Shown: positions 1-64,000 of the stretch, piece by piece
Layout of the letters: every line of letters starts with the position of its first letter
Numbering within the stretch: position 1 is the stretch's first letter
Assembly (NCBI RefSeq): GCF_003353015.1
Contig: NZ_QREM01000007.1
Coordinates: 340,586-404,585 of the forward strand
DNA length: 64,000 nt
Direction: 5' to 3'
Source of the DNA: Xanthomonas arboricola
GTDB lineage: Bacteria > Pseudomonadota > Gammaproteobacteria > Xanthomonadales > Xanthomonadaceae
Position numbers and translations under genes: made by a program
The notes under the pieces: generated by a model
Databases searched by the model: none
What the model saw: only the letters and a program-made list of their open reading frames with translations
Told to the model about the DNA's origin: nothing

Positions 1-22
1 TGCATGTAGCCCGCTGCCTTCA

Positions 23-54
23 GAAGACGTAGCACCGTAAAGACGTAGCACCGT
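23..54. repeat. Exact 16-bp tandem duplication
   Basis: The unit AAGACGTAGCACCGTA occurs twice back to back (23-38 and 39-54). A related TAGCACCCTA follows at 121-130. It abuts the inverted repeat at 59-146 and looks like part of a repetitive intergenic element. Confidence 0.8.
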
Positions 55-58
55 AGGA

Positions 59-146
59 GCGCGCTTGCGCGCGATGGGGCGTTACCGGGAAAGGATCCTC
101 ACCGACAATGCCCCAGCGCGTAGCACCCTATCGCGCGCAAGCGCGC
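59..146. repeat. REP-like inverted repeat
   Basis: GCGCGCTTGCGCGCGAT (59-75) is repeated exactly in inverted orientation at 130-146, with a 54-base spacer. This is a dispersed palindromic element of the kind common between Xanthomonas genes. The rest of 1-259 shows no gene I can support. Confidence 0.6.
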
Positions 147-259
147 AACTGCAGGCACGACCGCCCGCCATAAAGCACAGCCAGGCTGGAGCCCCGACGC
201 GGATACCGAGATCCCCGACCCGCACGGTCACGCAGGCGTCGCGGACACCTGCAGGTTGC

Positions 260-1144
260 TCATGCGGACAAGGCCTGGCGCGGATCCTGGCCCGGCTCCA
301 CATGCACGTACAGCACCGGCAGCCCGTGCGCTTCCAGCACCGCGGCCATTTGCCGCTGGCGCGAGAGGAATTGTTCGTACACCCCGCGCAGGCGCTCGCA
401 ATCCTCGCGGTCGTGCGCGTAGTAATCACACCAGCCGGCCGGGTCGAACAGCGCGATGCGCACTTCGCCCTCGATATAGCGCAGCACCGGCTCGGGCGGC
501 TGTTCCAGCCACTCGTCGGTGTGCGGCGCAAGCAGGGCGGCTTCGATCAGTGGCCATAACGGCGCCAGGCCCTGGTTGTCGTACTGCATCGAGATCATCG
601 CCGCCAGATCGTGCGCGGTGAGATAACGCGCATGCTCGATGCGTGCGCCGAAGCTTTCCTGCGCCAGCAGCGCGGTATCGGCTTGCGCCATGCCCTGGGC
701 CAGCAGCACCTCTTCCATCGCATCGGCCACCTTCGCCACGGTCTGCGGATCGCCGGAGAGCAGGAACGGCAGCACGCGCAGGCCGCCGCCGGTCAGCTGG
801 GCGTCGGCCTGGAAGGGCAGGGGAATCTCGCCCTGGGCATCGGCGCCAAACGCCAGCACGCGCGGACCCTGGTCGCGCCCGGGCGCACGTGCCTGCAGCT
901 CCTCCAGCCGGCGATGCAGCGGCCAGCCCGGCCGCAGCACTTCGGCCGGGTCGAAATGCGCCATTGCCACGCTGAGCTCAAGCTCGCGGATGTCGGGGAC
1001 CCATTGCGCCAGGTCGCGGCCGATGCGTTCGGCCAGCATGCCGGCCTGTTCCGGCGCCAGGGCGCCGCGCTCGGGGGCGGTGCCGCCCGTCAGTTCCAGC
1101 GCCATCACACCCATGGCGGTCACGCGGTGTTCGGTCTTGCTCAT
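260..1144 (-). CDS. Conserved protein of unknown function
   Basis: A 294-residue soluble protein with no signal peptide, membrane segment or catalytic motif that I recognise. It is acidic and rich in Leu and Ala. A conserved-looking C-terminal half contains paired aromatic and acidic residues (DPAGWCDYYAHDREDCERLR). I chose the ATG at 1144; two further in-frame ATGs lie seven codons upstream at 1165, and one lies downstream. It is divergent from the thiolase gene, with about 100 bases between them. Frame length and codon use support a real gene. I infer no function. Confidence 0.7.
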   Translation of the reverse strand: MSKTEHRVTAMGVMALELTGGTAPERGALAPEQAGMLAERIGRDLAQWVPDIRELELSVAMAHFDPAEVLRPGWPLHRRLEELQARAPGRDQGPRVLAFGADAQGEIPLPFQADAQLTGGGLRVLPFLLSGDPQTVAKVADAMEEVLLAQGMAQADTALLAQESFGARIEHARYLTAHDLAAMISMQYDNQGLAPLWPLIEAALLAPHTDEWLEQPPEPVLRYIEGEVRIALFDPAGWCDYYAHDREDCERLRGVYEQFLSRQRQMAAVLEAHGLPVLYVHVEPGQDPRQALSA

Positions 1145-1247
1145 GATTCGCGGTTGGCCCATCACGGGGTCGAAGCTACACTGCGGCCATTATGCCTGCC
1201 GGCCCTGTGCAGGCCATGTCCCCGAGTCCTCCATGCCAGGTCAACCG

Positions 1248-2528
1248 ATGCCCGCAGCCCGTCCCGTCGCCATCCTGGGTGGCGTTCGTATCCCGTTCTG
1301 TCGTCAGAACACCGCTTATGCGGACGTAGGCAACCTGGGCATGTCGGTGCGCACGCTGGGCGCGCTGGTCGAGCGCTTCGGGCTGCATGGCCAGCAACTG
1401 GGCGAAGTGGCGATGGGGGCGGTGATCAAGCACTCCTCGGACTGGAACCTGGCCCGCGAGGCGGCGCTGTCGTCCGGGCTGTCGCCGCTGACGCCGGGCA
1501 TCACCCTGCAGCGCGCCTGCGGCACCAGCCTGGATTCGGTAATCACCATCGCCAACAAGATCGCGCTGGGCCAGATCGATTCGGGCATCGGCGGCGGCTC
1601 GGACACGACCTCGGAGGTGCCGATCGTCTATGGCAAGAAGCTGCGCGCGCGGCTGATGGCCGCCAACCGCGCAAAGGCCACCGGCGACAAGCTCAAGGCC
1701 CTGCTGCGCGGCTTCAAGCTGAGCGAACTCAAGCCCGAATTTCCGGGCGTGGCCGAGCCGCGCACCGGCAAGAGCATGGGCGACCACTGCGAGGACATGG
1801 CCAAGCAATGGAACATCTCGCGCGATTCGCAGGACGAATGGGCGGTGTCCTCGCACCACAAGCTGGCTGCCGCCTATGAGCGCGGCTTCTTCGACTCGCT
1901 GGTCGCGCCGTTCCGCGGCGTCTCGCGCGACAACATCCTGCGCGCCGACACCTCGCTGGAAAAGCTGGCCACGCTGCGCCCGGCGTTCGACAAGAGTTCC
2001 GGCCGTGGCACGCTGACCGCAGCCAATTCCACCCCGCTGACCGACGGCGCTGCGGCAGTGCTGCTGTCCAGCGAAGCCTGGGCGCTGGCGCACGGCCACA
2101 CCCCGATGGCCTACCTGCGCGATGCGCAGGTGTCGGCGGTGGATTTCGTGCATGGCGAAGGCCTGCTGATGGCGCCGACCATTGCGGTGCCGCAGATGCT
2201 GGCGCGCCAGGGCCTGACCCTGCAGGACTTCGACATCTACGAAATCCACGAGGCGTTCGCCGCCCAGGTGCTGTGCACGCTGCGCGCCTGGGAAAGCGAG
2301 GATTACTGCCGCAATCGCCTGGGGCTGGAGGCGCCGCTGGGCCGTATCGACCCGGACAAGATCAACCCGCTGGGCTCGTCGCTGGCCACCGGCCACCCGT
2401 TCGCCGCCACCGGCGCGCGCGTGGTGGCCACCGCCGCCAAGCAGCTGGAGGAGCGCGGCGGCGGCCGCGCGCTGATTTCGATCTGCACCGCCGGCGGCAT
2501 GGGCGTGGTGGCCATCGTCGAGCGCTGA
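1248..2528 (+). CDS. Acetyl-CoA C-acyltransferase (thiolase, FadI-like)
   Basis: About 426 residues, a thiolase-superfamily enzyme that cleaves or forms 3-ketoacyl-CoA in fatty acid oxidation. The N-terminal VAILGGVRIPFCR is the classic thiolase start. The nucleophilic Cys lies in the QRACGTSLDS segment near residue 90. The C-terminal half carries the EIHEAFAAQ motif and a GHPFAATGAR motif (His active site), and ends near ICTAGGMGVV with the second catalytic Cys. The start at 1248 has a weak AGG upstream; an in-frame ATG at 1233 is the alternative. The open frame runs further upstream but antisense to the neighbouring gene. Substrate chain length cannot be told from sequence. Confidence 0.92.
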   Translation: MPAARPVAILGGVRIPFCRQNTAYADVGNLGMSVRTLGALVERFGLHGQQLGEVAMGAVIKHSSDWNLAREAALSSGLSPLTPGITLQRACGTSLDSVITIANKIALGQIDSGIGGGSDTTSEVPIVYGKKLRARLMAANRAKATGDKLKALLRGFKLSELKPEFPGVAEPRTGKSMGDHCEDMAKQWNISRDSQDEWAVSSHHKLAAAYERGFFDSLVAPFRGVSRDNILRADTSLEKLATLRPAFDKSSGRGTLTAANSTPLTDGAAAVLLSSEAWALAHGHTPMAYLRDAQVSAVDFVHGEGLLMAPTIAVPQMLARQGLTLQDFDIYEIHEAFAAQVLCTLRAWESEDYCRNRLGLEAPLGRIDPDKINPLGSSLATGHPFAATGARVVATAAKQLEERGGGRALISICTAGGMGVVAIVER

Positions 2529-2544
2529 CGCTGCTGCGCAGCGA

Positions 2545-2636
2545 GGGATTGGGCATTCGGGATTGGGGATTCGCAAAAGCAGAAGCGGAAACCTGGTTTT
2601 TACAAATCCCGAATTTCTAATCCCCAATCCCCAACC
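2545..2636. repeat. Imperfect inverted repeat in intergenic spacer
   Basis: A G/T-rich block with GGGATTGGGGATTCG (around 2558-2573) is mirrored by CCCGAATTTCTAATCCCCAATCCCC (about 2608-2632) across an AT-rich centre. The transcript could fold into a long hairpin downstream of the thiolase gene. Attenuator or dispersed repeat are both possible. Confidence 0.5.
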
Positions 2637-2651
2637 TGCAAGGATGCATGG

Positions 2652-3193
2652 ATGCCGAACATTGATTCGCGCGAACCCGCTACCCCTATCTGCCTCCGGC
2701 GCACGCTGCCGTGTGGTGCGAGGGCGATGTGCTGGTGTGCACGCCGGGCGCCGATCTGCCGCCGCGGTGCATCAAGTGCAATGCGCCGGCCGACACTTCG
2801 CCGCGCCGCTACATCTTCCATTGGCACCACCCGGCGATCTACCTGGCGCTGCTGATGGGCGTATTGCCGTACCTGATCCTGGCCATCGTGCTGCGCAAGC
2901 GCGCCGCGCATGTGGTGACCTTATGCCTGCAGCACGAGCGGCGCCGGGTGCGCTGTGCGGTCATCGCCAGAGCGTCGGTGTTGCCATTGCTGGCAGGTGG
3001 CCTGGCGCTGGATGGCGCGATCGGCTGGCTGGCCGGCGCGGGCGTGATGGCAGTCATGCTGTTGATCGGCAGACTGGGTTCGCGTGTCTTGTCGCCGCAC
3101 TCGGTCGACGATGCGCAGTCGCGTTTCCTGGGCGCCTGCGATGCGTTCTTGCACGAGTTGCCGGCGCCACCCCGGCGCGCACGCGATTGGTAA
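2652..3193 (+). pseudogene. Small membrane protein with probable N-terminal frameshift
   Basis: The downstream frame (GTG 2711 to 3193, 160 residues) encodes a CxxC-containing start (PPRCIKCNAPA) and then two hydrophobic segments: residues about 43-60 (YLALLMGVLPYLILAIVL), and a Leu/Ala/Gly-rich stretch near 85-117. Upstream, the ATG at 2652 opens a different frame, MPNIDSREP. The sequence just before GTG 2711 reads RYPYLPPAHAAV in the downstream frame, so the natural protein probably began MPNIDSREPxYPYLPPAHAAV. One base appears to be missing near 2676-2681. Alternatively the gene simply starts at GTG 2711. Function unknown. Confidence 0.6.
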
Positions 3194-3300
3194 TTTGTGG
3201 CGGTGCGCCTGCACACGCCTTCAGAGCGGTTGTGCGTCTCGCTCCTGCAGATCTCCCGGCAAACCGGTAAACCTGTGTAGCGGTTCTCGCGTGCAGACGC

Positions 3301-3345
3301 GGACAAAGCAAAAGCCCCGGACAGGCCGGGGCTTTTGCTTTGTCC
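3301..3345. terminator. Bidirectional intrinsic terminator
   Basis: A perfect 20-bp stem (3301-3320 with 3326-3345) has a 5-base loop. The GC-rich core is flanked by A and T runs, so it works in both directions. It lies between the plus-strand membrane protein gene and the convergent hemY. Confidence 0.9.
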
Positions 3346-3379
3346 GCGCAGCATTGCCTTACCGATCAGACCCCAGCGA

Positions 3380-4645
3380 TCAAGGCAGGCGATCGTCCGG
3401 TGCGAGCGGGTCGGCCGGCGGCGTTGGGTATGCCGATACGATCGGCCCGCGCAGCGACTGCTGCGGCAGGCCCTCGTGCACCGGCTCGCCGCGTGCGGCG
3501 CGCAGGGCATTGGCGTAGCAGTGCTGCGCGGACAGCAGATCACCCGCGGCGGCAAAGCCGTGGCCAAGCTCTTCCCAAGCCTCGCTGCCTGCGCCATTGG
3601 CCACCGCGCGATGCAGGAACTCTTCGGCCTGCGACCACTGCTGCTGGTGCCGTGCCAGGCGTGCAAGGGTCAGCAGCAGGCCCGGGCTGTCCGGGTACTG
3701 GGTCAGCCAACGCTGCGCACTGGCGCGGCGTGAATCGTATTTTTCCAATGGCAGCACGCCGTACAGACGCACCAGCGATTCGTCCCACTGCGCGTCCAGC
3801 GCCTGTTCCAGGCTGTGCACCGCCGCGTCGTCCCAGTGCAGCACCGCCGCGCGCTGTGCGTAGGCGCCCACCACCGCGGGATAGGTACGCAGTGGTTTGG
3901 GCAGTGCTTCCCAGCGTTCGGCCAGGGCATTGGCATCGCCGGCCTGCAACAGCGTCTGCTCGGCCAGTGTGGCTTCCAGTGTGGCGTAGGCCTCCGGTGC
4001 CAGCACCGCCTGCTGACGCAATGCGCCGAGCTGGCCATAGGCCTCGTCGGCACGCCCGATCTGCGCCAGGGCATGCGTGCGCAGCAGCAGCCCGCGTGCC
4101 GGCAGCGGCTGCGCGTTGGCAGCATCGAGGGCGTTGATCGCTTCGACCGGGCGTTCCCGCGCCAGATGTCGTTCGCCCTGCAGCAACGCATGCGCGGTGG
4201 GATCGCGTTCGGCCAATTGCTGGGCCAGCGCGTTGGCCGCCACCGCATCGCCGCGTGCATCGGCAACCCGCACCGCACTGGCCAGGGCGATGCCGCTGAC
4301 GTCGGCATCCTCGCTGGCGTTGACCAACAGGCGCTCGGCACGCTGCCACTGGCCATGATCGGCTGCGCGCAGGCCTTCGATCAGGCGGGCGCGGCCCTTC
4401 TTGCGGCGGTACTTGCCCCAGACCCGGAACGGCAGGCTGACCAGCGTCCACACCAGCCACAGCACCAGCAGCGCGATGACCAGGATCAGCAGCGCCTGTG
4501 GCATGGCGGCGCGATAGTCGTTGCCGCCGACGCTGACCACCACATTGCCCAGGTCGTAACTGGTCTGATGCGACAGCCATTGCGCACCGAGCACGCCCAA
4601 CGCCACGGCAACCAACAGGATCAAGACGGTACGCAACACTTTCAT
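3380..4645 (-). CDS. hemY: HemY, TPR membrane protein of heme biosynthesis
   Basis: 421 residues, matching the proteobacterial HemY family (not the unrelated protoporphyrinogen oxidase also called HemY). Two N-terminal membrane helices (about residues 5-23 and 50-72) flank a short periplasmic segment with the family sequence SYDLGNVVVSVGGNDY. A long alpha-helical TPR region follows (for example ALAQIGRADEAYGQLGALRQ). It is last in a hemD-hemX-hemY operon, and its ATG overlaps the hemX stop (4642-4645). The precise biochemical role is not established in the family; it is thought to help organise late tetrapyrrole steps. Confidence 0.93.
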   Translation of the reverse strand: MKVLRTVLILLVAVALGVLGAQWLSHQTSYDLGNVVVSVGGNDYRAAMPQALLILVIALLVLWLVWTLVSLPFRVWGKYRRKKGRARLIEGLRAADHGQWQRAERLLVNASEDADVSGIALASAVRVADARGDAVAANALAQQLAERDPTAHALLQGERHLARERPVEAINALDAANAQPLPARGLLLRTHALAQIGRADEAYGQLGALRQQAVLAPEAYATLEATLAEQTLLQAGDANALAERWEALPKPLRTYPAVVGAYAQRAAVLHWDDAAVHSLEQALDAQWDESLVRLYGVLPLEKYDSRRASAQRWLTQYPDSPGLLLTLARLARHQQQWSQAEEFLHRAVANGAGSEAWEELGHGFAAAGDLLSAQHCYANALRAARGEPVHEGLPQQSLRGPIVSAYPTPPADPLAPDDRLP

Positions 4646-5619
4646 TGGGTGGATCTCCCTTCACGCATGGCCTGCAGTTGCAGCAGGGTGGTGCCCAGTT
4701 CCGGCAGGCTCGGACGCAGTGGCGCTTGTTGCAGCGCGCGCAGGCGCGTACGCGCCTGGCGACGTTGTGGCGAATCCGGCCATAGCCGGGTGGTCCAGGT
4801 GTCCACGCGGCGCAGCGATTGCGCAAAGCCGGCGACATCGCCGCGCTCGGCTGCGGCGCGCGCCAGGCTGACTTCGATCTGCAGCGCATCGCGCGCGGCG
4901 TGGCGGTCGCCGCCGGTCAGCAGCGCATCGCCACGGCTGGGACGGATATCCACCAGCGGTGCCAGCGCTTGCTGCCACCACGGCTGGGCCGCGTCGTTGT
5001 CCTTGACTGTCTGTTCGGGCAGGCGCTGCAGGTCGCCGGCCAGCTGATCCAGGGTTTGACCAGCCTGCGCCTGCGGACCGGCGCCGAGGCGATCCAGTGC
5101 ATCGCGTTCCTGCACCAGCGCCTGGCGCAGATTGAGATAGCCGGGGTCGTCGATGCCGTTGAGTGCGGCATTGGCCAGCGCGTAGGCACGGCGGGCGCCG
5201 TCGGCGTCGCCGGCGATGCTCAGCCGCTGCTGGCCAAGCCGCAGCAGCAGTTCCACCTCATCCAGCCGCAGCGCCTGCGCACCGTGGCGGTTGGGATCGG
5301 CAAGCTTTTGCACGGTTTCCTCGAGCAGGGCGCTGCGCTGGCCCAGGCCGAGCATCTCGTCGCGCAGCACGCGGTTGGTGGCTGCCGCATCCGCCAGGCG
5401 TTCATTGGCCAGGCGTTGGTCGCGGCGCAGCGTCTCCAGCATCTGCTGGGTGCCATCCCAGCGCTGCTGCTGCGCCTCGGCGGCCTGCAACTGCGCGCTC
5501 TGATAGCCCTGCCATGCGCGCCAACCGAGGAACAGCGCCACGCCCACGGCAGCCAGCGCGACCACGAGCAGCAGCCATGCCAGGGGAAAGCGTCGCGTGG
5601 AAGCGGGCAGTTCGGTCAT
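4642..5619 (-). CDS. hemX: HemX-like membrane protein
   Basis: 325 residues of the HemX family, often annotated as uroporphyrinogen-III C-methyltransferase although it lacks the SAM-methyltransferase fold. One N-terminal membrane helix (residues about 12-31, LAWLLLVVALAAVGVALFLG) is followed by a coiled-coil-prone stretch rich in Gln, Ala and Arg, then a periplasmic helical domain with the family-like ADPNRHGAQALRLDEVELLLRL region. It lies between hemD and hemY in the same orientation, and its stop overlaps hemY by four bases, which suggests translational coupling. The role is probably structural or regulatory rather than catalytic. Confidence 0.9.
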   Translation of the reverse strand: MTELPASTRRFPLAWLLLVVALAAVGVALFLGWRAWQGYQSAQLQAAEAQQQRWDGTQQMLETLRRDQRLANERLADAAATNRVLRDEMLGLGQRSALLEETVQKLADPNRHGAQALRLDEVELLLRLGQQRLSIAGDADGARRAYALANAALNGIDDPGYLNLRQALVQERDALDRLGAGPQAQAGQTLDQLAGDLQRLPEQTVKDNDAAQPWWQQALAPLVDIRPSRGDALLTGGDRHAARDALQIEVSLARAAAERGDVAGFAQSLRRVDTWTTRLWPDSPQRRQARTRLRALQQAPLRPSLPELGTTLLQLQAMREGRSTQ

Positions 5620-5722
5620 TCGTCCATCCTCGCGCGGTCATGACGGGTGCAGGTGCCGCAGTCATCCGGCACAGCATGGCGTGCAGCGGCAGACAGCCGC
5701 AAGCCATGCTTGAGTTCCAAGT

Positions 5723-6499
5723 TCAGCAAGGTCGCGATGGTGTCACGATTGCGGCGGCGGCAGCGGCCAGTTGCTCGGGCAATGGGCCTGCGGCGCGCAC
5801 CGCATGCGTGAAGCCGGCAGCGTGGGCCGATTCCAGCATGCGTTCGCTGGAGGCCACCACCGGGCGTTGCCGCAATGCCTCGGTCAGCGATCCGGGCAAC
5901 TGCTGCAGCACCAGCGTCAGCGCCTCGGCGCTGCTCAGCGCCAGGACACATCCCGGCAGCGCATCGGCCAGCGCCTGCACTGACGAGGCGCGCAGGCGCA
6001 GCGCCACGCGCTGATAGACATCGGCGCGCAGGATGCGGGCGCCACGCTGCTCCAGGGCCGGCACCAGCATGCCGCGCCCGCCGGGGGCGGTGATCAGCCC
6101 GACCGCCTGCAGCGGTTGGTGGAACAGCGGCAGCGCGAGCAGGCCCTCGCTGTCCATGCGTGCCGGGCGTATCACCGTGTCGATGCCGCAGGCCTGCAGC
6201 GCGCGCGCGGTGCCGTCGCCCACGCTCACCCACTGCGCCTGCGCCGGCTGCTGCAGCTGCACCAGGCGATGCGCCGCATGCACCGCGGCCGGGCTGGTGA
6301 ACACCGCGATCGGCGCGTGCAAGGCCTGGTGCAGTGCGGCCAATACCTGCGGGGTGTGGTCGGTCTGCAGCCGCCACGGCGACAGCGCCAGCAACCGTCC
6401 GCCGTGCCGCGCGGCGGCCCGCCGCAGCGGCGCGTGTGCACCGCTGGGCCGCAGCGAGATCAGGGTCCAGGCGTCGGCAACCGGGGTGGGAGGTGTCAT
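5723..6499 (-). CDS. hemD: Uroporphyrinogen-III synthase
   Basis: 258 residues, which fits HemD. The enzyme cyclises hydroxymethylbilane with inversion of ring D to make uroporphyrinogen III, the branch point for heme, siroheme and cobalamin. Family signatures include the early ISLRPSGAH segment, FTSPAAVHA near residue 75, WVSVGDGTARAL near residue 105, and the C-terminal ALSSAEALT and PVVASSERMLESA motifs. The start at 6499 is the first ATG that gives the family length; the open frame continues upstream only as a shadow. First gene of hemD-hemX-hemY; hemC is not in the window. Confidence 0.92.
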   Translation of the reverse strand: MTPPTPVADAWTLISLRPSGAHAPLRRAAARHGGRLLALSPWRLQTDHTPQVLAALHQALHAPIAVFTSPAAVHAAHRLVQLQQPAQAQWVSVGDGTARALQACGIDTVIRPARMDSEGLLALPLFHQPLQAVGLITAPGGRGMLVPALEQRGARILRADVYQRVALRLRASSVQALADALPGCVLALSSAEALTLVLQQLPGSLTEALRQRPVVASSERMLESAHAAGFTHAVRAAGPLPEQLAAAAAAIVTPSRPC

Positions 6500-6709
6500 C
6501 CGGTGATTATGCGAGAGCCGTGACGCATCGGGGCGGCTGTCGCGCGCTGCGATGGCGCTGACGGCGACAGGATCCTCGCTTCTGGTCGCGCCTTGCGCGG
6601 CGGCTTGGTGCGCTGCCTGCGTTTCTGCGGCCAGAACCTCGTCCCCGGGGCCCTGCCATCGAGGGCTTCCGCCCACGCTCCGCCACGACAATCGAGCCGG
6701 AGTGGCGCC

Positions 6710-7519
6710 GTGATCAAGTCCTACCTCATCAACATGCAGCGCAGCGGCGACCGCCTGCAGGCGATGACGGCGCGGTTCCAGGCGCTGGGCCTGCCGTTCG
6801 AGCGGATTGCCGCGGTCGATGGCGCCACCCTGACGCCCGCGCAGATCGCCGACTTCGTACGCGAGCGGCCGCTGGAGGGCTCCGGCGATACATTCAGCAG
6901 CGGCCCGCGCAAGTGGACCGCCTCCAACATCGGCTGCTTCCTGAGCCATCAGGCCGCGTGGCGCATCGCAGCCGACTCCGACGACGCCTATACCGCGATC
7001 TTCGAAGACGACATGCATCTGTCCGATGCGCTGCCGGCGCTGCTGCGCAGCAGCGAGTGGCTGCCGGGCGGCAACAGCATCGTGCGGCTGGAACCGTCCT
7101 ACAACCGCATCAGGCTCGACGCCAAGGTCGCCGAGGTCGCCGGGCGGCAGCTGCGCCTGGTACGTCCCTCGACCCATCAACACTGCTGGCCGGTCTGCGC
7201 CGGGGCGCTGCTCCTCAGTCGCGAGGCCGCGCGCCTGCTGCTGGCAGCCGAAGTGCGCTGGCACACCATGGCCGACATTTTCCTGTTCGGCTGGAACGAA
7301 TCACCGGTCGCACGGCAACTGTCCACCTATCAGCTGTCGCCGGCCGCCTGCATCCAGGACAAGTTCTTCCACGCCGCTCCGGAGCAGATCGTGTTCACCA
7401 GCACCATCGATGCGCCGCTGACGCAGGCGCAGAGGCAGCGCAGCGCGCAGTGGAGGGCCAAGGACACCGCGTTGCTGCGGGTGGCGCAGGGCTATCGCAA
7501 GGTCGTGTTTGCGCCTTGA
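6710..7519 (+). CDS. Glycosyltransferase family 25 (LPS biosynthesis type)
   Basis: 269 residues from a GTG start. The N-terminus IKSYLINMQRSGDRLQAM is the hallmark of GT25 (LPS core galactosyltransferase-like) proteins, followed by IAAVDGATLT. The acidic metal-binding motif is in AIFEDDMHLS near residue 104. It probably adds a hexose to LPS core or another glycan on the cytoplasmic face. The open frame extends upstream to 6593, but GTG 6710 is the start that fits the family. It is divergent from hemD across a 210-base spacer in which I saw no other gene. Confidence 0.85.
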   Translation: MIKSYLINMQRSGDRLQAMTARFQALGLPFERIAAVDGATLTPAQIADFVRERPLEGSGDTFSSGPRKWTASNIGCFLSHQAAWRIAADSDDAYTAIFEDDMHLSDALPALLRSSEWLPGGNSIVRLEPSYNRIRLDAKVAEVAGRQLRLVRPSTHQHCWPVCAGALLLSREAARLLLAAEVRWHTMADIFLFGWNESPVARQLSTYQLSPAACIQDKFFHAAPEQIVFTSTIDAPLTQAQRQRSAQWRAKDTALLRVAQGYRKVVFAP

Positions 7520-7658
7520 GCGGCGCGAGGGCGAAGGCGTACGACGAGACGGCGCTGAACGTGTTTCACCATGCGGTACCGCATGTATTTCAGTGCACAA
7601 GACGCTCGCGGAACATTGCGGCATGATGCCGCCCTTCGCCGTCTTCCAGCCTTCGCCG

Positions 7659-8129
7659 ATGACTCCTTCGTGCACGCTCGCATCCGCCCTGCAGTCGCTG
7701 CAGCAGCAGTTCATCGCCATGCCGCCGGTCCTGTCGATGGGCATTGCCGTCGACGGCCTGCATGACGGCGCATTGCGCTTGCGTGCGCCGCTGCAGGCCA
7801 ACGTCAACGACAAGGCCAATGCGTTCGGCGGCAGCCTGGCGTCGTTGATGACGCTGGCCAGCTGGGGCTGGCTGACGCTGCAGCTGCAACTGGCCGGGCA
7901 CAGCGCCGATGTCTACGTGGCCGACAGCCAGCTGCGCTACGTCGCCCCGGTCTATGAAGACCTGGTGGCCAATGCCGAACCGTCCGAACTCGGTAGCTGG
8001 GAGGGATTCCTGGCGACCTTCCGGCAGCGCGGCAAGGCGCGCATCGGCATGCGCGCGCAGATCGCGCTGGGCTCCGGCGCGGCGGCGGCCACCCTGAGCG
8101 GGCGCTTCGTGGCGTTTCCAAAACGGTAG
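7659..8129 (+). CDS. YiiD_C-type thioesterase
   Basis: About 156 residues with the hotdog-fold pattern of the putative thioesterase family related to the C-terminal domain of YiiD. AFGGSLASLMTLASWGWLTLQL is the conserved helix with the catalytic region, followed by the strands DVYVADSQLRYVAPVY. It probably hydrolyses an acyl-CoA or acyl-ACP of unknown chain length. The ATG at 7659 gives family length; ATGs at 7623 and 7626 would add 12 residues. Confidence 0.75.
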   Translation: MTPSCTLASALQSLQQQFIAMPPVLSMGIAVDGLHDGALRLRAPLQANVNDKANAFGGSLASLMTLASWGWLTLQLQLAGHSADVYVADSQLRYVAPVYEDLVANAEPSELGSWEGFLATFRQRGKARIGMRAQIALGSGAAAATLSGRFVAFPKR

Positions 8130-8157
8130 GATGCGTGCTGGACTTGGGGGAATGCGC

Positions 8158-8580
8158 ATGCGTGCAGTGATCGGGGCAATGCTGTTGCTCGTGCTGACGA
8201 TGGTCAGCGGGGGGGTGTCTGCCGGCAGCCGTGCCCAGGCGCGCGCGCTGGAAACCACCCAGGCCGCCTACACGGCCGCGGTGCGCTGGAGCGATTTCGA
8301 TGCCGCGCAGGGCTTTGTCGAGCCGACCTACGCCCAGGCGCATCCGCTCAGCGACCTGGAACGCTCGCGCTACGAACAGGTGCAGATCTCCGGCTACCGC
8401 GAGCTGCGGGTGGGCGAAGACGGCAATGGCGACCGGCGCCGCGAGGTCGAGCTGCGGGTGATCAACCGCAATACCCAGGCCGAACGGCTGGTGCGCAGCA
8501 TCGAGCTGTGGCGCTGGGACGCCGAGCACAAACGCTGGTGGCTGGCCAGCGGCCTGCCCGATCTGTGGCACGGCCAATAG
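8158..8580 (+). CDS. Small exported protein of unknown function
   Basis: About 140 residues. An N-terminal signal peptide (AVIGAMLLLVLTMVSGGVSAGS) is followed by an alpha/beta domain rich in Arg and Glu, with VQISGYRELRVGEDGNGDRR and a C-terminal tryptophan cluster (LWRWDAEHKRWWLASGLPD). The latter resembles the SnoaL/NTF2-like lipoprotein domains of Xanthomonadaceae. The GGGGGA run at 8146-8151 favours ATG 8158 over ATG 8152 or 8131. Probably periplasmic; function unknown. Confidence 0.7.
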   Translation: MRAVIGAMLLLVLTMVSGGVSAGSRAQARALETTQAAYTAAVRWSDFDAAQGFVEPTYAQAHPLSDLERSRYEQVQISGYRELRVGEDGNGDRRREVELRVINRNTQAERLVRSIELWRWDAEHKRWWLASGLPDLWHGQ

Positions 8581-8655
8581 CCCGCGCCAAGGGTGCTGGC
8601 CGTCGCGCGCACCAGCTGTGCGACAATTCCCGCCCGCTTGACTGACCCTGACCCC

Positions 8656-9093
8656 GTGAATTTCGAAGAGCTGCAGGCCTTTGTCGGCCGCAACCCCATG
8701 TTGTCGCTGGCCCTGGTGGGCCTGACCATCGCCCTGATCGTCACCGAGGTCGCGCGCCTGTTCCGTGGGTACCGCGCACTCAAGCCGGCCGAGCTGACCC
8801 GCCTGATCAACAGCGAGAACGCGCTGGTGATTGACCTGTCGCCGACTGCCGACTTCGAAAAAGGCCATATCGCCGGCAGCCGCAACGTGGCGCTGGCCAA
8901 GTTCGACCCGGCCGGCAAGCTGCTCGCCAACGCCAAGGCATCGCCGGTGGTGGTGGTGTGCCGCAACGGCACCGCCTCCGCAGGCGCGGCCAAGACGCTG
9001 AAGAAAGCCGGTTTCGAGCAGGTCTACTGGCTCGAGGGCGGCGTGGCCGCCTGGCAGATGGCCGAGCTGCCGCTGGTCAAGGGCCGCGCCTGA
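8656..9093 (+). CDS. Membrane-anchored rhodanese-like protein (YibN-like)
   Basis: 145 residues from GTG. One N-terminal membrane helix (about residues 15-33) is followed by a single rhodanese domain with IDLSPTADFEKGHIAGSRNV and the active-site loop VVCRNGTAS (persulfide-forming Cys near residue 99). It lies just upstream of secB and gpsA. In Escherichia coli yibN-grxC-secB-gpsA are neighbours; here grxC is absent and the gap to secB is 111 bases. The likely role is sulfur transfer or redox at the inner membrane. Confidence 0.87.
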   Translation: MNFEELQAFVGRNPMLSLALVGLTIALIVTEVARLFRGYRALKPAELTRLINSENALVIDLSPTADFEKGHIAGSRNVALAKFDPAGKLLANAKASPVVVVCRNGTASAGAAKTLKKAGFEQVYWLEGGVAAWQMAELPLVKGRA

Positions 9094-9204
9094 CCGCACC
9101 TTGTGAGGCGCCGGGCAAGTCCCCATTGCTGGCATGAGAGACTCGCACTTTCACGTCTGCATCATTCAACGCTGCATCCACCGAACCGTTTTTTGGAGTT
9201 AGGA

Positions 9205-9720
9205 ATGTCCGACGAAATCATCAACGGCGCGGTTGCGCCGGCCGACGCCGCTGCTGGCCCCGCTTTCACCATCGAGAAGATTTACGTCAAGGACGTGTCC
9301 TTCGAATCGCCGAACGCGCCGGCCGTCTTCAATGACGCCAACCAGCCCGAGCTGCAGCTGAACCTCAACCAGAAGGTGCAGCGCCTCAACGACAACGCCT
9401 TCGAAGTCGTGCTGGCCGTGACCCTGACCTGCACCGCCGGTGGCAAGACCGCCTACGTGGCCGAAGTGCAGCAGGCCGGCGTGTTCGGCCTGGTCGGCCT
9501 GGAGCCGCAGGCGATCGACGTGCTGCTCGGCACCCAGTGCCCGAACATCCTGTTCCCGTACGTGCGCACGCTGGTCAGCGACCTGATCCAGGCCGGCGGC
9601 TTCCCGCCGTTCTACCTGCAGCCGATCAACTTCGAAGCGCTGTATGCAGAAACCCTGCGCCAGCGTTCGCAGGGCGAAGGCACCTCGCTGGCCGATTCCG
9701 AGCCGGCTGGCAACGCCTGA
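9205..9720 (+). CDS. secB: SecB, protein-export chaperone
   Basis: 171 residues. The tetrameric cytosolic chaperone keeps preproteins unfolded and delivers them to SecA. Characteristic segments are [49 protein letters not shown], and [16 protein letters not shown] with [18 protein letters not shown] clear Shine-Dalgarno sequence (TTGGAGTTAGGA) precedes the ATG at 9205. gpsA follows 15 bases downstream, so co-transcription is likely. Confidence 0.98.
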
Positions 9721-9735
9721 GCCTTGCGTGCGCCG

Positions 9736-10761
9736 ATGAGCGATTCGACACAGAAGATCGCCGTTCTCGGCGCCGGCTCCTGGGGCACGGCCCTGGCCGC
9801 GCTGCTCGCCAGACACGGTCATCCGACCGTGCTCTGGGGACGCGATGCGGCGATGGTGGAGACCATCGACCGCCGTCATGAAAACCTACGCTATCTGCCG
9901 GGCATTGCCTTGCCCGACAGCCTGCGCGCGACCACCGACCTGCAACTGGCCATTGCCGATGCAAGCTGGATCCTGGTCGTGGTGCCTTCGCACGCATTCA
10001 CCGAGACGATCCGGTTGATCGCACCGCTACGTCCGGCCGCTGCCGGCGTGGCATGGGCGACCAAGGGCTTCGAACCCGGCTCCGGGCGATTCCTGCACGA
10101 AGTGGCACGCGACATCCTCGGCCCCGGCGTTCCGCTGGCCGTGGTGACCGGGCCGTCCTTCGCCAAGGAAGTCACGCTCGGCCTGCCGACCGCCATCACC
10201 GTGCACGGCGACGATGCGGCGTTTGCGCAGGTCGTGGCCGATGCCATGCATGGCCCCACCTTCCGCGCCTACACCGGCGATGACATGGTGGGCGCCGAGC
10301 TTGGTGGCGCGATGAAGAACGTGCTGGCCGTGGCCACCGGTGTGGCCGATGGCATGCAGCTGGGCCTCAACGCACGTGCCGGCCTGATCACGCGCGGCTT
10401 GAACGAGATGCTGCGCCTGGCGGCGGCGATCGGTGCGCGGCCGGAAACCTTGATGGGTCTGGCTGGCCTGGGCGACCTGGTGCTGACCTGCACCGGCGAT
10501 CTGTCGCGTAACCGACGGCTGGGATTGGCACTGGGGCGCGGACAGAGCCTGAGCGATGCGATCCGCGAGATCGGCCAGGTGGTGGAATCGGTACAGACCG
10601 CCGACGAAGTCATGCGCCAGGCCGAGCAGCACGGCATCGAGCTGCCGATCTCCAATGCCGTGCGTGCGGTGCTGCATGGCGAGATCACCCCGGAAGCAGG
10701 CTTGAAGGAATTGCTGGCACGCGAGCGCAAGCCCGAATATCCGCAGACCTTGTTCACCTGA
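9736..10761 (+). CDS. gpsA: Glycerol-3-phosphate dehydrogenase (NAD(P)+)
   Basis: 341 residues, the usual GpsA length. It reduces dihydroxyacetone phosphate to sn-glycerol 3-phosphate for phospholipid synthesis. The NAD-binding fingerprint [12 protein letters not shown] is at residues 9-20. The conserved VTGPSFAKE motif is near residue 140 and the [13 protein letters not shown] region (catalytic Lys) near residue 190. Directly downstream of secB and ended by the terminator at 10801-10831. Confidence 0.98.
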
Positions 10762-10800
10762 TTGCGGCATGGCGCGTTGGCGCGCATTGCACGGACACCG

Positions 10801-10831
10801 ACAAAAAGCCCGGCAATGCCGGGCTTTTTGT
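10801..10831 (+). terminator. Intrinsic terminator after gpsA
   Basis: A perfect 15-bp inverted repeat (10801-10815 and 10817-10831) has a GCCCGGC core and A/T flanks, leaving a T5 run after the stem. It ends the secB-gpsA transcript. Confidence 0.9.
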
Positions 10832-10971
10832 TGCTGCGGATCGCAACGACCGGCAGGAAGACGCAGCAGCTTGAGCGCGAGGCCCCCATGCGTCTGCAGG
10901 AGCCGCATTGCACACAATGCCGCCATGCGGCGATGTGCGCATCGTATCGCCAGCCGATCGCCCAAAAGAAA

Positions 10972-10997
10972 GAAGCCCGGTCGGGGGACCGGGCTTC
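10972..10997 (-). terminator. Intrinsic terminator after ax21
   Basis: An 11-bp stem (10972-10982 with 10987-10997) has a GGGG loop. Read on the minus strand it is followed by TTTCTTTCTTTT. It is correctly placed 50 bases beyond the ax21 stop. Confidence 0.85.
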
Positions 10998-11043
10998 CAA
11001 TGCAACGCGGGAGAGAGAGTCGCGTTGCAGTCAAACGTGCGGC

Positions 11044-11640
11044 TTACCAGCTGAAGCGCGGGCCGACCGACCATTCCTTGTTGCCGTCGCCATCCATACG
11101 GATGTCGCCGTTGATGCCCCAGTTCTGGTTCAACTTGACCTGGGCGCCGAGGCGGCCGTAGAAGTTGTCGCCGATGTCGATGCCGCGCTTCTTGGAGAAG
11201 TCTTCGTAGCCAGCCAGGGCGTAGACTTCGAAGTGCTCGCCGAAGGCATTACGCAGGCCGGCTTCAACGCTGTAACCGTCGAAGCTGATGTTCGGGGTGT
11301 CCAGGTCCAGCTTGCGGTAGGCAACGCGAGCAACGAAGTCGGTGCTGGTGGCGATTTCCTGGTTGTAACCCACACCGACGCCCCACTGCTGGAAGTCGGA
11401 GTTGGAGCTTTCGAACACGTTGTCGTTGTCGTCAGCGTTCTGCTTGCTGTAATCGCCGAACACGTGGAAGTTCGGAGCGACGGCGTAGGACGCCTTCACG
11501 CCCCAACCATCCGCATCGCGGCCTTCGGTCGGGGTGCGCACGTAGTCGCCTTCGACGAAGTTGTAGGAGAGGTTTTCAGCAGCGGAGGCCGCAAACGGCA
11601 GGGCTGCGAGAAGGCCGAGGGCCAGCAGTGAATTCTTCAT
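11044..11640 (-). CDS. ax21: Ax21/Omp1X outer membrane beta-barrel protein
   Basis: 198 residues. A Sec signal peptide (MKNSLLALGLLAALPFAASA) is followed by a mature start AENLSYNFVEGDYVRTP, exactly the segment once known as the axY22 peptide. Alternating hydrophobic strands and a C-terminal aromatic residue (GPRFSW) indicate a small outer-membrane barrel exported through Sec and inserted by BAM. The family was once proposed as the ligand of rice XA21; that claim was withdrawn, and RaxX is now the accepted ligand. Outer-membrane and vesicle association remain well supported. Confidence 0.95.
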   Translation of the reverse strand: MKNSLLALGLLAALPFAASAAENLSYNFVEGDYVRTPTEGRDADGWGVKASYAVAPNFHVFGDYSKQNADDNDNVFESSNSDFQQWGVGVGYNQEIATSTDFVARVAYRKLDLDTPNISFDGYSVEAGLRNAFGEHFEVYALAGYEDFSKKRGIDIGDNFYGRLGAQVKLNQNWGINGDIRMDGDGNKEWSVGPRFSW

Positions 11641-11985
11641 GATCGATACCTGTACTTATGGTTTGGGCCGGCGCTGAGGCGGATGCCGTTCGCTGCCGAG
11701 ATGTAAATTCTCCGTTATTCGATGGAACGCGGCCTGAATTTTGAACTGACCTGGGCGTAAATCATCGCGCCCAGTTCAGCTCCGCTTCCTTGTCATCAAG
11801 GCGCAACGCGCGTAGCGCACGCGCAAAGCGTGATGCACTAGCGATTACCCCGTGCCGATGTGACGCGCGTGTAGAGAACCAGCTGTTTTCAGCAATTTTT
11901 GTCGCCGTTGACATGTGCAAGCACATTGCGCTGACACCGTGACTGGGAGCATGCCAGGCTTGTTGAACAAGCGTGGAGCTGCATC
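11641..11985. other. Divergent promoter region of ax21 and poxB
   Basis: This 345-base spacer separates two divergently transcribed genes. It is locally AT-richer around 11700-11760 (GTAAATTCTCCGTTATTCG) and near 11880-11910. It must hold both promoters, but I could not assign convincing -35/-10 pairs. No extra gene is seen. Confidence 0.5.
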
Positions 11986-13713
11986 GTGGCGAAGAAAAAG
12001 ACGTTGGCGCGGTTTCTGGCCGAGACGCTGCAGAGCGCGGGGGTGGAGCGGATCTGGGGGTTGACCGGCGACAGCCTCAACGGCCTGACCGATGCCTTGC
12101 GCGAGATGCAGACGATCGAATGGATGCATGTGCGCCACGAAGAGGTGGCCGCGTTTGCCGCCGGCGCCGAGGCGGCGGTGACCGGCAAGCTGGCGGTCTG
12201 TGCGGGGAGCTGCGGGCCGGGCAACCTGCACCTGATCAACGGGCTGTTCGATTGCCATCGTAGCCGCCAGCCGGTGCTGGCGATCGCCGCGCATATTCCC
12301 TCGTCCGAGATCGGATTGAACTATTTTCAGGAGACGCATCCGCAGGAACTGTTCCGCGAGTGCAGTCACTTCGTGGAGTTGGTGACCAATCCGGCGCAGC
12401 TGCCGGAAGTGCTGCACCGCGCGATGCGTGCGGCCATCCTGCAGCAAGGCGTGGCGGTGGTGGTGATCCCCGGCGATATCGCATTGCTGGAAGTGGACAA
12501 GCACCTCCCGACGGCCTGGCCGCCACTGCGCCAGCCGCGCGTGCTGCCGGCTCCCGAAGATGTGCAGCAACTGGCCGCGCTGCTGCAACAGAGCGAAGCG
12601 ATCACGCTGTTGTGCGGCAGCGGTTGCGCGGGCGCACACGATGCGGTGGTGGCATTGGCCGACACCCTGGGCGCGCCGATCGTGCATGCCTTGCGCGGCA
12701 AGGAACACGTGGAGTGGGACAACCCGTTCGATGTCGGCATGACCGGCCTGATCGGTTTCAGCTCCGGCTACCACGCGATGCTCAACTGCGACACCTTGAT
12801 CATGCTGGGCACGGATTTCCCGTATCGGCAGTTCTATCCGAAGGACGCGACCATCGTGCAGGTGGACCGCGACCCAAGCGCACTGGGACGGCGCACCCCA
12901 TTGCAGCTGGGCATTGCAGCAGATGTGGGCGAAACCATCGCCGCGTTGCTGCCGCACTTGCAGCGGCGCGAAAAACGCGACTTCCTGGACAAGTCGCTGG
13001 CGCACTACCGCAAGGCGCGCGAAGGGCTGGACGATCTGGCGGTACCGGCCGATCCGGGCGAGCCGCTGCATCCGCAATTCGTGGCGCGCATGATCAGCCA
13101 GATCGCCGACCAGGATGCGGTGTTCACCTGCGATGTCGGCACGCCGACGGTGTGGGCCGCACGCTATCTGCGCATGAATGGACAACGCCGCTTGCTGGGT
13201 TCGTTCAACCACGGTTCGATGGCCAATGCGATGCCGCAGGCGCTGGGGGCACAGTCGGCATATCCGGGCCGCCAGGTGATTGCGCTGTCCGGCGATGGCG
13301 GCTTTGCGATGTTGATGGGCGATTTCATCTCGCTGGCGCAGCTGCGCCTGCCGGTGAAGATCGTGGTGTTCAACAATGCCTCGCTCGGCTTCGTGGCGAT
13401 GGAGATGAAGGCTGCCGGCTATCTGGATACCGGCACCGAGCTGCGTAATCCGGACTTCGCTGCGATGAGCAATGCGATGGGCATCCTGGGCGTCCGGGTC
13501 GATGAGTCCGCGCAACTGGAGCGCGCATTGCGGCAGGCCTTCGCGCATTCCGGCCCGGCGCTGGTGGATGTGCGCATCGCCACGCAGGAGCTGGCAGTGC
13601 CGCCGGCCATCAAGCTGGAACAGGCCAAGGGCATGGGCCTGTATCTGCTCAAGGCAGTGATGAGCGGGCGCGGCGATGAGGTGATCGACCTGGTCAAGAC
13701 CAACATGCGCTGA
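11986..13713 (+). CDS. poxB: Pyruvate dehydrogenase (quinone), thiamine-dependent
   Basis: 575 residues from a GTG start. The TPP-enzyme oxidatively decarboxylates pyruvate to acetate and CO2 and passes electrons to ubiquinone at the membrane. Domain order is N-terminal PYR domain ([15 protein letters not shown], then the catalytic Glu region [15 protein letters not shown]), central FAD-binding domain, and C-terminal TPP domain with [12 protein letters not shown] near residue 435 and the NNASLGF Mg-TPP motif near residue 462. A kinase/regulator pair follows 46 bases downstream, so it may be co-transcribed. Confidence 0.93.
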
Positions 13714-13759
13714 CACAGTGGCCGCGCTGTAAAACTGCACGTCTTTACCGGACCCTCGC

Positions 13760-15202
13760 ATGCCTCGTTCGTTGTTGCGCCAGTTGCTGCTGATCTGGGT
13801 GGTGATCCTGGCTGCCTGCGTGGGCGTGGCCACGATGCTGTATGGCCTGTACCGACAGACCGAAGGCGTGCGCCTGGACGAGGCGCGCCAGCAGCTGGCG
13901 GCGCAGTGCACGCGCATCGTGCAGCGTTACGCCGGCGCCAGCGAGGCGGCGCGCAGCGGCGACAACGGCGCCGGGCTGGCTGCGGTGGTGGTGCAGCTGG
14001 TGCTGGCCGACGCACCCGGCGTGGAGGGCGGGGTGTGGAATCTCGACAAGGGATTCGTTGCCTACGCCTATCCCACCTACGACGGCAGCGATCACAAGAC
14101 CGATATCCCGGCTGCCGAGTGGACCACGATCGTCAGTACTGCACGGCAGAGTGCGGTGGGCAACAAGGCCGTGGAGTTCCGTCGCGATGGCAGCCGCGAA
14201 GTGGTGTTGATCAGTGCCTGCCCGCTGGCCGCCGGCACGGCGGCATGGACCATGTCGCGGGTGCCGGCGAGCACCTCCGATGCCTGGCGGCCATTGGTGA
14301 TCGGCATGCTGCTGATCTTCGCCATGGTGGCGGTGTCGGCGATCGCGCTGGGCGTGGTGGTGCGGCGCTGGAGCCAGCGCCTGCAGCGCATCCAGCAGGC
14401 GCTGGCCGCCGATACCGAACTTCCGCAGATTCCGGTCACCGGTGCCCCCGAACTGGACCGGCTGGGCGCTGCGGTGAGCGATTACGCACAGCGCAATGCG
14501 CAGGCCCTGGCGCAGGCGCGGCGGCTGGCCGAGGAGCTGGCACGGCACGAGCGGCTGGCCGCGCTCGGGCGCCTGACTGCCACGGTGGCACACGAGATTC
14601 GCAACCCCATCGCCACGATGCGCCTGGCGGTGGAGAACGCCATCGCCATGCGCCAGGGCACGCCGGACGATGCCGCACACGGCGAGCTGATGCTGGGGCA
14701 GATCCGTCGCCTGGACGGGGTGGTCGAAAGCCTGCTCGGCATGGTGCAGCCGATCCGCCTGCAGCTGGAAACGGTGGTCGTGCAGGACTGGCTGGCGACC
14801 TTGCTCGATCCGGCCTTGCGCCCACCAGGCGCGCCTGCGCCCCGGTTGCGTGCCCCGGACACGCCGCTGCAGTGGACGTTCGACCCACAGCAGCTCGGGC
14901 GCGCCGTGCTCAACCTGCTGCGCAACGCGCTGCAGCACGCCGATGCCGGCAGCACGGTGACACTGGAGGCCAGCGCCAGCGATAGGTTGCTGCAGCTGCA
15001 GGTGAGCAATCGTGGCGAGGCCATCGCCGAGACCATCGCGGCGCAGCTGTTCGAGCCGTTCGTCAGCGGCCGCAGCGACGGCAATGGCCTGGGGCTTGCG
15101 CTGGTGCGCGAGATCGCCCGCGCACATGGCGGGCAGGTGCGTTATGCACATGCCGACGGCATGACCCATTTCATCCTGGAGCTGCCATGGCGCGCATCCT
15201 GA
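13760..15202 (+). CDS. Membrane sensor histidine kinase
   Basis: 480 residues. Membrane helices at about 8-30 and 178-201 bracket a sensory periplasmic domain of about 145 residues. A HAMP-like linker is followed by a HisKA domain with phospho-acceptor His278 in VAHEIRNP, and then an ATPase domain with N-box (NLLRNALQHA) and G-box (GNGLGLALVREI). The 3' end overlaps the response regulator start by 16 bases, so the two are a cognate pair. The signal sensed is unknown. A downstream sigma-54 promoter (16918-16934) gives a possible output. Confidence 0.92.
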   Translation: MPRSLLRQLLLIWVVILAACVGVATMLYGLYRQTEGVRLDEARQQLAAQCTRIVQRYAGASEAARSGDNGAGLAAVVVQLVLADAPGVEGGVWNLDKGFVAYAYPTYDGSDHKTDIPAAEWTTIVSTARQSAVGNKAVEFRRDGSREVVLISACPLAAGTAAWTMSRVPASTSDAWRPLVIGMLLIFAMVAVSAIALGVVVRRWSQRLQRIQQALAADTELPQIPVTGAPELDRLGAAVSDYAQRNAQALAQARRLAEELARHERLAALGRLTATVAHEIRNPIATMRLAVENAIAMRQGTPDDAAHGELMLGQIRRLDGVVESLLGMVQPIRLQLETVVVQDWLATLLDPALRPPGAPAPRLRAPDTPLQWTFDPQQLGRAVLNLLRNALQHADAGSTVTLEASASDRLLQLQVSNRGEAIAETIAAQLFEPFVSGRSDGNGLGLALVREIARAHGGQVRYAHADGMTHFILELPWRAS

Positions 15203-16521
15203 TCATCGACGACGACGCGGCGTTTCTGGCCACCTTGCAGGCAACGCTGCGCTCGCTCGGCCATACGGTGATCGCGGTCGATAACGGCGCCGATGGATTG
15301 ATGCGCCTGCGCGAGGGCGGCATCGCGCTGGCGTTCGTGGACTTCCGCATGCCCGGGATGGACGGGATCCAGGTGCTGCGTGCGCGTGCGGACGATCCGC
15401 GCGCGCGCCAGGTGCCGCTGGTGATGCTCACCGCGTACGCGTCCAGCGGCAACACCATCGAGGCGATGACGCTGGGTGCATTCGATCATCTGGTCAAGCC
15501 GGTGGGGCGTGCCGATATCGTCGAGGTGGTGGAGCGTGCATTGGCAGGTCGCGCCGATGCCGATGCCGAGGCGATCCCACCAAGCGACGACGACGATGGC
15601 CTGGTCGGCCACAGCCCGGCCATGCGCAACGTGCACAAACGCATCGGGCTGGCGGCGGCTTCTGATCTGCCGGTGTTGATCACCGGCGAAACCGGTACCG
15701 GCAAGGAACTGGTCGCGCGCGCCCTGCATCGCGCCAGTGCGCGCGCGGCGGCGGCATTCGTTGCGGTCAATTGCGCGGCGATTCCGTTGGAGTTGATGGA
15801 GAGCGAATTGTTCGGCCATCGCAAGGGCGCGTTTTCCGGGGCGACCAGCGACCGCATCGGCCTGATTCGCGAAGCCGATGGCGGCACCTTGTTTCTGGAC
15901 GAGATCGGCGACATGCCGTTGCCGATGCAGGCCAAGTTGTTGCGCTTCCTGCAGGAAGGCGAGGTGACGCCGCTGGGCGGGCGCGGCGCGCAGAAGGTGG
16001 ATGTGCGCGTGCTGGCGGCCACGCACCGCGATCTGGCCGCATGGGTGGCGGCAGGGCAGTTCCGCAGCGACCTGCGTTATCGCCTGAATGTGGTGCCGAT
16101 CGAACTACCGCCGCTGCGCGAACGCGGGCAGGACATCGTGCTGCTTGCGCAGTATTTTCTGCGCAGCGGCGAAGGTGCGGCGCGTGCGTTGTCGGCGGAT
16201 GCGCAAGCGCGGCTGCTGGCCTACCCGTGGCCCGGTAACGTGCGCGAGCTGCGTAACGTCATGCAACGCAGCCAGCTGCTGGTGCGCGGCCACAGCATCG
16301 TTGCCGCGGATCTGGACGACGCGCTCGCGTACGATGCCGAGCAGCCCACGACTGCAGTGCCACCGGAAGGCACCTTGCCAGAGGCAGTGGCGCGGCTGGA
16401 GAAGCAGATGATCCAGGACGCACTGGCGCACAGCAGCGGCAACCGCGCCGAAGCCGCGCGCCGGCTCGGCATCCATCGCCAGCTGCTGTACCGCAAGCTC
16501 GATGAGTACGGCCTGCAGTAA
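15187..16521 (+). CDS. Sigma-54-dependent response regulator (NtrC class)
   Basis: 444 residues. The receiver domain (1-120) has acidic pocket D8-D10, phospho-acceptor Asp52 and Lys104. The AAA+ domain has Walker A GETGTGKE at 167-174 and Walker B GGTLFLDEIGD near 232-242. The sigma-54 contact loop reads GAFSGA at 214-219, a Thr-to-Ser variant of GAFTGA. A Fis-type helix-turn-helix lies at the C-terminus (RAEAARRLGIHRQLLYRKL). It should activate RNA polymerase-sigma-54 once phosphorylated by the overlapping kinase. Confidence 0.95.
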   Translation: MARILIIDDDAAFLATLQATLRSLGHTVIAVDNGADGLMRLREGGIALAFVDFRMPGMDGIQVLRARADDPRARQVPLVMLTAYASSGNTIEAMTLGAFDHLVKPVGRADIVEVVERALAGRADADAEAIPPSDDDDGLVGHSPAMRNVHKRIGLAAASDLPVLITGETGTGKELVARALHRASARAAAAFVAVNCAAIPLELMESELFGHRKGAFSGATSDRIGLIREADGGTLFLDEIGDMPLPMQAKLLRFLQEGEVTPLGGRGAQKVDVRVLAATHRDLAAWVAAGQFRSDLRYRLNVVPIELPPLRERGQDIVLLAQYFLRSGEGAARALSADAQARLLAYPWPGNVRELRNVMQRSQLLVRGHSIVAADLDDALAYDAEQPTTAVPPEGTLPEAVARLEKQMIQDALAHSSGNRAEAARRLGIHRQLLYRKLDEYGLQ

Positions 16522-16585
16522 TGGTGGCGATCGGAGCGAACCCGATGCGTGCAGGCTGACGCTTCAGGCATGACGCAGGAAGCGC

Positions 16586-16621
16586 ACAGCAGCACGCGCA
16601 CTTACAGCAGCACGCGCACTT
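16586..16621. repeat. Exact 18-bp tandem repeat
   Basis: ACAGCAGCACGCGCACTT occurs twice without a gap (16586-16603 and 16604-16621) in the spacer after the response regulator gene. Confidence 0.85.
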
Positions 16622-16917
16622 GTGTCGCACGCACCTTTGGCTGACTGCATGCCGCCGCCGCTGCCGCTCACGGCATTGGCCAACGGCACTCCGCCAGCAA
16701 ACGGTGCCGCCGAAAGCGCAGCACCGCACGGTCGGAGTCCAGCCCGGACATCCGCACGCGCACGCCGCCGTTGGGCGTGTCCGCATGTTCTCGCCGTGCA
16801 GGTCGACACACACCACAGGCCACAATGTGTCTGCAAAGCGGACAGCGGTGTATGAAACACGGACGCCTGCCCGCGCACGTGCACTTGCTAACCCCTTGTA
16901 AAACAACGGGCTCGACG

Positions 16918-16934
16918 TTGGCACGATTGCTGCT
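16918..16934 (+). promoter_or_regulatory. Sigma-54 promoter candidate
   Basis: TTGGCACGATTGCTGCT matches the YTGGCACGRNNNTTGCW consensus at every defined position except one (C for the first T of TTGC). The essential GG (16920-16921) and GC (16932-16933) are correctly spaced. Expected transcription start is near 16945, about 35 bases before the ATG at 16980. A sigma-54 activator gene lies immediately upstream. Confidence 0.75.
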
Positions 16935-16979
16935 TTATCTCCAGGGCGAGCGGCATCCCTGCCGCGTTGGAGACATCGC

Positions 16980-17777
16980 ATGATTCGTCAGACCGCACTT
17001 GCTTTCGCACTGGCCTGCAGCGTGGCGACCGCCGCTGCCCAGACCCCGACACCGCCTGCGGCAGCGGCGGCACCGCGTGCGCCGGTCGGCACGCCACCGC
17101 CGGCTCCGCCGCTGCCGCCCGCACCGCCTGCGCCGTTGGCTGCTACGCCGGTGCGCATCACCGGCACGGTCGAGCGTTTCATGCTCAATCCCAACGGCGA
17201 GGTCGATGGCCTGTGGTTGCGCGATGGCACCCAGGTGGCGTTTGCGCCGCATCTGTCCGCACAGTTGCAGGCCGCGGTGCGCCGTGGCGATACGGTGAGC
17301 GTGCAGGGCTATCGCCTGGGCAGCCTGCCGGTGCTGCGCGCCAGCAGCATCCGTTCCAATCGCGGTGGGCGTGAGGTGGTCGATCGCCCGCCAACCGCCG
17401 CCATGCCGCCGCCGCCGCCGGCACCTGCTGCGTTGACGCCGTTGCAGGCGGAAGGCCGCATCGAGCGGCTGGTTTACGGCCCGGGTGGCGAGACCAATGG
17501 CGCATTGCTCAGCGATGGCACGCTGGTGCGGATGCCGCCGCATCTGGCACTGCAGTTCGGCGATCTGCTGCGGGCCGGTGCGCCCTTGAGCGTGAGCGGA
17601 TTCGGGGTGGCCACCGCCAACGGCCGCGCCATCGAAGCCACCCAACTGGGCCGCGATCGCGCCTCGCAGCGCGCGTTGTTCAGCCCGCCGCGCCCGGATG
17701 GCCCGGTGCCGCCCGCACCCCCGGCACCGCCTGTCCCGCCGGCCGCACCGCCAGCGCCGGCTCCGGCGCCGCGTTGA
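16980..17777 (+). CDS. Secreted protein with two OB-like modules and Pro-rich linkers
   Basis: 265 residues. A signal peptide (MIRQTALAFALACSVATAAAQ) precedes a Pro/Ala-rich segment (about 22-57). Module 1 (about 60-110) is TVERFMLNPNGEVDGLWLRDG..V.FAPHLSAQL. A Pro-rich linker with a run of six Pro follows, then module 2 (about 160-210, IERLVYGPGGETNGALLSDG..VRMPPHLALQF), and a long C-terminal Pro/Ala tail. The modules read like small OB-fold barrels with a GD.VSV.G strand at the end. Paralogous to the next gene. Probably periplasmic. Function unknown; regulation by sigma-54 is likely from the promoter upstream. Confidence 0.8.
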   Translation: MIRQTALAFALACSVATAAAQTPTPPAAAAAPRAPVGTPPPAPPLPPAPPAPLAATPVRITGTVERFMLNPNGEVDGLWLRDGTQVAFAPHLSAQLQAAVRRGDTVSVQGYRLGSLPVLRASSIRSNRGGREVVDRPPTAAMPPPPPAPAALTPLQAEGRIERLVYGPGGETNGALLSDGTLVRMPPHLALQFGDLLRAGAPLSVSGFGVATANGRAIEATQLGRDRASQRALFSPPRPDGPVPPAPPAPPVPPAAPPAPAPAPR

Positions 17778-17913
17778 TCCAGCGCGTCGCCGCCCACGCG
17801 GTGGCACGCATCTGCGTTGCACTTCCCTTTATGCGCGTTCCGCCACGTGTCATGCGTGGCGGCGGGCGCGGCTTGCCGGCAGTGGCCGGTCCTTCCTTCT
17901 CTGGAGTTCTTTC

Positions 17914-18528
17914 ATGCATTGGGTCGATCCTGATTTCCTCCCCGAAACCCGCGGCACGCTGGCGCGCTTTCTGCTCAACCCCAAGGCCGACATCGACGGC
18001 CTGCTGCTGACCGACGGCACTGAAGTACACACGCCGCCGCATCTGTCCGCCGCCTTGCTCAAGGCGCTCAAGCCCGGCAGCACCTTGAGCGTGCGTGGCC
18101 TCAAGCCGCGCGATGTGGACATGCTGGTGGCCCTGGCGATCGATCCGGACGGCGGCAAGCGCATCGTCGATGACGGCCCGCACGGGCCGCACGCCAAGCC
18201 CAAGCCCAAACCGCCTGCCGGCAAGCCGCCCAAGCCGCAACTCGGCCAGCACAGCGGCACCATCGCGCGCCTGCTGCACGGCCCGCACGGCCAGGTGCAT
18301 GGCGTGTTGCTCGACGACGAAGTCACGGTGCGGTTTCCGCCGCACGCCGGTGCGGACTTCGCCAAGCAGCTGGTGGTCGGCAAGACACTGGTGGCCGAAG
18401 GCGATACCAGGACGACCCCGCACGGCGTGCTTGTCCACGCCCATGCGCTGGGCAGCAAGGCTGCGTCGCTGAAGCAGATCGAGCATCCGCATGGCCCGGG
18501 TGCGCACAAGCCGAAGCCGAAGCACTAG
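17914..18528 (+). CDS. Cytoplasmic paralogue with two OB-like modules and Lys/Pro/His tail
   Basis: 204 residues with no signal peptide (MHWVDPDFLPETRGTLARF). Module 1 (about 13-63) reads GTLARFLLNPKADIDGLLLT followed by DGTEV and PPHLSAALL. Module 2 (about 113-165) reads GTIARLLHGPHGQVHGVLLD followed by FPPHAGADF. The linker and C-terminus are basic and Pro-rich (KPKPKPPAGKPPKPQ; HKPKPKH). A TGGAG ribosome-binding site lies 8 bases before ATG 17914. It lies 136 bases after its secreted paralogue, probably on the same transcript. The basic tail suggests nucleic-acid or polyanion contact, which is inference. Confidence 0.78.
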   Translation: MHWVDPDFLPETRGTLARFLLNPKADIDGLLLTDGTEVHTPPHLSAALLKALKPGSTLSVRGLKPRDVDMLVALAIDPDGGKRIVDDGPHGPHAKPKPKPPAGKPPKPQLGQHSGTIARLLHGPHGQVHGVLLDDEVTVRFPPHAGADFAKQLVVGKTLVAEGDTRTTPHGVLVHAHALGSKAASLKQIEHPHGPGAHKPKPKH

Positions 18529-18631
18529 CAGCATCCAATGCGACTGCCGCGTTGGCGCGATGCGATCGGCATCGGTTGCCGAAGCTGCCCGGCGCGCGCA
18601 GTCGCCTTTCATCGTTTCATGGAGAGCGCCG

Positions 18632-19846
18632 ATGCGCATGAGCACACCGCGTCCCCGTGGCAGCCGCGCTCTGGAGGCGCTGCATTTCAGCGTAGCCGAT
18701 GTGCAGGACGGGCTGGGGCCGTTTCTCAGCGTGTTCCTGCAATCCAGGGGCTGGTCGGTGGCGGCGATCGGCACGGTGATGAGCGTGGGCGGCATCGCCG
18801 GCATGCTTGCCACCACCCCGGCCGGTGCACTGGTCGATAGCACCCGGCGCAAGCGCGCGGTGGTGGTGGTCGGCTGCGTGGCGATCCTGCTGGCCACGGC
18901 GCTGATCTGGCTGCACCCGACGTCCTCCGGCGTGGTCACCGCGCAGATCGTCTCGGCGTTGGCGGCAGCCGGTATTGGCCCGGCGCTCACCGGCATCACC
19001 CTGGGCCTGGTGCACGCGCGCGGGTTCGATCATCAACTGGCGCGCAATCAGGTCGCCAACCACGCCGGCAACATGCTGGCCGCAGTGCTGGCCGGCTGGC
19101 TGGGGTGGCGGTTCGGATTTGCGGCGGTGTTCGTGCTCACCGCCGCCTTCGGCGTGCTGGCGATCGCGGCGGTGCTGCTGATTCCGTCTGCGGCCATCGA
19201 CCACCGCGCCGCGCGCGGCCTGGGCCACGCCGATGGCGCGGACAGCCTCAGCGGCTGGCGGGTGTTGTTGACCTGCCGGCCATTGGCGCTGCTGGCCATT
19301 ACCCTGGGGTTGTTCCACCTGGGCAATGCGGCGATGTTGCCGCTCTACGGCATGGCCGTCGTAGCTGCGCATGCGGGCGATGCGAATGCGCTGACGGCCA
19401 CCACCATCGTGGTCGCGCAGGCCACGATGGTGGTGGTGGCGTTGCTGGCGATGCGCTGGATCCGCGTGCATGGGCATTGGTGGGTGCTGCTGGTGGCCTT
19501 CATGGCCTTGCCGCTGCGTGCGCTGGTGGCGGCGTCGCTGATCCAGGGCTGGGGCGTGTTTCCGGTGCAGATCCTCGACGGACTCGGCGCCGGCCTGCAG
19601 GCCGTGGTGGTGCCTGCGCTGGTGGCGCGATTGCTGCAGGGCACCGGGCGCGTCAATGTCGGCCAGGGCGCGGTGATGACGGTGCAGGGCGTGGGTGCGG
19701 CGCTGAGCCCGGCCTTGGGTGGCTGGCTGGCGCATGCCTTCGGCTATCGCATCGCGTTTCTGGCGCTGGGCGGCATCGCCGTGCTGGCGGTGGCGTTGTG
19801 GGCGGGCTGCCGCGGCATGCTGCAGGCAGCAACCGATGCCGGGTGA
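18632..19846 (+). CDS. MFS transporter
   Basis: About 404 residues with roughly 12 hydrophobic helices. The N-terminal half has DVQDGLGPFLSVFL and the MFS loop motif DSTRRKRAVVVVG between helices 2 and 3. The pattern resembles uncharacterised drug/metabolite MFS permeases. GGAGAG precedes ATG 18632 at good spacing; the open frame extends further upstream without a supported start. The substrate cannot be inferred. Confidence 0.85.
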   Translation: MRMSTPRPRGSRALEALHFSVADVQDGLGPFLSVFLQSRGWSVAAIGTVMSVGGIAGMLATTPAGALVDSTRRKRAVVVVGCVAILLATALIWLHPTSSGVVTAQIVSALAAAGIGPALTGITLGLVHARGFDHQLARNQVANHAGNMLAAVLAGWLGWRFGFAAVFVLTAAFGVLAIAAVLLIPSAAIDHRAARGLGHADGADSLSGWRVLLTCRPLALLAITLGLFHLGNAAMLPLYGMAVVAAHAGDANALTATTIVVAQATMVVVALLAMRWIRVHGHWWVLLVAFMALPLRALVAASLIQGWGVFPVQILDGLGAGLQAVVVPALVARLLQGTGRVNVGQGAVMTVQGVGAALSPALGGWLAHAFGYRIAFLALGGIAVLAVALWAGCRGMLQAATDAG

Positions 19847-20014
19847 TGCAGTGAGGCGTTGGCACGGGCACCGCAGCGGCAAGCAAACCGCAACGCCCGG
19901 GGCGGTCATGCGCGTGGAGCATGCGCTGGACGCTGGACCGACGTATGCGGCATGCAGCGCGTCGGCAGCGGGCGGACGGATTTCCCCGTCTGCCTGGCGT
20001 CGGCATCGCCGCGG

Positions 20015-20491
20015 CTATCGGCCGCCGCTGAAGTCCCACTGGCGCCAGGCTTCGAACACCATCACCGCAACGGTGTTGGACAGATTGAGGCTGCGGTTGT
20101 CCGGGCGCATCGGCAGGCGCAGCCGGTGCTGCGGCGGGATCGACTCCAGCACGTCGGCGGGCAGGCCGCGGGTTTCCGTGCCGAACAGGAAGGCATCGCC
20201 ATCGGCAAACTGCGGTGTGTCGTAACGCACGGTGCTGCGCGTACTCAGTGCAAACACGCGCTTGGGCGCGATCGCGGCCAGGGCGGTGGGCAGGTCGGCA
20301 TGCACCTGCAGGGTGGCGTATTCGTGATAGTCCAGGCCGGCGCGTTTGAGCTGCTTGTCGCTGAGGTCGAAGCCGAGCGGCTCGATCAGGTGCAGGCGCG
20401 CGCCGGTGTTGGCGCACAGGCGAATCACATTGCCCGTGTTGGGCGGAATTTCCGGCTGGAACAGGATGACATCGAGGACGGGGGCTGACAT
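20015..20491 (-). CDS. trmL: tRNA (cytidine(34)-2'-O)-methyltransferase
   Basis: 158 residues of the SPOUT/SpoU superfamily, full TrmL length. It 2'-O-methylates the wobble base of tRNA-Leu using SAM. Motifs seen are PEIPPNTGNVIRLCANTG (motif 1), FLFGTETRGLP (motif 2), and LPMRPDNRSLNLSNTVAV (motif 3, knot region). It probably starts at 20491. Transcribed separately from the convergent MFS gene. Confidence 0.95.
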   Translation of the reverse strand: MSAPVLDVILFQPEIPPNTGNVIRLCANTGARLHLIEPLGFDLSDKQLKRAGLDYHEYATLQVHADLPTALAAIAPKRVFALSTRSTVRYDTPQFADGDAFLFGTETRGLPADVLESIPPQHRLRLPMRPDNRSLNLSNTVAVMVFEAWRQWDFSGGR

Positions 20492-20516
20492 GCGCGCAGT
20501 GTAGCTGCGCGGGTGC

Positions 20517-20978
20517 TCAAAGGCTGATGGCGGCGTTGACCAGCGCTTCCAGTTCGACCGGCGCCGGCTGCAGCTGCGGCACCGGCAGGTTGACGATGAC
20601 CTGGCCCATCAGCGCGCCGATGGCAGCGGCAGCCTGGCCGGAGGTGCCCTGCGCGGTGGCAGCGGTGCTGCGGGTCACCCGCTCGGCGCGCTGGTCGGCC
20701 GACGGACGTACCTGCACCGCAGCGAGGGTGACGACGCGCGGGCCGGCCAGTTCGGCGGCCAAGGCGGCCAGCTGATCGGCGGACGGACGCACCTGGACCG
20801 CGGCCAGGGTGCGGATGGCGCTGTTGCGCTCCAGCGTCTGCCGGGCGATCTGGTCGGCAGACGGACGCACTTGCACGGTGTCCAGCGTGGTCAGGCTGGC
20901 GGCCTGGGCGAAACCGGCCAGGGAAGTGCCGGCAAACAGGGCGGCGGAGAGGGCGATGCGCAGGGTCTGGGTGTTCAT
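20517..20978 (-). CDS. Secreted protein with three VQVRPSADQ repeats
   Basis: 153 residues. A signal peptide (about 1-26, ending AGFAQA) is followed by three near-identical blocks of about 32 residues: TLDTVQVRPSADQIARQ, TLAAVQVRPSADQLAAL and TLAAVQVRPSADQRAER. The intervening segments are variable. The C-terminus is Ala/Val-rich with a VNLPVPQLQPAPVELEALV stretch. There is no Cys. I know no function for it; periplasmic or cell-surface location is likely. It has its own sigma-70 promoter with an overlapping palindrome. Confidence 0.8.
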   Translation of the reverse strand: MNTQTLRIALSAALFAGTSLAGFAQAASLTTLDTVQVRPSADQIARQTLERNSAIRTLAAVQVRPSADQLAALAAELAGPRVVTLAAVQVRPSADQRAERVTRSTAATAQGTSGQAAAAIGALMGQVIVNLPVPQLQPAPVELEALVNAAISL

Positions 20979-21006
20979 GGCGAGGTCTCTTGGTGTGGGT
21001 GATCAG

Positions 21007-21047
21007 TGGTGTGGTAGTAATGTAGTACACCAGTTAGGCAAGTGCAA
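21007..21047 (-). promoter_or_regulatory. Sigma-70 promoter with operator-like inverted repeat
   Basis: On the minus strand, TTGCAC (21042-21047) and TACATT (21019-21024) are separated by 17 bases, about 40 bases before the ATG of the repeat protein. TGGTGT (21007-21012) and ACACCA (21027-21032) form an inverted repeat spanning the -10, the arrangement expected for a repressor site. Confidence 0.6.
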
Positions 21048-21375
21048 CGACTTTCGTGGTGCGGCTTTATTCATTCAGCTTGCAGTCATTTTCAGTCATC
21101 GAGACACCTGGGTCCGTTGCTTGCCCATGACATGGAGCAAGCAATGTGCCAATGGCAGATGATTGTTTTGCAAGGGATTTATGCGACCAGGCGGTGTCCG
21201 CGTCCGGACACCCGGACGTGTGTGCGGGTGCCGGACATCGCTGGAATCGAGAAAACCCGACGATCGGGGCGACGTTCAGTGCGCTGAACGAGCGGCGTGC
21301 GGCCATGCGGCGCAGCCCGATCGCCGGCCGGCAACTGCGGCACAATCCGGCTTCGTCCACAGGGGTCCAAGACTT

Positions 21376-21696
21376 ATGCGCGTGCTGATGCTGTCTGTTC
21401 TGGTTGCCGCCACCACCGCGGCCTGCACCTGGGTGCCCATCGAACAAAGCGGCAAAAACGTGCAGGTGCTGCCCGCAGGCCCTGTGCCCGCTGGCTGTCA
21501 GCAGCAGGGCGAGGTGGTGGTGTCGGTCAAGAGCAAGGTCGGCTTCTACAACCGCAACCCGTTGCGGGTGCAGGAAGAGCTGGAAACGCTGGCACGCAAC
21601 GAGGCGCCGGGCGCCAATGCCAACACGGTCCAGGCGCAGGGTCAGCCGGCCGACGGCAGCCAGCGTTTCAACGCGTTCCGCTGCCCGCCGCGCTGA
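21376..21696 (+). CDS. DUF4156-type lipoprotein
   Basis: 106 residues. A short signal sequence ends in a lipobox with Cys at residue 17 (VAATTAAC). The mature part has the DUF4156 pattern: VQVLPAGPVPAGCQQQGEV, a strand SVKSKV, then LETLARNEAPGANANTVQAQ. It is probably anchored in the outer membrane facing the periplasm. Function unknown. Confidence 0.82.
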   Translation: MRVLMLSVLVAATTAACTWVPIEQSGKNVQVLPAGPVPAGCQQQGEVVVSVKSKVGFYNRNPLRVQEELETLARNEAPGANANTVQAQGQPADGSQRFNAFRCPPR

Positions 21697-21797
21697 ACCG
21701 TTGGGCTGGGAGGCGGCCGTCGCAATTGTAAAGATGCGGTAAAACCAGCCAGCGGATAGACTAGCGCCCCCTCGCCTGACGCCATGGCGCTACTTCG

Positions 21798-22814
21798 ATG
21801 CTCTTCCAGAATGTCTCCATCGCGGGACTGGCGCATATTGATGCGCCGCACACGCTGACTTCCAAGGAAATCAACGAGCGCCTGCAACCGACCTACGACC
21901 GTCTCGGGATCCGGACCGACGTGTTGGGCGACGTTGCCGGTATCCACGCACGGCGCTTGTGGGACCAGGATGTCCAGGCCTCGGACGCCGCCACCCAGGC
22001 TGCGCGCAAGGCCCTGCTCGACGCCGGCATCGGCATCGAGAAGATCGGCCTGCTGGTCAACACCTCGGTCAGCCGCGACTACCTGGAGCCGTCCACGGCG
22101 TCCATCGTGTCCGGCAACCTCGGGGTTGGCGACCACTGCGTCACCTTTGACGTGGCCAACGCCTGCCTCGCCTTCATCAACGGCATGGACATCGCCGCCC
22201 GCATGCTCGAGCGCGGCGAGATCGACTATGCGCTGGTCGTCGATGGCGAAACCGCCAACCTGGTGTACGAGAAGACCCTCGAGCGCATGACCTCGCCCGA
22301 CGTCACCGAAGAAGAGTTCCGCAATGAACTCGCTGCGCTGACCCTGGGTTGCGGTGCCGCCGCCATGGTGATGGCGCGCACCGAGCTGGTGCCCGACGCG
22401 CCGCGCTACAAGGGTGGCGTGACCCGTTCGGCCACCGAGTGGAACAAGCTGTGCCGCGGCAACCTGGACCGCATGGTCACCGACACCCGCCTGCTGCTGA
22501 TCGAAGGCATCAAGCTGGCGCAGAAGACCTTCCTGGCCGCCAAGCAGGCGATGGGCTGGGCGGTGGACGAGCTGGACCAGTTCGTCATCCACCAGGTCAG
22601 CCGCCCGCATACCGCGTCGTTCGTGAAGTCGTTCGGCATCGACCCGGCCAAGGTCATGACCATTTTCGGCGAACACGGCAACATTGGCCCGGCTTCGGTG
22701 CCGATCGTGCTGAGCAAGCTCAAGGAGCTCGGCCGCCTGAAGAAGGGCGACCGCATCGCGCTGATGGGGATTGGTTCCGGCCTGAACTGCTCGATGGCGG
22801 AAGTGGTCTGGTAA
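21798..22814 (+). CDS. oleA: OleA, acyl-CoA head-to-head condensing thiolase
   Basis: 338 residues, first enzyme of long-chain olefin synthesis. It condenses two acyl-CoAs to a 2-alkyl-3-ketoacid. The sequence is nearly the X. campestris OleA whose structure is known. The active-site residues are present: Glu97, Cys123 (VANACLAF), His265 (VIHQVS) and Asn295 (EHGN). These equal Glu117, Cys143, His285 and Asn315 in the tagged-protein numbering. It is not FabH, although automatic annotation often says so. oleB, oleC and oleD follow, with two intervening genes. Confidence 0.97.
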   Translation: MLFQNVSIAGLAHIDAPHTLTSKEINERLQPTYDRLGIRTDVLGDVAGIHARRLWDQDVQASDAATQAARKALLDAGIGIEKIGLLVNTSVSRDYLEPSTASIVSGNLGVGDHCVTFDVANACLAFINGMDIAARMLERGEIDYALVVDGETANLVYEKTLERMTSPDVTEEEFRNELAALTLGCGAAAMVMARTELVPDAPRYKGGVTRSATEWNKLCRGNLDRMVTDTRLLLIEGIKLAQKTFLAAKQAMGWAVDELDQFVIHQVSRPHTASFVKSFGIDPAKVMTIFGEHGNIGPASVPIVLSKLKELGRLKKGDRIALMGIGSGLNCSMAEVVW

Positions 22815-22929
22815 TGCGTGTGATAGTGCCCGGCCGATGCGCTTGCACGCCGGGCAATATCGCTGCTTAAGTAAAAAAGTGGTATCTAAGTTTCCTTGCA
22901 GGAACAAAAGCGGTCTGTAAGGAAAGACG

Positions 22930-23683
22930 ATGGCTCCGCGCATCACCGGACACTATGTTGCTGGCGCTCTCGCAGGGAGCCGTTACCAGGCGTTCGTCCC
23001 TGATCCGTTGCCGCCAGTGCCGGCGCTGGATTTCGCACAGGCGGAACTGGTGGCGCGCAAAGAGCGCGCCGACCAGGCACTAGGGCGACTGGACGGCATC
23101 ACGCTGATGCTGCCCGACCCGGAACTGTTTCTTTATCAGTACATCCGCAAGGAAGCCTTGCTGTCGTCCCAGATCGAAGGAACCCAGTCATCGCTCTCGG
23201 ATCTGCTGTTGTTTGAGATGGATGCGGCACCGGGCGTGCCTGTCGACGATGTCGAATCTGAGCCTGTATTTCAAGCGCCGTCGCGCCGATTACTACGACC
23301 GCCTCAATGCGGTGCGACTCAACGGTGACTGGGAAGGATGGCTGGGCTTCTTTCTGGAGGGTGTGGCAGAGACCGCGCAACAAGCCGTCGACACCGCGCA
23401 GCGCCTGCTGGCACTGTTGGCACGTGATCGGGCCCGCATTGCCGCTTTGGGCCAGCGAGCAGGTAACGTCGGCCTGGTGTTTGAGCAGTTCGCGCGGCGC
23501 GTGGTGTTGGCGGTGCCGCAAGTGGCGCCCGCCCTGTCGTTGAGTGCGCCCACCATCCGTGCTGCGGTACGCACTCTGCAGGAGCTGGAAATCGTCAACG
23601 AACTCACCGGCCAGCAGCGGCACCGTGTTTTTGCCTATCACGCCTATCTCGACATCCTCAGCGAAGGAGCGCAGCCGCTGTGA
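22930..23683 (+). pseudogene. Fic-family protein remnant lacking the catalytic core
   Basis: The 5' part (22930 to about 23258) encodes a Fic N-terminal domain: ITGHYVAGALAGSRYQAFVP, then the helix RKEALLSSQIEGTQSSLSDL. After VDDVES the frame shifts, and a second frame (to 23683) continues with LSLYFKRRRADYYDRLNAVR, which in intact Fic proteins lies just after the active-site motif. The HxFx(D/E)GNGRxxR motif and roughly 150-170 flanking residues are missing. It cannot AMPylate. It looks like a single internal deletion that also changed frame. Confidence 0.85.
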
Positions 23684-23807
23684 GCGATGCGTTTGCGCAC
23701 GTCCGTTGCCGACGATGCGGAGACACCTGGCGTATTTTCGATACTGTCGTGGCGATGTCGCTGGCGACTTGCCAGCCACACCCAGTCCAAAGCAAATAGA
23801 GAGATCC

Positions 23808-24710
23808 ATGAACTACCCCGGCTATCCCTTCACTCCCCAGCGCCTTGAGGTGCGTCCCGGCATTGCGATGTCGTATCTGGACGAAGGTCCGCGCGATGGC
23901 GAGGTGGTCGTGATGCTGCACGGCAATCCGTCGTGGAGCTACCTGTGGCGGAATCTGGTCAGCGGCCTGTCGGACCGTTACCGCTGCATCGTGCCGGACC
24001 ATATCGGCATGGGGCTGTCCGACAAGCCGGACGATGCGCCCGACGCGCAGCCACGTTACGACTACACGTTGCAGTCGCGCGTGGACGACCTGGACATGCT
24101 GCTGCGGCATCTGGGCATCACCGGTCCGGTCACGCTGGCGGTGCACGACTGGGGCGGCATGATCGGGTTCGGCTGGGCGTTGTCGCATCATGCGCAGGTC
24201 AAGCGGCTGGTGATCACCAATACCGCTGCGTTCCCGTTGCCGCCGGAAAAGCCGATGCCGTGGCAGATCGCGATGGGCCGGCATTGGGGCCCGGGCGAGT
24301 GGTTCATCCGCACGTTCAATGCGTTTTCCTCCGGTGCGTCCTGGTTCGGGGTGTCGCGGCGGATGCCGGCCGATGTACGCCGTGCGTATGTGGCGCCCTA
24401 CGACAATTGGCGCAACCGCATCTCCACCATTCGCTTCATGCAGGATATTCCGCTGTCGCCGGCCGACCAGGCCTGGTCGCTGCTGGAGCGCTCGGCGCAG
24501 GCCTTGCCCACGTTCGCCGACCGGCCGGCGTTCATCGCCTGGGGCCTGCGCGATATCTGTTTCGACAAGCACTTCCTGGCCGGCTTCCGCAAGGCATTGC
24601 CGAACGCCGAAGTCACCGCGTTCGACGATGCCAATCACTACGTGCTGGAAGACAAGCACGCGGTGCTGGTGCCGGCGATCCGTGCATTCCTGGAGCGCAA
24701 TCCGCTCTGA
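23808..24710 (+). CDS. oleB: OleB, beta-lactone decarboxylase
   Basis: 300 residues of the alpha/beta-hydrolase, haloalkane-dehalogenase-like fold. It decarboxylates the cis-beta-lactone made by OleC to the final olefin. Asp114 in VHDWGGMIGF is the nucleophile; the oxyanion region is HGNPSWSYLWR; catalytic His lies near the C-terminus (DDANHYVLEDK). The AGAG site before ATG 23808 supports this start. It is often misannotated as haloalkane dehalogenase. Context between oleA and oleC supports OleB. Confidence 0.93.
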   Translation: MNYPGYPFTPQRLEVRPGIAMSYLDEGPRDGEVVVMLHGNPSWSYLWRNLVSGLSDRYRCIVPDHIGMGLSDKPDDAPDAQPRYDYTLQSRVDDLDMLLRHLGITGPVTLAVHDWGGMIGFGWALSHHAQVKRLVITNTAAFPLPPEKPMPWQIAMGRHWGPGEWFIRTFNAFSSGASWFGVSRRMPADVRRAYVAPYDNWRNRISTIRFMQDIPLSPADQAWSLLERSAQALPTFADRPAFIAWGLRDICFDKHFLAGFRKALPNAEVTAFDDANHYVLEDKHAVLVPAIRAFLERNPL

Positions 24711-24866
24711 CCCGGTTACCAGGATGCCGCGGGCGCCCGGCAGGTAGGTGCGGGCACGCGCGGGAGCTGGAGCGGGTCAGTGGCCAGGCCGATGCCGGGC
24801 ATCGGCCGCGTCGCGTGCGGTGCCGCGCGCCGTAGACAGAAGTGCACGCACCCGCGGCGATGGCCG

Positions 24867-25250
24867 TTACAGCGGCGGCAACGGATTGCGTTGGGCCTCG
24901 TCCACGCCCAGCCAATCGGCCTCGGTCAGCGCATGCAGGCCGTGCGCCAGGCGCGACTTGTCGCACTGCGCGCTGCGCTGGCCGAATTCCAGCGAGGCCG
25001 GCACGGCGGCGCAGGAGGAGGGGCGTCGATCATGGATGCTGCAGCGGCTGTAGCGGCCGATGTCCGCGTCCAGTGCGATGCAGCGCGGCTGCGATTGCGA
25101 CGTGCCGCGCATGACCCGCTCGTGCGTGCGCAGCGCATCGGTCAGCTCGATCGGCACCCTGCCGCCCAATGCGGGGTCGGCTTCGCTCCAGTGGAAACTG
25201 ACGCGGAAGTAGGCGCAGCAGGCGCCGCAGGTAAGGCAGGGATGTGCCAT
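24867..25250 (-). CDS. YkgJ-family cysteine-cluster protein
   Basis: About 127 residues starting MAHPCLTCGACC. CxxCGxCC near the N-terminus and later Cys residues (PRCIALD, RCSIHDRRPSSC) match the zinc- or iron-chelating YkgJ cluster family. It is soluble. The start at 25250 is chosen because the family begins at this motif; the frame runs to 25331. It is transcribed opposite to oleB and oleC and interrupts the ole cluster. The role of the family is unknown. Confidence 0.8.
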   Translation of the reverse strand: MAHPCLTCGACCAYFRVSFHWSEADPALGGRVPIELTDALRTHERVMRGTSQSQPRCIALDADIGRYSRCSIHDRRPSSCAAVPASLEFGQRSAQCDKSRLAHGLHALTEADWLGVDEAQRNPLPPL

Positions 25251-25712
25251 GGAATGCCGGGCCTTGCGCGGCAAAACAACGTGGAGAGCGCGGCATTCTG
25301 ACCGAACCACGGCACGATACAAGTGGCGCATCGCGGCAGCAGGTTAGTGATTCATGCGCGTGCGCGCCGGAGAGCGGCGCGCGCTGGAGGCGAGCAGGTG
25401 GCCTGTCGGGTGCTGACGACCGCCTGTCGCGTCGGCATTGCCAGAATGTTCGCGTGTAGAACGATCACCAGAGACAGGAGGGAATCGCCGACGCGCGCTT
25501 TTCGCAGGCACGCGACCACGTCGCAATGCGCCTGAAAATAAAAGGCCGCAGGCGCGGGAGGTGGCAGTGATCACCGCGCACGTGCGTTGCCAAGGCCTGG
25601 TTGCCTTGCAGGGAAGCCGATCGTTGCGCCGTCGCCGAGCGTCGCGCGCATCTGCGATGGTGCGCCGGATGCACGCGGCCGGTGCCGTCGGCGGATGGGT
25701 GATAATGCGGCA
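25251..25712. other. Spacer upstream of oleC
   Basis: This 462-base stretch has several short overlapping frames on both strands but none with coding character or a family match. It presumably holds the promoter of oleC and that of the divergent YkgJ gene. I see nothing else. Confidence 0.4.
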
Positions 25713-27365
25713 ATGACTATCCTTTGCAATATCGCCGCCACCCTGCCGGAACTCGCGCGCGCGCGCCCCGAGCAGATCGCCATCCGTTGCCCGGGCCGCC
25801 GCGGTGCCAATGGGTTTGCCGCCTACGATGTGACCTTGAGCTATGCCGAGCTGGACGCGCGCAGCGATGCGATCGCTGCCGGCCTGGCGCTGCACGGCAT
25901 CGCACGCGGTGCGCGCGCGGTGGTGATGGTGCGCCCGTCGCCGGAGTTCTTCCTGCTGATGTTCGCCTTGTTCAAGGCCGGCGCGGTGCCGGTGCTGGTG
26001 GATCCGGGCATCGACAAGCGCGCGCTCAAGCAGTGCCTGGACGAAGCGCAGCCGCAGGCATTTATCGGCATTCCGCTTGCGCAGCTGGCGCGTCGTCTGC
26101 TGCGGTGGGCGCGCTCTGCCAAACAGATCGTCAGCGTCGGTGGTCGTTACGGCTGGGGCGGGGTGACACTGGCGCGCGTGGAGCGCGATGGTGCCGGCGC
26201 CGGCAGCCAGCTGGCCAATACCGGGCCGGACGATGTGGCCGCCATCCTGTTCACCAGCGGCTCGACCGGCGTGCCCAAGGGTGTGGTGTACCGACACCGG
26301 CATTTCGTCGGACAGATCGAGTTGCTGCGCAATGCCTTCGGCATGCAGCCCGGCGGCGTGGATCTGCCGACGTTCCCGCCATTTGCCCTGTTCGATCCGG
26401 CACTGGGGCTGACCTCGGTGATCCCGGACATGGACCCGACCCGTCCGGCCACTGCCGATCCGCGCAAGCTGCACGATGCGATCGACCGCTTCGGCGTGAC
26501 GCAGTTGTTCGGTTCGCCGGCGTTGATGCGCGTATTGGCTGATCATGGACAGCCCCTGCCCAACGTGCGCCTGGCCACCTCGGCCGGCGCGCCGGTGCCG
26601 CCGGATGTGGTGGCCAGGATCCGCGCGCTGTTGCCGGCAGATGCGCAATTCTGGACGCCGTATGGCGCCACCGAATGCCTGCCGGTGGCAGCCATCGAAG
26701 GGCGTACGCTGGACGCCACCCGCGCGGCCACCGAGGCCGGAGCCGGCACCTGCGTAGGGCAGGTGGTGCCGCCGAACGAGGTGCGCATCATCGCCATCGA
26801 CGATGCGGCCATTCCCGAATGGAGCGGCGCGCGCGTGCTGGCGGTGGGCGAGGTGGGCGAGATCACCGTCGCCGGCCCCACCACCACCGACACCTACTTC
26901 AACCGCGACGCGGCCACGCGGATTGCCAAGATCCGCGAGCGCACTGCGGACGGCAGCGAACGCATCGTGCATCGCATGGGTGATGTGGGCTACTTCGATG
27001 CCGAAGGGCGCCTGTGGTTCTGCGGGCGCAAGACCCACCGCGTGGAAACCGCCAGCGGCCCGCTCTACACCGAGCAGGTGGAGCCGGTCTTCAACGTGCA
27101 TCCGCAGGTGCGGCGCACTGCCCTGGTCGGCGTCGGCGCACCCGGACAGCAGCAGCCGGTGCTGTGCGTGGAATTGCAGCCTGGCGTGGCGGCATCGGCA
27201 TTTGCGCAAGTGGAAACCGCACTGCGCGCATTAGGTGCTGCACATCCGCACACGGCCGGAATCACGCGTTTCCTGCGCCATTCCGGATTTCCGGTGGACA
27301 TCCGCCACAACGCCAAGATCGGCCGCGAAACGCTGGCGATCTGGGCCGCGCAGCAACGTGACTGA
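25713..27365 (+). CDS. oleC: OleC, beta-lactone synthetase
   Basis: 550 residues of the AMP-binding (ANL) superfamily. OleC uses ATP to convert the 2-alkyl-3-hydroxyacid from OleD into a beta-lactone. The P-loop TSGSTGVPKGVVYRH is near residue 183. The YGATECLPV motif marks the acid-binding region near residue 320, and the GDVGYFDAEGRLWFCGRKTH motif leads into the C-terminal domain. It starts at ATG 25713. OleD follows 90 bases downstream. Confidence 0.95.
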   Translation: MTILCNIAATLPELARARPEQIAIRCPGRRGANGFAAYDVTLSYAELDARSDAIAAGLALHGIARGARAVVMVRPSPEFFLLMFALFKAGAVPVLVDPGIDKRALKQCLDEAQPQAFIGIPLAQLARRLLRWARSAKQIVSVGGRYGWGGVTLARVERDGAGAGSQLANTGPDDVAAILFTSGSTGVPKGVVYRHRHFVGQIELLRNAFGMQPGGVDLPTFPPFALFDPALGLTSVIPDMDPTRPATADPRKLHDAIDRFGVTQLFGSPALMRVLADHGQPLPNVRLATSAGAPVPPDVVARIRALLPADAQFWTPYGATECLPVAAIEGRTLDATRAATEAGAGTCVGQVVPPNEVRIIAIDDAAIPEWSGARVLAVGEVGEITVAGPTTTDTYFNRDAATRIAKIRERTADGSERIVHRMGDVGYFDAEGRLWFCGRKTHRVETASGPLYTEQVEPVFNVHPQVRRTALVGVGAPGQQQPVLCVELQPGVAASAFAQVETALRALGAAHPHTAGITRFLRHSGFPVDIRHNAKIGRETLAIWAAQQRD

Positions 27366-27455
27366 GCTGTCGATGCGTCTCGCGCCCGCACCTCGCCGCA
27401 TCGCCAATCGCGGCTGCGCCCGCTATCGTGTGCGTCCTTGCAATGGAGGTGATGC

Positions 27456-28466
27456 GTGCGGATTCTGGTAACCGGTGGTGGTGGCTTTCTTGGCCAGGCG
27501 TTGTGCCGCGGCCTGCGCGCGCGCGGGCATGAGGTGGTGAGTTTCCAGCGCGGCGATTATCCGGTGCTGCAGACCCTGGGCGTGGGCCAGATCCGTGGCG
27601 ACCTGGCCGACCCGCAAGCGGTGCGGCACGCCTTCGCCGGTATCGATGCGGTCTTCCACAACGCCGCCAAGGCCGGTGCATGGGGCAGCTACGACAGCTA
27701 TCACCAGGCCAATGTGGTGGGCACGCAGAACGTGCTCGACGCGTGTCGGGCCAACGGTGTGCCGCGCCTGATCTATACCTCCACACCGAGCGTGACCCAT
27801 CGCGCCACCAATCCGGTGGAAGGCCTGGGCGCCGACGAAGTGCCGTATGGCGAGGATCTGCGCGCGGCGTATGCGGCGACCAAGGCGATCGCCGAGCGCG
27901 CAGTGCTGGCGGCCAACGATGCGCAACTGGCGACGGTGGCCTTGCGTCCGCGCCTGATCTGGGGGCCGGGCGACAATCATCTGTTGCCGCGCCTGGCCGC
28001 GCGTGCGCGCGCCGGCCGCTTGCGCATGGTCGGCGACGGCAGCAACCTGGTGGACAGCACCTACATCGACAACGCCGCGCAGGCGCATTTCGATGCGTTC
28101 GCGCATCTCGCTGCCGGCGCCGCATGCGCGGGCAAGGCGTACTTCATCTCCAACGGCGAGCCCTTGCCGATGCGCGAATTGCTCAATCGCCTGCTGGCCG
28201 CGGTGGATGCACCAGCAGTGACGCGTTCGCTGTCGTTCAAGACCGCCTACAGGATCGGTGCAATCTGCGAGACCATGTGGCCACTGTTGCGTCTGCCTGG
28301 CGAAGTGCCGTTGACGCGTTTTCTGGTGGAACAGCTGTGTACGCCGCACTGGTACAGCATGGAACCGGCACGTCGTGATTTCGGCTATGTGCCGCAGGTC
28401 AGCATCGAAGAAGGGCTGCAACGGTTGCGATCCTCATCTTGCAACGACATTGCCATCACTCGATAA
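27456..28466 (+). CDS. oleD: OleD, 2-alkyl-3-oxoalkanoate reductase
   Basis: 336 residues from GTG, with GGAGGT just upstream. Extended short-chain dehydrogenase/reductase: Rossmann motif [13 protein letters not shown] at the N-terminus and catalytic YAATK near residue 145. It reduces the OleA product with NADPH before OleC. The protein belongs to the 3-beta-hydroxysteroid dehydrogenase-like subgroup, so annotators may call it that. Last gene of the ole set. Confidence 0.94.
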
Positions 28467-28530
28467 AGACCGTCGTGCGTTCAGGATACGTCTGCGCCGA
28501 TTCGGCACGACAACTTCTGGAATCCTTGCC

Positions 28531-28689
28531 ATGCTGCATTACGCCATCATCTTCTTCGTCATCGCCATCATCGCCGCCGTGCTGGGCTTCAGCGGTATCG
28601 CCGGTGCGGCGACCAACATTGCCTGGATCCTGTTCGTGGTGTTCCTGATCCTGGCAGTGATCTCGATGTTCCGCCGCGGCAAGGTATAA
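28531..28689 (+). CDS. DUF1328 small membrane protein
   Basis: 52 residues. Two short hydrophobic helices ([20 protein letters not shown] and [18 protein letters not shown]) are joined by a glycine/alanine turn and end in a basic tail. It matches the YtjA/DUF1328 family, common in stress-induced loci. Function unknown. Confidence 0.85.
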
Positions 28690-28736
28690 CGCCTGCGCTG
28701 CGAAACGTCACGGCAGCGGCGCTGCCGGCTGACGCT

Positions 28737-28772
28737 CACATGGCCCGCTTCCGCAAGGAGGCGGGCCATGTG
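28737..28772. terminator. Hairpin between convergent genes
   Basis: CACATGGCCCGC (28737-28748) pairs with GCGGGCCATGTG (28761-28772) across a 12-base loop. It has no T tract, so it is a possible terminator or just a repeat. It lies between the DUF1328 gene and the opposing GNAT gene. Confidence 0.5.
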
Positions 28773-28807
28773 CGTTATGGACGCCCCGCAGCCGAGCGGC
28801 ATCTGTT

Positions 28808-29290
28808 TCAAAGCGGTTTTTCCAGATACTGCACGTGCTTGCCGTTGCCCAGCAACGCATCGCCGATCGGCCGGAAGCCCAGCTGCAGATGCAGTGCCAG
28901 CGATGCCGGATTGGGTGGGAGCAGGTTGACCTCGCAAACCAGCCGCGGCTGCGCCGCTGCACGTGCGGCATGGATGAGTTCGTCATACAACTGCCTGGCA
29001 AGCCCGCGGCCCTGCGCATGCGCGGCGATCACGATGCGGTCGACGTAGACGAAGCGTGCGAAGCGTTGCGCCATCCAGGCGAAGTTCGGATTGGCGTACG
29101 CGGCGTTCTGATCCAGCGCGATCAGCAGGCCATCCGCCGGCGCGACCATGCGTGCGTGCCAGGCAAGTTGCAGCAATGCGGCCAGTCCGTTCGCATCCAG
29201 CAACGACAACTCGGTGGCATGCGCGTTGTTGAGCGCGAGCAGTGCGCGGTGGTCGTGTGGTTGCACCGCGCGCAGATGGGCCCGGCTCAC
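28808..29290 (-). CDS. GNAT-family acetyltransferase
   Basis: 160 residues from a GTG start. The acetyl-CoA-binding motif A is visible in [26 protein letters not shown]. The C-terminal motif B/C region is [15 protein letters not shown]-like. The start overlaps the ddl stop in a GTGA arrangement, so it is translationally coupled and co-transcribed with ddl. Substrate unknown; a small molecule or peptide amine is likely. Confidence 0.82.
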
Positions 29291-30393
29291 GCGCGTGGCC
29301 CGAGCGCGCTGCGCAGCAGTTGATCGTCTGCATGCCGCTGCAACGCCAGCTCGATCAACTGCGTGATCAAGCTGCGGTAGTCCAGCCCGCTTGCCTGCCA
29401 GAGCTTGGGATACATGCTGATCCGCGTGAAGCCCGGCAATGTGTTGACCTCGTTGATCACGATGCGGCCATCGGCGCACAGGAACACGTCCACGCGCGCC
29501 ATGCCGGCGCAGTCCAGCGCCTGGTAGGCCCGCAGCGCCATGTGCTGGATGCGCTGCTGCGTCTGTGCATCGATGTCGGCCGGGATCACGATGTCGGCAC
29601 CGTGTTCGCTGATGTACTTGGTCTCGTAGGAATAAAACGCGTCGTGCACCACCACTTCGCCGCAGACGCTGGCCTGCGGGCTGGCGTTGCCCAGCACGGC
29701 GCATTCGATCTCGCGCCCGGCGATCGCCGCTTCCACCAATACCTTGTGATCGTATGCCAGCGCCAATGCGAGCGCGTCGGCAAATGCGTCGGCACTGCGC
29801 ACCTGGCTGACACCGACCGACGACCCCTGGTTGGCCGGCTTGACGAACAACGGCAAACCCAACTGCGCGACCAATGCATCCACGTCGGCATGCGCGGCGG
29901 TGTGGCGGTTGAAGCAGGCGAACGGCGCCACTTCAAGCCCGGCATCGCGCAGCACGCGCTTGGCCAGGTCCTTGTCCATCGCCAGCGCCGAGCCGAGTAC
30001 GCCGGAGCCGACGAAGGCCAGGTTGGCCATGCGCAGCAGCCCTTGCAACGAGCCGTCCTCGCCGAGCGTGCCGTGCACGATCGGAAACACCACATCGATC
30101 TGCGCCAGCGCCTGCTCCGGCTGGGTCGGGCGCAATTGCTGTTGCTGCGCGCCCGGCAGCACCGCCACGCCGCGACCGCTGCGATGCAGGGCGATGCGCG
30201 CCGGGTCGTCGGCATCGAGCAGGAAACTGTCGGGGTCGTTGACGTGCCACTGGCCCTGCTTGTCGATGCCGATCAGCACCGGCTCGAAGCGCTGCGGGTC
30301 CAGCGCATCGAGGATGTTGCGCGCCGACTGCAGCGAGACCTCGTGCTCGGCCGACTTGCCGCCGAAGATGAGACCGACCCGGATCTTGCGCAT
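29287..30393 (-). CDS. ddl: D-alanine--D-alanine ligase
   Basis: 368 residues, the length of the DdlA type. It joins two D-Ala using ATP for peptidoglycan. [18 protein letters not shown] is the family N-terminus. [14 protein letters not shown] and [16 protein letters not shown] form the ATP-grasp site. [16 protein letters not shown] carries the metal- and D-Ala-binding residues. It lies away from the murein cluster, which suggests a second ligase beside a ddlB elsewhere; that is inference. Confidence 0.95.
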
Positions 30394-30662
30394 TGCCTGC
30401 TCCTGCCACCTGGTGTGATGAGGTCGCCAGCATGCCCGCGGCAGGCGCGCCGACGGAAGTCCTGCATCGCCGCCGTATGCGGTACGGCGATCCGGGCCAG
30501 GTGCACGGTCAACCGCCAGGTCTGTCTATTGTGGGGATGCGGCTGGAAGTGCGGCGGCCTGGCCGCCGAGGCGCCCTGCCATGCACGTCACCCTGGTCTG
30601 CGGCCTGCAGCTGCCACACACCATCAAGCAGTAGCGACATGCAGGGACGGTAGAATGCGCCC

Positions 30663-31307
30663 ATGCCCGGATCCCTGTTCAACTCACTCAAGCCGCTCGC
30701 CGGCCAGGCCCTGCAAGCTGCGCTCAACCGCGCGCTGGCGCTGGACCCCGATACCCGCGACGCCCTGTTGCCGCTGGAAGGCCAACGCATCGCACTGACG
30801 CTGGAGGCGCCCGCGCTGGCCCTGCAGATCCGCGTGCACGAGCGCCGCTTGCTGGTCGGCCCGGTGGACCAGGCGCAGGAGCCGGACCTGGCCGTGCGCA
30901 GCAGCCTGGCCGGCTTGCTCGGCCAACTGCCGTTCCTGGCCAATGCGCGCCGCAGCGGCGCACCGGCCGGGCGGCTCAAGGTCTCCGGCGATGCCGAACT
31001 GGCGCGCCAGCTGCAGCAACTGGCCGGGCGCTTCGATCCGGATTGGCAGTTGCCGTTCGTGGCGGTGTTCGGGCAGATCCTCGGCGTGCAGATCGCCAAT
31101 GCGCTGCGTGCAGCGCTGCAGCAGGCGCGCCGAAGCGCGGTGGACCTGGCCCAGAGCGCGGCCGAATTCGTGACCGAGGAATCGCGCGACGTGGTACCGC
31201 GCGCCGAGCTGGAGGCCTTCCACGACGATGTCGACGAACTGCGCGACGACGTCGAACGCCTGGCCGTCCGCGTGGCGCGCCTGCGCGCGGCCGGAGGTGC
31301 GGCATGA
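30663..31307 (+). CDS. ubiJ: UbiJ, ubiquinone biosynthesis accessory factor
   Basis: 214 residues. An N-terminal SCP2-like lipid-binding domain ([27 protein letters not shown]) is followed by a C-terminal helical, coiled-coil-like tail ([23 protein letters not shown]). UbiJ helps present lipid intermediates to the soluble Ubi complex. Its stop overlaps the ubiB start in an ATGA arrangement. The usual upstream ubiE is not seen here. Confidence 0.9.
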
Positions 31308-32977
31308 AGGCGCTGCTGCGGGCCAGCCGCATCGGCCGGGTGATCCTGCGCTATCGCCTGGACGACCTGCTGCAGGACACCCCGGCCGAGCGCTGGCTGC
31401 GCCTGGCCAAGCCGTTCGTGCCACGCGCCAGTGCCGAGATCGCCGCGCAATCGCGCGGCGCGCGGCTGCGGCTGGCATTGCAGGAACTGGGGCCGATCTT
31501 CGTCAAGTTCGGGCAGATCCTGTCGACCCGGCGCGACCTGATTCCGGCCGACGTGGCCGATGAACTGACCCTGCTGCAGGACCGCGTCAAGCCCTTCGAT
31601 GGCGAAGCGGCGCGGCTGATCGTCGAGCGCGCGCTGGGCCTGCCGGTGAGCGTTGCGTTTGCCGCCTTCGACACCGTGCCGCTGGCCTCGGCCTCGATCG
31701 CGCAGGTGCACGCGGCGACCTTGCCGCCGGATGCCAATGGCGTGCGCCGCGAAGTGGTGGTCAAGGTGTTGCGCCCGGACATCGAGCGCCAGATCGATGC
31801 CGATATCGCCTTGCTGCAGTCGCTGGCCACGCTGGTCGAGCGCACCCACCCGCGTGCGGACAAGATCCGGCCGCGCGAGGTGGTGGCCGAGATCGAAGGT
31901 ACCTTGTCGGCCGAACTGGACCTGCAGCGCGAAGGCGCCAACGCCAGCGTGCTGCGCCGGTTCTGGGAAGGCTCGGACGATCTGTACGTGCCGGAGGTGA
32001 TCTGGTCGCACACCGCCGAGCGTGCGCTCACGCTGGAGCGCGTGTACGGCATTCCGTCCGACGACATCGCCAGGCTCGATGCGGCCGGTATCGACCGCAA
32101 GGCGCTGGCGGCCAAGGGCGTGCGGGTGTTCTATACGCAGGTATTCCGCGACAACTTCTTCCACGCCGATGCGCACGCCGGCAACATCTGGGTCGATTCG
32201 GATCCGGAGCGCCGGCTCAATCCGCGTTTCATCGCGCTGGATTTCGGCATCATGGGCCAGCTCTCGCAGGAAGATCAGTACTACCTGGCCGAGAACTTCA
32301 TGGCGATCTTCCACAAGGATTACCGCCGCATGGCCGAGCTGCACGTGGAAGCGGGCTGGATGCCCGACAACGTGCGCATCGACGAACTGGAAGCGGCCGC
32401 GCGCTCGGTGTGCGAGCCCTACTTCACCCGGCCGCTGTCGGAGATTTCGCTGGCGCAGGTGCTGATCAAGCTGTTCCGCGTCGCGCAGCGCTACGAACTG
32501 ACGCTGCAGCCGCAGCTGATCCTGCTGCAGAAAACCTTGCTCAACATCGAAGGCGTGGGCCGCCAGCTCGACCCCAGGCTGGATATCTGGGCCGTGGCAC
32601 GGCCGGTGCTCGAACGCATCCTGCGCGAGCGCTACAGCCCGCGCCGCGTGCTCGGCGAGCTGCGCAAGCGGCTGCCGGAAATCATGACGCATGCGCCGGA
32701 CATGCCGCGCCTGGTGCACAGCTGGTTGAAGCAGCAGGTGGAAGGCCGCCATCAGCTCGACATCCGCTCGGCCGAGTTGCGCGCGCTGGACCTGAGCCTG
32801 CGCAAGCTGCAGACGCGCGTGGTCACTGCCATCACCGGCAGCGGCCTGCTGGTGGTGGCCGCCGTGCTGTACGGCCTGCACCCGAATGGCTGGTACCTGG
32901 GCACGGTGCCGGTGTGGAGCTGGGTCAGCGGTGCGGCCGGCTCGGTGGCCCTGCTGGTCGCCTGGCTGCGGCGCTGA
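31304..32977 (+). CDS. ubiB: UbiB, atypical kinase-like protein of ubiquinone biosynthesis
   Basis: 557 residues, ABC1/ADCK family. The atypical KxGQ motif ([12 protein letters not shown], near residue 70) and the ATPase core ([25 protein letters not shown] with DFGIMGQL) are present. Two C-terminal membrane segments ([15 protein letters not shown] and [12 protein letters not shown]) anchor it. It is needed for coenzyme Q synthesis, probably by extracting or delivering lipid intermediates with ATP hydrolysis. It overlaps ubiJ. Confidence 0.96.
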
Positions 32978-33067
32978 AGCACCGCCGCAGGTGGCCTGCT
33001 GCATCCGGCGGGGTAGCGGCGGTGCCTGCAGCAGCACGATGACGAAGCCGTTCCCGGCGAGGTGGTG

Positions 33068-33655
33068 ATGATCGATCTGCAGGCGTTGAAGGACGAGCTG
33101 GCACGGTTCGGTAGCGACAACGATGCGCAGCAGCTGGCGCGCGACCGGCGCATGCTCAACATCACGCCCGACACCGGGCAGTTGCTGGCCGTGCTGGTGC
33201 GTGCCAGCGCTGCGCGGCGCGTTCTGGAGATCGGCACCTCCAACGGGTATTCGACGCTGTGGCTGGCCGAAGCGGTCGCCGCAATCGGTGGGCATGTCAC
33301 CACGGTGGAACATGCGGCCGACAAGGTGGCCCTGGCGCAGGCCACGCTGGCGCGCAGCGGCCTGGCGGCATCGGTGGAGCTGGTGCACGGCGATGGCGGC
33401 GCGTGGCTGGCCCAGGCCGCCAGCGCCAGCATCGATCTGGTCTTCCTGGATTCGGCGCGCGGCGAGTATGTACGCTGGTGGCCGGCACTGCGCCGCGTGC
33501 TGCGCAGCGGTGGCCTGCTGGTGGTCGACAATGCGCTGTCGCATGCCGACGAACTGGCACCGTTCAGCGCGCTGCTGGCGGACGATCCGGCAGTCACCTG
33601 CAGCGTGGTGCCGGTGGGCAAGGGCGAGTTGCTGGCGGTGTGCGGCGGTGCCTGA
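33068..33655 (+). CDS. Class I SAM-dependent O-methyltransferase
   Basis: About 195 residues, similar to the CCoAOMT-like O-methyltransferase group. The SAM motif VLEIGTSNGYSTLWLAEA is near residue 50. The following acidic strand is VTTVEHAADKVALA, and motif LVFLDSARGEYVRWW is near residue 128. The acceptor is unknown. The start at ATG 33068 follows a GAGG site; GTG codons at 33062 and 33065 are alternatives. Confidence 0.85.
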   Translation: MIDLQALKDELARFGSDNDAQQLARDRRMLNITPDTGQLLAVLVRASAARRVLEIGTSNGYSTLWLAEAVAAIGGHVTTVEHAADKVALAQATLARSGLAASVELVHGDGGAWLAQAASASIDLVFLDSARGEYVRWWPALRRVLRSGGLLVVDNALSHADELAPFSALLADDPAVTCSVVPVGKGELLAVCGGA

Positions 33656-33802
33656 GCGTGCAGCGCTGGCCTGCCACGACGCACGTCTTCAAGGTGCGGG
33701 ACCGGCGCGCGCCAGATGCGCTGCCGGCGCCGGGGGCGGTCAATCGCGCAGGGGCGCGGCGGCGCAGTGGCATGCGCTGCCCACGGCGCGGATAATCCGC
33801 CG

Positions 33803-34537
33803 GTGAGCACATCCCCCAAGCACTTGCAGATTCTCCACCAGGACGCGGTCCTGGCCGTCGTCGACAAACCCGCCGGCCTGATGGTCCACGACAGCAAGCT
33901 GGCGCGTGGGGAGGACGACTTCCTGGCCGACCGCCTGCGCGAACAGCTGGGCCGGCCGATCTTCCTGGTGCACCGGCTCGACCGCGCCACCAGCGGCTGC
34001 CTGCTGCTGGCGTTCGATCGCGACGCCGCCAGCGCGCTGGGCAAGGCCTTGATGGCCGGTGAAGTGGAGAAGGACTATCTGACGGTGTGCCGCGGCTGGC
34101 CGGCCGAGGAGCGCTTCAGCGTCGACCACGACCTGGACGGCGGCCCCGGCAAGCCGGTCAAGAAGCCGGCGGTGACCCACTTCCAGCGCCTGGCCACCGG
34201 CGAGCTGGAGATCCCGTCCACCGGCTTTGCCACCTCGCGCTATGCATTGCTGCGCTGCCAGCCGCAGACCGGGCGGTTCCGGCAGATCCGTCGACACATG
34301 AAGCATCTGTCGCACCACATGATCGGCGACACCAGCCATGGCGACGGCCGCCACAACCGCAGCTTCCGCATGCTCGGCATCCACCGCATGCTGCTGCACG
34401 CCGAGCGCCTGGGCTTTCCGCATCCGGCCGATGGGCGGCGCATCAGCGTCACTGCGCCGCTGGATGTGGAGTTTGCGAAAGCCTGCGCATTGTTCGGGTG
34501 GGAGATGGCGGGGTTGGGAGTCACGCCGACGGCGTGA
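33803..34537 (+). CDS. TruC-type RNA pseudouridine synthase
   Basis: 244 residues from GTG. RluA-family fold: LAVVDKPAGLMVHDSK, then the catalytic Asp in HRLDRATSGCLLLAFD. The C-terminal region is RYALLRCQPQTGRFRQIRRHM. The size and motifs best match TruC (tRNA U65 pseudouridine). The exact target is inferred. It follows the methyltransferase gene with 147 bases between. Confidence 0.85.
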   Translation: MSTSPKHLQILHQDAVLAVVDKPAGLMVHDSKLARGEDDFLADRLREQLGRPIFLVHRLDRATSGCLLLAFDRDAASALGKALMAGEVEKDYLTVCRGWPAEERFSVDHDLDGGPGKPVKKPAVTHFQRLATGELEIPSTGFATSRYALLRCQPQTGRFRQIRRHMKHLSHHMIGDTSHGDGRHNRSFRMLGIHRMLLHAERLGFPHPADGRRISVTAPLDVEFAKACALFGWEMAGLGVTPTA

Positions 34538-34613
34538 TGGGGCGTGCCTGGTGCAGCGATCGGGACGTCCACTCGGCCTGCAAGAACGCTGTGCAAGCGT
34601 CCCCTCACCCCAA

Positions 34614-34639
34614 CCCCTCTCCCGCAGGCGGGAGAGGGG
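34614..34639. repeat. Perfect 12-bp-arm hairpin
   Basis: CCCCTCTCCCGC (34614-34625) is followed by AG and GCGGGAGAGGGG (34628-34639), giving a very stable stem. This type of element recurs between Xanthomonas genes and may act as terminator or REP. Confidence 0.8.
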
Positions 34640-34770
34640 CTCAGGTGCGACGCTCGCTGCTTGCCTTCCTGGCTTCCTGGCCTTCCTGGCCTTCCTTACC
34701 TTCCTTTTTTACCTTCCTTACCTTCCTTAGCTTTCCTGCGTTCCCTGCGCTCCCGCGTTCCCCGCTCGCT

Positions 34771-34814
34771 TCCTAGTTGCTCCCTAGTTGCTCCCTAGTT
34801 GCTCCCTAGTTGCT
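34771..34814. repeat. Four copies of an 11-bp tandem repeat
   Basis: The unit CCCTAGTTGCT occurs four times in tandem; the first copy has one substitution (34771-34781, 34782-34792, 34793-34803, 34804-34814). Copy number could vary between strains. Confidence 0.85.
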
Positions 34815-35036
34815 TCCTTCCCCCGCTTGCGGGGGAAGGTGCCCGAAGGGCGGATGGGGGCAGGCCCGCCACTGTGCCCTCAGGCCAACAGCGCTCCCGA
34901 CGGAAGCGGGGCAGCTTTGGTCAGCGCAAAAGCGGGGGCACTGCGTCAATCGGCAACGCACTCACCCCGGATCCGCAACCGCTGCAGCAAACATGCCGTT
35001 GCGCTTCCCCAATCCAGACTCCCGACTCCCTGCCCT

Positions 35037-35582
35037 TCAACGCTTCTGCGCCGCCGCCGCCGGCTCGTTGACGATCTTCTCCAGATCCTTCTGCAAATCG
35101 GCAAACAGCGGCAGCATCTTCTGCTGGATCGCGCCCATCAGGTTCTGGGTCAGCGCCGGGGTCTTGTCCAGCAGGCTCTGGCCGGCCGAGCTCTCGTAGA
35201 ACTCGGCCATGGCCAGCACGTCCTCGCGCGAGAACGAGCGCTTGTAGATGTCCACGTACATCGGGCGCAGCTCCGACCACGACAGCGCCTTGCGCACGGT
35301 CTGGCGGGTACGCTCCTGGATGCGCTGCAGCTGGGCCTGCTGGTCGGCGTCGAGCTGGCGCTGGGCGGTGAGCTGGGCGAATTGCTGCTGCTGCATCGCT
35401 TCGATCTGCGGCAGCATCGTGTCCAGCATGGTCTGCGCGCGCGAGGCGGCCAGCAGACGGTTGATGTCGGCATCGCTGGGCGCCTGCGCAAACGCGGCGG
35501 GCGTGGCCAGTGCCAGCGCGGCCAGCACGATCAGGCGGCGCGCCAGGGCGCGGGTGGCGGCAACGGAACGGGGTGGGGTCAT
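35037..35582 (-). CDS. DUF2059 periplasmic protein
   Basis: 181 residues. A signal peptide (RLIVLAALALATPAAFAQA) is followed by the DUF2059 pattern: helix ASRAQTMLDTMLPQIEAMQQQQFAQL, then YVDIYKRSFSREDVLAMAEFYESSAGQSLLDKTP. The latter is the family signature. The start at 35582 gives a normal signal peptide. Function of the family is unknown. Confidence 0.9.
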   Translation of the reverse strand: MTPPRSVAATRALARRLIVLAALALATPAAFAQAPSDADINRLLAASRAQTMLDTMLPQIEAMQQQQFAQLTAQRQLDADQQAQLQRIQERTRQTVRKALSWSELRPMYVDIYKRSFSREDVLAMAEFYESSAGQSLLDKTPALTQNLMGAIQQKMLPLFADLQKDLEKIVNEPAAAAQKR

Positions 35583-35675
35583 CGGAGCATCCTGCAGGTT
35601 GGAGAACCGGCCGCAGCATACGGGAAGCCGGCGTTCGCGCGCGCGTCCATGCCGGTGCCGATACAATCGGTCCGA

Positions 35676-36107
35676 ATGGCCAGCGACCCGATCCAGATCA
35701 CCCCCAGCCTGACGATCCCGCCCAGCGAGATCGTCGAGCGCTTCGTGCGCGCCAGCGGCGCGGGCGGGCAGAACGTCAACAAGGTCTCCACCGCGGTGGA
35801 GCTGCGTTTCGACGTGGCCGGGTCGCCGTCGCTGCCCGAACCGTTGCGTGCGCGCCTGCTGTCGCGGCGCGACCGGCGCATGACCGCCGAGGGCGTGCTG
35901 GTGATCGACGCGCAGCGCTTCCGCACCCAGGACCGCAACCGCCAGGATGCGCGCGAGCGGCTGGCCGAGATCATCAGTGCCTGCCTGTCGGTGCCCAAGC
36001 GCCGGGTCGCCACCAAACCGAGTCATGGTGCCAAGCTACGGCGGCTGGATGCCAAGCGTGAGCGCAGTCATATCAAGCGTGGACGCTCTGCGTCCCACTG
36101 GGAGTAA
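35676..36107 (+). CDS. arfB: Alternative ribosome-rescue factor B (YaeJ-type)
   Basis: 143 residues. The class I release-factor GGQ domain is present as VRASGAGGQNVNKVSTAVELRF. The C-terminal basic tail (KRERSHIKRGRSASHW) enters the empty mRNA channel. ArfB hydrolyses peptidyl-tRNA on ribosomes stalled on non-stop mRNA. ATG 35676 gives the family length. It is followed two bases later by an acyltransferase gene. Confidence 0.95.
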   Translation: MASDPIQITPSLTIPPSEIVERFVRASGAGGQNVNKVSTAVELRFDVAGSPSLPEPLRARLLSRRDRRMTAEGVLVIDAQRFRTQDRNRQDARERLAEIISACLSVPKRRVATKPSHGAKLRRLDAKRERSHIKRGRSASHWE

Positions 36108-36109
36108 GC

Positions 36110-36739
36110 GTGAGTCACACCGACCCGTCGTTGCCACCGGTAACACAGGCCAACATCCTGCTGCAGCCCTCTCCACCCAGAATGCCCCGTGCCCACGGCC
36201 GCTTCGGCCGCTGGCTGGGGCGCACGGCACTGCGCCTGACCGGCTGGCGCCTGCTCGGACGTCTGCCCGACGAACCCAAGCTGGTGATGATCGTCGCCCC
36301 GCATTCGTCCAACTGGGACGGCTTCCTGGGCTTTGCGGCCAAGTTCGCGCTGGGCTTCGATGTGCGCGTGCTGGGCAAGGCGCAGCTGTTCTGGTGGCCG
36401 CTGGGCCCGCTGCTGCGCAAACTCGGCGGCATCCCGCTGGACCGCAGCTCGCCCCAGGGCACCATCGGCCAGGCGGTGCGGCTGATCCGCAATTCCGAGC
36501 AGATGTGGTACGTGATCACCCCCGAAGGTACCCGCAAGCGGGTGGAGCACTGGAAGGCCGGCTTCTGGAAGATCGCCGCCGATGCCAAGGTGCCGATCCT
36601 GCCGGTGTATTTCGACTACCCCAGCAAGACCGTGGGCATCGGCGAGCCGTTCTGGACCGGCGCCGACATGGCCGCCGATATCGCCGCCATCCGCACCTGG
36701 TACCGGCCGTGGCGCGGCAAGCATCGCGATACGTTGTGA
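36110..36739 (+). CDS. Lysophospholipid acyltransferase family protein
   Basis: 209 residues from GTG. The HX4D motif is HSSNWD (near residue 64) and the second block is VITPEGTRKRVEHWKAGFWKIA. It belongs to the PlsC-related acyltransferases that acylate lysophosphatidic acid or a related lipid at the membrane. Substrate not determined. It lies two bases after arfB and is likely co-transcribed with it. Confidence 0.88.
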   Translation: MSHTDPSLPPVTQANILLQPSPPRMPRAHGRFGRWLGRTALRLTGWRLLGRLPDEPKLVMIVAPHSSNWDGFLGFAAKFALGFDVRVLGKAQLFWWPLGPLLRKLGGIPLDRSSPQGTIGQAVRLIRNSEQMWYVITPEGTRKRVEHWKAGFWKIAADAKVPILPVYFDYPSKTVGIGEPFWTGADMAADIAAIRTWYRPWRGKHRDTL

Positions 36740-36962
36740 GCAGGCCGCTGCGGTCGGCAGGTCGCTTACGCATCGGTGTCGAAGGGCGGGGCGTGCGCGT
36801 GCAGGTGCTGGCAGGCGCGACCTTGCGTGCCGATCCCGAGTGCCGATGACCGATCGCCAGGACCACCTCCGTCTGCCGCCGCGCGGGTTTTTGTCGCTCC
36901 CGGTCGCCTGCATCCATGCCTGGCGTCGCCAGGCACGGTACGACCTCCATCGAGGGAACACC

Positions 36963-37979
36963 ATGATTGGCCTGTCCGCACGTGCAGTGTGTCTGTCGCT
37001 CTCCCTCCTGCTTGCTGCCGGCCCTGTACTGGCAGCCACGCCGATGCTGGTGATCCACGGCGGCGCCGGGGTGGAGAGATCCAGCCTTTCCAGCGAGGAA
37101 CAGGCGCAGGCGCGCGAGGCGATGCAACGCGCGCTGCGCGCCGGGCATGCGGTGCTGCAACGAGGCGGCACCGCGGTGGACGCGGTAGCAGCCACCATCA
37201 CCGTGCTGGAGGATGCGCCGCAGTTCAACGCCGGGCGCGGCGCGGTGTTCACCCATGACGGCAAGAACGAGCTGGATGCCGCGATCATGGATGGCGCCAC
37301 CGGCAAGGCCGGCGCAATCGCCGGCGTGCACACGGTCAGGAACCCGATCCAGCTGGCGCGCAGCGTCATGCACCATTCCAGGCACGTGATGCTGATCGGT
37401 GATGGCGCCGAACAGTTTGCGCGCGAGCAGGGCGTCACGCTGGTCGACCCGAGTTACTTCCGCACCGACAAGCGCTGGCAGCAACTGCAGAAAGCGCGCA
37501 AGGCCGAGGCCGGCGACCGCCAGGCACAGGCCGAACTGGATCTGGAAACCGCCAAGCACTTCGGCACCGTGGGTGCGCTGGCACTGGATCGCGACGGCCA
37601 CCTGGCCGCCGGCACCTCCACCGGCGGCATGACCAACAAGCGCTACGGCCGTGTCGGCGATGCGCCGATCATCGGTGCCGGCACCTACGCCAACGGCCAG
37701 TGCGCGGTGTCCGGCACCGGCTGGGGCGAGTTCTACATCCGCGCGGTGGCGGCCTACGACATCTGCGCACGCATGAAATACGCCGGGCAGTCCCTGCAAC
37801 AGGCGGCCGAGGCGGTGATCGACCAGCAGATTCCCGAGGCCGGCGGCGACGGCGGCGCCATCGCGCTGGATGCGCAGGGCAATGCCGCATTCCCGTTCAA
37901 TACCGAGGGCATGTACCGCGGCTGGATCGGTGCCGACGGCACCCCGCACGTTGCCATCTTCAAGGACGAGACGCTCTGA
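36963..37979 (+). CDS. Exported isoaspartyl peptidase/L-asparaginase
   Basis: 338 residues. A signal peptide (about 1-25) is followed by an Ntn-hydrolase precursor: VIHGGAGVER, NAGRGAVFT and the autocleavage site Gly201-Thr202 (HFGTVGALALD), where Thr202 becomes the nucleophile of the beta chain. The beta chain contains GGMTNKRYGRVGDAPIIGAGTYA. It hydrolyses isoaspartyl dipeptides or asparagine. The signal peptide suggests a periplasmic enzyme. Confidence 0.93.
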   Translation: MIGLSARAVCLSLSLLLAAGPVLAATPMLVIHGGAGVERSSLSSEEQAQAREAMQRALRAGHAVLQRGGTAVDAVAATITVLEDAPQFNAGRGAVFTHDGKNELDAAIMDGATGKAGAIAGVHTVRNPIQLARSVMHHSRHVMLIGDGAEQFAREQGVTLVDPSYFRTDKRWQQLQKARKAEAGDRQAQAELDLETAKHFGTVGALALDRDGHLAAGTSTGGMTNKRYGRVGDAPIIGAGTYANGQCAVSGTGWGEFYIRAVAAYDICARMKYAGQSLQQAAEAVIDQQIPEAGGDGGAIALDAQGNAAFPFNTEGMYRGWIGADGTPHVAIFKDETL

Positions 37980-38238
37980 CGCGTGGGCTTGCCGGTGTGC
38001 CGGGGCCACTATCCGACGCCTGTCGACCGATTGCGGCCTGCGCAGTTGACCGTGGGGAGCCTTGCACCCCCGGCGCCTTGCCGCATCGCCCACGACGTGC
38101 CGGGCGCGCCGACCAGGCATGCGGTCGCGTCGACGGCATGCCCGACCGGATTCATCCTCCCAATCCAACGGCACATGCCGGCGTTGCGCAAACCCGCTAG
38201 CGTGGCCGGCTGCACTACCCACTCAGGAATCACACGCC

Positions 38239-40407
38239 ATGTCGCGTACCGTCGTTCTGGCCGCTGCCATCACCCTGGCACTGGCCGCTTGTTCCGGAAA
38301 AGAGCCGTCCGGTAAGGAATCCACCACCGTGCCCGAAAAGACCGCCACCACCCCGGCCGCGGATGCCGCGCCGAACCCGCTGCTGACCGCCAGCACGCTG
38401 CCGTTCCAGGCGCCGCCGTTCGACAAGATCAAGGACGCCGATTACCTGCCGGCCTTCGAGGAAGGCATGCGCCTGCACCTGGCCGACATCCGCAAGATCG
38501 CCGACAACCCCGAGCCGCCCAGCTTCGCCAATACCATCGAAGCGCTGGAGCGCAGTGGCGAAACGCTCACGCGCGTGTCGCGCATCTTCTTCGGGCTGGT
38601 GCAGGCCGACACCAGCGACGCACGCCAGAAGATCCAGCAAGAGATCGCGCCCAAGCTGGCCGCGCACCAGGACGAGATCAATCTCGACCCGAAGCTCTTT
38701 GCGCGGGTCAAGACCATTTACGACCAGCGCGACACGCTGAGCCTGGAGCCGGAGCAGAAGCGTCTGGTCGAGCGCGACTACGAAGAACTGGTGCGCTCCG
38801 GCGCGCAGCTCTCCGACGCCGACAAGGCCAGCCTGCGCAAGCTCAACGTGGAAGAAACCACGTTGTCCACGCAGTTCCATACCCGTCTGGTTGCCGCCTC
38901 GGCCGCCGGCGCGGTGGTGGTGGACGACAAGGCCAGGCTCGATGGCCTGAGCGAGGGCGATATCGCCGCCGCCGCCGATGCGGCCAAGGCGCGCAAGCTC
39001 GATGGCAAGTACCTGCTGACCCTGCAGAACACCACCCAGCAGCCGGTGCTGGCCTCGCTGAAGAATCGCGAGCTACGCGCCGAGGTGCTCAAGGCGTCGG
39101 AAACGCGTGCGGAAAAGGGCGATGCCAACGACACCCGCCAAACCATCCAACGCCTGGCGCAGCTGCGCGCACAAAAGGCCAAGCTGCTCGGCTTCGACAA
39201 CTACGCCGCCTACAGCCTGGGCGACCAGATGGCCAAGACCCCGGACGCCGCGCTCAAGCTGCTGACCGACACCGTGCCGGCCGCCACCGCCAAGGCACGC
39301 CGCGAAGTGGCCGAAATGCAGAAGGTGATCGACGCACAGAAGGGGGACTTCAAGCTCGCCGCGTCCGATTGGGATTTCTATGCCGAGCAGGTGCGCAAGG
39401 CCAAGTACGACCTGGACGAGGCGCAGATCAAGCCGTATTTCGAGCTGGACAACGTGCTGCAGAACGGCGTCTTCTACGCCGCCACGCAGCTGTACGGCAT
39501 CACCTTCAAGCAGCGCACCGACATCCCGACCTACCACGCCGACATGAAGGTGTATGAGGTGTTCGATGCGGACGGCACCTCGATGGCGCTGTTCTACACC
39601 GACTACTTCAAGCGCGACAGCAAGTCCGGCGGTGCGTGGATGGACGTGTTCGTCGAGCAGGACGGTCTTGCCGGCACCAAGCCGGTGGTCTACAACGTCT
39701 GCAACTTCACCAAGCCCGCTGCCGGGCAGCCGGCACTGCTGAGCTTCGACGACGTCACCACGCTATTCCATGAGTTCGGCCACGCCCTGCACGGCATGTT
39801 CTCCAAGGTGACCTACCCCTCGATCGCCGGCACCAGCACCTCGCGCGACTTCGTCGAGTTTCCCTCGCAGTTCAACGAGCACTGGGCCTCCGATCCCAAG
39901 GTCTTCGCCAACTACGCCAAGCACTACCAGACCGGCGCAGCGATGCCGGCCGCGCTGGTGGAAAAGATCAAGAAGGCCGAAACCTTCAACAGCGGCTATG
40001 CCACCACCGAGTACCTGTCGGCCGCGCTGCTCGACCTGGCCTGGCACACCCAGCCGGCCGACGCGCCGTTGCAGGACGTGAGCAAGTTTGAAGCCGACGC
40101 GTTGAAGCGCTTCAAGGTGGACCTGGCCGAAGTGCCGCCGCGCTACCGCAGCAGCTATTTCGACCACATCTGGGGCGGCGGTTATTCGGCCGGGTATTAC
40201 GCGTATTTCTGGTCGGAAGTGCTCGACGACGACGCGTTCGAATGGTTCAAGGAACACGGTGGCCTGACCCGCAAGAACGGCGACATCTTCCGCGCCAAGA
40301 TCCTTTCGCGCGGCAACACGGTCGACCTGGCCACGTTGTATCGCGATTTCCGCGGCAAGGACCCCACCGTCAAGGCGCTGCTGGAAAATCGCGGTCTGAC
40401 GGAGTGA
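38239..40407 (+). CDS. M3-family metallopeptidase lipoprotein (Dcp type)
   Basis: 722 residues. The lipobox is at LALAAC (Cys18), so the enzyme is lipid-anchored. The C-terminal M3 catalytic domain has TLFHEFGHALHG (HExxH), and the later glutamate and the tyrosine-rich FDHIWGGGYSAGYYAYFWSE segment of peptidyl-dipeptidase Dcp. It removes dipeptides from peptide C-termini using zinc. A strong terminator follows at 40473-40497. Confidence 0.92.
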   Translation: MSRTVVLAAAITLALAACSGKEPSGKESTTVPEKTATTPAADAAPNPLLTASTLPFQAPPFDKIKDADYLPAFEEGMRLHLADIRKIADNPEPPSFANTIEALERSGETLTRVSRIFFGLVQADTSDARQKIQQEIAPKLAAHQDEINLDPKLFARVKTIYDQRDTLSLEPEQKRLVERDYEELVRSGAQLSDADKASLRKLNVEETTLSTQFHTRLVAASAAGAVVVDDKARLDGLSEGDIAAAADAAKARKLDGKYLLTLQNTTQQPVLASLKNRELRAEVLKASETRAEKGDANDTRQTIQRLAQLRAQKAKLLGFDNYAAYSLGDQMAKTPDAALKLLTDTVPAATAKARREVAEMQKVIDAQKGDFKLAASDWDFYAEQVRKAKYDLDEAQIKPYFELDNVLQNGVFYAATQLYGITFKQRTDIPTYHADMKVYEVFDADGTSMALFYTDYFKRDSKSGGAWMDVFVEQDGLAGTKPVVYNVCNFTKPAAGQPALLSFDDVTTLFHEFGHALHGMFSKVTYPSIAGTSTSRDFVEFPSQFNEHWASDPKVFANYAKHYQTGAAMPAALVEKIKKAETFNSGYATTEYLSAALLDLAWHTQPADAPLQDVSKFEADALKRFKVDLAEVPPRYRSSYFDHIWGGGYSAGYYAYFWSEVLDDDAFEWFKEHGGLTRKNGDIFRAKILSRGNTVDLATLYRDFRGKDPTVKALLENRGLTE

Positions 40408-40472
40408 GTGACCGGGGAATGTGCATGCGTCGTTGGCGCATGCGTGTGTAGTCGCTGCAGCCAGCAATCGCA

Positions 40473-40504
40473 ACGGGATGGCCACGCGCCATCCCGTTTT
40501 TGTT
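40473..40504 (+). terminator. Intrinsic terminator after the M3 peptidase gene
   Basis: ACGGGATGGC (40473-40482) pairs with GCCATCCCGT (40488-40497), followed by a run of Ts ending about 40504. Good stem and tract. Confidence 0.9.
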
Positions 40505-40712
40505 TGTGGATGGTGCATCAGGTGATCGCGGCGCGCTGCCACTGCCTGTGGTGCTGGGTCGTTCGCCGTTTTGGTTGCTACTCCCGCAGCACGACTGGCG
40601 ATGGCGGAGCAGTCGCCGAAGCAGCATGCGACGTAACGACCCGGCGGGTGCCATGCCTTTCGTCACTTCCACCGGCCCGGCACGCAGGCGCATCTTCATC
40701 AGGCCATCGCCC

Positions 40713-40722
40713 GCCCCCCCCC
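40713..40722. repeat. Nine-C homopolymer before the signal peptidase gene
   Basis: A run of nine C (40714-40722) lies about 21 bases before the ATG at 40744. Length variation could change the 5' untranslated region. Its function is unproven. Confidence 0.6.
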
Positions 40723-40743
40723 ATTCAGACCAATAGGTGCCTC

Positions 40744-41370
40744 ATGAGCCAAGCCACTCCGACCGCCTCACGTCTGCAACGCGCTGCGCACTGGTCGCGC
40801 AAGGAGTTGCTGCCCTTGTTGGTGCTGCTGGTGCTGATGACCGCAGCACGTTCCTCGTTTGCCAACCACTACCAGGTGCCGAGCGGCTCGATGCAGCCCA
40901 CCCTGGAGCCGGGCGATCGCGTGGTGGTGGACATGCATGCCTACGGCTGGCGATTGCCGTTGAGCAACCGCATCCTCGTCGATGGCGATCGGCCACAACG
41001 TGGCGCGGTGGTGGTGTTCGATTCGCCGCGCGATGGCACGCGCCTGATCAAGCGTGTGGTGGCGGTGGCAGGCGACCGGGTCGATTTGATCGACGGCCAT
41101 CTGCAGATCAACGGCAAGCCGCTGGGAGTTGCGGGTGGCGATGCCGAACGCTTCGGCGCGCACCTGGCGCAGTTGAATCTCGGCAATGGCGGCGGGCCGA
41201 ACATCGCCGGGCTGACGGTGCCGCCCGGCAAGCTGCTGATGCTGGGCGATCACCGCGGCAACAGCCTGGACGGGCGTTACTTCGGACTGGTCGATGCAGT
41301 GGCCGTCTATGGCAAGGCGGTGGCGGTGTATTACCGGCGTGGCCAAGGCCTGGAATGGCAGCGTCTGTGA
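40744..41370 (+). CDS. Signal peptidase I, second copy (LepB-like)
   Basis: 208 residues, short for LepB. One N-terminal membrane helix (LLPLLVLLVLMTAARSSF) is followed by the catalytic Ser in QVPSGSMQPTL and the Lys in RLIKRVVAVAGD, with box E at GDHRGNSLDGRYFG. It cleaves Sec signal peptides on the periplasmic face. It is likely additional to the main lepB. Substrate preference unknown. Confidence 0.92.
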   Translation: MSQATPTASRLQRAAHWSRKELLPLLVLLVLMTAARSSFANHYQVPSGSMQPTLEPGDRVVVDMHAYGWRLPLSNRILVDGDRPQRGAVVVFDSPRDGTRLIKRVVAVAGDRVDLIDGHLQINGKPLGVAGGDAERFGAHLAQLNLGNGGGPNIAGLTVPPGKLLMLGDHRGNSLDGRYFGLVDAVAVYGKAVAVYYRRGQGLEWQRL

Positions 41371-41549
41371 TCGGCGACGCTGCCTGCTTCACGTCGACCA
41401 TGCGCGTCTGGATTCCCAGCTGCGTTGGATGCGCACCGCGCAGCTGATTCTGCAGCTCACCCCGGCACGCGATGCCGCGATGCAGGCGCCGATGGCGTCG
41501 TTGGCGCATGCATCGGTCGCGCACGCTGCACGCGCATACGCTGCCGCCG

Positions 41550-42617
41550 TCAGTCGGCCAATGACCGGGTCGCCACCGGGCCATCCGAGGCCTGCGTCGC
41601 CGCATCCTGGCGCCACCAGCGCAGGCGATTGCCGGGCGCTTCCAGATCCACCCGCTCGCCCATGCGCGGCGTCGCCAGCACAACGCCGGCGCCGTCTGCC
41701 AATGCCACGATCCGGTCCAGCGGCTCCTGCCACGCGTGCATCGCCAGGTCGAAAGTGCCGTTGTGGATCGGCAGCAGGGTTTGCCCGCCCACGTCCAGGT
41801 ACGCCTGCAGGCTCTGCTCCGGTTGCATGTGCACGTGCGGCCACTGCGGATCGTAGGCGCCGTTTTCGATCAGCGCCACGTCGAACGGACCGAGCTGTTG
41901 GCCGATGGTCTTGAAGTGCGGGCCATAGCCGCCGTCGCCGCTGAAGAACAGGCGCAGCTCGCGCTCCTGGATCGCCCAGGAACACCACAGCGAACGCCCG
42001 CTGTCGAACACGCCGCGCCCGGAAAAATGCTGCGACGGGGTGGCGGTGAGTTGCAGGCCATCGATGTTGATCGTGTCCCACCAATCCAGCTGGCGCACCT
42101 TGGCCGGGTCCACGCCCCAGCGCACCAGCAGATCGCCCACGCCCAGGGGCGCGACGAACACGCCGACGCGGTCGGCCAGGGCACGGATGCTGGCGCGGTC
42201 GAGGTGGTCGTAATGGTTGTGCGACAGGATCACCCCGGCCAGCGGCGGCAGCGCGTCCAGCGCAATCGGCGGCGCATGAAAGCGCTTCGGCCCGGCGAAC
42301 GGCACCGGCGAGGCGCGCAAGGAGAACACCGGGTCGGTCAGCCACAAGCCGCCGGCCAGCTTCATCAGCACGGTGGAATGGCCCAGGCGATACAGGCTGC
42401 GGTCGGGCGCGGCAAGCAGCTGCGCGCGGCTCAGCGGCTGCACCGGCAGCGGCGCCGACGGCACCGTGGTGCCGGGCTTGTCGAAGAAGAACCTCCACAT
42501 CAGGCCGATCTGCTCGCGCAGGCTGAGCACGGTGGTCGGCAGCGGCACTGCATTGCGGAACCGGCCATCGCGGAACTGCGGCGAAGCGGCATAGCGGGAA
42601 GGGCGAGGAGAAGCCAT
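41550..42617 (-). CDS. MBL-fold metallohydrolase (UlaG/NAPE-PLD-like)
   Basis: 355 residues. The metallo-beta-lactamase motif SHNHYDHLD (HxHxDH) lies near residue 136 and HSTVLMKLAGGLWLTDPVF precedes it. A later His (PIHNGTFDL) completes the metal site. This subgroup includes L-ascorbate-6-phosphate lactonase and phospholipase D-like enzymes. The substrate is unknown. It is divergent from a TetR regulator, which probably controls it. Confidence 0.88.
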   Translation of the reverse strand: MASPRPSRYAASPQFRDGRFRNAVPLPTTVLSLREQIGLMWRFFFDKPGTTVPSAPLPVQPLSRAQLLAAPDRSLYRLGHSTVLMKLAGGLWLTDPVFSLRASPVPFAGPKRFHAPPIALDALPPLAGVILSHNHYDHLDRASIRALADRVGVFVAPLGVGDLLVRWGVDPAKVRQLDWWDTINIDGLQLTATPSQHFSGRGVFDSGRSLWCSWAIQERELRLFFSGDGGYGPHFKTIGQQLGPFDVALIENGAYDPQWPHVHMQPEQSLQAYLDVGGQTLLPIHNGTFDLAMHAWQEPLDRIVALADGAGVVLATPRMGERVDLEAPGNRLRWWRQDAATQASDGPVATRSLAD

Positions 42618-42657
42618 GGGGGAGTCCGACCGGGCAGGGAAATGACAGTGGCGAAGT

Positions 42658-42673
42658 TACACTGGCCAGTGTA
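42658..42673. promoter_or_regulatory. TetR operator candidate 1
   Basis: A perfect 16-bp palindrome TACACTGGCCAGTGTA lies in the 100-base spacer between the MBL hydrolase and TetR genes. It is consistent with a TetR-family dimer site. Confidence 0.75.
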
Positions 42674-42691
42674 GTTTCGTCGGGCTGAAAG

Positions 42692-42707
42692 TAAACTGTC
42701 CGGTGTA
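42692..42707. promoter_or_regulatory. TetR operator candidate 2
   Basis: TAAACTGTCCGGTGTA resembles the first palindrome with three differences, and its centre is 34 bp away from it. It lies 10 bases before the tetR ATG and would serve autoregulation. Confidence 0.6.
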
Positions 42708-42717
42708 AAATGATCCG

Positions 42718-43350
42718 ATGTCCACCGCATCTTCTCCCTCGACCGCGCCGCGGCGGCTGACCGACCGCAAGCGCCTCGCCATCGTCGAGGCGGCCATTGC
42801 CGAGTTCCGCCAGCATGGTTTCGAGGCCACCAGCATGGACCGCGTGGCAGCCACCGCGGGCGTATCCAAGCGCACTGTCTACAACCACTTCCCCAGCAAG
42901 GACGCGTTGTTTGGCGAGATCCTGCGCGGGCTGTGGCGGCGCAGCGCCGATGCAGTGAACCTGGTCTACCGGCCCGACCAGCCGTTGCGTGCGCAGCTGA
43001 TCCAGCTGCTGCAGCAGAAACTGCACCTGCTCGACGACCCGGCGTTCATCGACCTGTCGCGTGTCGCCATTGCCGAAGGCATCCACTCGCCCGAGCGTGC
43101 GCGCGAACTGATCGCGCAGTTGGGCAGCAAGGAAGAAGGCACCACCACCTGGGTGCGTGCCGCACTGGCCGACGGCCGGCTGGCAGGCGTGGAGCCGGAG
43201 GTCGGCGCGCAGCAACTGCAGGCATTGATCAAGGGCTTCGCGTTCTGGCCGCAGATCGCCATGGGCCAGCCGCCGCTGTCGCCACAGCAACGCACGCAGG
43301 TGGCCGAATCGACGGTGGCGATGTTCCTGGGCCTGTACGGGCGCGCGTGA
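42718..43350 (+). CDS. TetR-family transcriptional regulator
   Basis: 210 residues. The N-terminal helix-turn-helix is visible as FEATSMDRVAATAGVSKRTVYNHFPSKDALF, followed by a helical ligand domain. Divergent from the MBL hydrolase and flanked by two related palindromes, it is probably an autoregulated repressor of that gene. The inducer is unknown. Confidence 0.93.
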   Translation: MSTASSPSTAPRRLTDRKRLAIVEAAIAEFRQHGFEATSMDRVAATAGVSKRTVYNHFPSKDALFGEILRGLWRRSADAVNLVYRPDQPLRAQLIQLLQQKLHLLDDPAFIDLSRVAIAEGIHSPERARELIAQLGSKEEGTTTWVRAALADGRLAGVEPEVGAQQLQALIKGFAFWPQIAMGQPPLSPQQRTQVAESTVAMFLGLYGRA

Positions 43351-43425
43351 TTGCCTGCAAGGCGCGTGCAGACGTGACGCGCCACCTCGCGCAACGACGC
43401 CGCGCCGTGTTTCAGCGCTGCCTTG

Positions 43426-43690
43426 TCACTGCGGCGACGGGCCCGCACCCAGCCCGGCGGCAGTGGCGGCCGGCTGGCCGCGTTGGCACCAGGCCACCAT
43501 CGGCGAGGCCATCACCGTGGTCACCAGCGTCACGCCGAACAGCAACGTGAACAGGTCCGGGCCGATCGCGCCGCTGTCCAGGCCGATCGTGATCACCACC
43601 AGTTCCCATCAGCCCGCGTGCGTTCATCAGCGAACCCACGCTCAGGCTGTCGCGGATGCGCGCAAGCAGCGGAAACGCAAGCTCAGCCGC
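43426..43690 (-). pseudogene. Remnant of a CPA2-type cation/proton antiporter
   Basis: On the minus strand the 3' part reads ELVVITIGLDSGAIGPDLFTLL..TLVTTVMASPMV and ends at a stop at 43426-43428. Just upstream, in another frame, is RDSLSVGSLMNARGLM. Together they give the CPA2 signature GxLMNxRGLMELxVxxxGL, but one extra base near 43605 breaks the frame. The rest of the 5' end is missing, replaced by the LysR gene region. It is a decayed antiporter tail. Confidence 0.8.
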
Positions 43691-43725
43691 GACGCGCACT
43701 CACGCGCACACCGCAGGCGAAGGGC

Positions 43726-44682
43726 TCATCGCTCCGAATCGCCACTCTCGTCATACCCGCGCGGGCTGAACAGGTCCGGCTGGATCAGCTCGATAAATGC
43801 GCGCGCCTGTGGCGAGAGATACTTGCCCTTGCGCACCACCACGCCATAACTGCGGGTGGGAAAATAGTCCTTCAGCGAGCGGGTGGCGAGTGTGTCGCGG
43901 TCGGCCTCGGTGACGCAGATTGCGGTGACGATGGAGATGCCCATGCCCATCGCCACGTATTGCTTGATCACTTCCCAGCCGCCCACTTCCAGCGCCACGG
44001 TGTAGGGCACGCGCGCCTGCTGGAAGATCAGGTCCACCAGCCGATAGGTCACCTGCCGGCGTGGCGGCAGGATCAGCGGATACGGCGACAGGTCCTGCAG
44101 CGTGACCGTGGACTTGCTGGCCAATGGATGGTCGGGTGGGGTGATCAGCAGTTGTTCGAAGCGATACACCGGCGCGTAGTTGAGGTCGGCCGGCACGTCC
44201 AGCATCGAGCCGACCGCCAGGTCCACCGCATCCTCGCGCAGCAGGTCGGTGCCGTCGGCGCTGATGGCGTTGTGCAGGGTCAGGCGCACGTCCGGGTGGC
44301 GCGCGCGGAAGTTCGCCACGATGCGCGGCAGCAGGTACAGGATGGTGGAGCTATTGGCGGCGATATTGAGCTCGCCGGCATCCAGGCCGCGTACCTTTTC
44401 GCGAAAGCTGGCCTCCAGCCCGTCCAGGCTTTCCACCAGCGGCAATGCCATGTCGTAGAGCAGCTGGCCCTCGCGGCTGGGCGCCATGCGCCGCCCCGAG
44501 CGCTCGAACAGCGCCACGCCCAGGTCGCGTTCCAACGCCTGCAACTGCAGGGTCACGGCCGGCTGGCTGACATACAGCGCCTCAGCCGCCCGTGAGACAG
44601 AGCCCAGTCGCACGGTCTGGCAGAACGCGCGCAAGGGCTTGAGGCGATCGGATTTGTAGGAAAATCGAGGGGTTGGCGCCAT
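43726..44682 (-). CDS. LysR-family regulator (CysB-like), probable glyoxylate-shunt regulator
   Basis: 318 residues. The N-terminal helix-turn-helix is AFCQTVRLGSVSRAAEALYVSQPAVTLQLQALERDLGVALFERSGRR. A LysR effector domain resembling CysB/Cbl in layout follows. It is divergent from aceB across a short spacer with a near-perfect palindrome (44706-44720), so it probably regulates aceB-aceA and itself. The inducer is inferred to be a glyoxylate-cycle metabolite, without direct evidence. Confidence 0.88.
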   Translation of the reverse strand: MAPTPRFSYKSDRLKPLRAFCQTVRLGSVSRAAEALYVSQPAVTLQLQALERDLGVALFERSGRRMAPSREGQLLYDMALPLVESLDGLEASFREKVRGLDAGELNIAANSSTILYLLPRIVANFRARHPDVRLTLHNAISADGTDLLREDAVDLAVGSMLDVPADLNYAPVYRFEQLLITPPDHPLASKSTVTLQDLSPYPLILPPRRQVTYRLVDLIFQQARVPYTVALEVGGWEVIKQYVAMGMGISIVTAICVTEADRDTLATRSLKDYFPTRSYGVVVRKGKYLSPQARAFIELIQPDLFSPRGYDESGDSER

Positions 44683-44705
44683 TTTCGGGAGTTCGATCGA
44701 ACTGT

Positions 44706-44720
44706 ATAAGCACTGCTTAT
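44706..44720. promoter_or_regulatory. LysR operator candidate in the aceB promoter
   Basis: ATAAGCACTGCTTAT is a 15-bp palindrome with one central base, matching the dyad expected for LysR boxes (T-N11-A type). It is 24 bases from the lysR start and about 80 bases before aceB. Confidence 0.7.
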
Positions 44721-44801
44721 TTACTGCATTGATAAAACTGCTTTGTCAAATAGTTATATGCGGCGCACGGTGCAGGTCCGGACGCACAAGGACTCATCGA
44801 C

Positions 44802-46418
44802 ATGTCTGCCACCGCATTTGCCCCACGTCCCACCGAACGCGCCACGCCCGGCCTGGCGCTGACCACCCAGGTCGCAGGCCAGGCGGAACTGCTGCCGGCC
44901 GCCTTGCTGGCCTTGCTGGTCTCGCTGCACCGCGCGATCGAGCCCGGCCGCCAGCAGCGCCTGGCCCGGCGGCGCGCCCGCCAGGCCGAATTCGACGCCG
45001 GCCAGCTGCCGGACTTCCGCCCCGACACCCAGGCCATCCGCGCTGGCGACTGGCGCGTGGCCGCATTGCCGGCGGCGCTGCAGGACCGCCGGGTGGAGAT
45101 CACCGGCCCCACCGATCCGAAGATGGTCATCAACGCGCTCAATTCCGGCGCCAAGGTGTTCATGGCCGACTTCGAGGATTCCACCGCGCCGACCTGGCGC
45201 AACCTGCTGGCCGGCCAGCGCACGCTGGCTGCCGCGGTGCGCGGCGATCTCAGCTTCGATGCGCCCAACGGCAAGCATTACGCGTTGCGCCCGGAAGCCG
45301 AGCGCGCAGTGCTGATCGTGCGTCCACGTGGCTGGCATCTGGATGAGAAGCACGTGCTCATCGACGGCCAGCCGCTGGCCGGGGGACTGTTCGACGCGGC
45401 GGTGTTCGCCTTCCATAACGGCCGCGCGCTGCTGGCCAAGGACCGTGGCCCGTACCTGTATCTGCCCAAGTTGCAGAGCATGGAAGAAGCCGCGCTGTGG
45501 GAGACCGCGCTGGCGCATATCGAAGCGATGCTCGGCCTGCCGCATGGCCAGATCAAGGTGACCGTGCTGATCGAGACGCTGCCGGCGGTGTTCGAGATGG
45601 ACGAGATCCTGCACGCATTGCGCGAGCGTATCGTCGGGCTCAATTGCGGCCGCTGGGACTACATCTTTTCGTACCTGAAAACCTTTCGTGCGCATCGCGA
45701 TCGCGTGCTGCCCGAACGTGGCCAGGTCACCATGACCCAGCCGTTCCTGAAGGCGTATTCGGAACTGTTGATCAAGACCTGCCATCGCCGCGGCGCGCAT
45801 GCGATGGGCGGCATGGCCGCGCAGATTCCGATCAATCACGACGAGGCCGCCAACGAGCAGGCAATGGCGCGGGTGCGTGCCGACAAGCTGCGCGAGGTCA
45901 GCGCCGGGCACGACGGCACCTGGGTGGCGCATCCGGCCTTGATTCCGGTGGCGATGAAGATCTTCGACGAGCACATGCCCACCGCGCATCAGCAGCATGT
46001 CCTGCGCAACGACGTGCAGGTGACGCGCGACATGCTGATCGCGCCGTCGCCGGGCACCGTCACCCGCGCCGGTTTCGAAGGCAATGTCGAAGTCTGCGTG
46101 CGTTACCTGGCCGCCTGGCTGGACGGCAATGGGTGCGTGCCGATCCACAACCTGATGGAAGACGCCGCCACTGCCGAGATCAGCCGCGCGCAGCTGTGGC
46201 AATGGTTGCATCACGGCCAGCACCTGGACGATGGCACCGCGATCGATCAGCCCTTGTTGCAGGCCACCTTGCGTACGTTGCCGGCACGCCTGGGCGCGAC
46301 CGATGCACTGCCGGGCGCCGCGCGCATCGACGAGGCCATTGCATTGCTGGACACCCTCAGCCGCGCCGATGCGCTGGCCGATTTCCTCACCGTGCCGGCA
46401 TATCGCCTGATCGACTGA
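44802..46418 (+). CDS. aceB: Malate synthase A
   Basis: 538 residues, close to the E. coli AceB length. It condenses glyoxylate with acetyl-CoA to malate in the glyoxylate cycle. The family signature [13 protein letters not shown] is near residue 120. [13 protein letters not shown] and RAQLWQW are also characteristic. aceA follows 178 bases downstream. Expression probably depends on the divergent LysR regulator. Confidence 0.97.
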
Positions 46419-46596
46419 GCCAACGCTGCAGCGACCCGCCGGCGTCCGCGCGCTGTCGCTGCAATCCATCAAGGTCATGCACCACACCGCCCGTTGCGCC
46501 GATGCGCGCAACGACGGCCTTGCCATGCGTCACGCACGCCGTGACGCGCCATCCTTCCTCGTTGCATCCGTCGTATCCCTGCCAGGAGAACGCATC

Positions 46597-47892
46597 ATGA
46601 GCAGCACACTGCAGACCGCCGAACAGATCCAGCACGACTGGGACAGCAATCCGCGCTGGGCCGGCATCACCCGCAACTACACCGCCGCCGATGTAGTGCG
46701 TTTGCGCGGCACCGTGCATGTCGAGCATTCGCTGGCGCGGCTGGGCGCGGACAAGTTGTGGAACGCCTTGCACGCCACGCCGTTCGTCAATGCACTGGGC
46801 GCATTGACCGGCAACCAGGCGATGCAGCAGGTCAAGGCCGGTTTGAAGGCGATCTACCTGTCGGGCTGGCAGGTCGCCGCCGATGCGAACCTGGCCGGGC
46901 AGATGTACCCGGACCAGTCGCTGTATCCGGCCGACTCGGTGCCGGCGGTGGTCAAGCGCATCAACAACACCTTGTTGCGGGCCGATCAACTGCATCACGC
47001 CGAAGGCAACGACGCCATCGACTTCCTGCAGCCGATCGTGGCCGATGCCGAAGCCGGCTTCGGCGGCGTGCTCAACGCCTTCGAGCTGATGAAGGCGATG
47101 ATCGAAGCCGGCGCGGCCGGCGTGCACTTCGAAGATCAGCTGGCATCGGTGAAGAAGTGCGGCCACATGGGCGGCAAGGTGCTGGTGCCCACCCGCGAGG
47201 CGATCGAAAAGTTGAATGCCGCGCGTCTGGCGGCCGATGTGCTGGGCGTGCCCACGCTGCTGATCGCGCGCACCGATGCCGAAGCCGCCGATCTGATCAC
47301 CAGCGACGTGGATGCCAACGACCAGCCCTTCACCACCGGCCAGCGCACCGTGGAAGGCTTCTTCAAGACCCGCAACGGGCTGGATCAGGCGATCAGCCGC
47401 GGGCTGGCCTATGCGCCGTACGCGGACCTGATCTGGTGCGAGACCGGCAAGCCGGACCTGGAATTTGCGCGCGCCTTTGCGCAAGCCATCCACGCCAGGT
47501 TCCCCGGCAAGTTGCTGGCCTACAACTGCTCGCCGAGCTTCAACTGGAAGAAGAACCTGGATGACGCCACCATCGCCAAATTCCAGACCGAGCTGGCGAG
47601 CTATGGCTACAAATTCCAGTTCATCACCCTGGCCGGTTTCCATGCGCTGAACTACGGCATGTTCAACCTGGCGCATGGCTACGCACGCCGCCAGATGAGC
47701 GCCTTCGTCGAGTTGCAGCAGGCCGAGTTCGCGGCGGCCGAGATGGGCTTCACTGCGGTCAAGCATCAGCGCGAGGTGGGCACCGGCTATTTCGACGCGG
47801 TCACGCAGGCGATCCAGCAGGGCCAGTCGTCCACCACCGCGCTGCGTGGCTCGACCGAGGAAGCGCAGTTCCACGGCGAAAAGGCAGCGTGA
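46597..47892 (+). CDS. aceA: Isocitrate lyase
   Basis: 431 residues. It cleaves isocitrate to succinate and glyoxylate. The catalytic loop KKCGHMGGK (Cys near residue 187) is present, and the flanking DQLASVKKC is typical. The SFNWKKNL segment near residue 313 also matches. GGAGA precedes the ATG. It completes the glyoxylate shunt with aceB. Confidence 0.97.
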
Positions 47893-48047
47893 CGCGGCGC
47901 AGGCGCTTGCCGGCTGGCTGCGGCATCGGTCGGAGTGCGCGGCCCTTGCTCCTGGCCAGCCCGTAGCAACGATGCGCGCAGCGTAGAAGGCGTTCGCAGC
48001 GCTGGTGCTCCGTGCAGGCTGCCGGCACGCCACTGCTGGTGAGGGAG

Positions 48048-48075
48048 ATGGGCCCGGGCAACCGGGCCCATTTTT
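48048..48075 (+). terminator. Intrinsic terminator after aceA
   Basis: ATGGGCCCGG (48048-48057) pairs with CCGGGCCCAT (48062-48071) and is followed by TTTTTC. A good rho-independent terminator about 155 bases after the aceA stop. Confidence 0.85.
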
Positions 48076-48192
48076 CTGGCTCCGCTGCGATGTCTCTTAG
48101 GGAATGAGAATGAGTGTGACCTGGTGCTGAACAAAGCCCTGCTGTACGATGCCAAGGCAGGCCGGCGCTGCAGGTCGGTCTTAGGGATTTGG

Positions 48193-49269
48193 ATGACGTG
48201 CCATAACACTGCCGGCGCAGTGGAGCCGACGGGGAGCGTTGCAAAGACGCTGTCGGACGGTCTGCATGCGCTGATGACTGCCGAAGAACTGGCGTTTTTC
48301 GCCCGCTTTGGCCGCGCCCGCGAGTTGACTGCCGGTCAGGCGTTGTTCGAGCGCGGTGCGGTGGGCACGCAGATGTTCATCGTGGTCAGCGGCCAGATCG
48401 ATCTGGATTTCGGCGAAGACCTGATGCTCAAGCACCTGGGGCCGGGCGAATTCTTCGGCGAACTTGGCCTGCTGATCGGCGACCACGCGCGCAGCGCGGG
48501 CGCCAGTGCATCCACCGATACCCGCCTGATCGAGCTGGCGCACGAGGACTTCCAGCGCCTGGTCGATCACGACCCAGCGATGGTGGCGCATTTCCTGCGC
48601 CGCTCCATCGTGCGTGTGGTCAACAACGAGCAGTTGCTGATCCGCCAGTTACGCCGCCGCAACCACGATCTGGAAGCGGCGCTGGACAACCTCTACGTCA
48701 CTTCGCACCAGCTTAACCATACCGAAGAACTCAGCCGTACCGACGAGCTCACCGGCCTGCATAACCGCCGCGGGCTCGCCCTGCATCTGCAGGAATGCCG
48801 ACGCGTCGGCCGCGTGCCCGGCGTGGGCCTGATCCTGATCGACTGCGACCGTTTCAAGCGCATCAACGACGAATTCGGCCATCTGGCTGGCGACCGCGTG
48901 CTGCAGAACATCGCCCACGCGCTGCGCTCGGTGATCGCCGATGGCGACCTCGCCTGCAGACTGGGTGGCGACGAATTCTGCGTGCTGGTCGCGCAAGGCA
49001 CCCGGGAGCTGCTGCACCACATCGGCGAATGCATCGTGCGCGCGGTGGAAGCGCGCCTGTGCAACGGCCAGAGCGAGCAGGGCTGCTCGGTCAGCCTGGG
49101 TTTGTGCATGATCGACCCCGACGCGGCATGGAACGACTGGTACACGCTGGCCGACAGCGCGTTGTACGAGGCCAAGCGACAGGGCGGCAACGTGCTGTGC
49201 ATGCATGAAGCGCTGGCGTCGGGCCTCATGCCGCCATCCGGCAACGCCACCACGTCGGACAATCGCTGA
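48193..49269 (+). CDS. cNMP-binding diguanylate cyclase (XC_0249 type)
   Basis: 358 residues. A cyclic-nucleotide-binding domain (about 35-125, with GEFFGELGLLIGDHARSAGASA) is followed by a GGDEF domain; the active motif RLGGDEF is at 257-262 and the metal-binding SRTDELTGLHNRRGL at 181-195. The position of the usual inhibitory RxxD site reads ADGD, so feedback inhibition may be absent. In X. campestris the homologous protein binds cGMP and makes c-di-GMP. It lies four bases before the cyclase gene. Confidence 0.92.
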   Translation: MTCHNTAGAVEPTGSVAKTLSDGLHALMTAEELAFFARFGRARELTAGQALFERGAVGTQMFIVVSGQIDLDFGEDLMLKHLGPGEFFGELGLLIGDHARSAGASASTDTRLIELAHEDFQRLVDHDPAMVAHFLRRSIVRVVNNEQLLIRQLRRRNHDLEAALDNLYVTSHQLNHTEELSRTDELTGLHNRRGLALHLQECRRVGRVPGVGLILIDCDRFKRINDEFGHLAGDRVLQNIAHALRSVIADGDLACRLGGDEFCVLVAQGTRELLHHIGECIVRAVEARLCNGQSEQGCSVSLGLCMIDPDAAWNDWYTLADSALYEAKRQGGNVLCMHEALASGLMPPSGNATTSDNR

Positions 49270-49272
49270 GCA

Positions 49273-51765
49273 ATGAGCCCCCGCACCCACGCACGCAAGG
49301 ATGCGTCGTCGGAAGCGATCCAGGCGCCGCGCTTGCGCACCTTGTTGCTGACCGACCTGTGCGACTCGACCGCGCTGGTCGAACGCATCGGTGACAACGC
49401 TGCGGCCGCGTTGTTTCGCGAGCACGATCGGCTGGTGGTCAAACTGCAGCAGCAGTGGCGCGGCCGGCTGATCGACCGTTCGGACGGATTGCTGTTGCTG
49501 TTTGATCGCCCCATCGACGGCCTGGGCTTTGCGCTGGACTACGCACGCGGCCTCAAGGCGATGGGCGATGCCCGCGCGCTGACGCTGTGCGCCCGCCAGG
49601 GCCTGCACGTCGGCGAAGTGCTGACCTGGCGCAACAGCGACGAAGCGGTGAGCATCGGTGCCAAACCGCTGGAAGTCGAAGGCCTGGCCAAGCCCACCGC
49701 CGCACGCCTGATGTCGATGGCGCGGCCCGGGCAGATCCTGTTGTCGGCGGTGGCCGAGTCATTGACCCACCGCGCCGCACGCGAACTGGGCGACCGCGGC
49801 GAACGCATCCTGTGGAAATCCCACGGCCGCTGGCGCTTCAAGGGCGTCCCCACGCCAATGGAGATTTATGAAGTCGGCGAAGTCGGCCTGACGCCATTGC
49901 GCACGCCGAAGAATTCGGCGAAGGCCTGGCGCGATGTTCCGCTGTGGCGGCGGCCTGCGGCGTTGGCGACAGAGGTCGTATTGATTCTGGTCACGGCCGG
50001 CGTGCTCTGGTTCTTCGGACGTCCGGAACCTGCAATCGCATTTGCCGAGCGCGACTGGGTGGTGGTTGGCGATCTACATAATCTTACCGATACCCCGATG
50101 CTGGATGAGCCGTTGCAGCAAGCATTGCGGCTCAGTCTCCAGCAATCCAAGCACGTCAATCTGATCTCGGAGAAACGCGCGCACGACATGCTGGAACTGA
50201 TGAGGCAGAGTGACCTCGCCAAGGTCGATCGTGCACTCGGTGCACAGATAGCAATGCGCTCGGGAGCAAAGGCATTGATACTGCCAAGCGTGGCCGATGT
50301 TGGCGGAAACCTCCGATTCACGGTGGAGGTGATCGATCCGGCGACACAGGCAACGGTATACATGTACAAATCCGAAGGGCGCGGCCAGCGCACGCTGCTT
50401 TCATCCATCGACATCGTCAGTTCCAATCTACGTGAGGGACTCGGCGAAACACTCGCTTCCATCAAGGCAAACTCCGCCCCTCTTCCAAGCGTATCAACCG
50501 CAAATATGAATGCGTTGAACGCATATGCGCTTGGACAGCGCGAGTTTGGTGTCGGGCATTATCTGCGCGCACGCGACTACTACCTGCGGGCCGTGGAACT
50601 TGACCCGACGTTTGCATTGGCCAATGTAGGCGTTGCGCGTTGTTACTTCTATCTGGAGGACACCCCGGTCGGGTTGCCGTATCTCGAACGGGCCATCAGC
50701 TTTCGCGCCAAACTTCCACCGCGCGAGCAGGTGTACCTCGACGCGTGGTATGCGCAGATCAAGGACCCGGCAAACGCCTACGAGAAATGGATGCAGATGG
50801 CCAATCTGTATCCCGACGATTTTGCCGCAGCCGAAAACACGGCATACGCGTTGGAGGTACGCAATCGCTACAACGAGGCGCTTGTGTATGCCAAGCGCGC
50901 GGCATCGTCACGCTACGATTTTGATCCGCTTTCCCTGGAACTTGTCGGTCGGATGCAGTTGGCTTTGGGGAAAACCAGAGAAGCATTGGCGACGTTCCGC
51001 TCCGCCAGATCCTCAGGTCTAGCTTCAGCAGCGGTATGGGAAGCAGTCACCCTGGCGGTGATGGGTGACTTCCAGGGCGCGCATGCCATCTGGCCTGCAG
51101 AAGATCGCCTGGATGTGGCGTATTTCGATCAGGTTTCAATTTATCTTGACGAAAAACGCAGCGGAAAAGCACTTTCAGAGATAGAGCGCCTTTCCGGTGC
51201 GATTGATCATACATCGACGCGATACCGGCAATCACTGGTTGCAAAAGCTGCTACGCAGTATGCACAGGGAGACCACGCAGCGGCGCTGGCGACCATCAAT
51301 GAAACATTTCCTGCAGCCTTGTCGAGTATTGCAACGAGCGGAGCTGGTGTCACACAGCGCTCCGATGCAGTGGTTGCGGCATCTCTAGCGCTGCTGAGCC
51401 AGCGATTGGGACATACCGTTGCAGCCAACACAGTCCTCCAGGCCCTAACGGCCAGGCCGGAGCTGGCGAAGATGCCCTCGGTGGCCGAACAGATACTGTT
51501 ACTGCGCGCACGGGCGGCTCTTCTCGAAGGTCATGCCAATGAGGCCGTGCAGCTGCTGATGCCTCATCTTGATGGAACCGAAGCCTACCAGTACCACGTC
51601 GTTCTAAAGGAAGCTTATCTGGCCCTGGATGACAAGAACGCCGCATCCACCGAAACTAGATGGCTAAAAAATGCCCATGGCAGAGCGTATGCGGAGTTTG
51701 GTGGGTGCGGATGGTGTCAACAGCCAATGAACGTATTTGACGCAGCAATGGCTGGCGGCAAGTAA
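49273..51765 (+). CDS. Class III nucleotide cyclase with TPR domain (XC_0250 type)
   Basis: 830 residues. The N-terminal class III cyclase domain (about 20-200) has metal-binding Asp28 (LLLTDLCDST) and Asp71 (RSDGLLLLF), and the KPTAARLMSMARPGQILLS segment. A membrane helix lies at about 230-249. A large periplasmic or extracytoplasmic part contains a TolB-like region and TPR repeats, with Cys pairs at the end (FGGCGWCQQP). The X. campestris homologue makes cGMP read by the GGDEF neighbour. The 3' half is less GC-rich than the surroundings. Confidence 0.9.
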   Translation: MSPRTHARKDASSEAIQAPRLRTLLLTDLCDSTALVERIGDNAAAALFREHDRLVVKLQQQWRGRLIDRSDGLLLLFDRPIDGLGFALDYARGLKAMGDARALTLCARQGLHVGEVLTWRNSDEAVSIGAKPLEVEGLAKPTAARLMSMARPGQILLSAVAESLTHRAARELGDRGERILWKSHGRWRFKGVPTPMEIYEVGEVGLTPLRTPKNSAKAWRDVPLWRRPAALATEVVLILVTAGVLWFFGRPEPAIAFAERDWVVVGDLHNLTDTPMLDEPLQQALRLSLQQSKHVNLISEKRAHDMLELMRQSDLAKVDRALGAQIAMRSGAKALILPSVADVGGNLRFTVEVIDPATQATVYMYKSEGRGQRTLLSSIDIVSSNLREGLGETLASIKANSAPLPSVSTANMNALNAYALGQREFGVGHYLRARDYYLRAVELDPTFALANVGVARCYFYLEDTPVGLPYLERAISFRAKLPPREQVYLDAWYAQIKDPANAYEKWMQMANLYPDDFAAAENTAYALEVRNRYNEALVYAKRAASSRYDFDPLSLELVGRMQLALGKTREALATFRSARSSGLASAAVWEAVTLAVMGDFQGAHAIWPAEDRLDVAYFDQVSIYLDEKRSGKALSEIERLSGAIDHTSTRYRQSLVAKAATQYAQGDHAAALATINETFPAALSSIATSGAGVTQRSDAVVAASLALLSQRLGHTVAANTVLQALTARPELAKMPSVAEQILLLRARAALLEGHANEAVQLLMPHLDGTEAYQYHVVLKEAYLALDDKNAASTETRWLKNAHGRAYAEFGGCGWCQQPMNVFDAAMAGGK

Positions 51766-51793
51766 AACAATGCTTACCTGCCACCACGCGCCA

Positions 51794-52105
51794 TCATTTC
51801 TTGAGTTGTGGGGAGGATCCCGATGGAACATTCAGCCGAATTGGTTGCATGTTGGCCGCGGAGGTCAGGCTGGCGTAGATGTCATCACGTGCCTGCGCAA
51901 TGGTGGCCTTGTCTGCCAGCTTTTCTACTTTGAGCTGCGACGCAAGCTGGTCGATGTCTTCTGCTAAGTGGCCTACCTGTAAGAGGGCGGCTTTGGGATC
52001 GTTTTTGAATAGCTCGCGGAACTGATCATCAGTTGCCAGTAGATCCAATAGCCTATGCGCAACCTCCGGCTTCAGTGGGGTAGGGCGCTTGTCTGTCTCG
52101 GTCAT
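51794..52105 (-). CDS. Putative RiPP precursor with nitrile-hydratase-leader-like N-terminus
   Basis: 103 residues from ATG 52105 (a TTG at 52132 could extend it). The N-terminal part RLLDLLATDDQFRELFKNDPKAALLQVG is the NHLP/putative-modified-peptide leader pattern. The second part has KLADKATIAQARDDIYASL and a short hydrophilic tail PIRLNVPSGSSPQLKK. There is no Cys anywhere; possible modification sites are Ser and Thr in the tail. It is divergent from the SagB-like gene, 79 bases away. The assignment rests on pattern and context. Confidence 0.7.
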   Translation of the reverse strand: MTETDKRPTPLKPEVAHRLLDLLATDDQFRELFKNDPKAALLQVGHLAEDIDQLASQLKVEKLADKATIAQARDDIYASLTSAANMQPIRLNVPSGSSPQLKK

Positions 52106-52184
52106 GCTCGTCAACGGTGAGGAAGTCTTCAAGAAATCTAATTCCTGACCGTTAGAAGATCAATCTAAAGATGAGTGTTGAAGC

Positions 52185-53363
52185 ATGCGGGTGAGGCGCT
52201 GTGCGGTTGTCTATCTTGAGCCGAGAGAATCCATAGAGATTGACCTTGCCGATCTTTGTGCCGGAGGCTCGGGCGCTTCGCGAATGCAGCGTTGGGTTGC
52301 GCTCGCTCCGCATCTGGACTCGGAATGTGTGGTGACCGAGGCAGAGATACTGGTACTGGGCCGCCTCAGTCCGAGCCAATGGCAGGAGGGGGACACGGCC
52401 GGAGAGGTTGCGACTGTCAAAGCACTGGCGGAAAAGGGTTTGCTGTTGACGGATGATTCGAGCGCTCATCTGGCACAGCAGCGTGATGCCGTGCAGCGCA
52501 AGAGCCAGTGGCATCCGCTTGCAGCCACCTATCATGCGTTCACGCGCTGGAACGATGTTGACTCTGCGCAGGCCGCAAAGGATGCTGGAGCCGAAACAGC
52601 AGCCGCATTGCTCAAGACCTTCGGACCACCACCTCCCGAGCAGATCCTGCGTGGTACGGCCGAGCAGATCTGCCTTCCGCGTGCCGTCGACGGCTATCTG
52701 GATACCGTGTTACGTCGGCGGACGACGTGCAGGAACTTTGATGCCGACGCACGCATGGAGCATGCAGTTTTCGCAAAAATCATGGAGCGGACCTTTGCGG
52801 CAAATGCTCTGCTTGAAGCAGATGCAGAGACCGTTTTCCTGAAGCGCTCAAGTCCATCGGGAGGCGGGCTGCATCCGTTGGATGCGTATCTCTTCATCAG
52901 AAATGTGTCGGGCCTTGCAGACGGGATCTATCACTATCTCCCGATCAATCACGCCCTTGAGCCGCTGAACGTCGATGTGCCGGATCTGCAGGGTGTGGCG
53001 CTAGGCATTCTGGCTGGGCAGGATTGGTTCGCCAACGCGCACGTGATCGTTGCGCTATGCCCGCGCTACTACCGCAACTTCTGGAAGTACCGCATGCATG
53101 CTAAAGCGTACCGGGCACTTGCCTTGGAAGCGGGCCATTTTTCCCAAACGCTTTACATCGCAGCGACAGATCTGGGATTGGGGGCTTTCGTCACCTGTGC
53201 GATCAACGAAATCCAGGTCGAAGCACTGCTTGGACTTGAACCGATCATGGAAGGTGTCCTGGCAATTTGTGGGTTCGGTATGCGCGGTGACGTCATGGAG
53301 ACGATGGAACTGGATCCAAACAACGAGGTGTGGGCCTGCAACCAGTTTTTCGCAGATAATTGA
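52185..53363 (+). CDS. SagB-like putative peptide maturation dehydrogenase
   Basis: 392 residues. The C-terminal half is an FMN nitroreductase fold of the SagB type: RRTTCRNFDADA near residue 178, SSPSGGGLHPLDAYLF near residue 224, and NQFF near the end. The N-terminal half (about 1-150) may recognise the leader. This type occurs beside NHLP-like peptides in Xanthomonadaceae. SagB enzymes oxidise azoline rings to azoles in partnership with YcaO proteins, but no YcaO is present here, so its reaction is uncertain. Starts at ATG 52185. Confidence 0.82.
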   Translation: MRVRRCAVVYLEPRESIEIDLADLCAGGSGASRMQRWVALAPHLDSECVVTEAEILVLGRLSPSQWQEGDTAGEVATVKALAEKGLLLTDDSSAHLAQQRDAVQRKSQWHPLAATYHAFTRWNDVDSAQAAKDAGAETAAALLKTFGPPPPEQILRGTAEQICLPRAVDGYLDTVLRRRTTCRNFDADARMEHAVFAKIMERTFAANALLEADAETVFLKRSSPSGGGLHPLDAYLFIRNVSGLADGIYHYLPINHALEPLNVDVPDLQGVALGILAGQDWFANAHVIVALCPRYYRNFWKYRMHAKAYRALALEAGHFSQTLYIAATDLGLGAFVTCAINEIQVEALLGLEPIMEGVLAICGFGMRGDVMETMELDPNNEVWACNQFFADN

Positions 53364-53490
53364 AATGCAGTGTGGTGGCGGCCGCACAAGGTCGTCGGCA
53401 TCGCGCTAGTACTCCGGACTCAAACAGGACTGGTAGATCTGATCGTTCTGTATCGATCAATGCTCAGCACGCATTGACAGATGGCGAGGA

Positions 53491-53549
53491 GGCAATACCT
53501 GTCTAGGCAGGACCGGCGGCCAAGCCGCCGGTCCCCCCGACAATACCTG
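53491..53549. repeat. Hairpin flanked by direct repeats
   Basis: A perfect 11-bp stem (53510-53520 with 53524-53534) with a 3-base loop lies between GGCAATACCTG (53491-53501) and GACAATACCTG (53539-53549). It may be a terminator for the SagB-like gene or a small REP/MITE-like insert. A C6 run follows the stem instead of Ts. Confidence 0.6.
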
Positions 53550-53604
53550 CAGATGCCAATGCGACGCCAACGCATCCTTGGTGGGTGGCGCTACGTCCGC
53601 AGAC

Positions 53605-55689
53605 CTACCGCCGAATCGCCTGCGTATGCGTCTTCAACGCTTCGCTCAGGCCGTTCACCTTGTCGGCGCCTTCCGGCACGGTGATGCTGGAGCCGGCCAG
53701 GTCGTTGCCGATCGGTTGCACGCGGCCGCCCAGGCACTGGCCCAGGAACCCCTCGGTCACGGCGTTGAAGGCCTTGCTGTTTTCCGGGCGCCGGAAGCCG
53801 TGGCCTTCGTCCGGGAACAGCACGTAGGTGACTGGAATGTTCTTGGCCTTCATCGCGTTGACGATCTGGTCGCTCTCGGCCTGTTTGACGCGTGGGTCGT
53901 TGGCGCCCTGGCCGATCAGCAGCGGCTTGCTGATCTTGTCGACATGGGTGAGCGGTGAGCGTTCGGCCAGCCACTGCTTGCCGGCCTCGGTGGCCGGGTC
54001 GCCCATGCGCTTGGTCAGCTGCTTGTAGAAGCTGGCCCAGTAGGGCGGCACGGTGCCGAGCAGGGTATTGAGGTTGGCCGGGCCGACGATGTCCACGCCG
54101 CACTTGAACGCGTCGGGGGTAAAGGTCAGGCCGACCAGCGTGGCGTAGCCGCCGTAGCTGCCGCCCATGATCGCCACGTCCTCGGGCCTGGTCACTCCCT
54201 GCTTGACCGCCCATTGCACCGCGTCGAGCAGGTCGTCGTGCATCTTGGCGGCCCACTCGCCGTTGCCGGCATTGGTGAAGGCCTTGCCGAAGCCGGTGGA
54301 GCCGCGGAAGTTCACCGCCAGCACCGCATAGCCGCGATTGGCCAGCCATTGCTCATACGGCCCGTAGCCGTAGCTGTCGCGCGCCCACGGGCCGCCATGC
54401 ACGAACAGCACCAGCGGCACCGGCTTGTCGGCCTTGCCGTCGTGATTGGCATCGGCCTCGGCGGGCAGGGTGAGATAGCTGACCAGCTTGAGGCCGTCGC
54501 GGGCGGTCAGTTCCTGCGGCCACATCGGCACCAGCGGCTTGCCGTCGAGCGCGGGGCGGGCGGAGAACAACTTGGTCAGCTTGCCGCCGTCTGCACGGTC
54601 GTAGCGGTAGTAGGTCAGCGGTGTTTCCGCCGCCGAATACCCCACGATCCAGATGCGATCGTCGAGCGTGCGTGCGGCAACGCTGGCATCGCCGCTGCCG
54701 AGCGACCTGAGCTTGTGCAGGTCGCCGGCAATGCCGGTGTCCAGCGCCGTCCACTCCTCGCGCAGGTAGTCGCTGGACACCGCCTGCACCACGCCGGTCC
54801 TGGGGTCGTTCAAGGTGGCGCCGACATCGGTGCGCGGGTTTTCGAACAGCAGCGTGCGGGCGTTGCTGGCAGTGTCGATGGCATACAGCGCTGCGGTGTC
54901 GCGATTGCGCGAATCCTGCATGTAGAGCGTCTTGCCGTCGTCGGTCAGGCCGTCGGGCGAGGTGTTGCTGACATCCTCGAACGGGATGCGGTCCACGCTC
55001 TTCCAGCGCTTGCCGTCCGGCACCAGCAGCTCCCTGCCCGCATCGTCGGTGGCGCGCGTGGCATAGCGCAGCTGGTAGTTGCCATCGAGCAGGTAGGAAT
55101 CCAGGCTGTCGGTGTTCTGCTGCACCAGGCTGCGCTTGCCCGAGGCCAGGTCCACCCGATACAGGTCATGCCATTTGGGGTCGCGGTCGTTCATGCCGAC
55201 CATGATCGAGTCGGGGTGCTGCGCGCTGACGCGATACACCTCGGCGTTGGTCTTCTTGAACGGGGTGAGGTCCTTGCTGCTGCCATCGCCCAGATTCACC
55301 GAGAACAGATGGAAGTCTTCATCGCCCCCGTTGTCGCGCAGGTACAGCAGCGTGTTGGGTTGATAGGTCCAGAAATAAGTGCGGATGCCGCGTGCGGTGT
55401 CCTTGGTGATCGCGCGTGCCTGGTCCGGCGCATCCACCGGGGCGACCCAGACATTGAGCACACCGTCCAGCGGCGCGACCCAGCTGAGGTACTTGCCGCC
55501 CGGGCTGATGCTCACGTTCGCCCGCTCCGGGTTGCCGAACAGCGCATCGCGGGTGATCAGTCCGGGTGGCGCCGCGGGTGCCGCAGCAGCCGGGGCCGGT
55601 GCGGCGGCCTTGTCGCTGGCAGGCGCGGCTTTGTCGCTGCAGGCGGACAGCGCGAGCAGCATGCTGGAAACAACAAGCAGGCGTTTCAT
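53605..55689 (-). CDS. S9-family peptidase lipoprotein
   Basis: 694 residues. The lipobox is at LLALSAC (Cys17), so the protein is exported and lipid-anchored. An N-terminal beta-propeller-like region rich in D-R-D and Gly-Asp motifs is followed by an alpha/beta hydrolase: nucleophile Ser in GGSYGGYA, the acid Asp in GANDPRV, and His in DEGHGFRRPENS. It cleaves proline-containing or other oligopeptides. The start at 55689 is chosen for the signal peptide; the frame continues upstream. Confidence 0.92.
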   Translation of the reverse strand: MKRLLVVSSMLLALSACSDKAAPASDKAAAPAPAAAAPAAPPGLITRDALFGNPERANVSISPGGKYLSWVAPLDGVLNVWVAPVDAPDQARAITKDTARGIRTYFWTYQPNTLLYLRDNGGDEDFHLFSVNLGDGSSKDLTPFKKTNAEVYRVSAQHPDSIMVGMNDRDPKWHDLYRVDLASGKRSLVQQNTDSLDSYLLDGNYQLRYATRATDDAGRELLVPDGKRWKSVDRIPFEDVSNTSPDGLTDDGKTLYMQDSRNRDTAALYAIDTASNARTLLFENPRTDVGATLNDPRTGVVQAVSSDYLREEWTALDTGIAGDLHKLRSLGSGDASVAARTLDDRIWIVGYSAAETPLTYYRYDRADGGKLTKLFSARPALDGKPLVPMWPQELTARDGLKLVSYLTLPAEADANHDGKADKPVPLVLFVHGGPWARDSYGYGPYEQWLANRGYAVLAVNFRGSTGFGKAFTNAGNGEWAAKMHDDLLDAVQWAVKQGVTRPEDVAIMGGSYGGYATLVGLTFTPDAFKCGVDIVGPANLNTLLGTVPPYWASFYKQLTKRMGDPATEAGKQWLAERSPLTHVDKISKPLLIGQGANDPRVKQAESDQIVNAMKAKNIPVTYVLFPDEGHGFRRPENSKAFNAVTEGFLGQCLGGRVQPIGNDLAGSSITVPEGADKVNGLSEALKTHTQAIRR

Positions 55690-55791
55690 GGAGGTCTCCG
55701 GTCTGGGGTGCGGCCAGTCCAGCCGCTTGGTCCACGCTAGGGCCAAGGTCCGTCCCTGCGAACGTGCCGTTGGTCACGCCGCGCTGCGCCG

Positions 55792-57819
<2,028 letters not shown>

Positions 57820-57831
57820 GGCAAGATTCTC

Positions 57832-57855
57832 TGCACTCCGCCATGGCGGAGTGCA
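57832..57855. promoter_or_regulatory. Perfect 24-bp palindrome upstream of mccA
   Basis: The arms TGCACTCCGCCA and TGGCGGAGTGCA abut without a loop, 12 bases upstream of the mccA start. Symmetry this complete suggests a dimeric regulator site, although a folded RNA element is possible. Its regulator is unknown. Confidence 0.65.
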
Positions 57856-58067
57856 CTGCGATGGAAAGACGGTTGCATGGAGTGCGCAGGGCATGGTGCG
57901 ATGGCCGACGCCGCCGCGGTGCCCCAACGCAACTCGCTGCTTGAAGCAGGCAACGTGCGCGCACTCATGGAATGCTCCAGGCAATACGCGGCACGGCGTG
58001 TGCACGTGCACCTGCATGGGCAGTGCCGGGCAGTGAAGAGGCGCACGTGCAAGCGGGCATCATCAGC

Positions 58068-59678
58068 TCACATCCGGAACACGCCGAAGCGTGTCGGCTC
58101 GATCGGCGCATTCAACGCGGCCGACAGCCCCAGCCCCAGCACGCGACGGGTATCGGCCGGGTCGATGATGCCGTCGTCCCACAGGCGTGCGCTGGCGTAA
58201 TACGGATGTCCCTGCTGCTCGAACTGCGCACGGATCGGTGCCTTGAACGCATCTTCCTCTTCGCCCGACCAGGCGCCACCCTTGGCTTCGATGCCGTCGC
58301 GGCGCACCGTGGCCAATACGCTGGCGGCCTGTTCCCCGCCCATCACGCCGATGCGCGCATTCGGCCACATCCACAGGAAGTTCGGCGAGTACGCGCGGCC
58401 GCACATGCCGTAATTGCCGGCACCGAACGAGCCGCCGATCACCACGGTGAACTTGGGCACCTTGGCACAGGCCACCGCCATCACCAGCTTGGCGCCGTCC
58501 TTGGCGATGCCGCCATGTTCGTATTTGCGCCCGACCATGAAGCCGGTGATGTTCTGCAGGAACACCAGCGGAATGCCGCGCTGCGTGCACAGCTCGATGA
58601 AGTGCGCCCCCTTGAGTGCGGACTCGGAAAACAGGATGCCGTTGTTGGCGATGATGCCCACCGGGTAGCCATGCAGATGCGCAAAGCCGGTGACCAGGGT
58701 GCTGCCATAACGCGGCTTGAATTCGTCCAGCTGCGAGTCGTCGACGATACGGGCGATCACCTCGCGCACATCGAAGGGCTTGCGCGTATCGGCGGGAATC
58801 ACGCCATACAGTTCGTCGGCGGCATAGCGCGGCGGCAGCGGTGCCTGCAGGGCCAGCGATGCTGCCGGCTTGCGCCAGTTGAGTTGGGCGATGATGGCGC
58901 GCACGCGTGCCAGCGCCTGCAGGTCGTTGTCGGCAAAATGATCGGCCACGCCGGAGATGCGCGTATGCACATCCGCACCGCCGAGTTCTTCGGCACTGAC
59001 TTCTTCGCCGGTGGCCGCCTTGACCAGTGGCGGACCGCCGAGGAAGATGGTGCCTTGCTCGCGCACGATCACCGTTTCATCGCTCATCGCCGGCACGTAC
59101 GCACCGCCAGCGGTGCACGAGCCCATCACGCAGGCAATCTGCGGAATGCCGCTGGCCGAGAGGTTGGCCTGGTTGTAGAAGATGCGCCCGAAGTGGTCGC
59201 GGTCGGGAAACACTTCATCCTGCAACGGCAGGAACGCGCCGCCGGAATCGACCAGGTAGATGCACGGCAATCGGTTCTGCTGCGCGATCTCCTGCGCGCG
59301 CAGATGCTTCTTCACCGTCATCGGGTAATAAGTGCCGCCCTTGACGGTGGCATCGTTGGCCACGATCACGCATTCCACCCCGGACACCCGTCCGATGCCG
59401 GCCACCACGCCGGCGCAGGGCACCTGGTCGTCGTACATGCCGTGCGCGGCCAGTGGCGCGATTTCCAGCAAGGCGCTGCCCGGATCCAGCAAGGCATCGA
59501 TGCGCTCGCGCACCAGCAGCTTGCCGCGTGCGGTGTGCTTGGCACGCGCGGCATCGCTGCCGCCCAGCGCGGTGTGCGCCAGCGTGCGGCGCAGATCCTC
59601 GATCACCGTGCGCATGGCCGCAGCGTTGTGTTGGAAGCTTTCGCCGCTGACCTGCAGCTGGCTGGTGATCACGCTCAT
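58068..59678 (-). CDS. mccB: Methylcrotonyl-CoA carboxylase, carboxyltransferase beta subunit
   Basis: 536 residues. The carboxyltransferase domains are seen as [35 protein letters not shown] and [19 protein letters not shown]. It transfers CO2 from carboxybiotin to 3-methylcrotonyl-CoA. It lies 10 bases downstream of ivd on the same strand, so it is co-transcribed. The later mccA is separated by 248 bases. Confidence 0.95.
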
Positions 59679-59688
59679 GGTGGCTCCG

Positions 59689-60852
59689 TCAGGCGGTGCG
59701 TTCGAACAGCTCGCGGCCGATCAGCATGCGTCGGATCTCCGAGGTGCCCGCACCGATCTCGTACAGCTTGGCATCGCGCCACAGGCGCCCGGTGGGGTAG
59801 TCGTTGATGTAGCCGTTGCCGCCCAGCACCTGGATCGCCTGGCCGGTGAGCCAGGTGGCCTTTTCGGCGGCGTAGAGAATCGCCCCGGCCGCATCCTGGC
59901 GCGTGGTCAGCCCCGCATCGCAGGCACGCGCCACCGCATACACATAGGCGCGGCAGGCATTGAGCCCGACGTACATGTCGGCCAGCTTCGCCTGCATCAA
60001 CTGGAAGGTGCCGATCGGCGCGCCGAACTGCTTGCGCTCGTGCACATACGGCAGCACCACATCCATCGCGGCGGCCATCAGGCCCAGCGGGCCGCCGGCC
60101 AGCACCACACGCTCGAAGTCCAGGCCCGACATCAGCACGCGCACGCCGCCGTTGAGTGTGCCCAGCACGTTCTCGGCCGGCACTTCGCAATCGTTGAATA
60201 CCAGCTCGCAGGTGTTGGAGCCGCGCATGCCCAGCTTGTCGAGTTTCTGCGCGGTGGAAAATCCCTTCATGCCCTTCTCGACGATGAAGGCGGTGATGCC
60301 GCGTGCGCCGGCGGCCGGGTCGGTCTTGGCGTACACCACCAGCACATCGGCGTCCGGGCCGTTGGTGATCCACATCTTGCTGCCGTTGAGCACGTAGCCG
60401 TCGCCGCGCGCATCGGCGCGCAGCGTCATCGACACCACATCCGAGCCGGCGCCGGCCTCGCTCATCGCCAGCGCGCCGACGTGCTCGCCAGTGCACAGCC
60501 TGGGCAGGTAGCGCTGCTTCTGCTCGGGCGTGGCGTTCTTGCGCAGCTGGTTGAGGCACAGGTTGGAATGCGCGCCGTACGACAGGCCGATGGCCCCGCC
60601 GGCCCGCGAGATTTCCTCCATCGCCACCACATGCGCCAGGTAGCCCATGCCGCTGCCGCCGTAGTCTTCTTCCACGGTCAGCCCGAGCAGGCCTTGTTCG
60701 CCGAACAGGCGCCACAGTTGCGCGGGAAAGACATTGTCCTGGTCGGCTGCGGCCGCGAGCGGGGCAATATGGTGGCTGGCAAAGGCCGCCACGCTCTCGC
60801 GCAGCAGATCGATCTCTTCGCCAAGCGCGAAATTCAGGGACGGCACGTGCAT
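59689..60852 (-). CDS. Isovaleryl-CoA dehydrogenase
   Basis: 387 residues, typical acyl-CoA dehydrogenase with [19 protein letters not shown] and [17 protein letters not shown] are ACAD signature blocks, and [33 protein letters not shown] closes the C-terminus. It oxidises isovaleryl-CoA to 3-methylcrotonyl-CoA, the step before methylcrotonyl-CoA carboxylase, which lies immediately downstream. It is liuA in the Pseudomonas nomenclature. Divergent from a TetR regulator. Confidence 0.95.
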
Positions 60853-60940
60853 GGAGCGACTCCGCAGGGATCGGGATGTGCCGGGTGGGAGCGGGCTGGC
60901 CGCACGGCGCTTGTGCGCAGCCTAGCGGTCCGCAGTAAAA

Positions 60941-60968
60941 AAGTGAACTAAAATTCAACTATTGAACC
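60941..60968. promoter_or_regulatory. Operator candidate between ivd and tetR
   Basis: The AT-rich spacer carries AGTGAACTAAAATTCAACT and then TTCAACTATTGAA (60954-60966), the latter a 5-bp-arm inverted repeat. It lies 13 bases before the tetR start and is consistent with a TetR-family dimer site. Confidence 0.55.
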
Positions 60969-60980
60969 AAGAATCACACC

Positions 60981-61601
60981 ATGGCTTATCGACGCTCCGC
61001 CCTGATGGAAGAACGCCTGGCCGGCAACCGCGAACGCATCCTGCACGCCGCGCGCGCGCTGATTGCCGAAGGCGGCTACCGCAACGCCCCGGTGACCGCC
61101 GTCGCTGCTGCCGCCGGCGTATCGACCGGGCAGATTTACCGACATTTCCCGTCCAAGGCCGAGCTTTTCGTGGAAGTTCTCAACGAGGCCGTGCAGCGCG
61201 AGATGACCATCCTGCGCGCCATCGCCACCACCCAGGCCAGCGCTGCCGAGCGCCTGCGCAACGCGATCGCCACCTTCGTGCGGCGTGCACTGGCTGGCCC
61301 CGCACTGGCATACGCCTTCATCGCCGAACCGGTGGAGAGCGAGGTGGATGCCGAGCGCATCCGCGGCCGACGCCTGTTTGGCGAGGTGTTCCGCCAATTG
61401 CTCGCCGAAGGCGTGGCGGCCGGCGAGTTCCCCGAGCAGCCGCTGGATGCAGCGGCCGCCTGCATCGTCGGCGCCTTCACCGAGGCCCTGGTGGGACCGA
61501 TCGCCCCCAGTCGCAGCGACCCGCAGCAGGGCGAGCAGCTGGCCGAGGCAATCTGCGGGTTCTGCCTGCGCGCGGTCGGTGCGCGCCAGCCCGCGGGCTG
61601 A
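60981..61601 (+). CDS. TetR-family regulator of leucine/isovalerate catabolism
   Basis: 206 residues. The helix-turn-helix is YRNAPVTAVAAAAGVSTGQIYRHFPSKAELF, and the C-terminal ligand-binding domain is helical. It is divergent from ivd-mccB-mccA with a palindromic spacer, so it probably represses those genes and may respond to a branched acyl-CoA. The regulated pathway is inference from position. Confidence 0.88.
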   Translation: MAYRRSALMEERLAGNRERILHAARALIAEGGYRNAPVTAVAAAAGVSTGQIYRHFPSKAELFVEVLNEAVQREMTILRAIATTQASAAERLRNAIATFVRRALAGPALAYAFIAEPVESEVDAERIRGRRLFGEVFRQLLAEGVAAGEFPEQPLDAAAACIVGAFTEALVGPIAPSRSDPQQGEQLAEAICGFCLRAVGARQPAG

Positions 61602-61687
61602 CGATGCACTGACCGGGCGTCCAGCTGGGCTGTCGCAATGCGCCTTGCTGTGCATATACTGTGCACTCGTCCTGCTGGAGTCGTGCG

Positions 61688-62062
61688 ATGGTCGCCGTTC
61701 TCAACCCCCTGGCCCTGACCGAACGCCTGCGCGTGCCGGATCGCACCATCCTGTCGCCCTCGGCCATGGCCGGCCTGCTGGACCTGTCGCAACAGGAGCT
61801 TGCCGAGCTGGCCGGCGTGCACCGCAACAGCCTGCGCGTGCATCCGGAAAGCCCGCGCGTGCAGGACCTGCTGCGCAACCTGTCGCGCCTGCTGGTGGCG
61901 ATGACGCAAGTCCAGCCGGACGAACGCCAGGTGGTGTTCCATCTCAAGAACACCCCGATTCCGGCGTTTGAATTCGCCACCTTGCTGGAAGTGGTCAAAC
62001 AGGGCCGCACCGACGATGCGTTGACTTACCTGCGCACCGTCGCTGCGGGGGCAGCCGGTTGA
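61688..62062 (+). CDS. Xre/MbcA-ParS-type antitoxin
   Basis: 124 residues. A helix-turn-helix-like region (ILSPSAMAGLLDLSQQELAELAGVHRNSL) is followed by a DUF2384-type C-terminal half (NTPIPAFEFATLLEVVKQGR). It is paired with the RES gene in a 4-base stop/start overlap. In this family the antitoxin blocks the toxin active site and often autorepresses. It would act as the regulator of the pair. Confidence 0.87.
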   Translation: MVAVLNPLALTERLRVPDRTILSPSAMAGLLDLSQQELAELAGVHRNSLRVHPESPRVQDLLRNLSRLLVAMTQVQPDERQVVFHLKNTPIPAFEFATLLEVVKQGRTDDALTYLRTVAAGAAG

Positions 62063-62586
62063 AGCTGAGCGCCCCGGCGCACTGCACGCTGTATCGCGCC
62101 TTCACCCCGCGCTGGGCTGCCGAACCACTGAGCGGCGCCGGTGCGGCGCGCTCGGGCGGGCGCTTCAATCGTTTCGGCCAGCCAGCCCTGTATCTCTCGC
62201 TGCAACTGGAGACCGCTGCGGCCGAATACGCGCAGGCGGCGTTGTTCCTGCCGCCATTGACCCTGGTCAGTTATGCCGCCGACCTGCCGGCGCTGGCCGA
62301 TCTGCGCCTGCTCGATGCGAGCTGGGATCCGCTCTGGGCCGACTGGACCGAGGACTGGCGCAAGGCCCTGGTCAACAAGATCGAACCGGTGAGCTGGGTG
62401 CTCGGCGACCTGCTGCGCGAGGCGCAGATCCCCGGCGTGATCTTTCCCAGCATGGCGCTGCCCGACGGCACCAACGTGGTGGTGTTTCTGGACATGCTGC
62501 AGCCCGACCACGTGCTGCGCGTGCTCGACGATGGCCGCCTGCCGCGCGACGGGCGCAGTTGGGGCGACCCGCCGGTCGTGGCGTAG
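62059..62586 (+). CDS. RES-domain toxin (NAD+-degrading)
   Basis: 175 residues from a TTG start overlapping the antitoxin stop. RES motifs are visible: LYRAFTPRWAAEPLSGAGA, the GGRFNRFG loop (arginine), YLSLQLETAAAEYA (glutamate), and a later serine/asparagine block. RES toxins of this type act as NAD+ phosphorylase or hydrolase and deplete cellular NAD+. Which enzymatic product forms here is unknown. Confidence 0.9.
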   Translation: MKLSAPAHCTLYRAFTPRWAAEPLSGAGAARSGGRFNRFGQPALYLSLQLETAAAEYAQAALFLPPLTLVSYAADLPALADLRLLDASWDPLWADWTEDWRKALVNKIEPVSWVLGDLLREAQIPGVIFPSMALPDGTNVVVFLDMLQPDHVLRVLDDGRLPRDGRSWGDPPVVA

Positions 62587-62595
62587 CGCCGTCCT

Positions 62596-62931
62596 TCACC
62601 CCGCCAACAGCTGCAGCGCACCCGCCAGCACCGGCGCGGCCACGGCCGTCGGCAGGATCAGTCCACGCCGGTACGGCAGCAACCACAGCGACAGCACTGC
62701 GGCTGCGCCGGTCAATGTGCCCAGCCACAGCACCGGGCCGATGCCCCAGCCCTGTGCGTGTACCGCCAGGCCGAAGGTGAGTAGCAACAGCAGCCAGCCC
62801 AGCACGCGCAGTTGCCGCGAACGCGCCGCGCCCAGCGTGCGGCCCCGAACTTCCTGCTGATGCTTGTCCACCGCCAGGCACAACGCGGCGAATCCGGAAA
62901 AGTTCAGCGCCAGCAGCAGCCACACGCTCAT
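62596..62931 (-). CDS. DUF3325 membrane protein
   Basis: 111 residues with three or four hydrophobic helices (LLLALNFSGFAALCLAV; LGWLLLLLTFGLAVHAQGWG; and AAVLSLWLLP near the end). It matches DUF3325, a family usually found next to PepSY-type membrane proteins. It overlaps the next gene by four bases (62928-62931), so coupling is likely. Function unknown. Confidence 0.82.
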   Translation of the reverse strand: MSVWLLLALNFSGFAALCLAVDKHQQEVRGRTLGAARSRQLRVLGWLLLLLTFGLAVHAQGWGIGPVLWLGTLTGAAAVLSLWLLPYRRGLILPTAVAAPVLAGALQLLAG

Positions 62932-64000
62932 GCGCTTTCCTGCATCGGCACGCTGCCGGGCGCAGGTGCGGCGGCCGTGGCGCGCGCGCGGCGCGCCGAT
63001 GCCGGCTGCGGTGCCTTCCACTGTTGCAGGCGCCATCCCGCGATCCCCAGGGACACCCCCAGCACCAGGCAGACCAGATCGACCCCCGCCAGCGTCCATT
63101 GCGCGGCCGGCAAGGTCACGCCCAGATGCACATCGGTGGTGACCGCATTGACCACCGGCACCAAGGCGAACAGGGCCGCGCCCAGATACAGCTGCCAGCT
63201 CCACATCGCGCGCCGTGGCCACACGAATGCGGCCAGCAATGCAGTGGCCCAGGCGGCAAAGAACAGGTTGGCCTCCATCGCCGCGCGCCCCTCCAGGCCC
63301 ACCGGTACTACCCGGTTGGCCCAGAAGAAACTGGCAAAGGCGATCGGCAAGCCGGCGACCGTGCCGATGTTGAGTGCATCCACCAGCCGCAGCCCGAAGC
63401 CGATGCGTCCGGCCTTCAGGTGTTTGGGGCGTTCTTTCACCGCCCACATCACCACGCCGCTGGCCACCATCAGGCAACCGAGCAAGCCGGAGCCGAAGAA
63501 CAGCGCACGCATCCATGGCCCGGCGAAGTGGGCGATATGCAGGCCCACCATCACCCCGCGCGTCTGGCTGGCACCGCCCGGCGGCCCGCTGCGCTGCAGG
63601 CGCCGGCCGCTGACCGCATCGAACAGGATGGACGGCGCATCGGTGGACAGACGACCGGACACCTGGGTCACGCCGACCGCAGCGTGCGCATCGTTGGGTA
63701 GCGACACCGCCACGTTGCCGACCTCGCCGCCGCGCCAGTCGCTGCGCGCACGCGCCACCAATTGCTCCAGCGGCAGCATGCGTGCCGGGGTACCGGATGC
63801 TTGTCGCGTATCGGCAACCCGGTTGGCGGACTCCTCGTAGAACCGCATTTCGTTATCGGGGTATTGCGCCTTGATGCCCCACGGCAGGTACATGAACATC
63901 AAGGTCACGATGCCGGTATAGGTGATCATCGCGTGGTACGGCAACGCGGTCACCGCGCTGACGTTGTGGAAATCCAGCCACGAGCGCAGGCCCTTGCCCG
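62928..64000 (-). CDS. PepSY-associated membrane protein (partial at the window end)
   Basis: The frame is open to the right edge, so the N-terminus lies outside. The visible about 357 residues include a segment with HNVSAVTALPYHAMITYTG, four or more hydrophobic helices, and a periplasmic PepSY-like part (EQLVARARSDWRGGEVGNVAVSL). It fits the PiuB-like family beside iron-uptake genes. It shares a four-base overlap with DUF3325. Confidence 0.8.
   Translation of the reverse strand, partial: GKGLRSWLDFHNVSAVTALPYHAMITYTGIVTLMFMYLPWGIKAQYPDNEMRFYEESANRVADTRQASGTPARMLPLEQLVARARSDWRGGEVGNVAVSLPNDAHAAVGVTQVSGRLSTDAPSILFDAVSGRRLQRSGPPGGASQTRGVMVGLHIAHFAGPWMRALFFGSGLLGCLMVASGVVMWAVKERPKHLKAGRIGFGLRLVDALNIGTVAGLPIAFASFFWANRVVPVGLEGRAAMEANLFFAAWATALLAAFVWPRRAMWSWQLYLGAALFALVPVVNAVTTDVHLGVTLPAAQWTLAGVDLVCLVLGVSLGIAGWRLQQWKAPQPASARRARATAAAPAPGSVPMQESA

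What the first reader, a model, noticed from the sequence alone, without database searches (positions are those of the whole stretch)
51794..53363. Minimal RiPP-like locus: NHLP-type precursor divergent from a SagB-like dehydrogenase, with no YcaO in view
Seen: a 103-residue small protein with an NHLP-like leader (RLLDLLATDDQFRELF) is transcribed away from a gene for a SagB-type flavin oxidase with only 79 bases between. Known: SagB enzymes work with YcaO cyclodehydratases, and families of this kind are annotated as putative modified peptide and peptide maturation dehydrogenase. Inference: this is a reduced RiPP system whose precursor has no Cys, so classical thiazole formation is impossible. 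Either Ser/Thr are targeted or the dehydrogenase has another role. It directly adjoins the cGMP signalling genes.
Basis: partly seen in the sequence, partly recalled or inferred. Interest (0 to 1): 0.85.

Follow-up and report, generated by a model that had tools for sequence, protein, structure and literature searches.

The report
Swappable peptide-signal cassette on cGMP cyclase
A small peptide gene, the enzyme that probably alters the peptide, and the sensing half of a neighbouring cGMP-making membrane protein are exchanged between related bacteria as one block, which suggests a strain-specific chemical signal and its receptor feeding a known cGMP pathway.

Summary
Both genes are real and correctly named: TIGR04509 precursor and TIGR04511/SagB flavoenzyme, above curated cut-offs. 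No YcaO is found in this genome, nor in 54 of 57 genomes carrying the set. It is not a stand-alone RiPP pair: the neighbouring cyclase is TIGR04510, and the three families occur in exactly the same 57 of 250 genomes of the order. Cyclase and cNMP-GGDEF gene match the cGMP pathway described in Xanthomonas campestris (PMC3770947).

Main result: the membrane/TPR half of the cyclase, the precursor and SagB form a low-GC cassette that swaps between conserved flanks. Against X. arboricola pv. juglandis the catalytic domain is 100% identical, but TPR 30%, precursor 33%, SagB 45%. Twenty-eight congeneric genomes carry six discrete types, scattered nearly at random over their tree. A downstream gene does not follow the cassette. 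The pattern resembles ComQXPA pherotypes. I propose that a SagB-modified peptide is the type-specific ligand of the guanylate cyclase; modification, export and binding are not shown, and some results speak against strict coupling.

The parts
51794..52105 (-). Precursor, TIGR04509: leader about residues 10-45, linker 46-60, conserved LA-K helix 61-81, type-specific tail 82-103
52106..52184 (.). 79-bp divergent intergenic region between precursor and SagB
52185..53363 (+). SagB-like flavin dehydrogenase, TIGR04511; W300-K301-Y302 invariant in two alignments of 38 and 58 sequences
49273..51765 (+). Class III cyclase with one membrane helix and TPR sensor, TIGR04510
49273..49872 (+). Conserved catalytic half of the cyclase (residues 1-200), 100% identical to X. 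arboricola pv. juglandis
49954..50019 (+). Predicted membrane helix (residues 228-249)
50053..51753 (+). Variable sensor half: alpha/beta domain (residues 261-396) and TPR superhelix (412-827)
49873..53510 (.). Swappable low-GC cassette; left edge uncertain: identity falls from about 49850 and the last aligned base is 50163 or 50361 depending on the relative; right flank resumes at 53511 or 53606
48124..49269 (+). cNMP-binding GGDEF protein, downstream effector of the pathway, conserved flank
44802..47892 (+). Conserved left flank (malate synthase and isocitrate lyase genes, identified by eye); the second gene was used as control
53605..55746 (-). S9-type peptidase (identified by eye), right flank, used as linkage control

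Best explanation
The locus is a polymorphic peptide-signalling cassette fitted onto a conserved cGMP pathway. The precursor's leader is bound by the SagB-like flavoenzyme, which oxidises the C-terminal tail without a cyclodehydratase, perhaps by Calpha-Cbeta dehydrogenation. The mature tail reaches the periplasm by a route not encoded here and binds the TPR sensor of its own cognate transmembrane cyclase. The cyclase then changes cGMP output, and cGMP acts on the cNMP-GGDEF protein to change cyclic-di-GMP. Modifier, peptide and sensor half are exchanged as one block, giving discrete signal types. Shown here: the genes, their strict co-occurrence in the order, the block structure, its edges, its types, and the lack of YcaO. 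Shown by others in X. campestris: cGMP synthesis by the cyclase and cGMP activation of the GGDEF protein (PMC3770947). Inferred: modification chemistry, export, periplasmic location, ligand-receptor binding and type specificity.
For: Identical 57 of 250 genome sets. Distances of precursor and SagB follow the TPR half (partial r 0.68, 0.70) and hardly the catalytic half (0.13, 0.15); none of 999 permutations reached the TPR values. Steps along the cyclase gene, low up to residue 240 and high beyond 380. A downstream gene does not follow the cassette (29 loci, partial -0.04 to 0.06, against 0.89 for precursor-TPR). Near-identical flanks with unrelated cassettes. Six types in 28 genomes of one genus with no TPR identity between 40 and 50%, at least 11 switches on the tree. 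No pair with TPR at or above 55% has a precursor below 50% or SagB below 60%. Tails conserved within types (0.80) and not between (0.18). GC 56.4% against 65.0-67.3% in flanks.
Against: The three parts are adjacent, so a block could move together without interacting. Coupling is not strict: 69 pairs have SagB at or above 65% but TPR below 40%, and 7 pairs have precursor at or above 60% but TPR below 40%; L145 and L154 share catalytic domain 99%, SagB 92% and precursor 82% but TPR 39%. Six actinobacterial genomes have precursor and SagB without any TIGR04510 match, so the peptide has a role without this cyclase. No exporter recurs at the locus, and this genome has no C39 peptidase (38 of 57 carriers do). 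SagB is truncated in two and broken in a third of 29 congeneric genomes. The catalytic domain alone restored biofilm formation in the published mutant (PMC3770947), so the sensor is not needed for basal activity. No modification, secretion or binding has been measured.
Confidence: 0.5

Rival explanations
1. The modified peptide is mainly a weapon or competition marker (bacteriocin-like). Types differ through arms-race selection, and the cyclase sensor detects self peptide or competitors to switch behaviour.
For: Discrete types, low GC and frequent swapping are usual for antagonism loci (recalled); 14 of 80 named loci have more than one precursor, and L114 has nine; precursor-SagB pairs occur alone in Streptomyces and Kribbella.
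Against: No immunity or export gene recurs at the cassette in the clustered neighbourhoods. The cassette sits in one fixed core site beside the same gene in many genera (isocitrate-lyase gene in 112 of the loci searched) and is welded to a regulator.
Confidence: 0.15
2. Hitch-hiking: selection (by phage, host or other cues) diversifies the exposed sensor, and precursor and SagB travel along because they are adjacent; the peptide need not be the ligand.
For: All three are contiguous; L145 and L154 show the TPR part changing while precursor and SagB stay similar; 69 pairs keep SagB at 65% or more with TPR below 40%.
Against: Strict co-occurrence of the three families; the right edge falls just behind SagB in the three pairs plotted and the next genes do not follow; tails are type-specific and conserved within types; a cyclase-less TPR copy is kept beside SagB in two loci.
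Confidence: 0.17
3. The small protein is not a modified peptide but a folded partner or substrate mimic that regulates SagB or the cyclase; the true signal is redox or a small molecule made by SagB.
For: No leader-cleavage GG motif in the window precursor (sequence), no exporter at the locus, tails diverse and without one shared modifiable residue.
Against: Leader-plus-variable-tail pattern and SagB kinship to peptide and NRPS azoline oxidases over its full length.
Confidence: 0.1
4. A conventional azole is made: an unrelated heterocyclase encoded elsewhere cyclises Ser, Thr or Cys, and SagB oxidises it.
For: SagB matches azoline oxidases best. Ser or Thr occurs in the last 26 residues in 98 of 99 loci.
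Against: 54 of 57 genomes with the set have no YcaO, and the other three have it on another contig. No other candidate family recurs at the locus (flanking genes were clustered, not annotated one by one).
Confidence: 0.05

Closest known systems
NCBIfam putative peptide modification set TIGR04509 / TIGR04510 / TIGR04511
   Same: All three window proteins score far above the curated cut-offs; the set is named as a putative system
   Different: The names give no signal, receptor or polymorphism; the link to the cGMP pathway and the swapping of the sensor half come from this work
XC_0250 / XC_0249 cGMP to cyclic-di-GMP pathway of Xanthomonas campestris (PMC3770947)
   Same: Same architecture and gene neighbours: class III cyclase with TPRs beside a cNMP-GGDEF protein; cNMP domain 121 of 129 identical to PDB 5h5o_A by my count
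   Different: A term search of the paper found none of the neighbouring peptide genes; the parts read do not name what the cyclase senses; XC_0250 has 886 aa, this one 830
ComQXPA pherotype system of Bacillus (PMC4008528, PMC4408185, passages)
   Same: Modifier, peptide precursor and receptor sensor vary together while the receptor output domain and effector are conserved
   Different: Isoprenyl transferase and histidine kinase there, flavin dehydrogenase and guanylate cyclase here; no homologous parts; no pherotype specificity shown here
SagB / McbC / ThcOx / BmdC azoline oxidases
   Different: No YcaO at the locus and none in 54 of 57 genomes
AlbAB cyclodipeptide oxidase
   Different: Acts on cyclodipeptides as a filament; aligned only from model residue 169 on; ordinary nitroreductases reach similar Z, so the likeness is not specific

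Membership tests
NCBIfam TIGR04509/04510/04511 system | All three proteins over the curated cut-offs, adjacent | tested here: met
   84.7, 1096.6 and 495.3 bits against 34, 400 and 240; adjacent
SagB-type dehydrogenase | TIGR03605 over cut-off and SagB/McbC-like fold | tested here: met
   118.1 bits, cut-off 78.4
SagB-type dehydrogenase | FMN-dependent dehydrogenase activity on a peptide | not testable with these tools
   Needs purified enzyme
Thiazole/oxazole-modified peptide (TOMM/LAP) pathway | YcaO cyclodehydratase | tested here: not met
   0 in own genome; 53 of 56 other carriers have none, 3 have it on another contig. Not filed as TOMM/LAP
NHLP-type RiPP precursor | NHLP-related leader | tested here: met
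   TIGR04509, described as NHLP-related RiPP peptide
NHLP-type RiPP precursor | GG-type cleavage site and C39 peptidase exporter | tested here: not met
   No GG in the window precursor; no PF03412 match in own genome, though 38 of 57 carriers have one
XC_0250/XC_0249 cGMP pathway | Class III cyclase with TPRs beside cNMP-GGDEF effector, close orthologues | tested here: met
XC_0250/XC_0249 cGMP pathway | cGMP synthesis and cGMP-activated diguanylate cyclase | not testable with these tools
   Shown for X. campestris in PMC3770947, not for this strain
ComQXPA-like pherotype system (works like; not claimed as member) | Modifier, peptide and receptor sensor polymorphic together; output domain conserved | tested here: met
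ComQXPA-like pherotype system (works like; not claimed as member) | Isoprenyl transferase, ComX-type peptide and histidine kinase | tested here: not met
   The window proteins belong to other families
ComQXPA-like pherotype system (works like; not claimed as member) | Secreted peptide activates only the same-type receptor | not testable with these tools
   Needs bench work

The most novel reading that the evidence does not exclude
A new class of cell-cell signalling in Gram-negative bacteria: a ribosomal peptide modified by a YcaO-independent SagB enzyme is the type-specific pheromone of a transmembrane guanylate cyclase, so that kin identity is read out as cGMP and then cyclic-di-GMP. Its pherotypes are exchanged as a roughly 3.5-kb cassette whose left edge falls inside the receptor gene, and related types occur across genera.
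Probability: 0.42. Interest if true: 0.93.

Novelty: new variant of a known kind. Interest (0 to 1): 0.82.

Why it matters
The parts I read of the paper that defines this bacterial cGMP pathway do not say what the cyclase senses. This locus supplies a concrete candidate signal that is exchanged together with the sensor. It would also give a use for SagB-type enzymes without a cyclodehydratase, that is, a new peptide chemistry, and a natural case of modular receptor evolution with repeated breakpoints between output and sensor. The predictions are cheap to test.

Tried and rejected
TTG start giving 112 aa: rejected, because three of five close relatives have gaps between the TTG and the ATG.

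Chance co-occurrence: rejected by the identical 57/57/57 sets.

Block linkage as the whole explanation: weakened but not excluded by the downstream-gene control, the steps along the gene and within-type tail conservation. The exceptions are kept as evidence against: L145 has two precursors, but its second one did not point to a matching TPR relative.

A C-terminal Cys pair of the window cyclase as a redox sensor: dropped, as it is not conserved.

A dedicated exporter or further modifying enzyme: flanking ORFs of 58 regions were clustered and laid out. Apart from the cassette, what recurs most is the left-flank side (46 regions for the malate-synthase cluster). Some clusters of unknown identity occur in many regions at varying distance. 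Flanking genes were not annotated by Pfam, so the claim is only that no other family is seen next to the cassette throughout. C39 peptidase is not universal. MFS-like genes beside the pairs in L146 and L147 were recognised by eye only.

Actinobacteria as YcaO-free: not supported; 5 of 6 genomes have YcaO elsewhere.

The cyclase fold listings were dominated by the catalytic domain; the TPR part matched Tom71, APC6 and TTC7B, which says only that it is a TPR superhelix. I could not map the active-site numbers of the XC_0250 paper onto the window protein.

Papers: search listings (or no result) only. PMC3770947 was seen as abstract, Discussion, part 1 of 2 of Results, and passages; PMC4008528, PMC4408185, PMC10333796 and PMC12455567 as passages. 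Searches for the NCBIfam names and accessions listed no paper on this system, nor did searches joining XC_0250/XC_0249 with peptide terms or pheromone terms with cyclic GMP. The library holds open-licence papers only.

Rows dropped before counts: the 99 unique loci come from 127 with precursor, SagB and cyclase, 107 of them complete and single-copy in SagB, then made unique by cyclase; where a locus had several precursors the best-scoring one was used. Of 331 loci found in named genomes only the best 80 were kept by the tool. In the genus census 6 of 35 genomes lacked a close GGDEF orthologue and G279 (broken) was left out, giving 28; two of the 28 have truncated SagB and are missing from SagB medians. 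The 55% identity that defines types is my choice. The 250 genomes of the order were drawn evenly from a larger group by the tool.

Full report
What is there. The 103-residue small protein (51794-52105, minus) and the 392-residue SagB-like enzyme (52185-53363, plus) exist as described, with 79 bp between their starts. They match NCBIfam TIGR04509 and TIGR04511 well above cut-off, and the enzyme also passes the SagB model TIGR03605. The gene before them (49273-51765) is TIGR04510, 'putative peptide modification system cyclase', and the one before that a cNMP-binding GGDEF protein.

They belong together. Over-cut-off matches to the three families fall in exactly the same 57 of 250 genomes of the order (sets compared). 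I took 57 regions from the other 56 genomes. In these and the window the usual order is GGDEF, cyclase, then the precursor on the opposite strand, then SagB. In six genomes (G033, G067, G131, G170, G190, G249) SagB lies on the same strand as a shorter precursor. A strong GGDEF match is present in 50 of the 58 regions and in 66 of 80 named loci; some of both are cut by contig ends. YcaO is absent from the own genome and from 53 of the other 56; the remaining three have it on a different contig. In nearly all carriers the enzyme must therefore work without a YcaO cyclodehydratase.

The pathway it adjoins. An et al. 2013 (PMC3770947; abstract, Discussion, part 1 of Results and passages seen) report that XC_0250, a class III cyclase with TPRs, makes cGMP, and that the linked XC_0249, cNMP-GGDEF, is activated by cGMP to make cyclic-di-GMP, with effects on biofilm and virulence. 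The window pair has the same architecture. Its cNMP domain is identical to PDB chain 5h5o_A at 121 of 129 positions by my count of the alignment (that this chain is the XC_0249 domain is recalled; the paper's own entry is 4KG1). A term search of the paper found none of the neighbouring peptide genes, and the parts I read do not name what the cyclase senses.

The cassette. I aligned 99 unique complete loci. Distances of the precursor and of SagB follow those of the TPR part of the cyclase (r = 0.75 each), while the catalytic domain follows the GGDEF protein (0.86). With isocitrate-lyase and GGDEF distances held constant, precursor-TPR is 0.68 and SagB-TPR 0.70, against 0.13 and 0.15 for the catalytic domain. 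None of 999 permutations reached the TPR values; 2 and 20 of 999 reached the small catalytic-domain values. Along the cyclase the partial correlation with the precursor is 0.07-0.14 up to residue 240, about 0.3 over 261-400, and 0.41-0.54 from 381 to the end; with SagB it is less even, highest at 261-320 (0.61) and at the very end (0.68). Linkage control: a gene on the far side of SagB (S9 peptidase, next to it in the window; adjacency not checked in each locus) was found in 29 of the loci. Its distances follow the catalytic domain (0.91), and its partial correlations with precursor, SagB and TPR lie between -0.04 and 0.06, while precursor-TPR is 0.89. Two further downstream genes (41 and 8 loci) gave -0.18 to 0.10.

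At the DNA level the cassette has sharp edges. Against X. arboricola pv. juglandis (L196), X. euroxanthea (L169) and X. arboricola pv. populi (L165) most 150-bp windows are 90-100% identical up to about 49850 (66-88% in a few, mostly intergenic). The alignment ends at 50361, 50163 and 50163 and resumes at 53606, 53511 and 53511, apart from one 305-bp match at 66% with L196 inside SagB. Against L196 the proteins are: isocitrate lyase 98%, GGDEF 98%, catalytic domain 100%, TPR 30%, precursor 33%, SagB 45%. Two sister genomes, G241 and G170, are 97.2% and 98.8% identical in DNA on the two sides, with no match over the 3.5 kb between, and there SagB even changes strand. The window cassette has 56.4% GC between stretches of 65.0-67.3%.

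Types. In the genus 35 genomes were searched; 29 have the GGDEF orthologue (86-97% to the query domain) and 28 of them an unbroken cyclase. They carry six cassette types (15, 6, 4, 1, 1, 1). Of 378 pairs, 248 have TPR identity below 40%, none 40-50%, and 130 above 50%, while catalytic domains are at least 83% identical in all. Same-type and different-type pairs are equally related by GGDEF (0.95, 0.94) but differ in precursor (0.79, 0.33) and SagB (0.84, 0.46). On a tree of GGDEF plus catalytic DNA the types change at least 11 times; 5 is the minimum and shuffled labels give 12.15 on average, 8 at least. Over all 99 loci the same rule gives 59 types. For 21 of 21 Xanthomonas loci compared, the best match outside the genus is closer in TPR and SagB than the best other-type congener, and in 20 of 21 so is the precursor, against 0 of 21 for the catalytic domain. 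These 21 are not independent, since several share a type.

How tight the coupling is. No pair of loci with TPR identity of 55% or more has a precursor below 50% or a SagB below 60%. The reverse is looser: 69 pairs keep SagB at 65% or more with TPR below 40%, and 7 pairs keep the precursor at 60% or more with TPR below 40%. In L145 against L154 the cyclases are nearly identical to about residue 350 and then diverge, while precursor (82%) and SagB (92%) stay close. The sensor can thus change faster than, or apart from, its neighbours.

Precursor anatomy. Between types with catalytic domains at least 90% identical (153 pairs) the leader keeps a median identity of 0.47 and the tail 0.18; within types (81 pairs) they keep 0.81 and 0.80. 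This is the pattern expected of a shared leader and a type-specific core. Only 15 of 99 precursors lack Cys, the window's among them; 34 of 99 have Cys in the last 26 residues.

SagB and chemistry. The model (pLDDT 93.3) aligns over nearly its whole length with BmdC and ThcOx, and over residues 99-369 with McbC. All are azoline oxidases (recalled for ThcOx and McbC; BmdC is called an NRPS oxidase in the listing). W-K-Y is invariant in both alignments and shared with ThcOx. The N-terminal strands and helices may be a leader-binding domain of RRE type, judged from secondary structure and these matches; it was not tested on its own. Structured NHLP leaders that bind an RRE are described for a YcaO enzyme (PMC12455567, passages). 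With no azoline former, an oxidation such as Calpha-Cbeta dehydrogenation, as recalled for AlbAB (same fold), is my guess.

Cyclase. The model (pLDDT 88.1, pTM 0.65) has the catalytic domain, one membrane helix (228-249), an alpha/beta domain and a TPR superhelix. A hydropathy peak at the helix is present in 98 of 99 orthologues. The catalytic domain must be cytoplasmic, so the TPR part should be periplasmic (inference).

Reading. Modifier, peptide and sensor half vary together while output half and effector are conserved. The same is described for ComQXPA, where ComX and the N-terminal half of ComP are variable and the cytoplasmic domain conserved (PMC4008528, passages). I therefore propose a pheromone-receptor cassette. 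Against it stand contiguity, the looser pairs above, precursor-SagB pairs without the cyclase in six actinobacterial genomes, no export route, natural SagB truncations, and the published finding that the catalytic domain alone restores biofilm formation (PMC3770947). That this is a polymorphic cassette I hold at about 0.95; that the peptide acts through the cyclase at about 0.65; that it is a secreted, type-specific pheromone at about 0.5.

Noticed in passing
L114 (G235:C2, 20 kb): An expanded cluster: ten precursor-family ORFs found by my profile (nine by TIGR04509), five SagB-like matches and two cyclase matches in 20 kb.
   Followed up: no
L090:10028-11830 and L108:9768-11564: A second TIGR04510-like protein without the cyclase domain (profile 206/208-810) lies directly after SagB.
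   Followed up: no
L139, L142, L146, L147, L152, L158 (Streptomyces, Kribbella): Precursor(s) and SagB at 46-50% identity without TIGR04510 anywhere in the genome; five precursors in L146; MFS-like genes (by eye) beside L146 and L147. YcaO occurs elsewhere in five of the six genomes.
   Followed up: partly
L145 and L154: Cyclases identical to about residue 350, then only 13-77% alike per 30 residues, while precursor and SagB stay close: the TPR part alone differs.
   Followed up: partly
L244 (G262), L245 (G285), L247 (G279): SagB is truncated in two congeneric genomes, and cyclase and SagB are in pieces in a third; described only.
   Followed up: no
window 52153-52166: A stretch between precursor and SagB (AGATTGATCTTCTA on the minus strand) is nearly unchanged in six same-type loci; a possible shared regulatory site.
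   Followed up: no
G215, G263, G270, G271, G280, G281: Six of 35 congeneric genomes lack a close GGDEF orthologue; one of them, G215, also had no match to the three families. The system can be absent.
   Followed up: no
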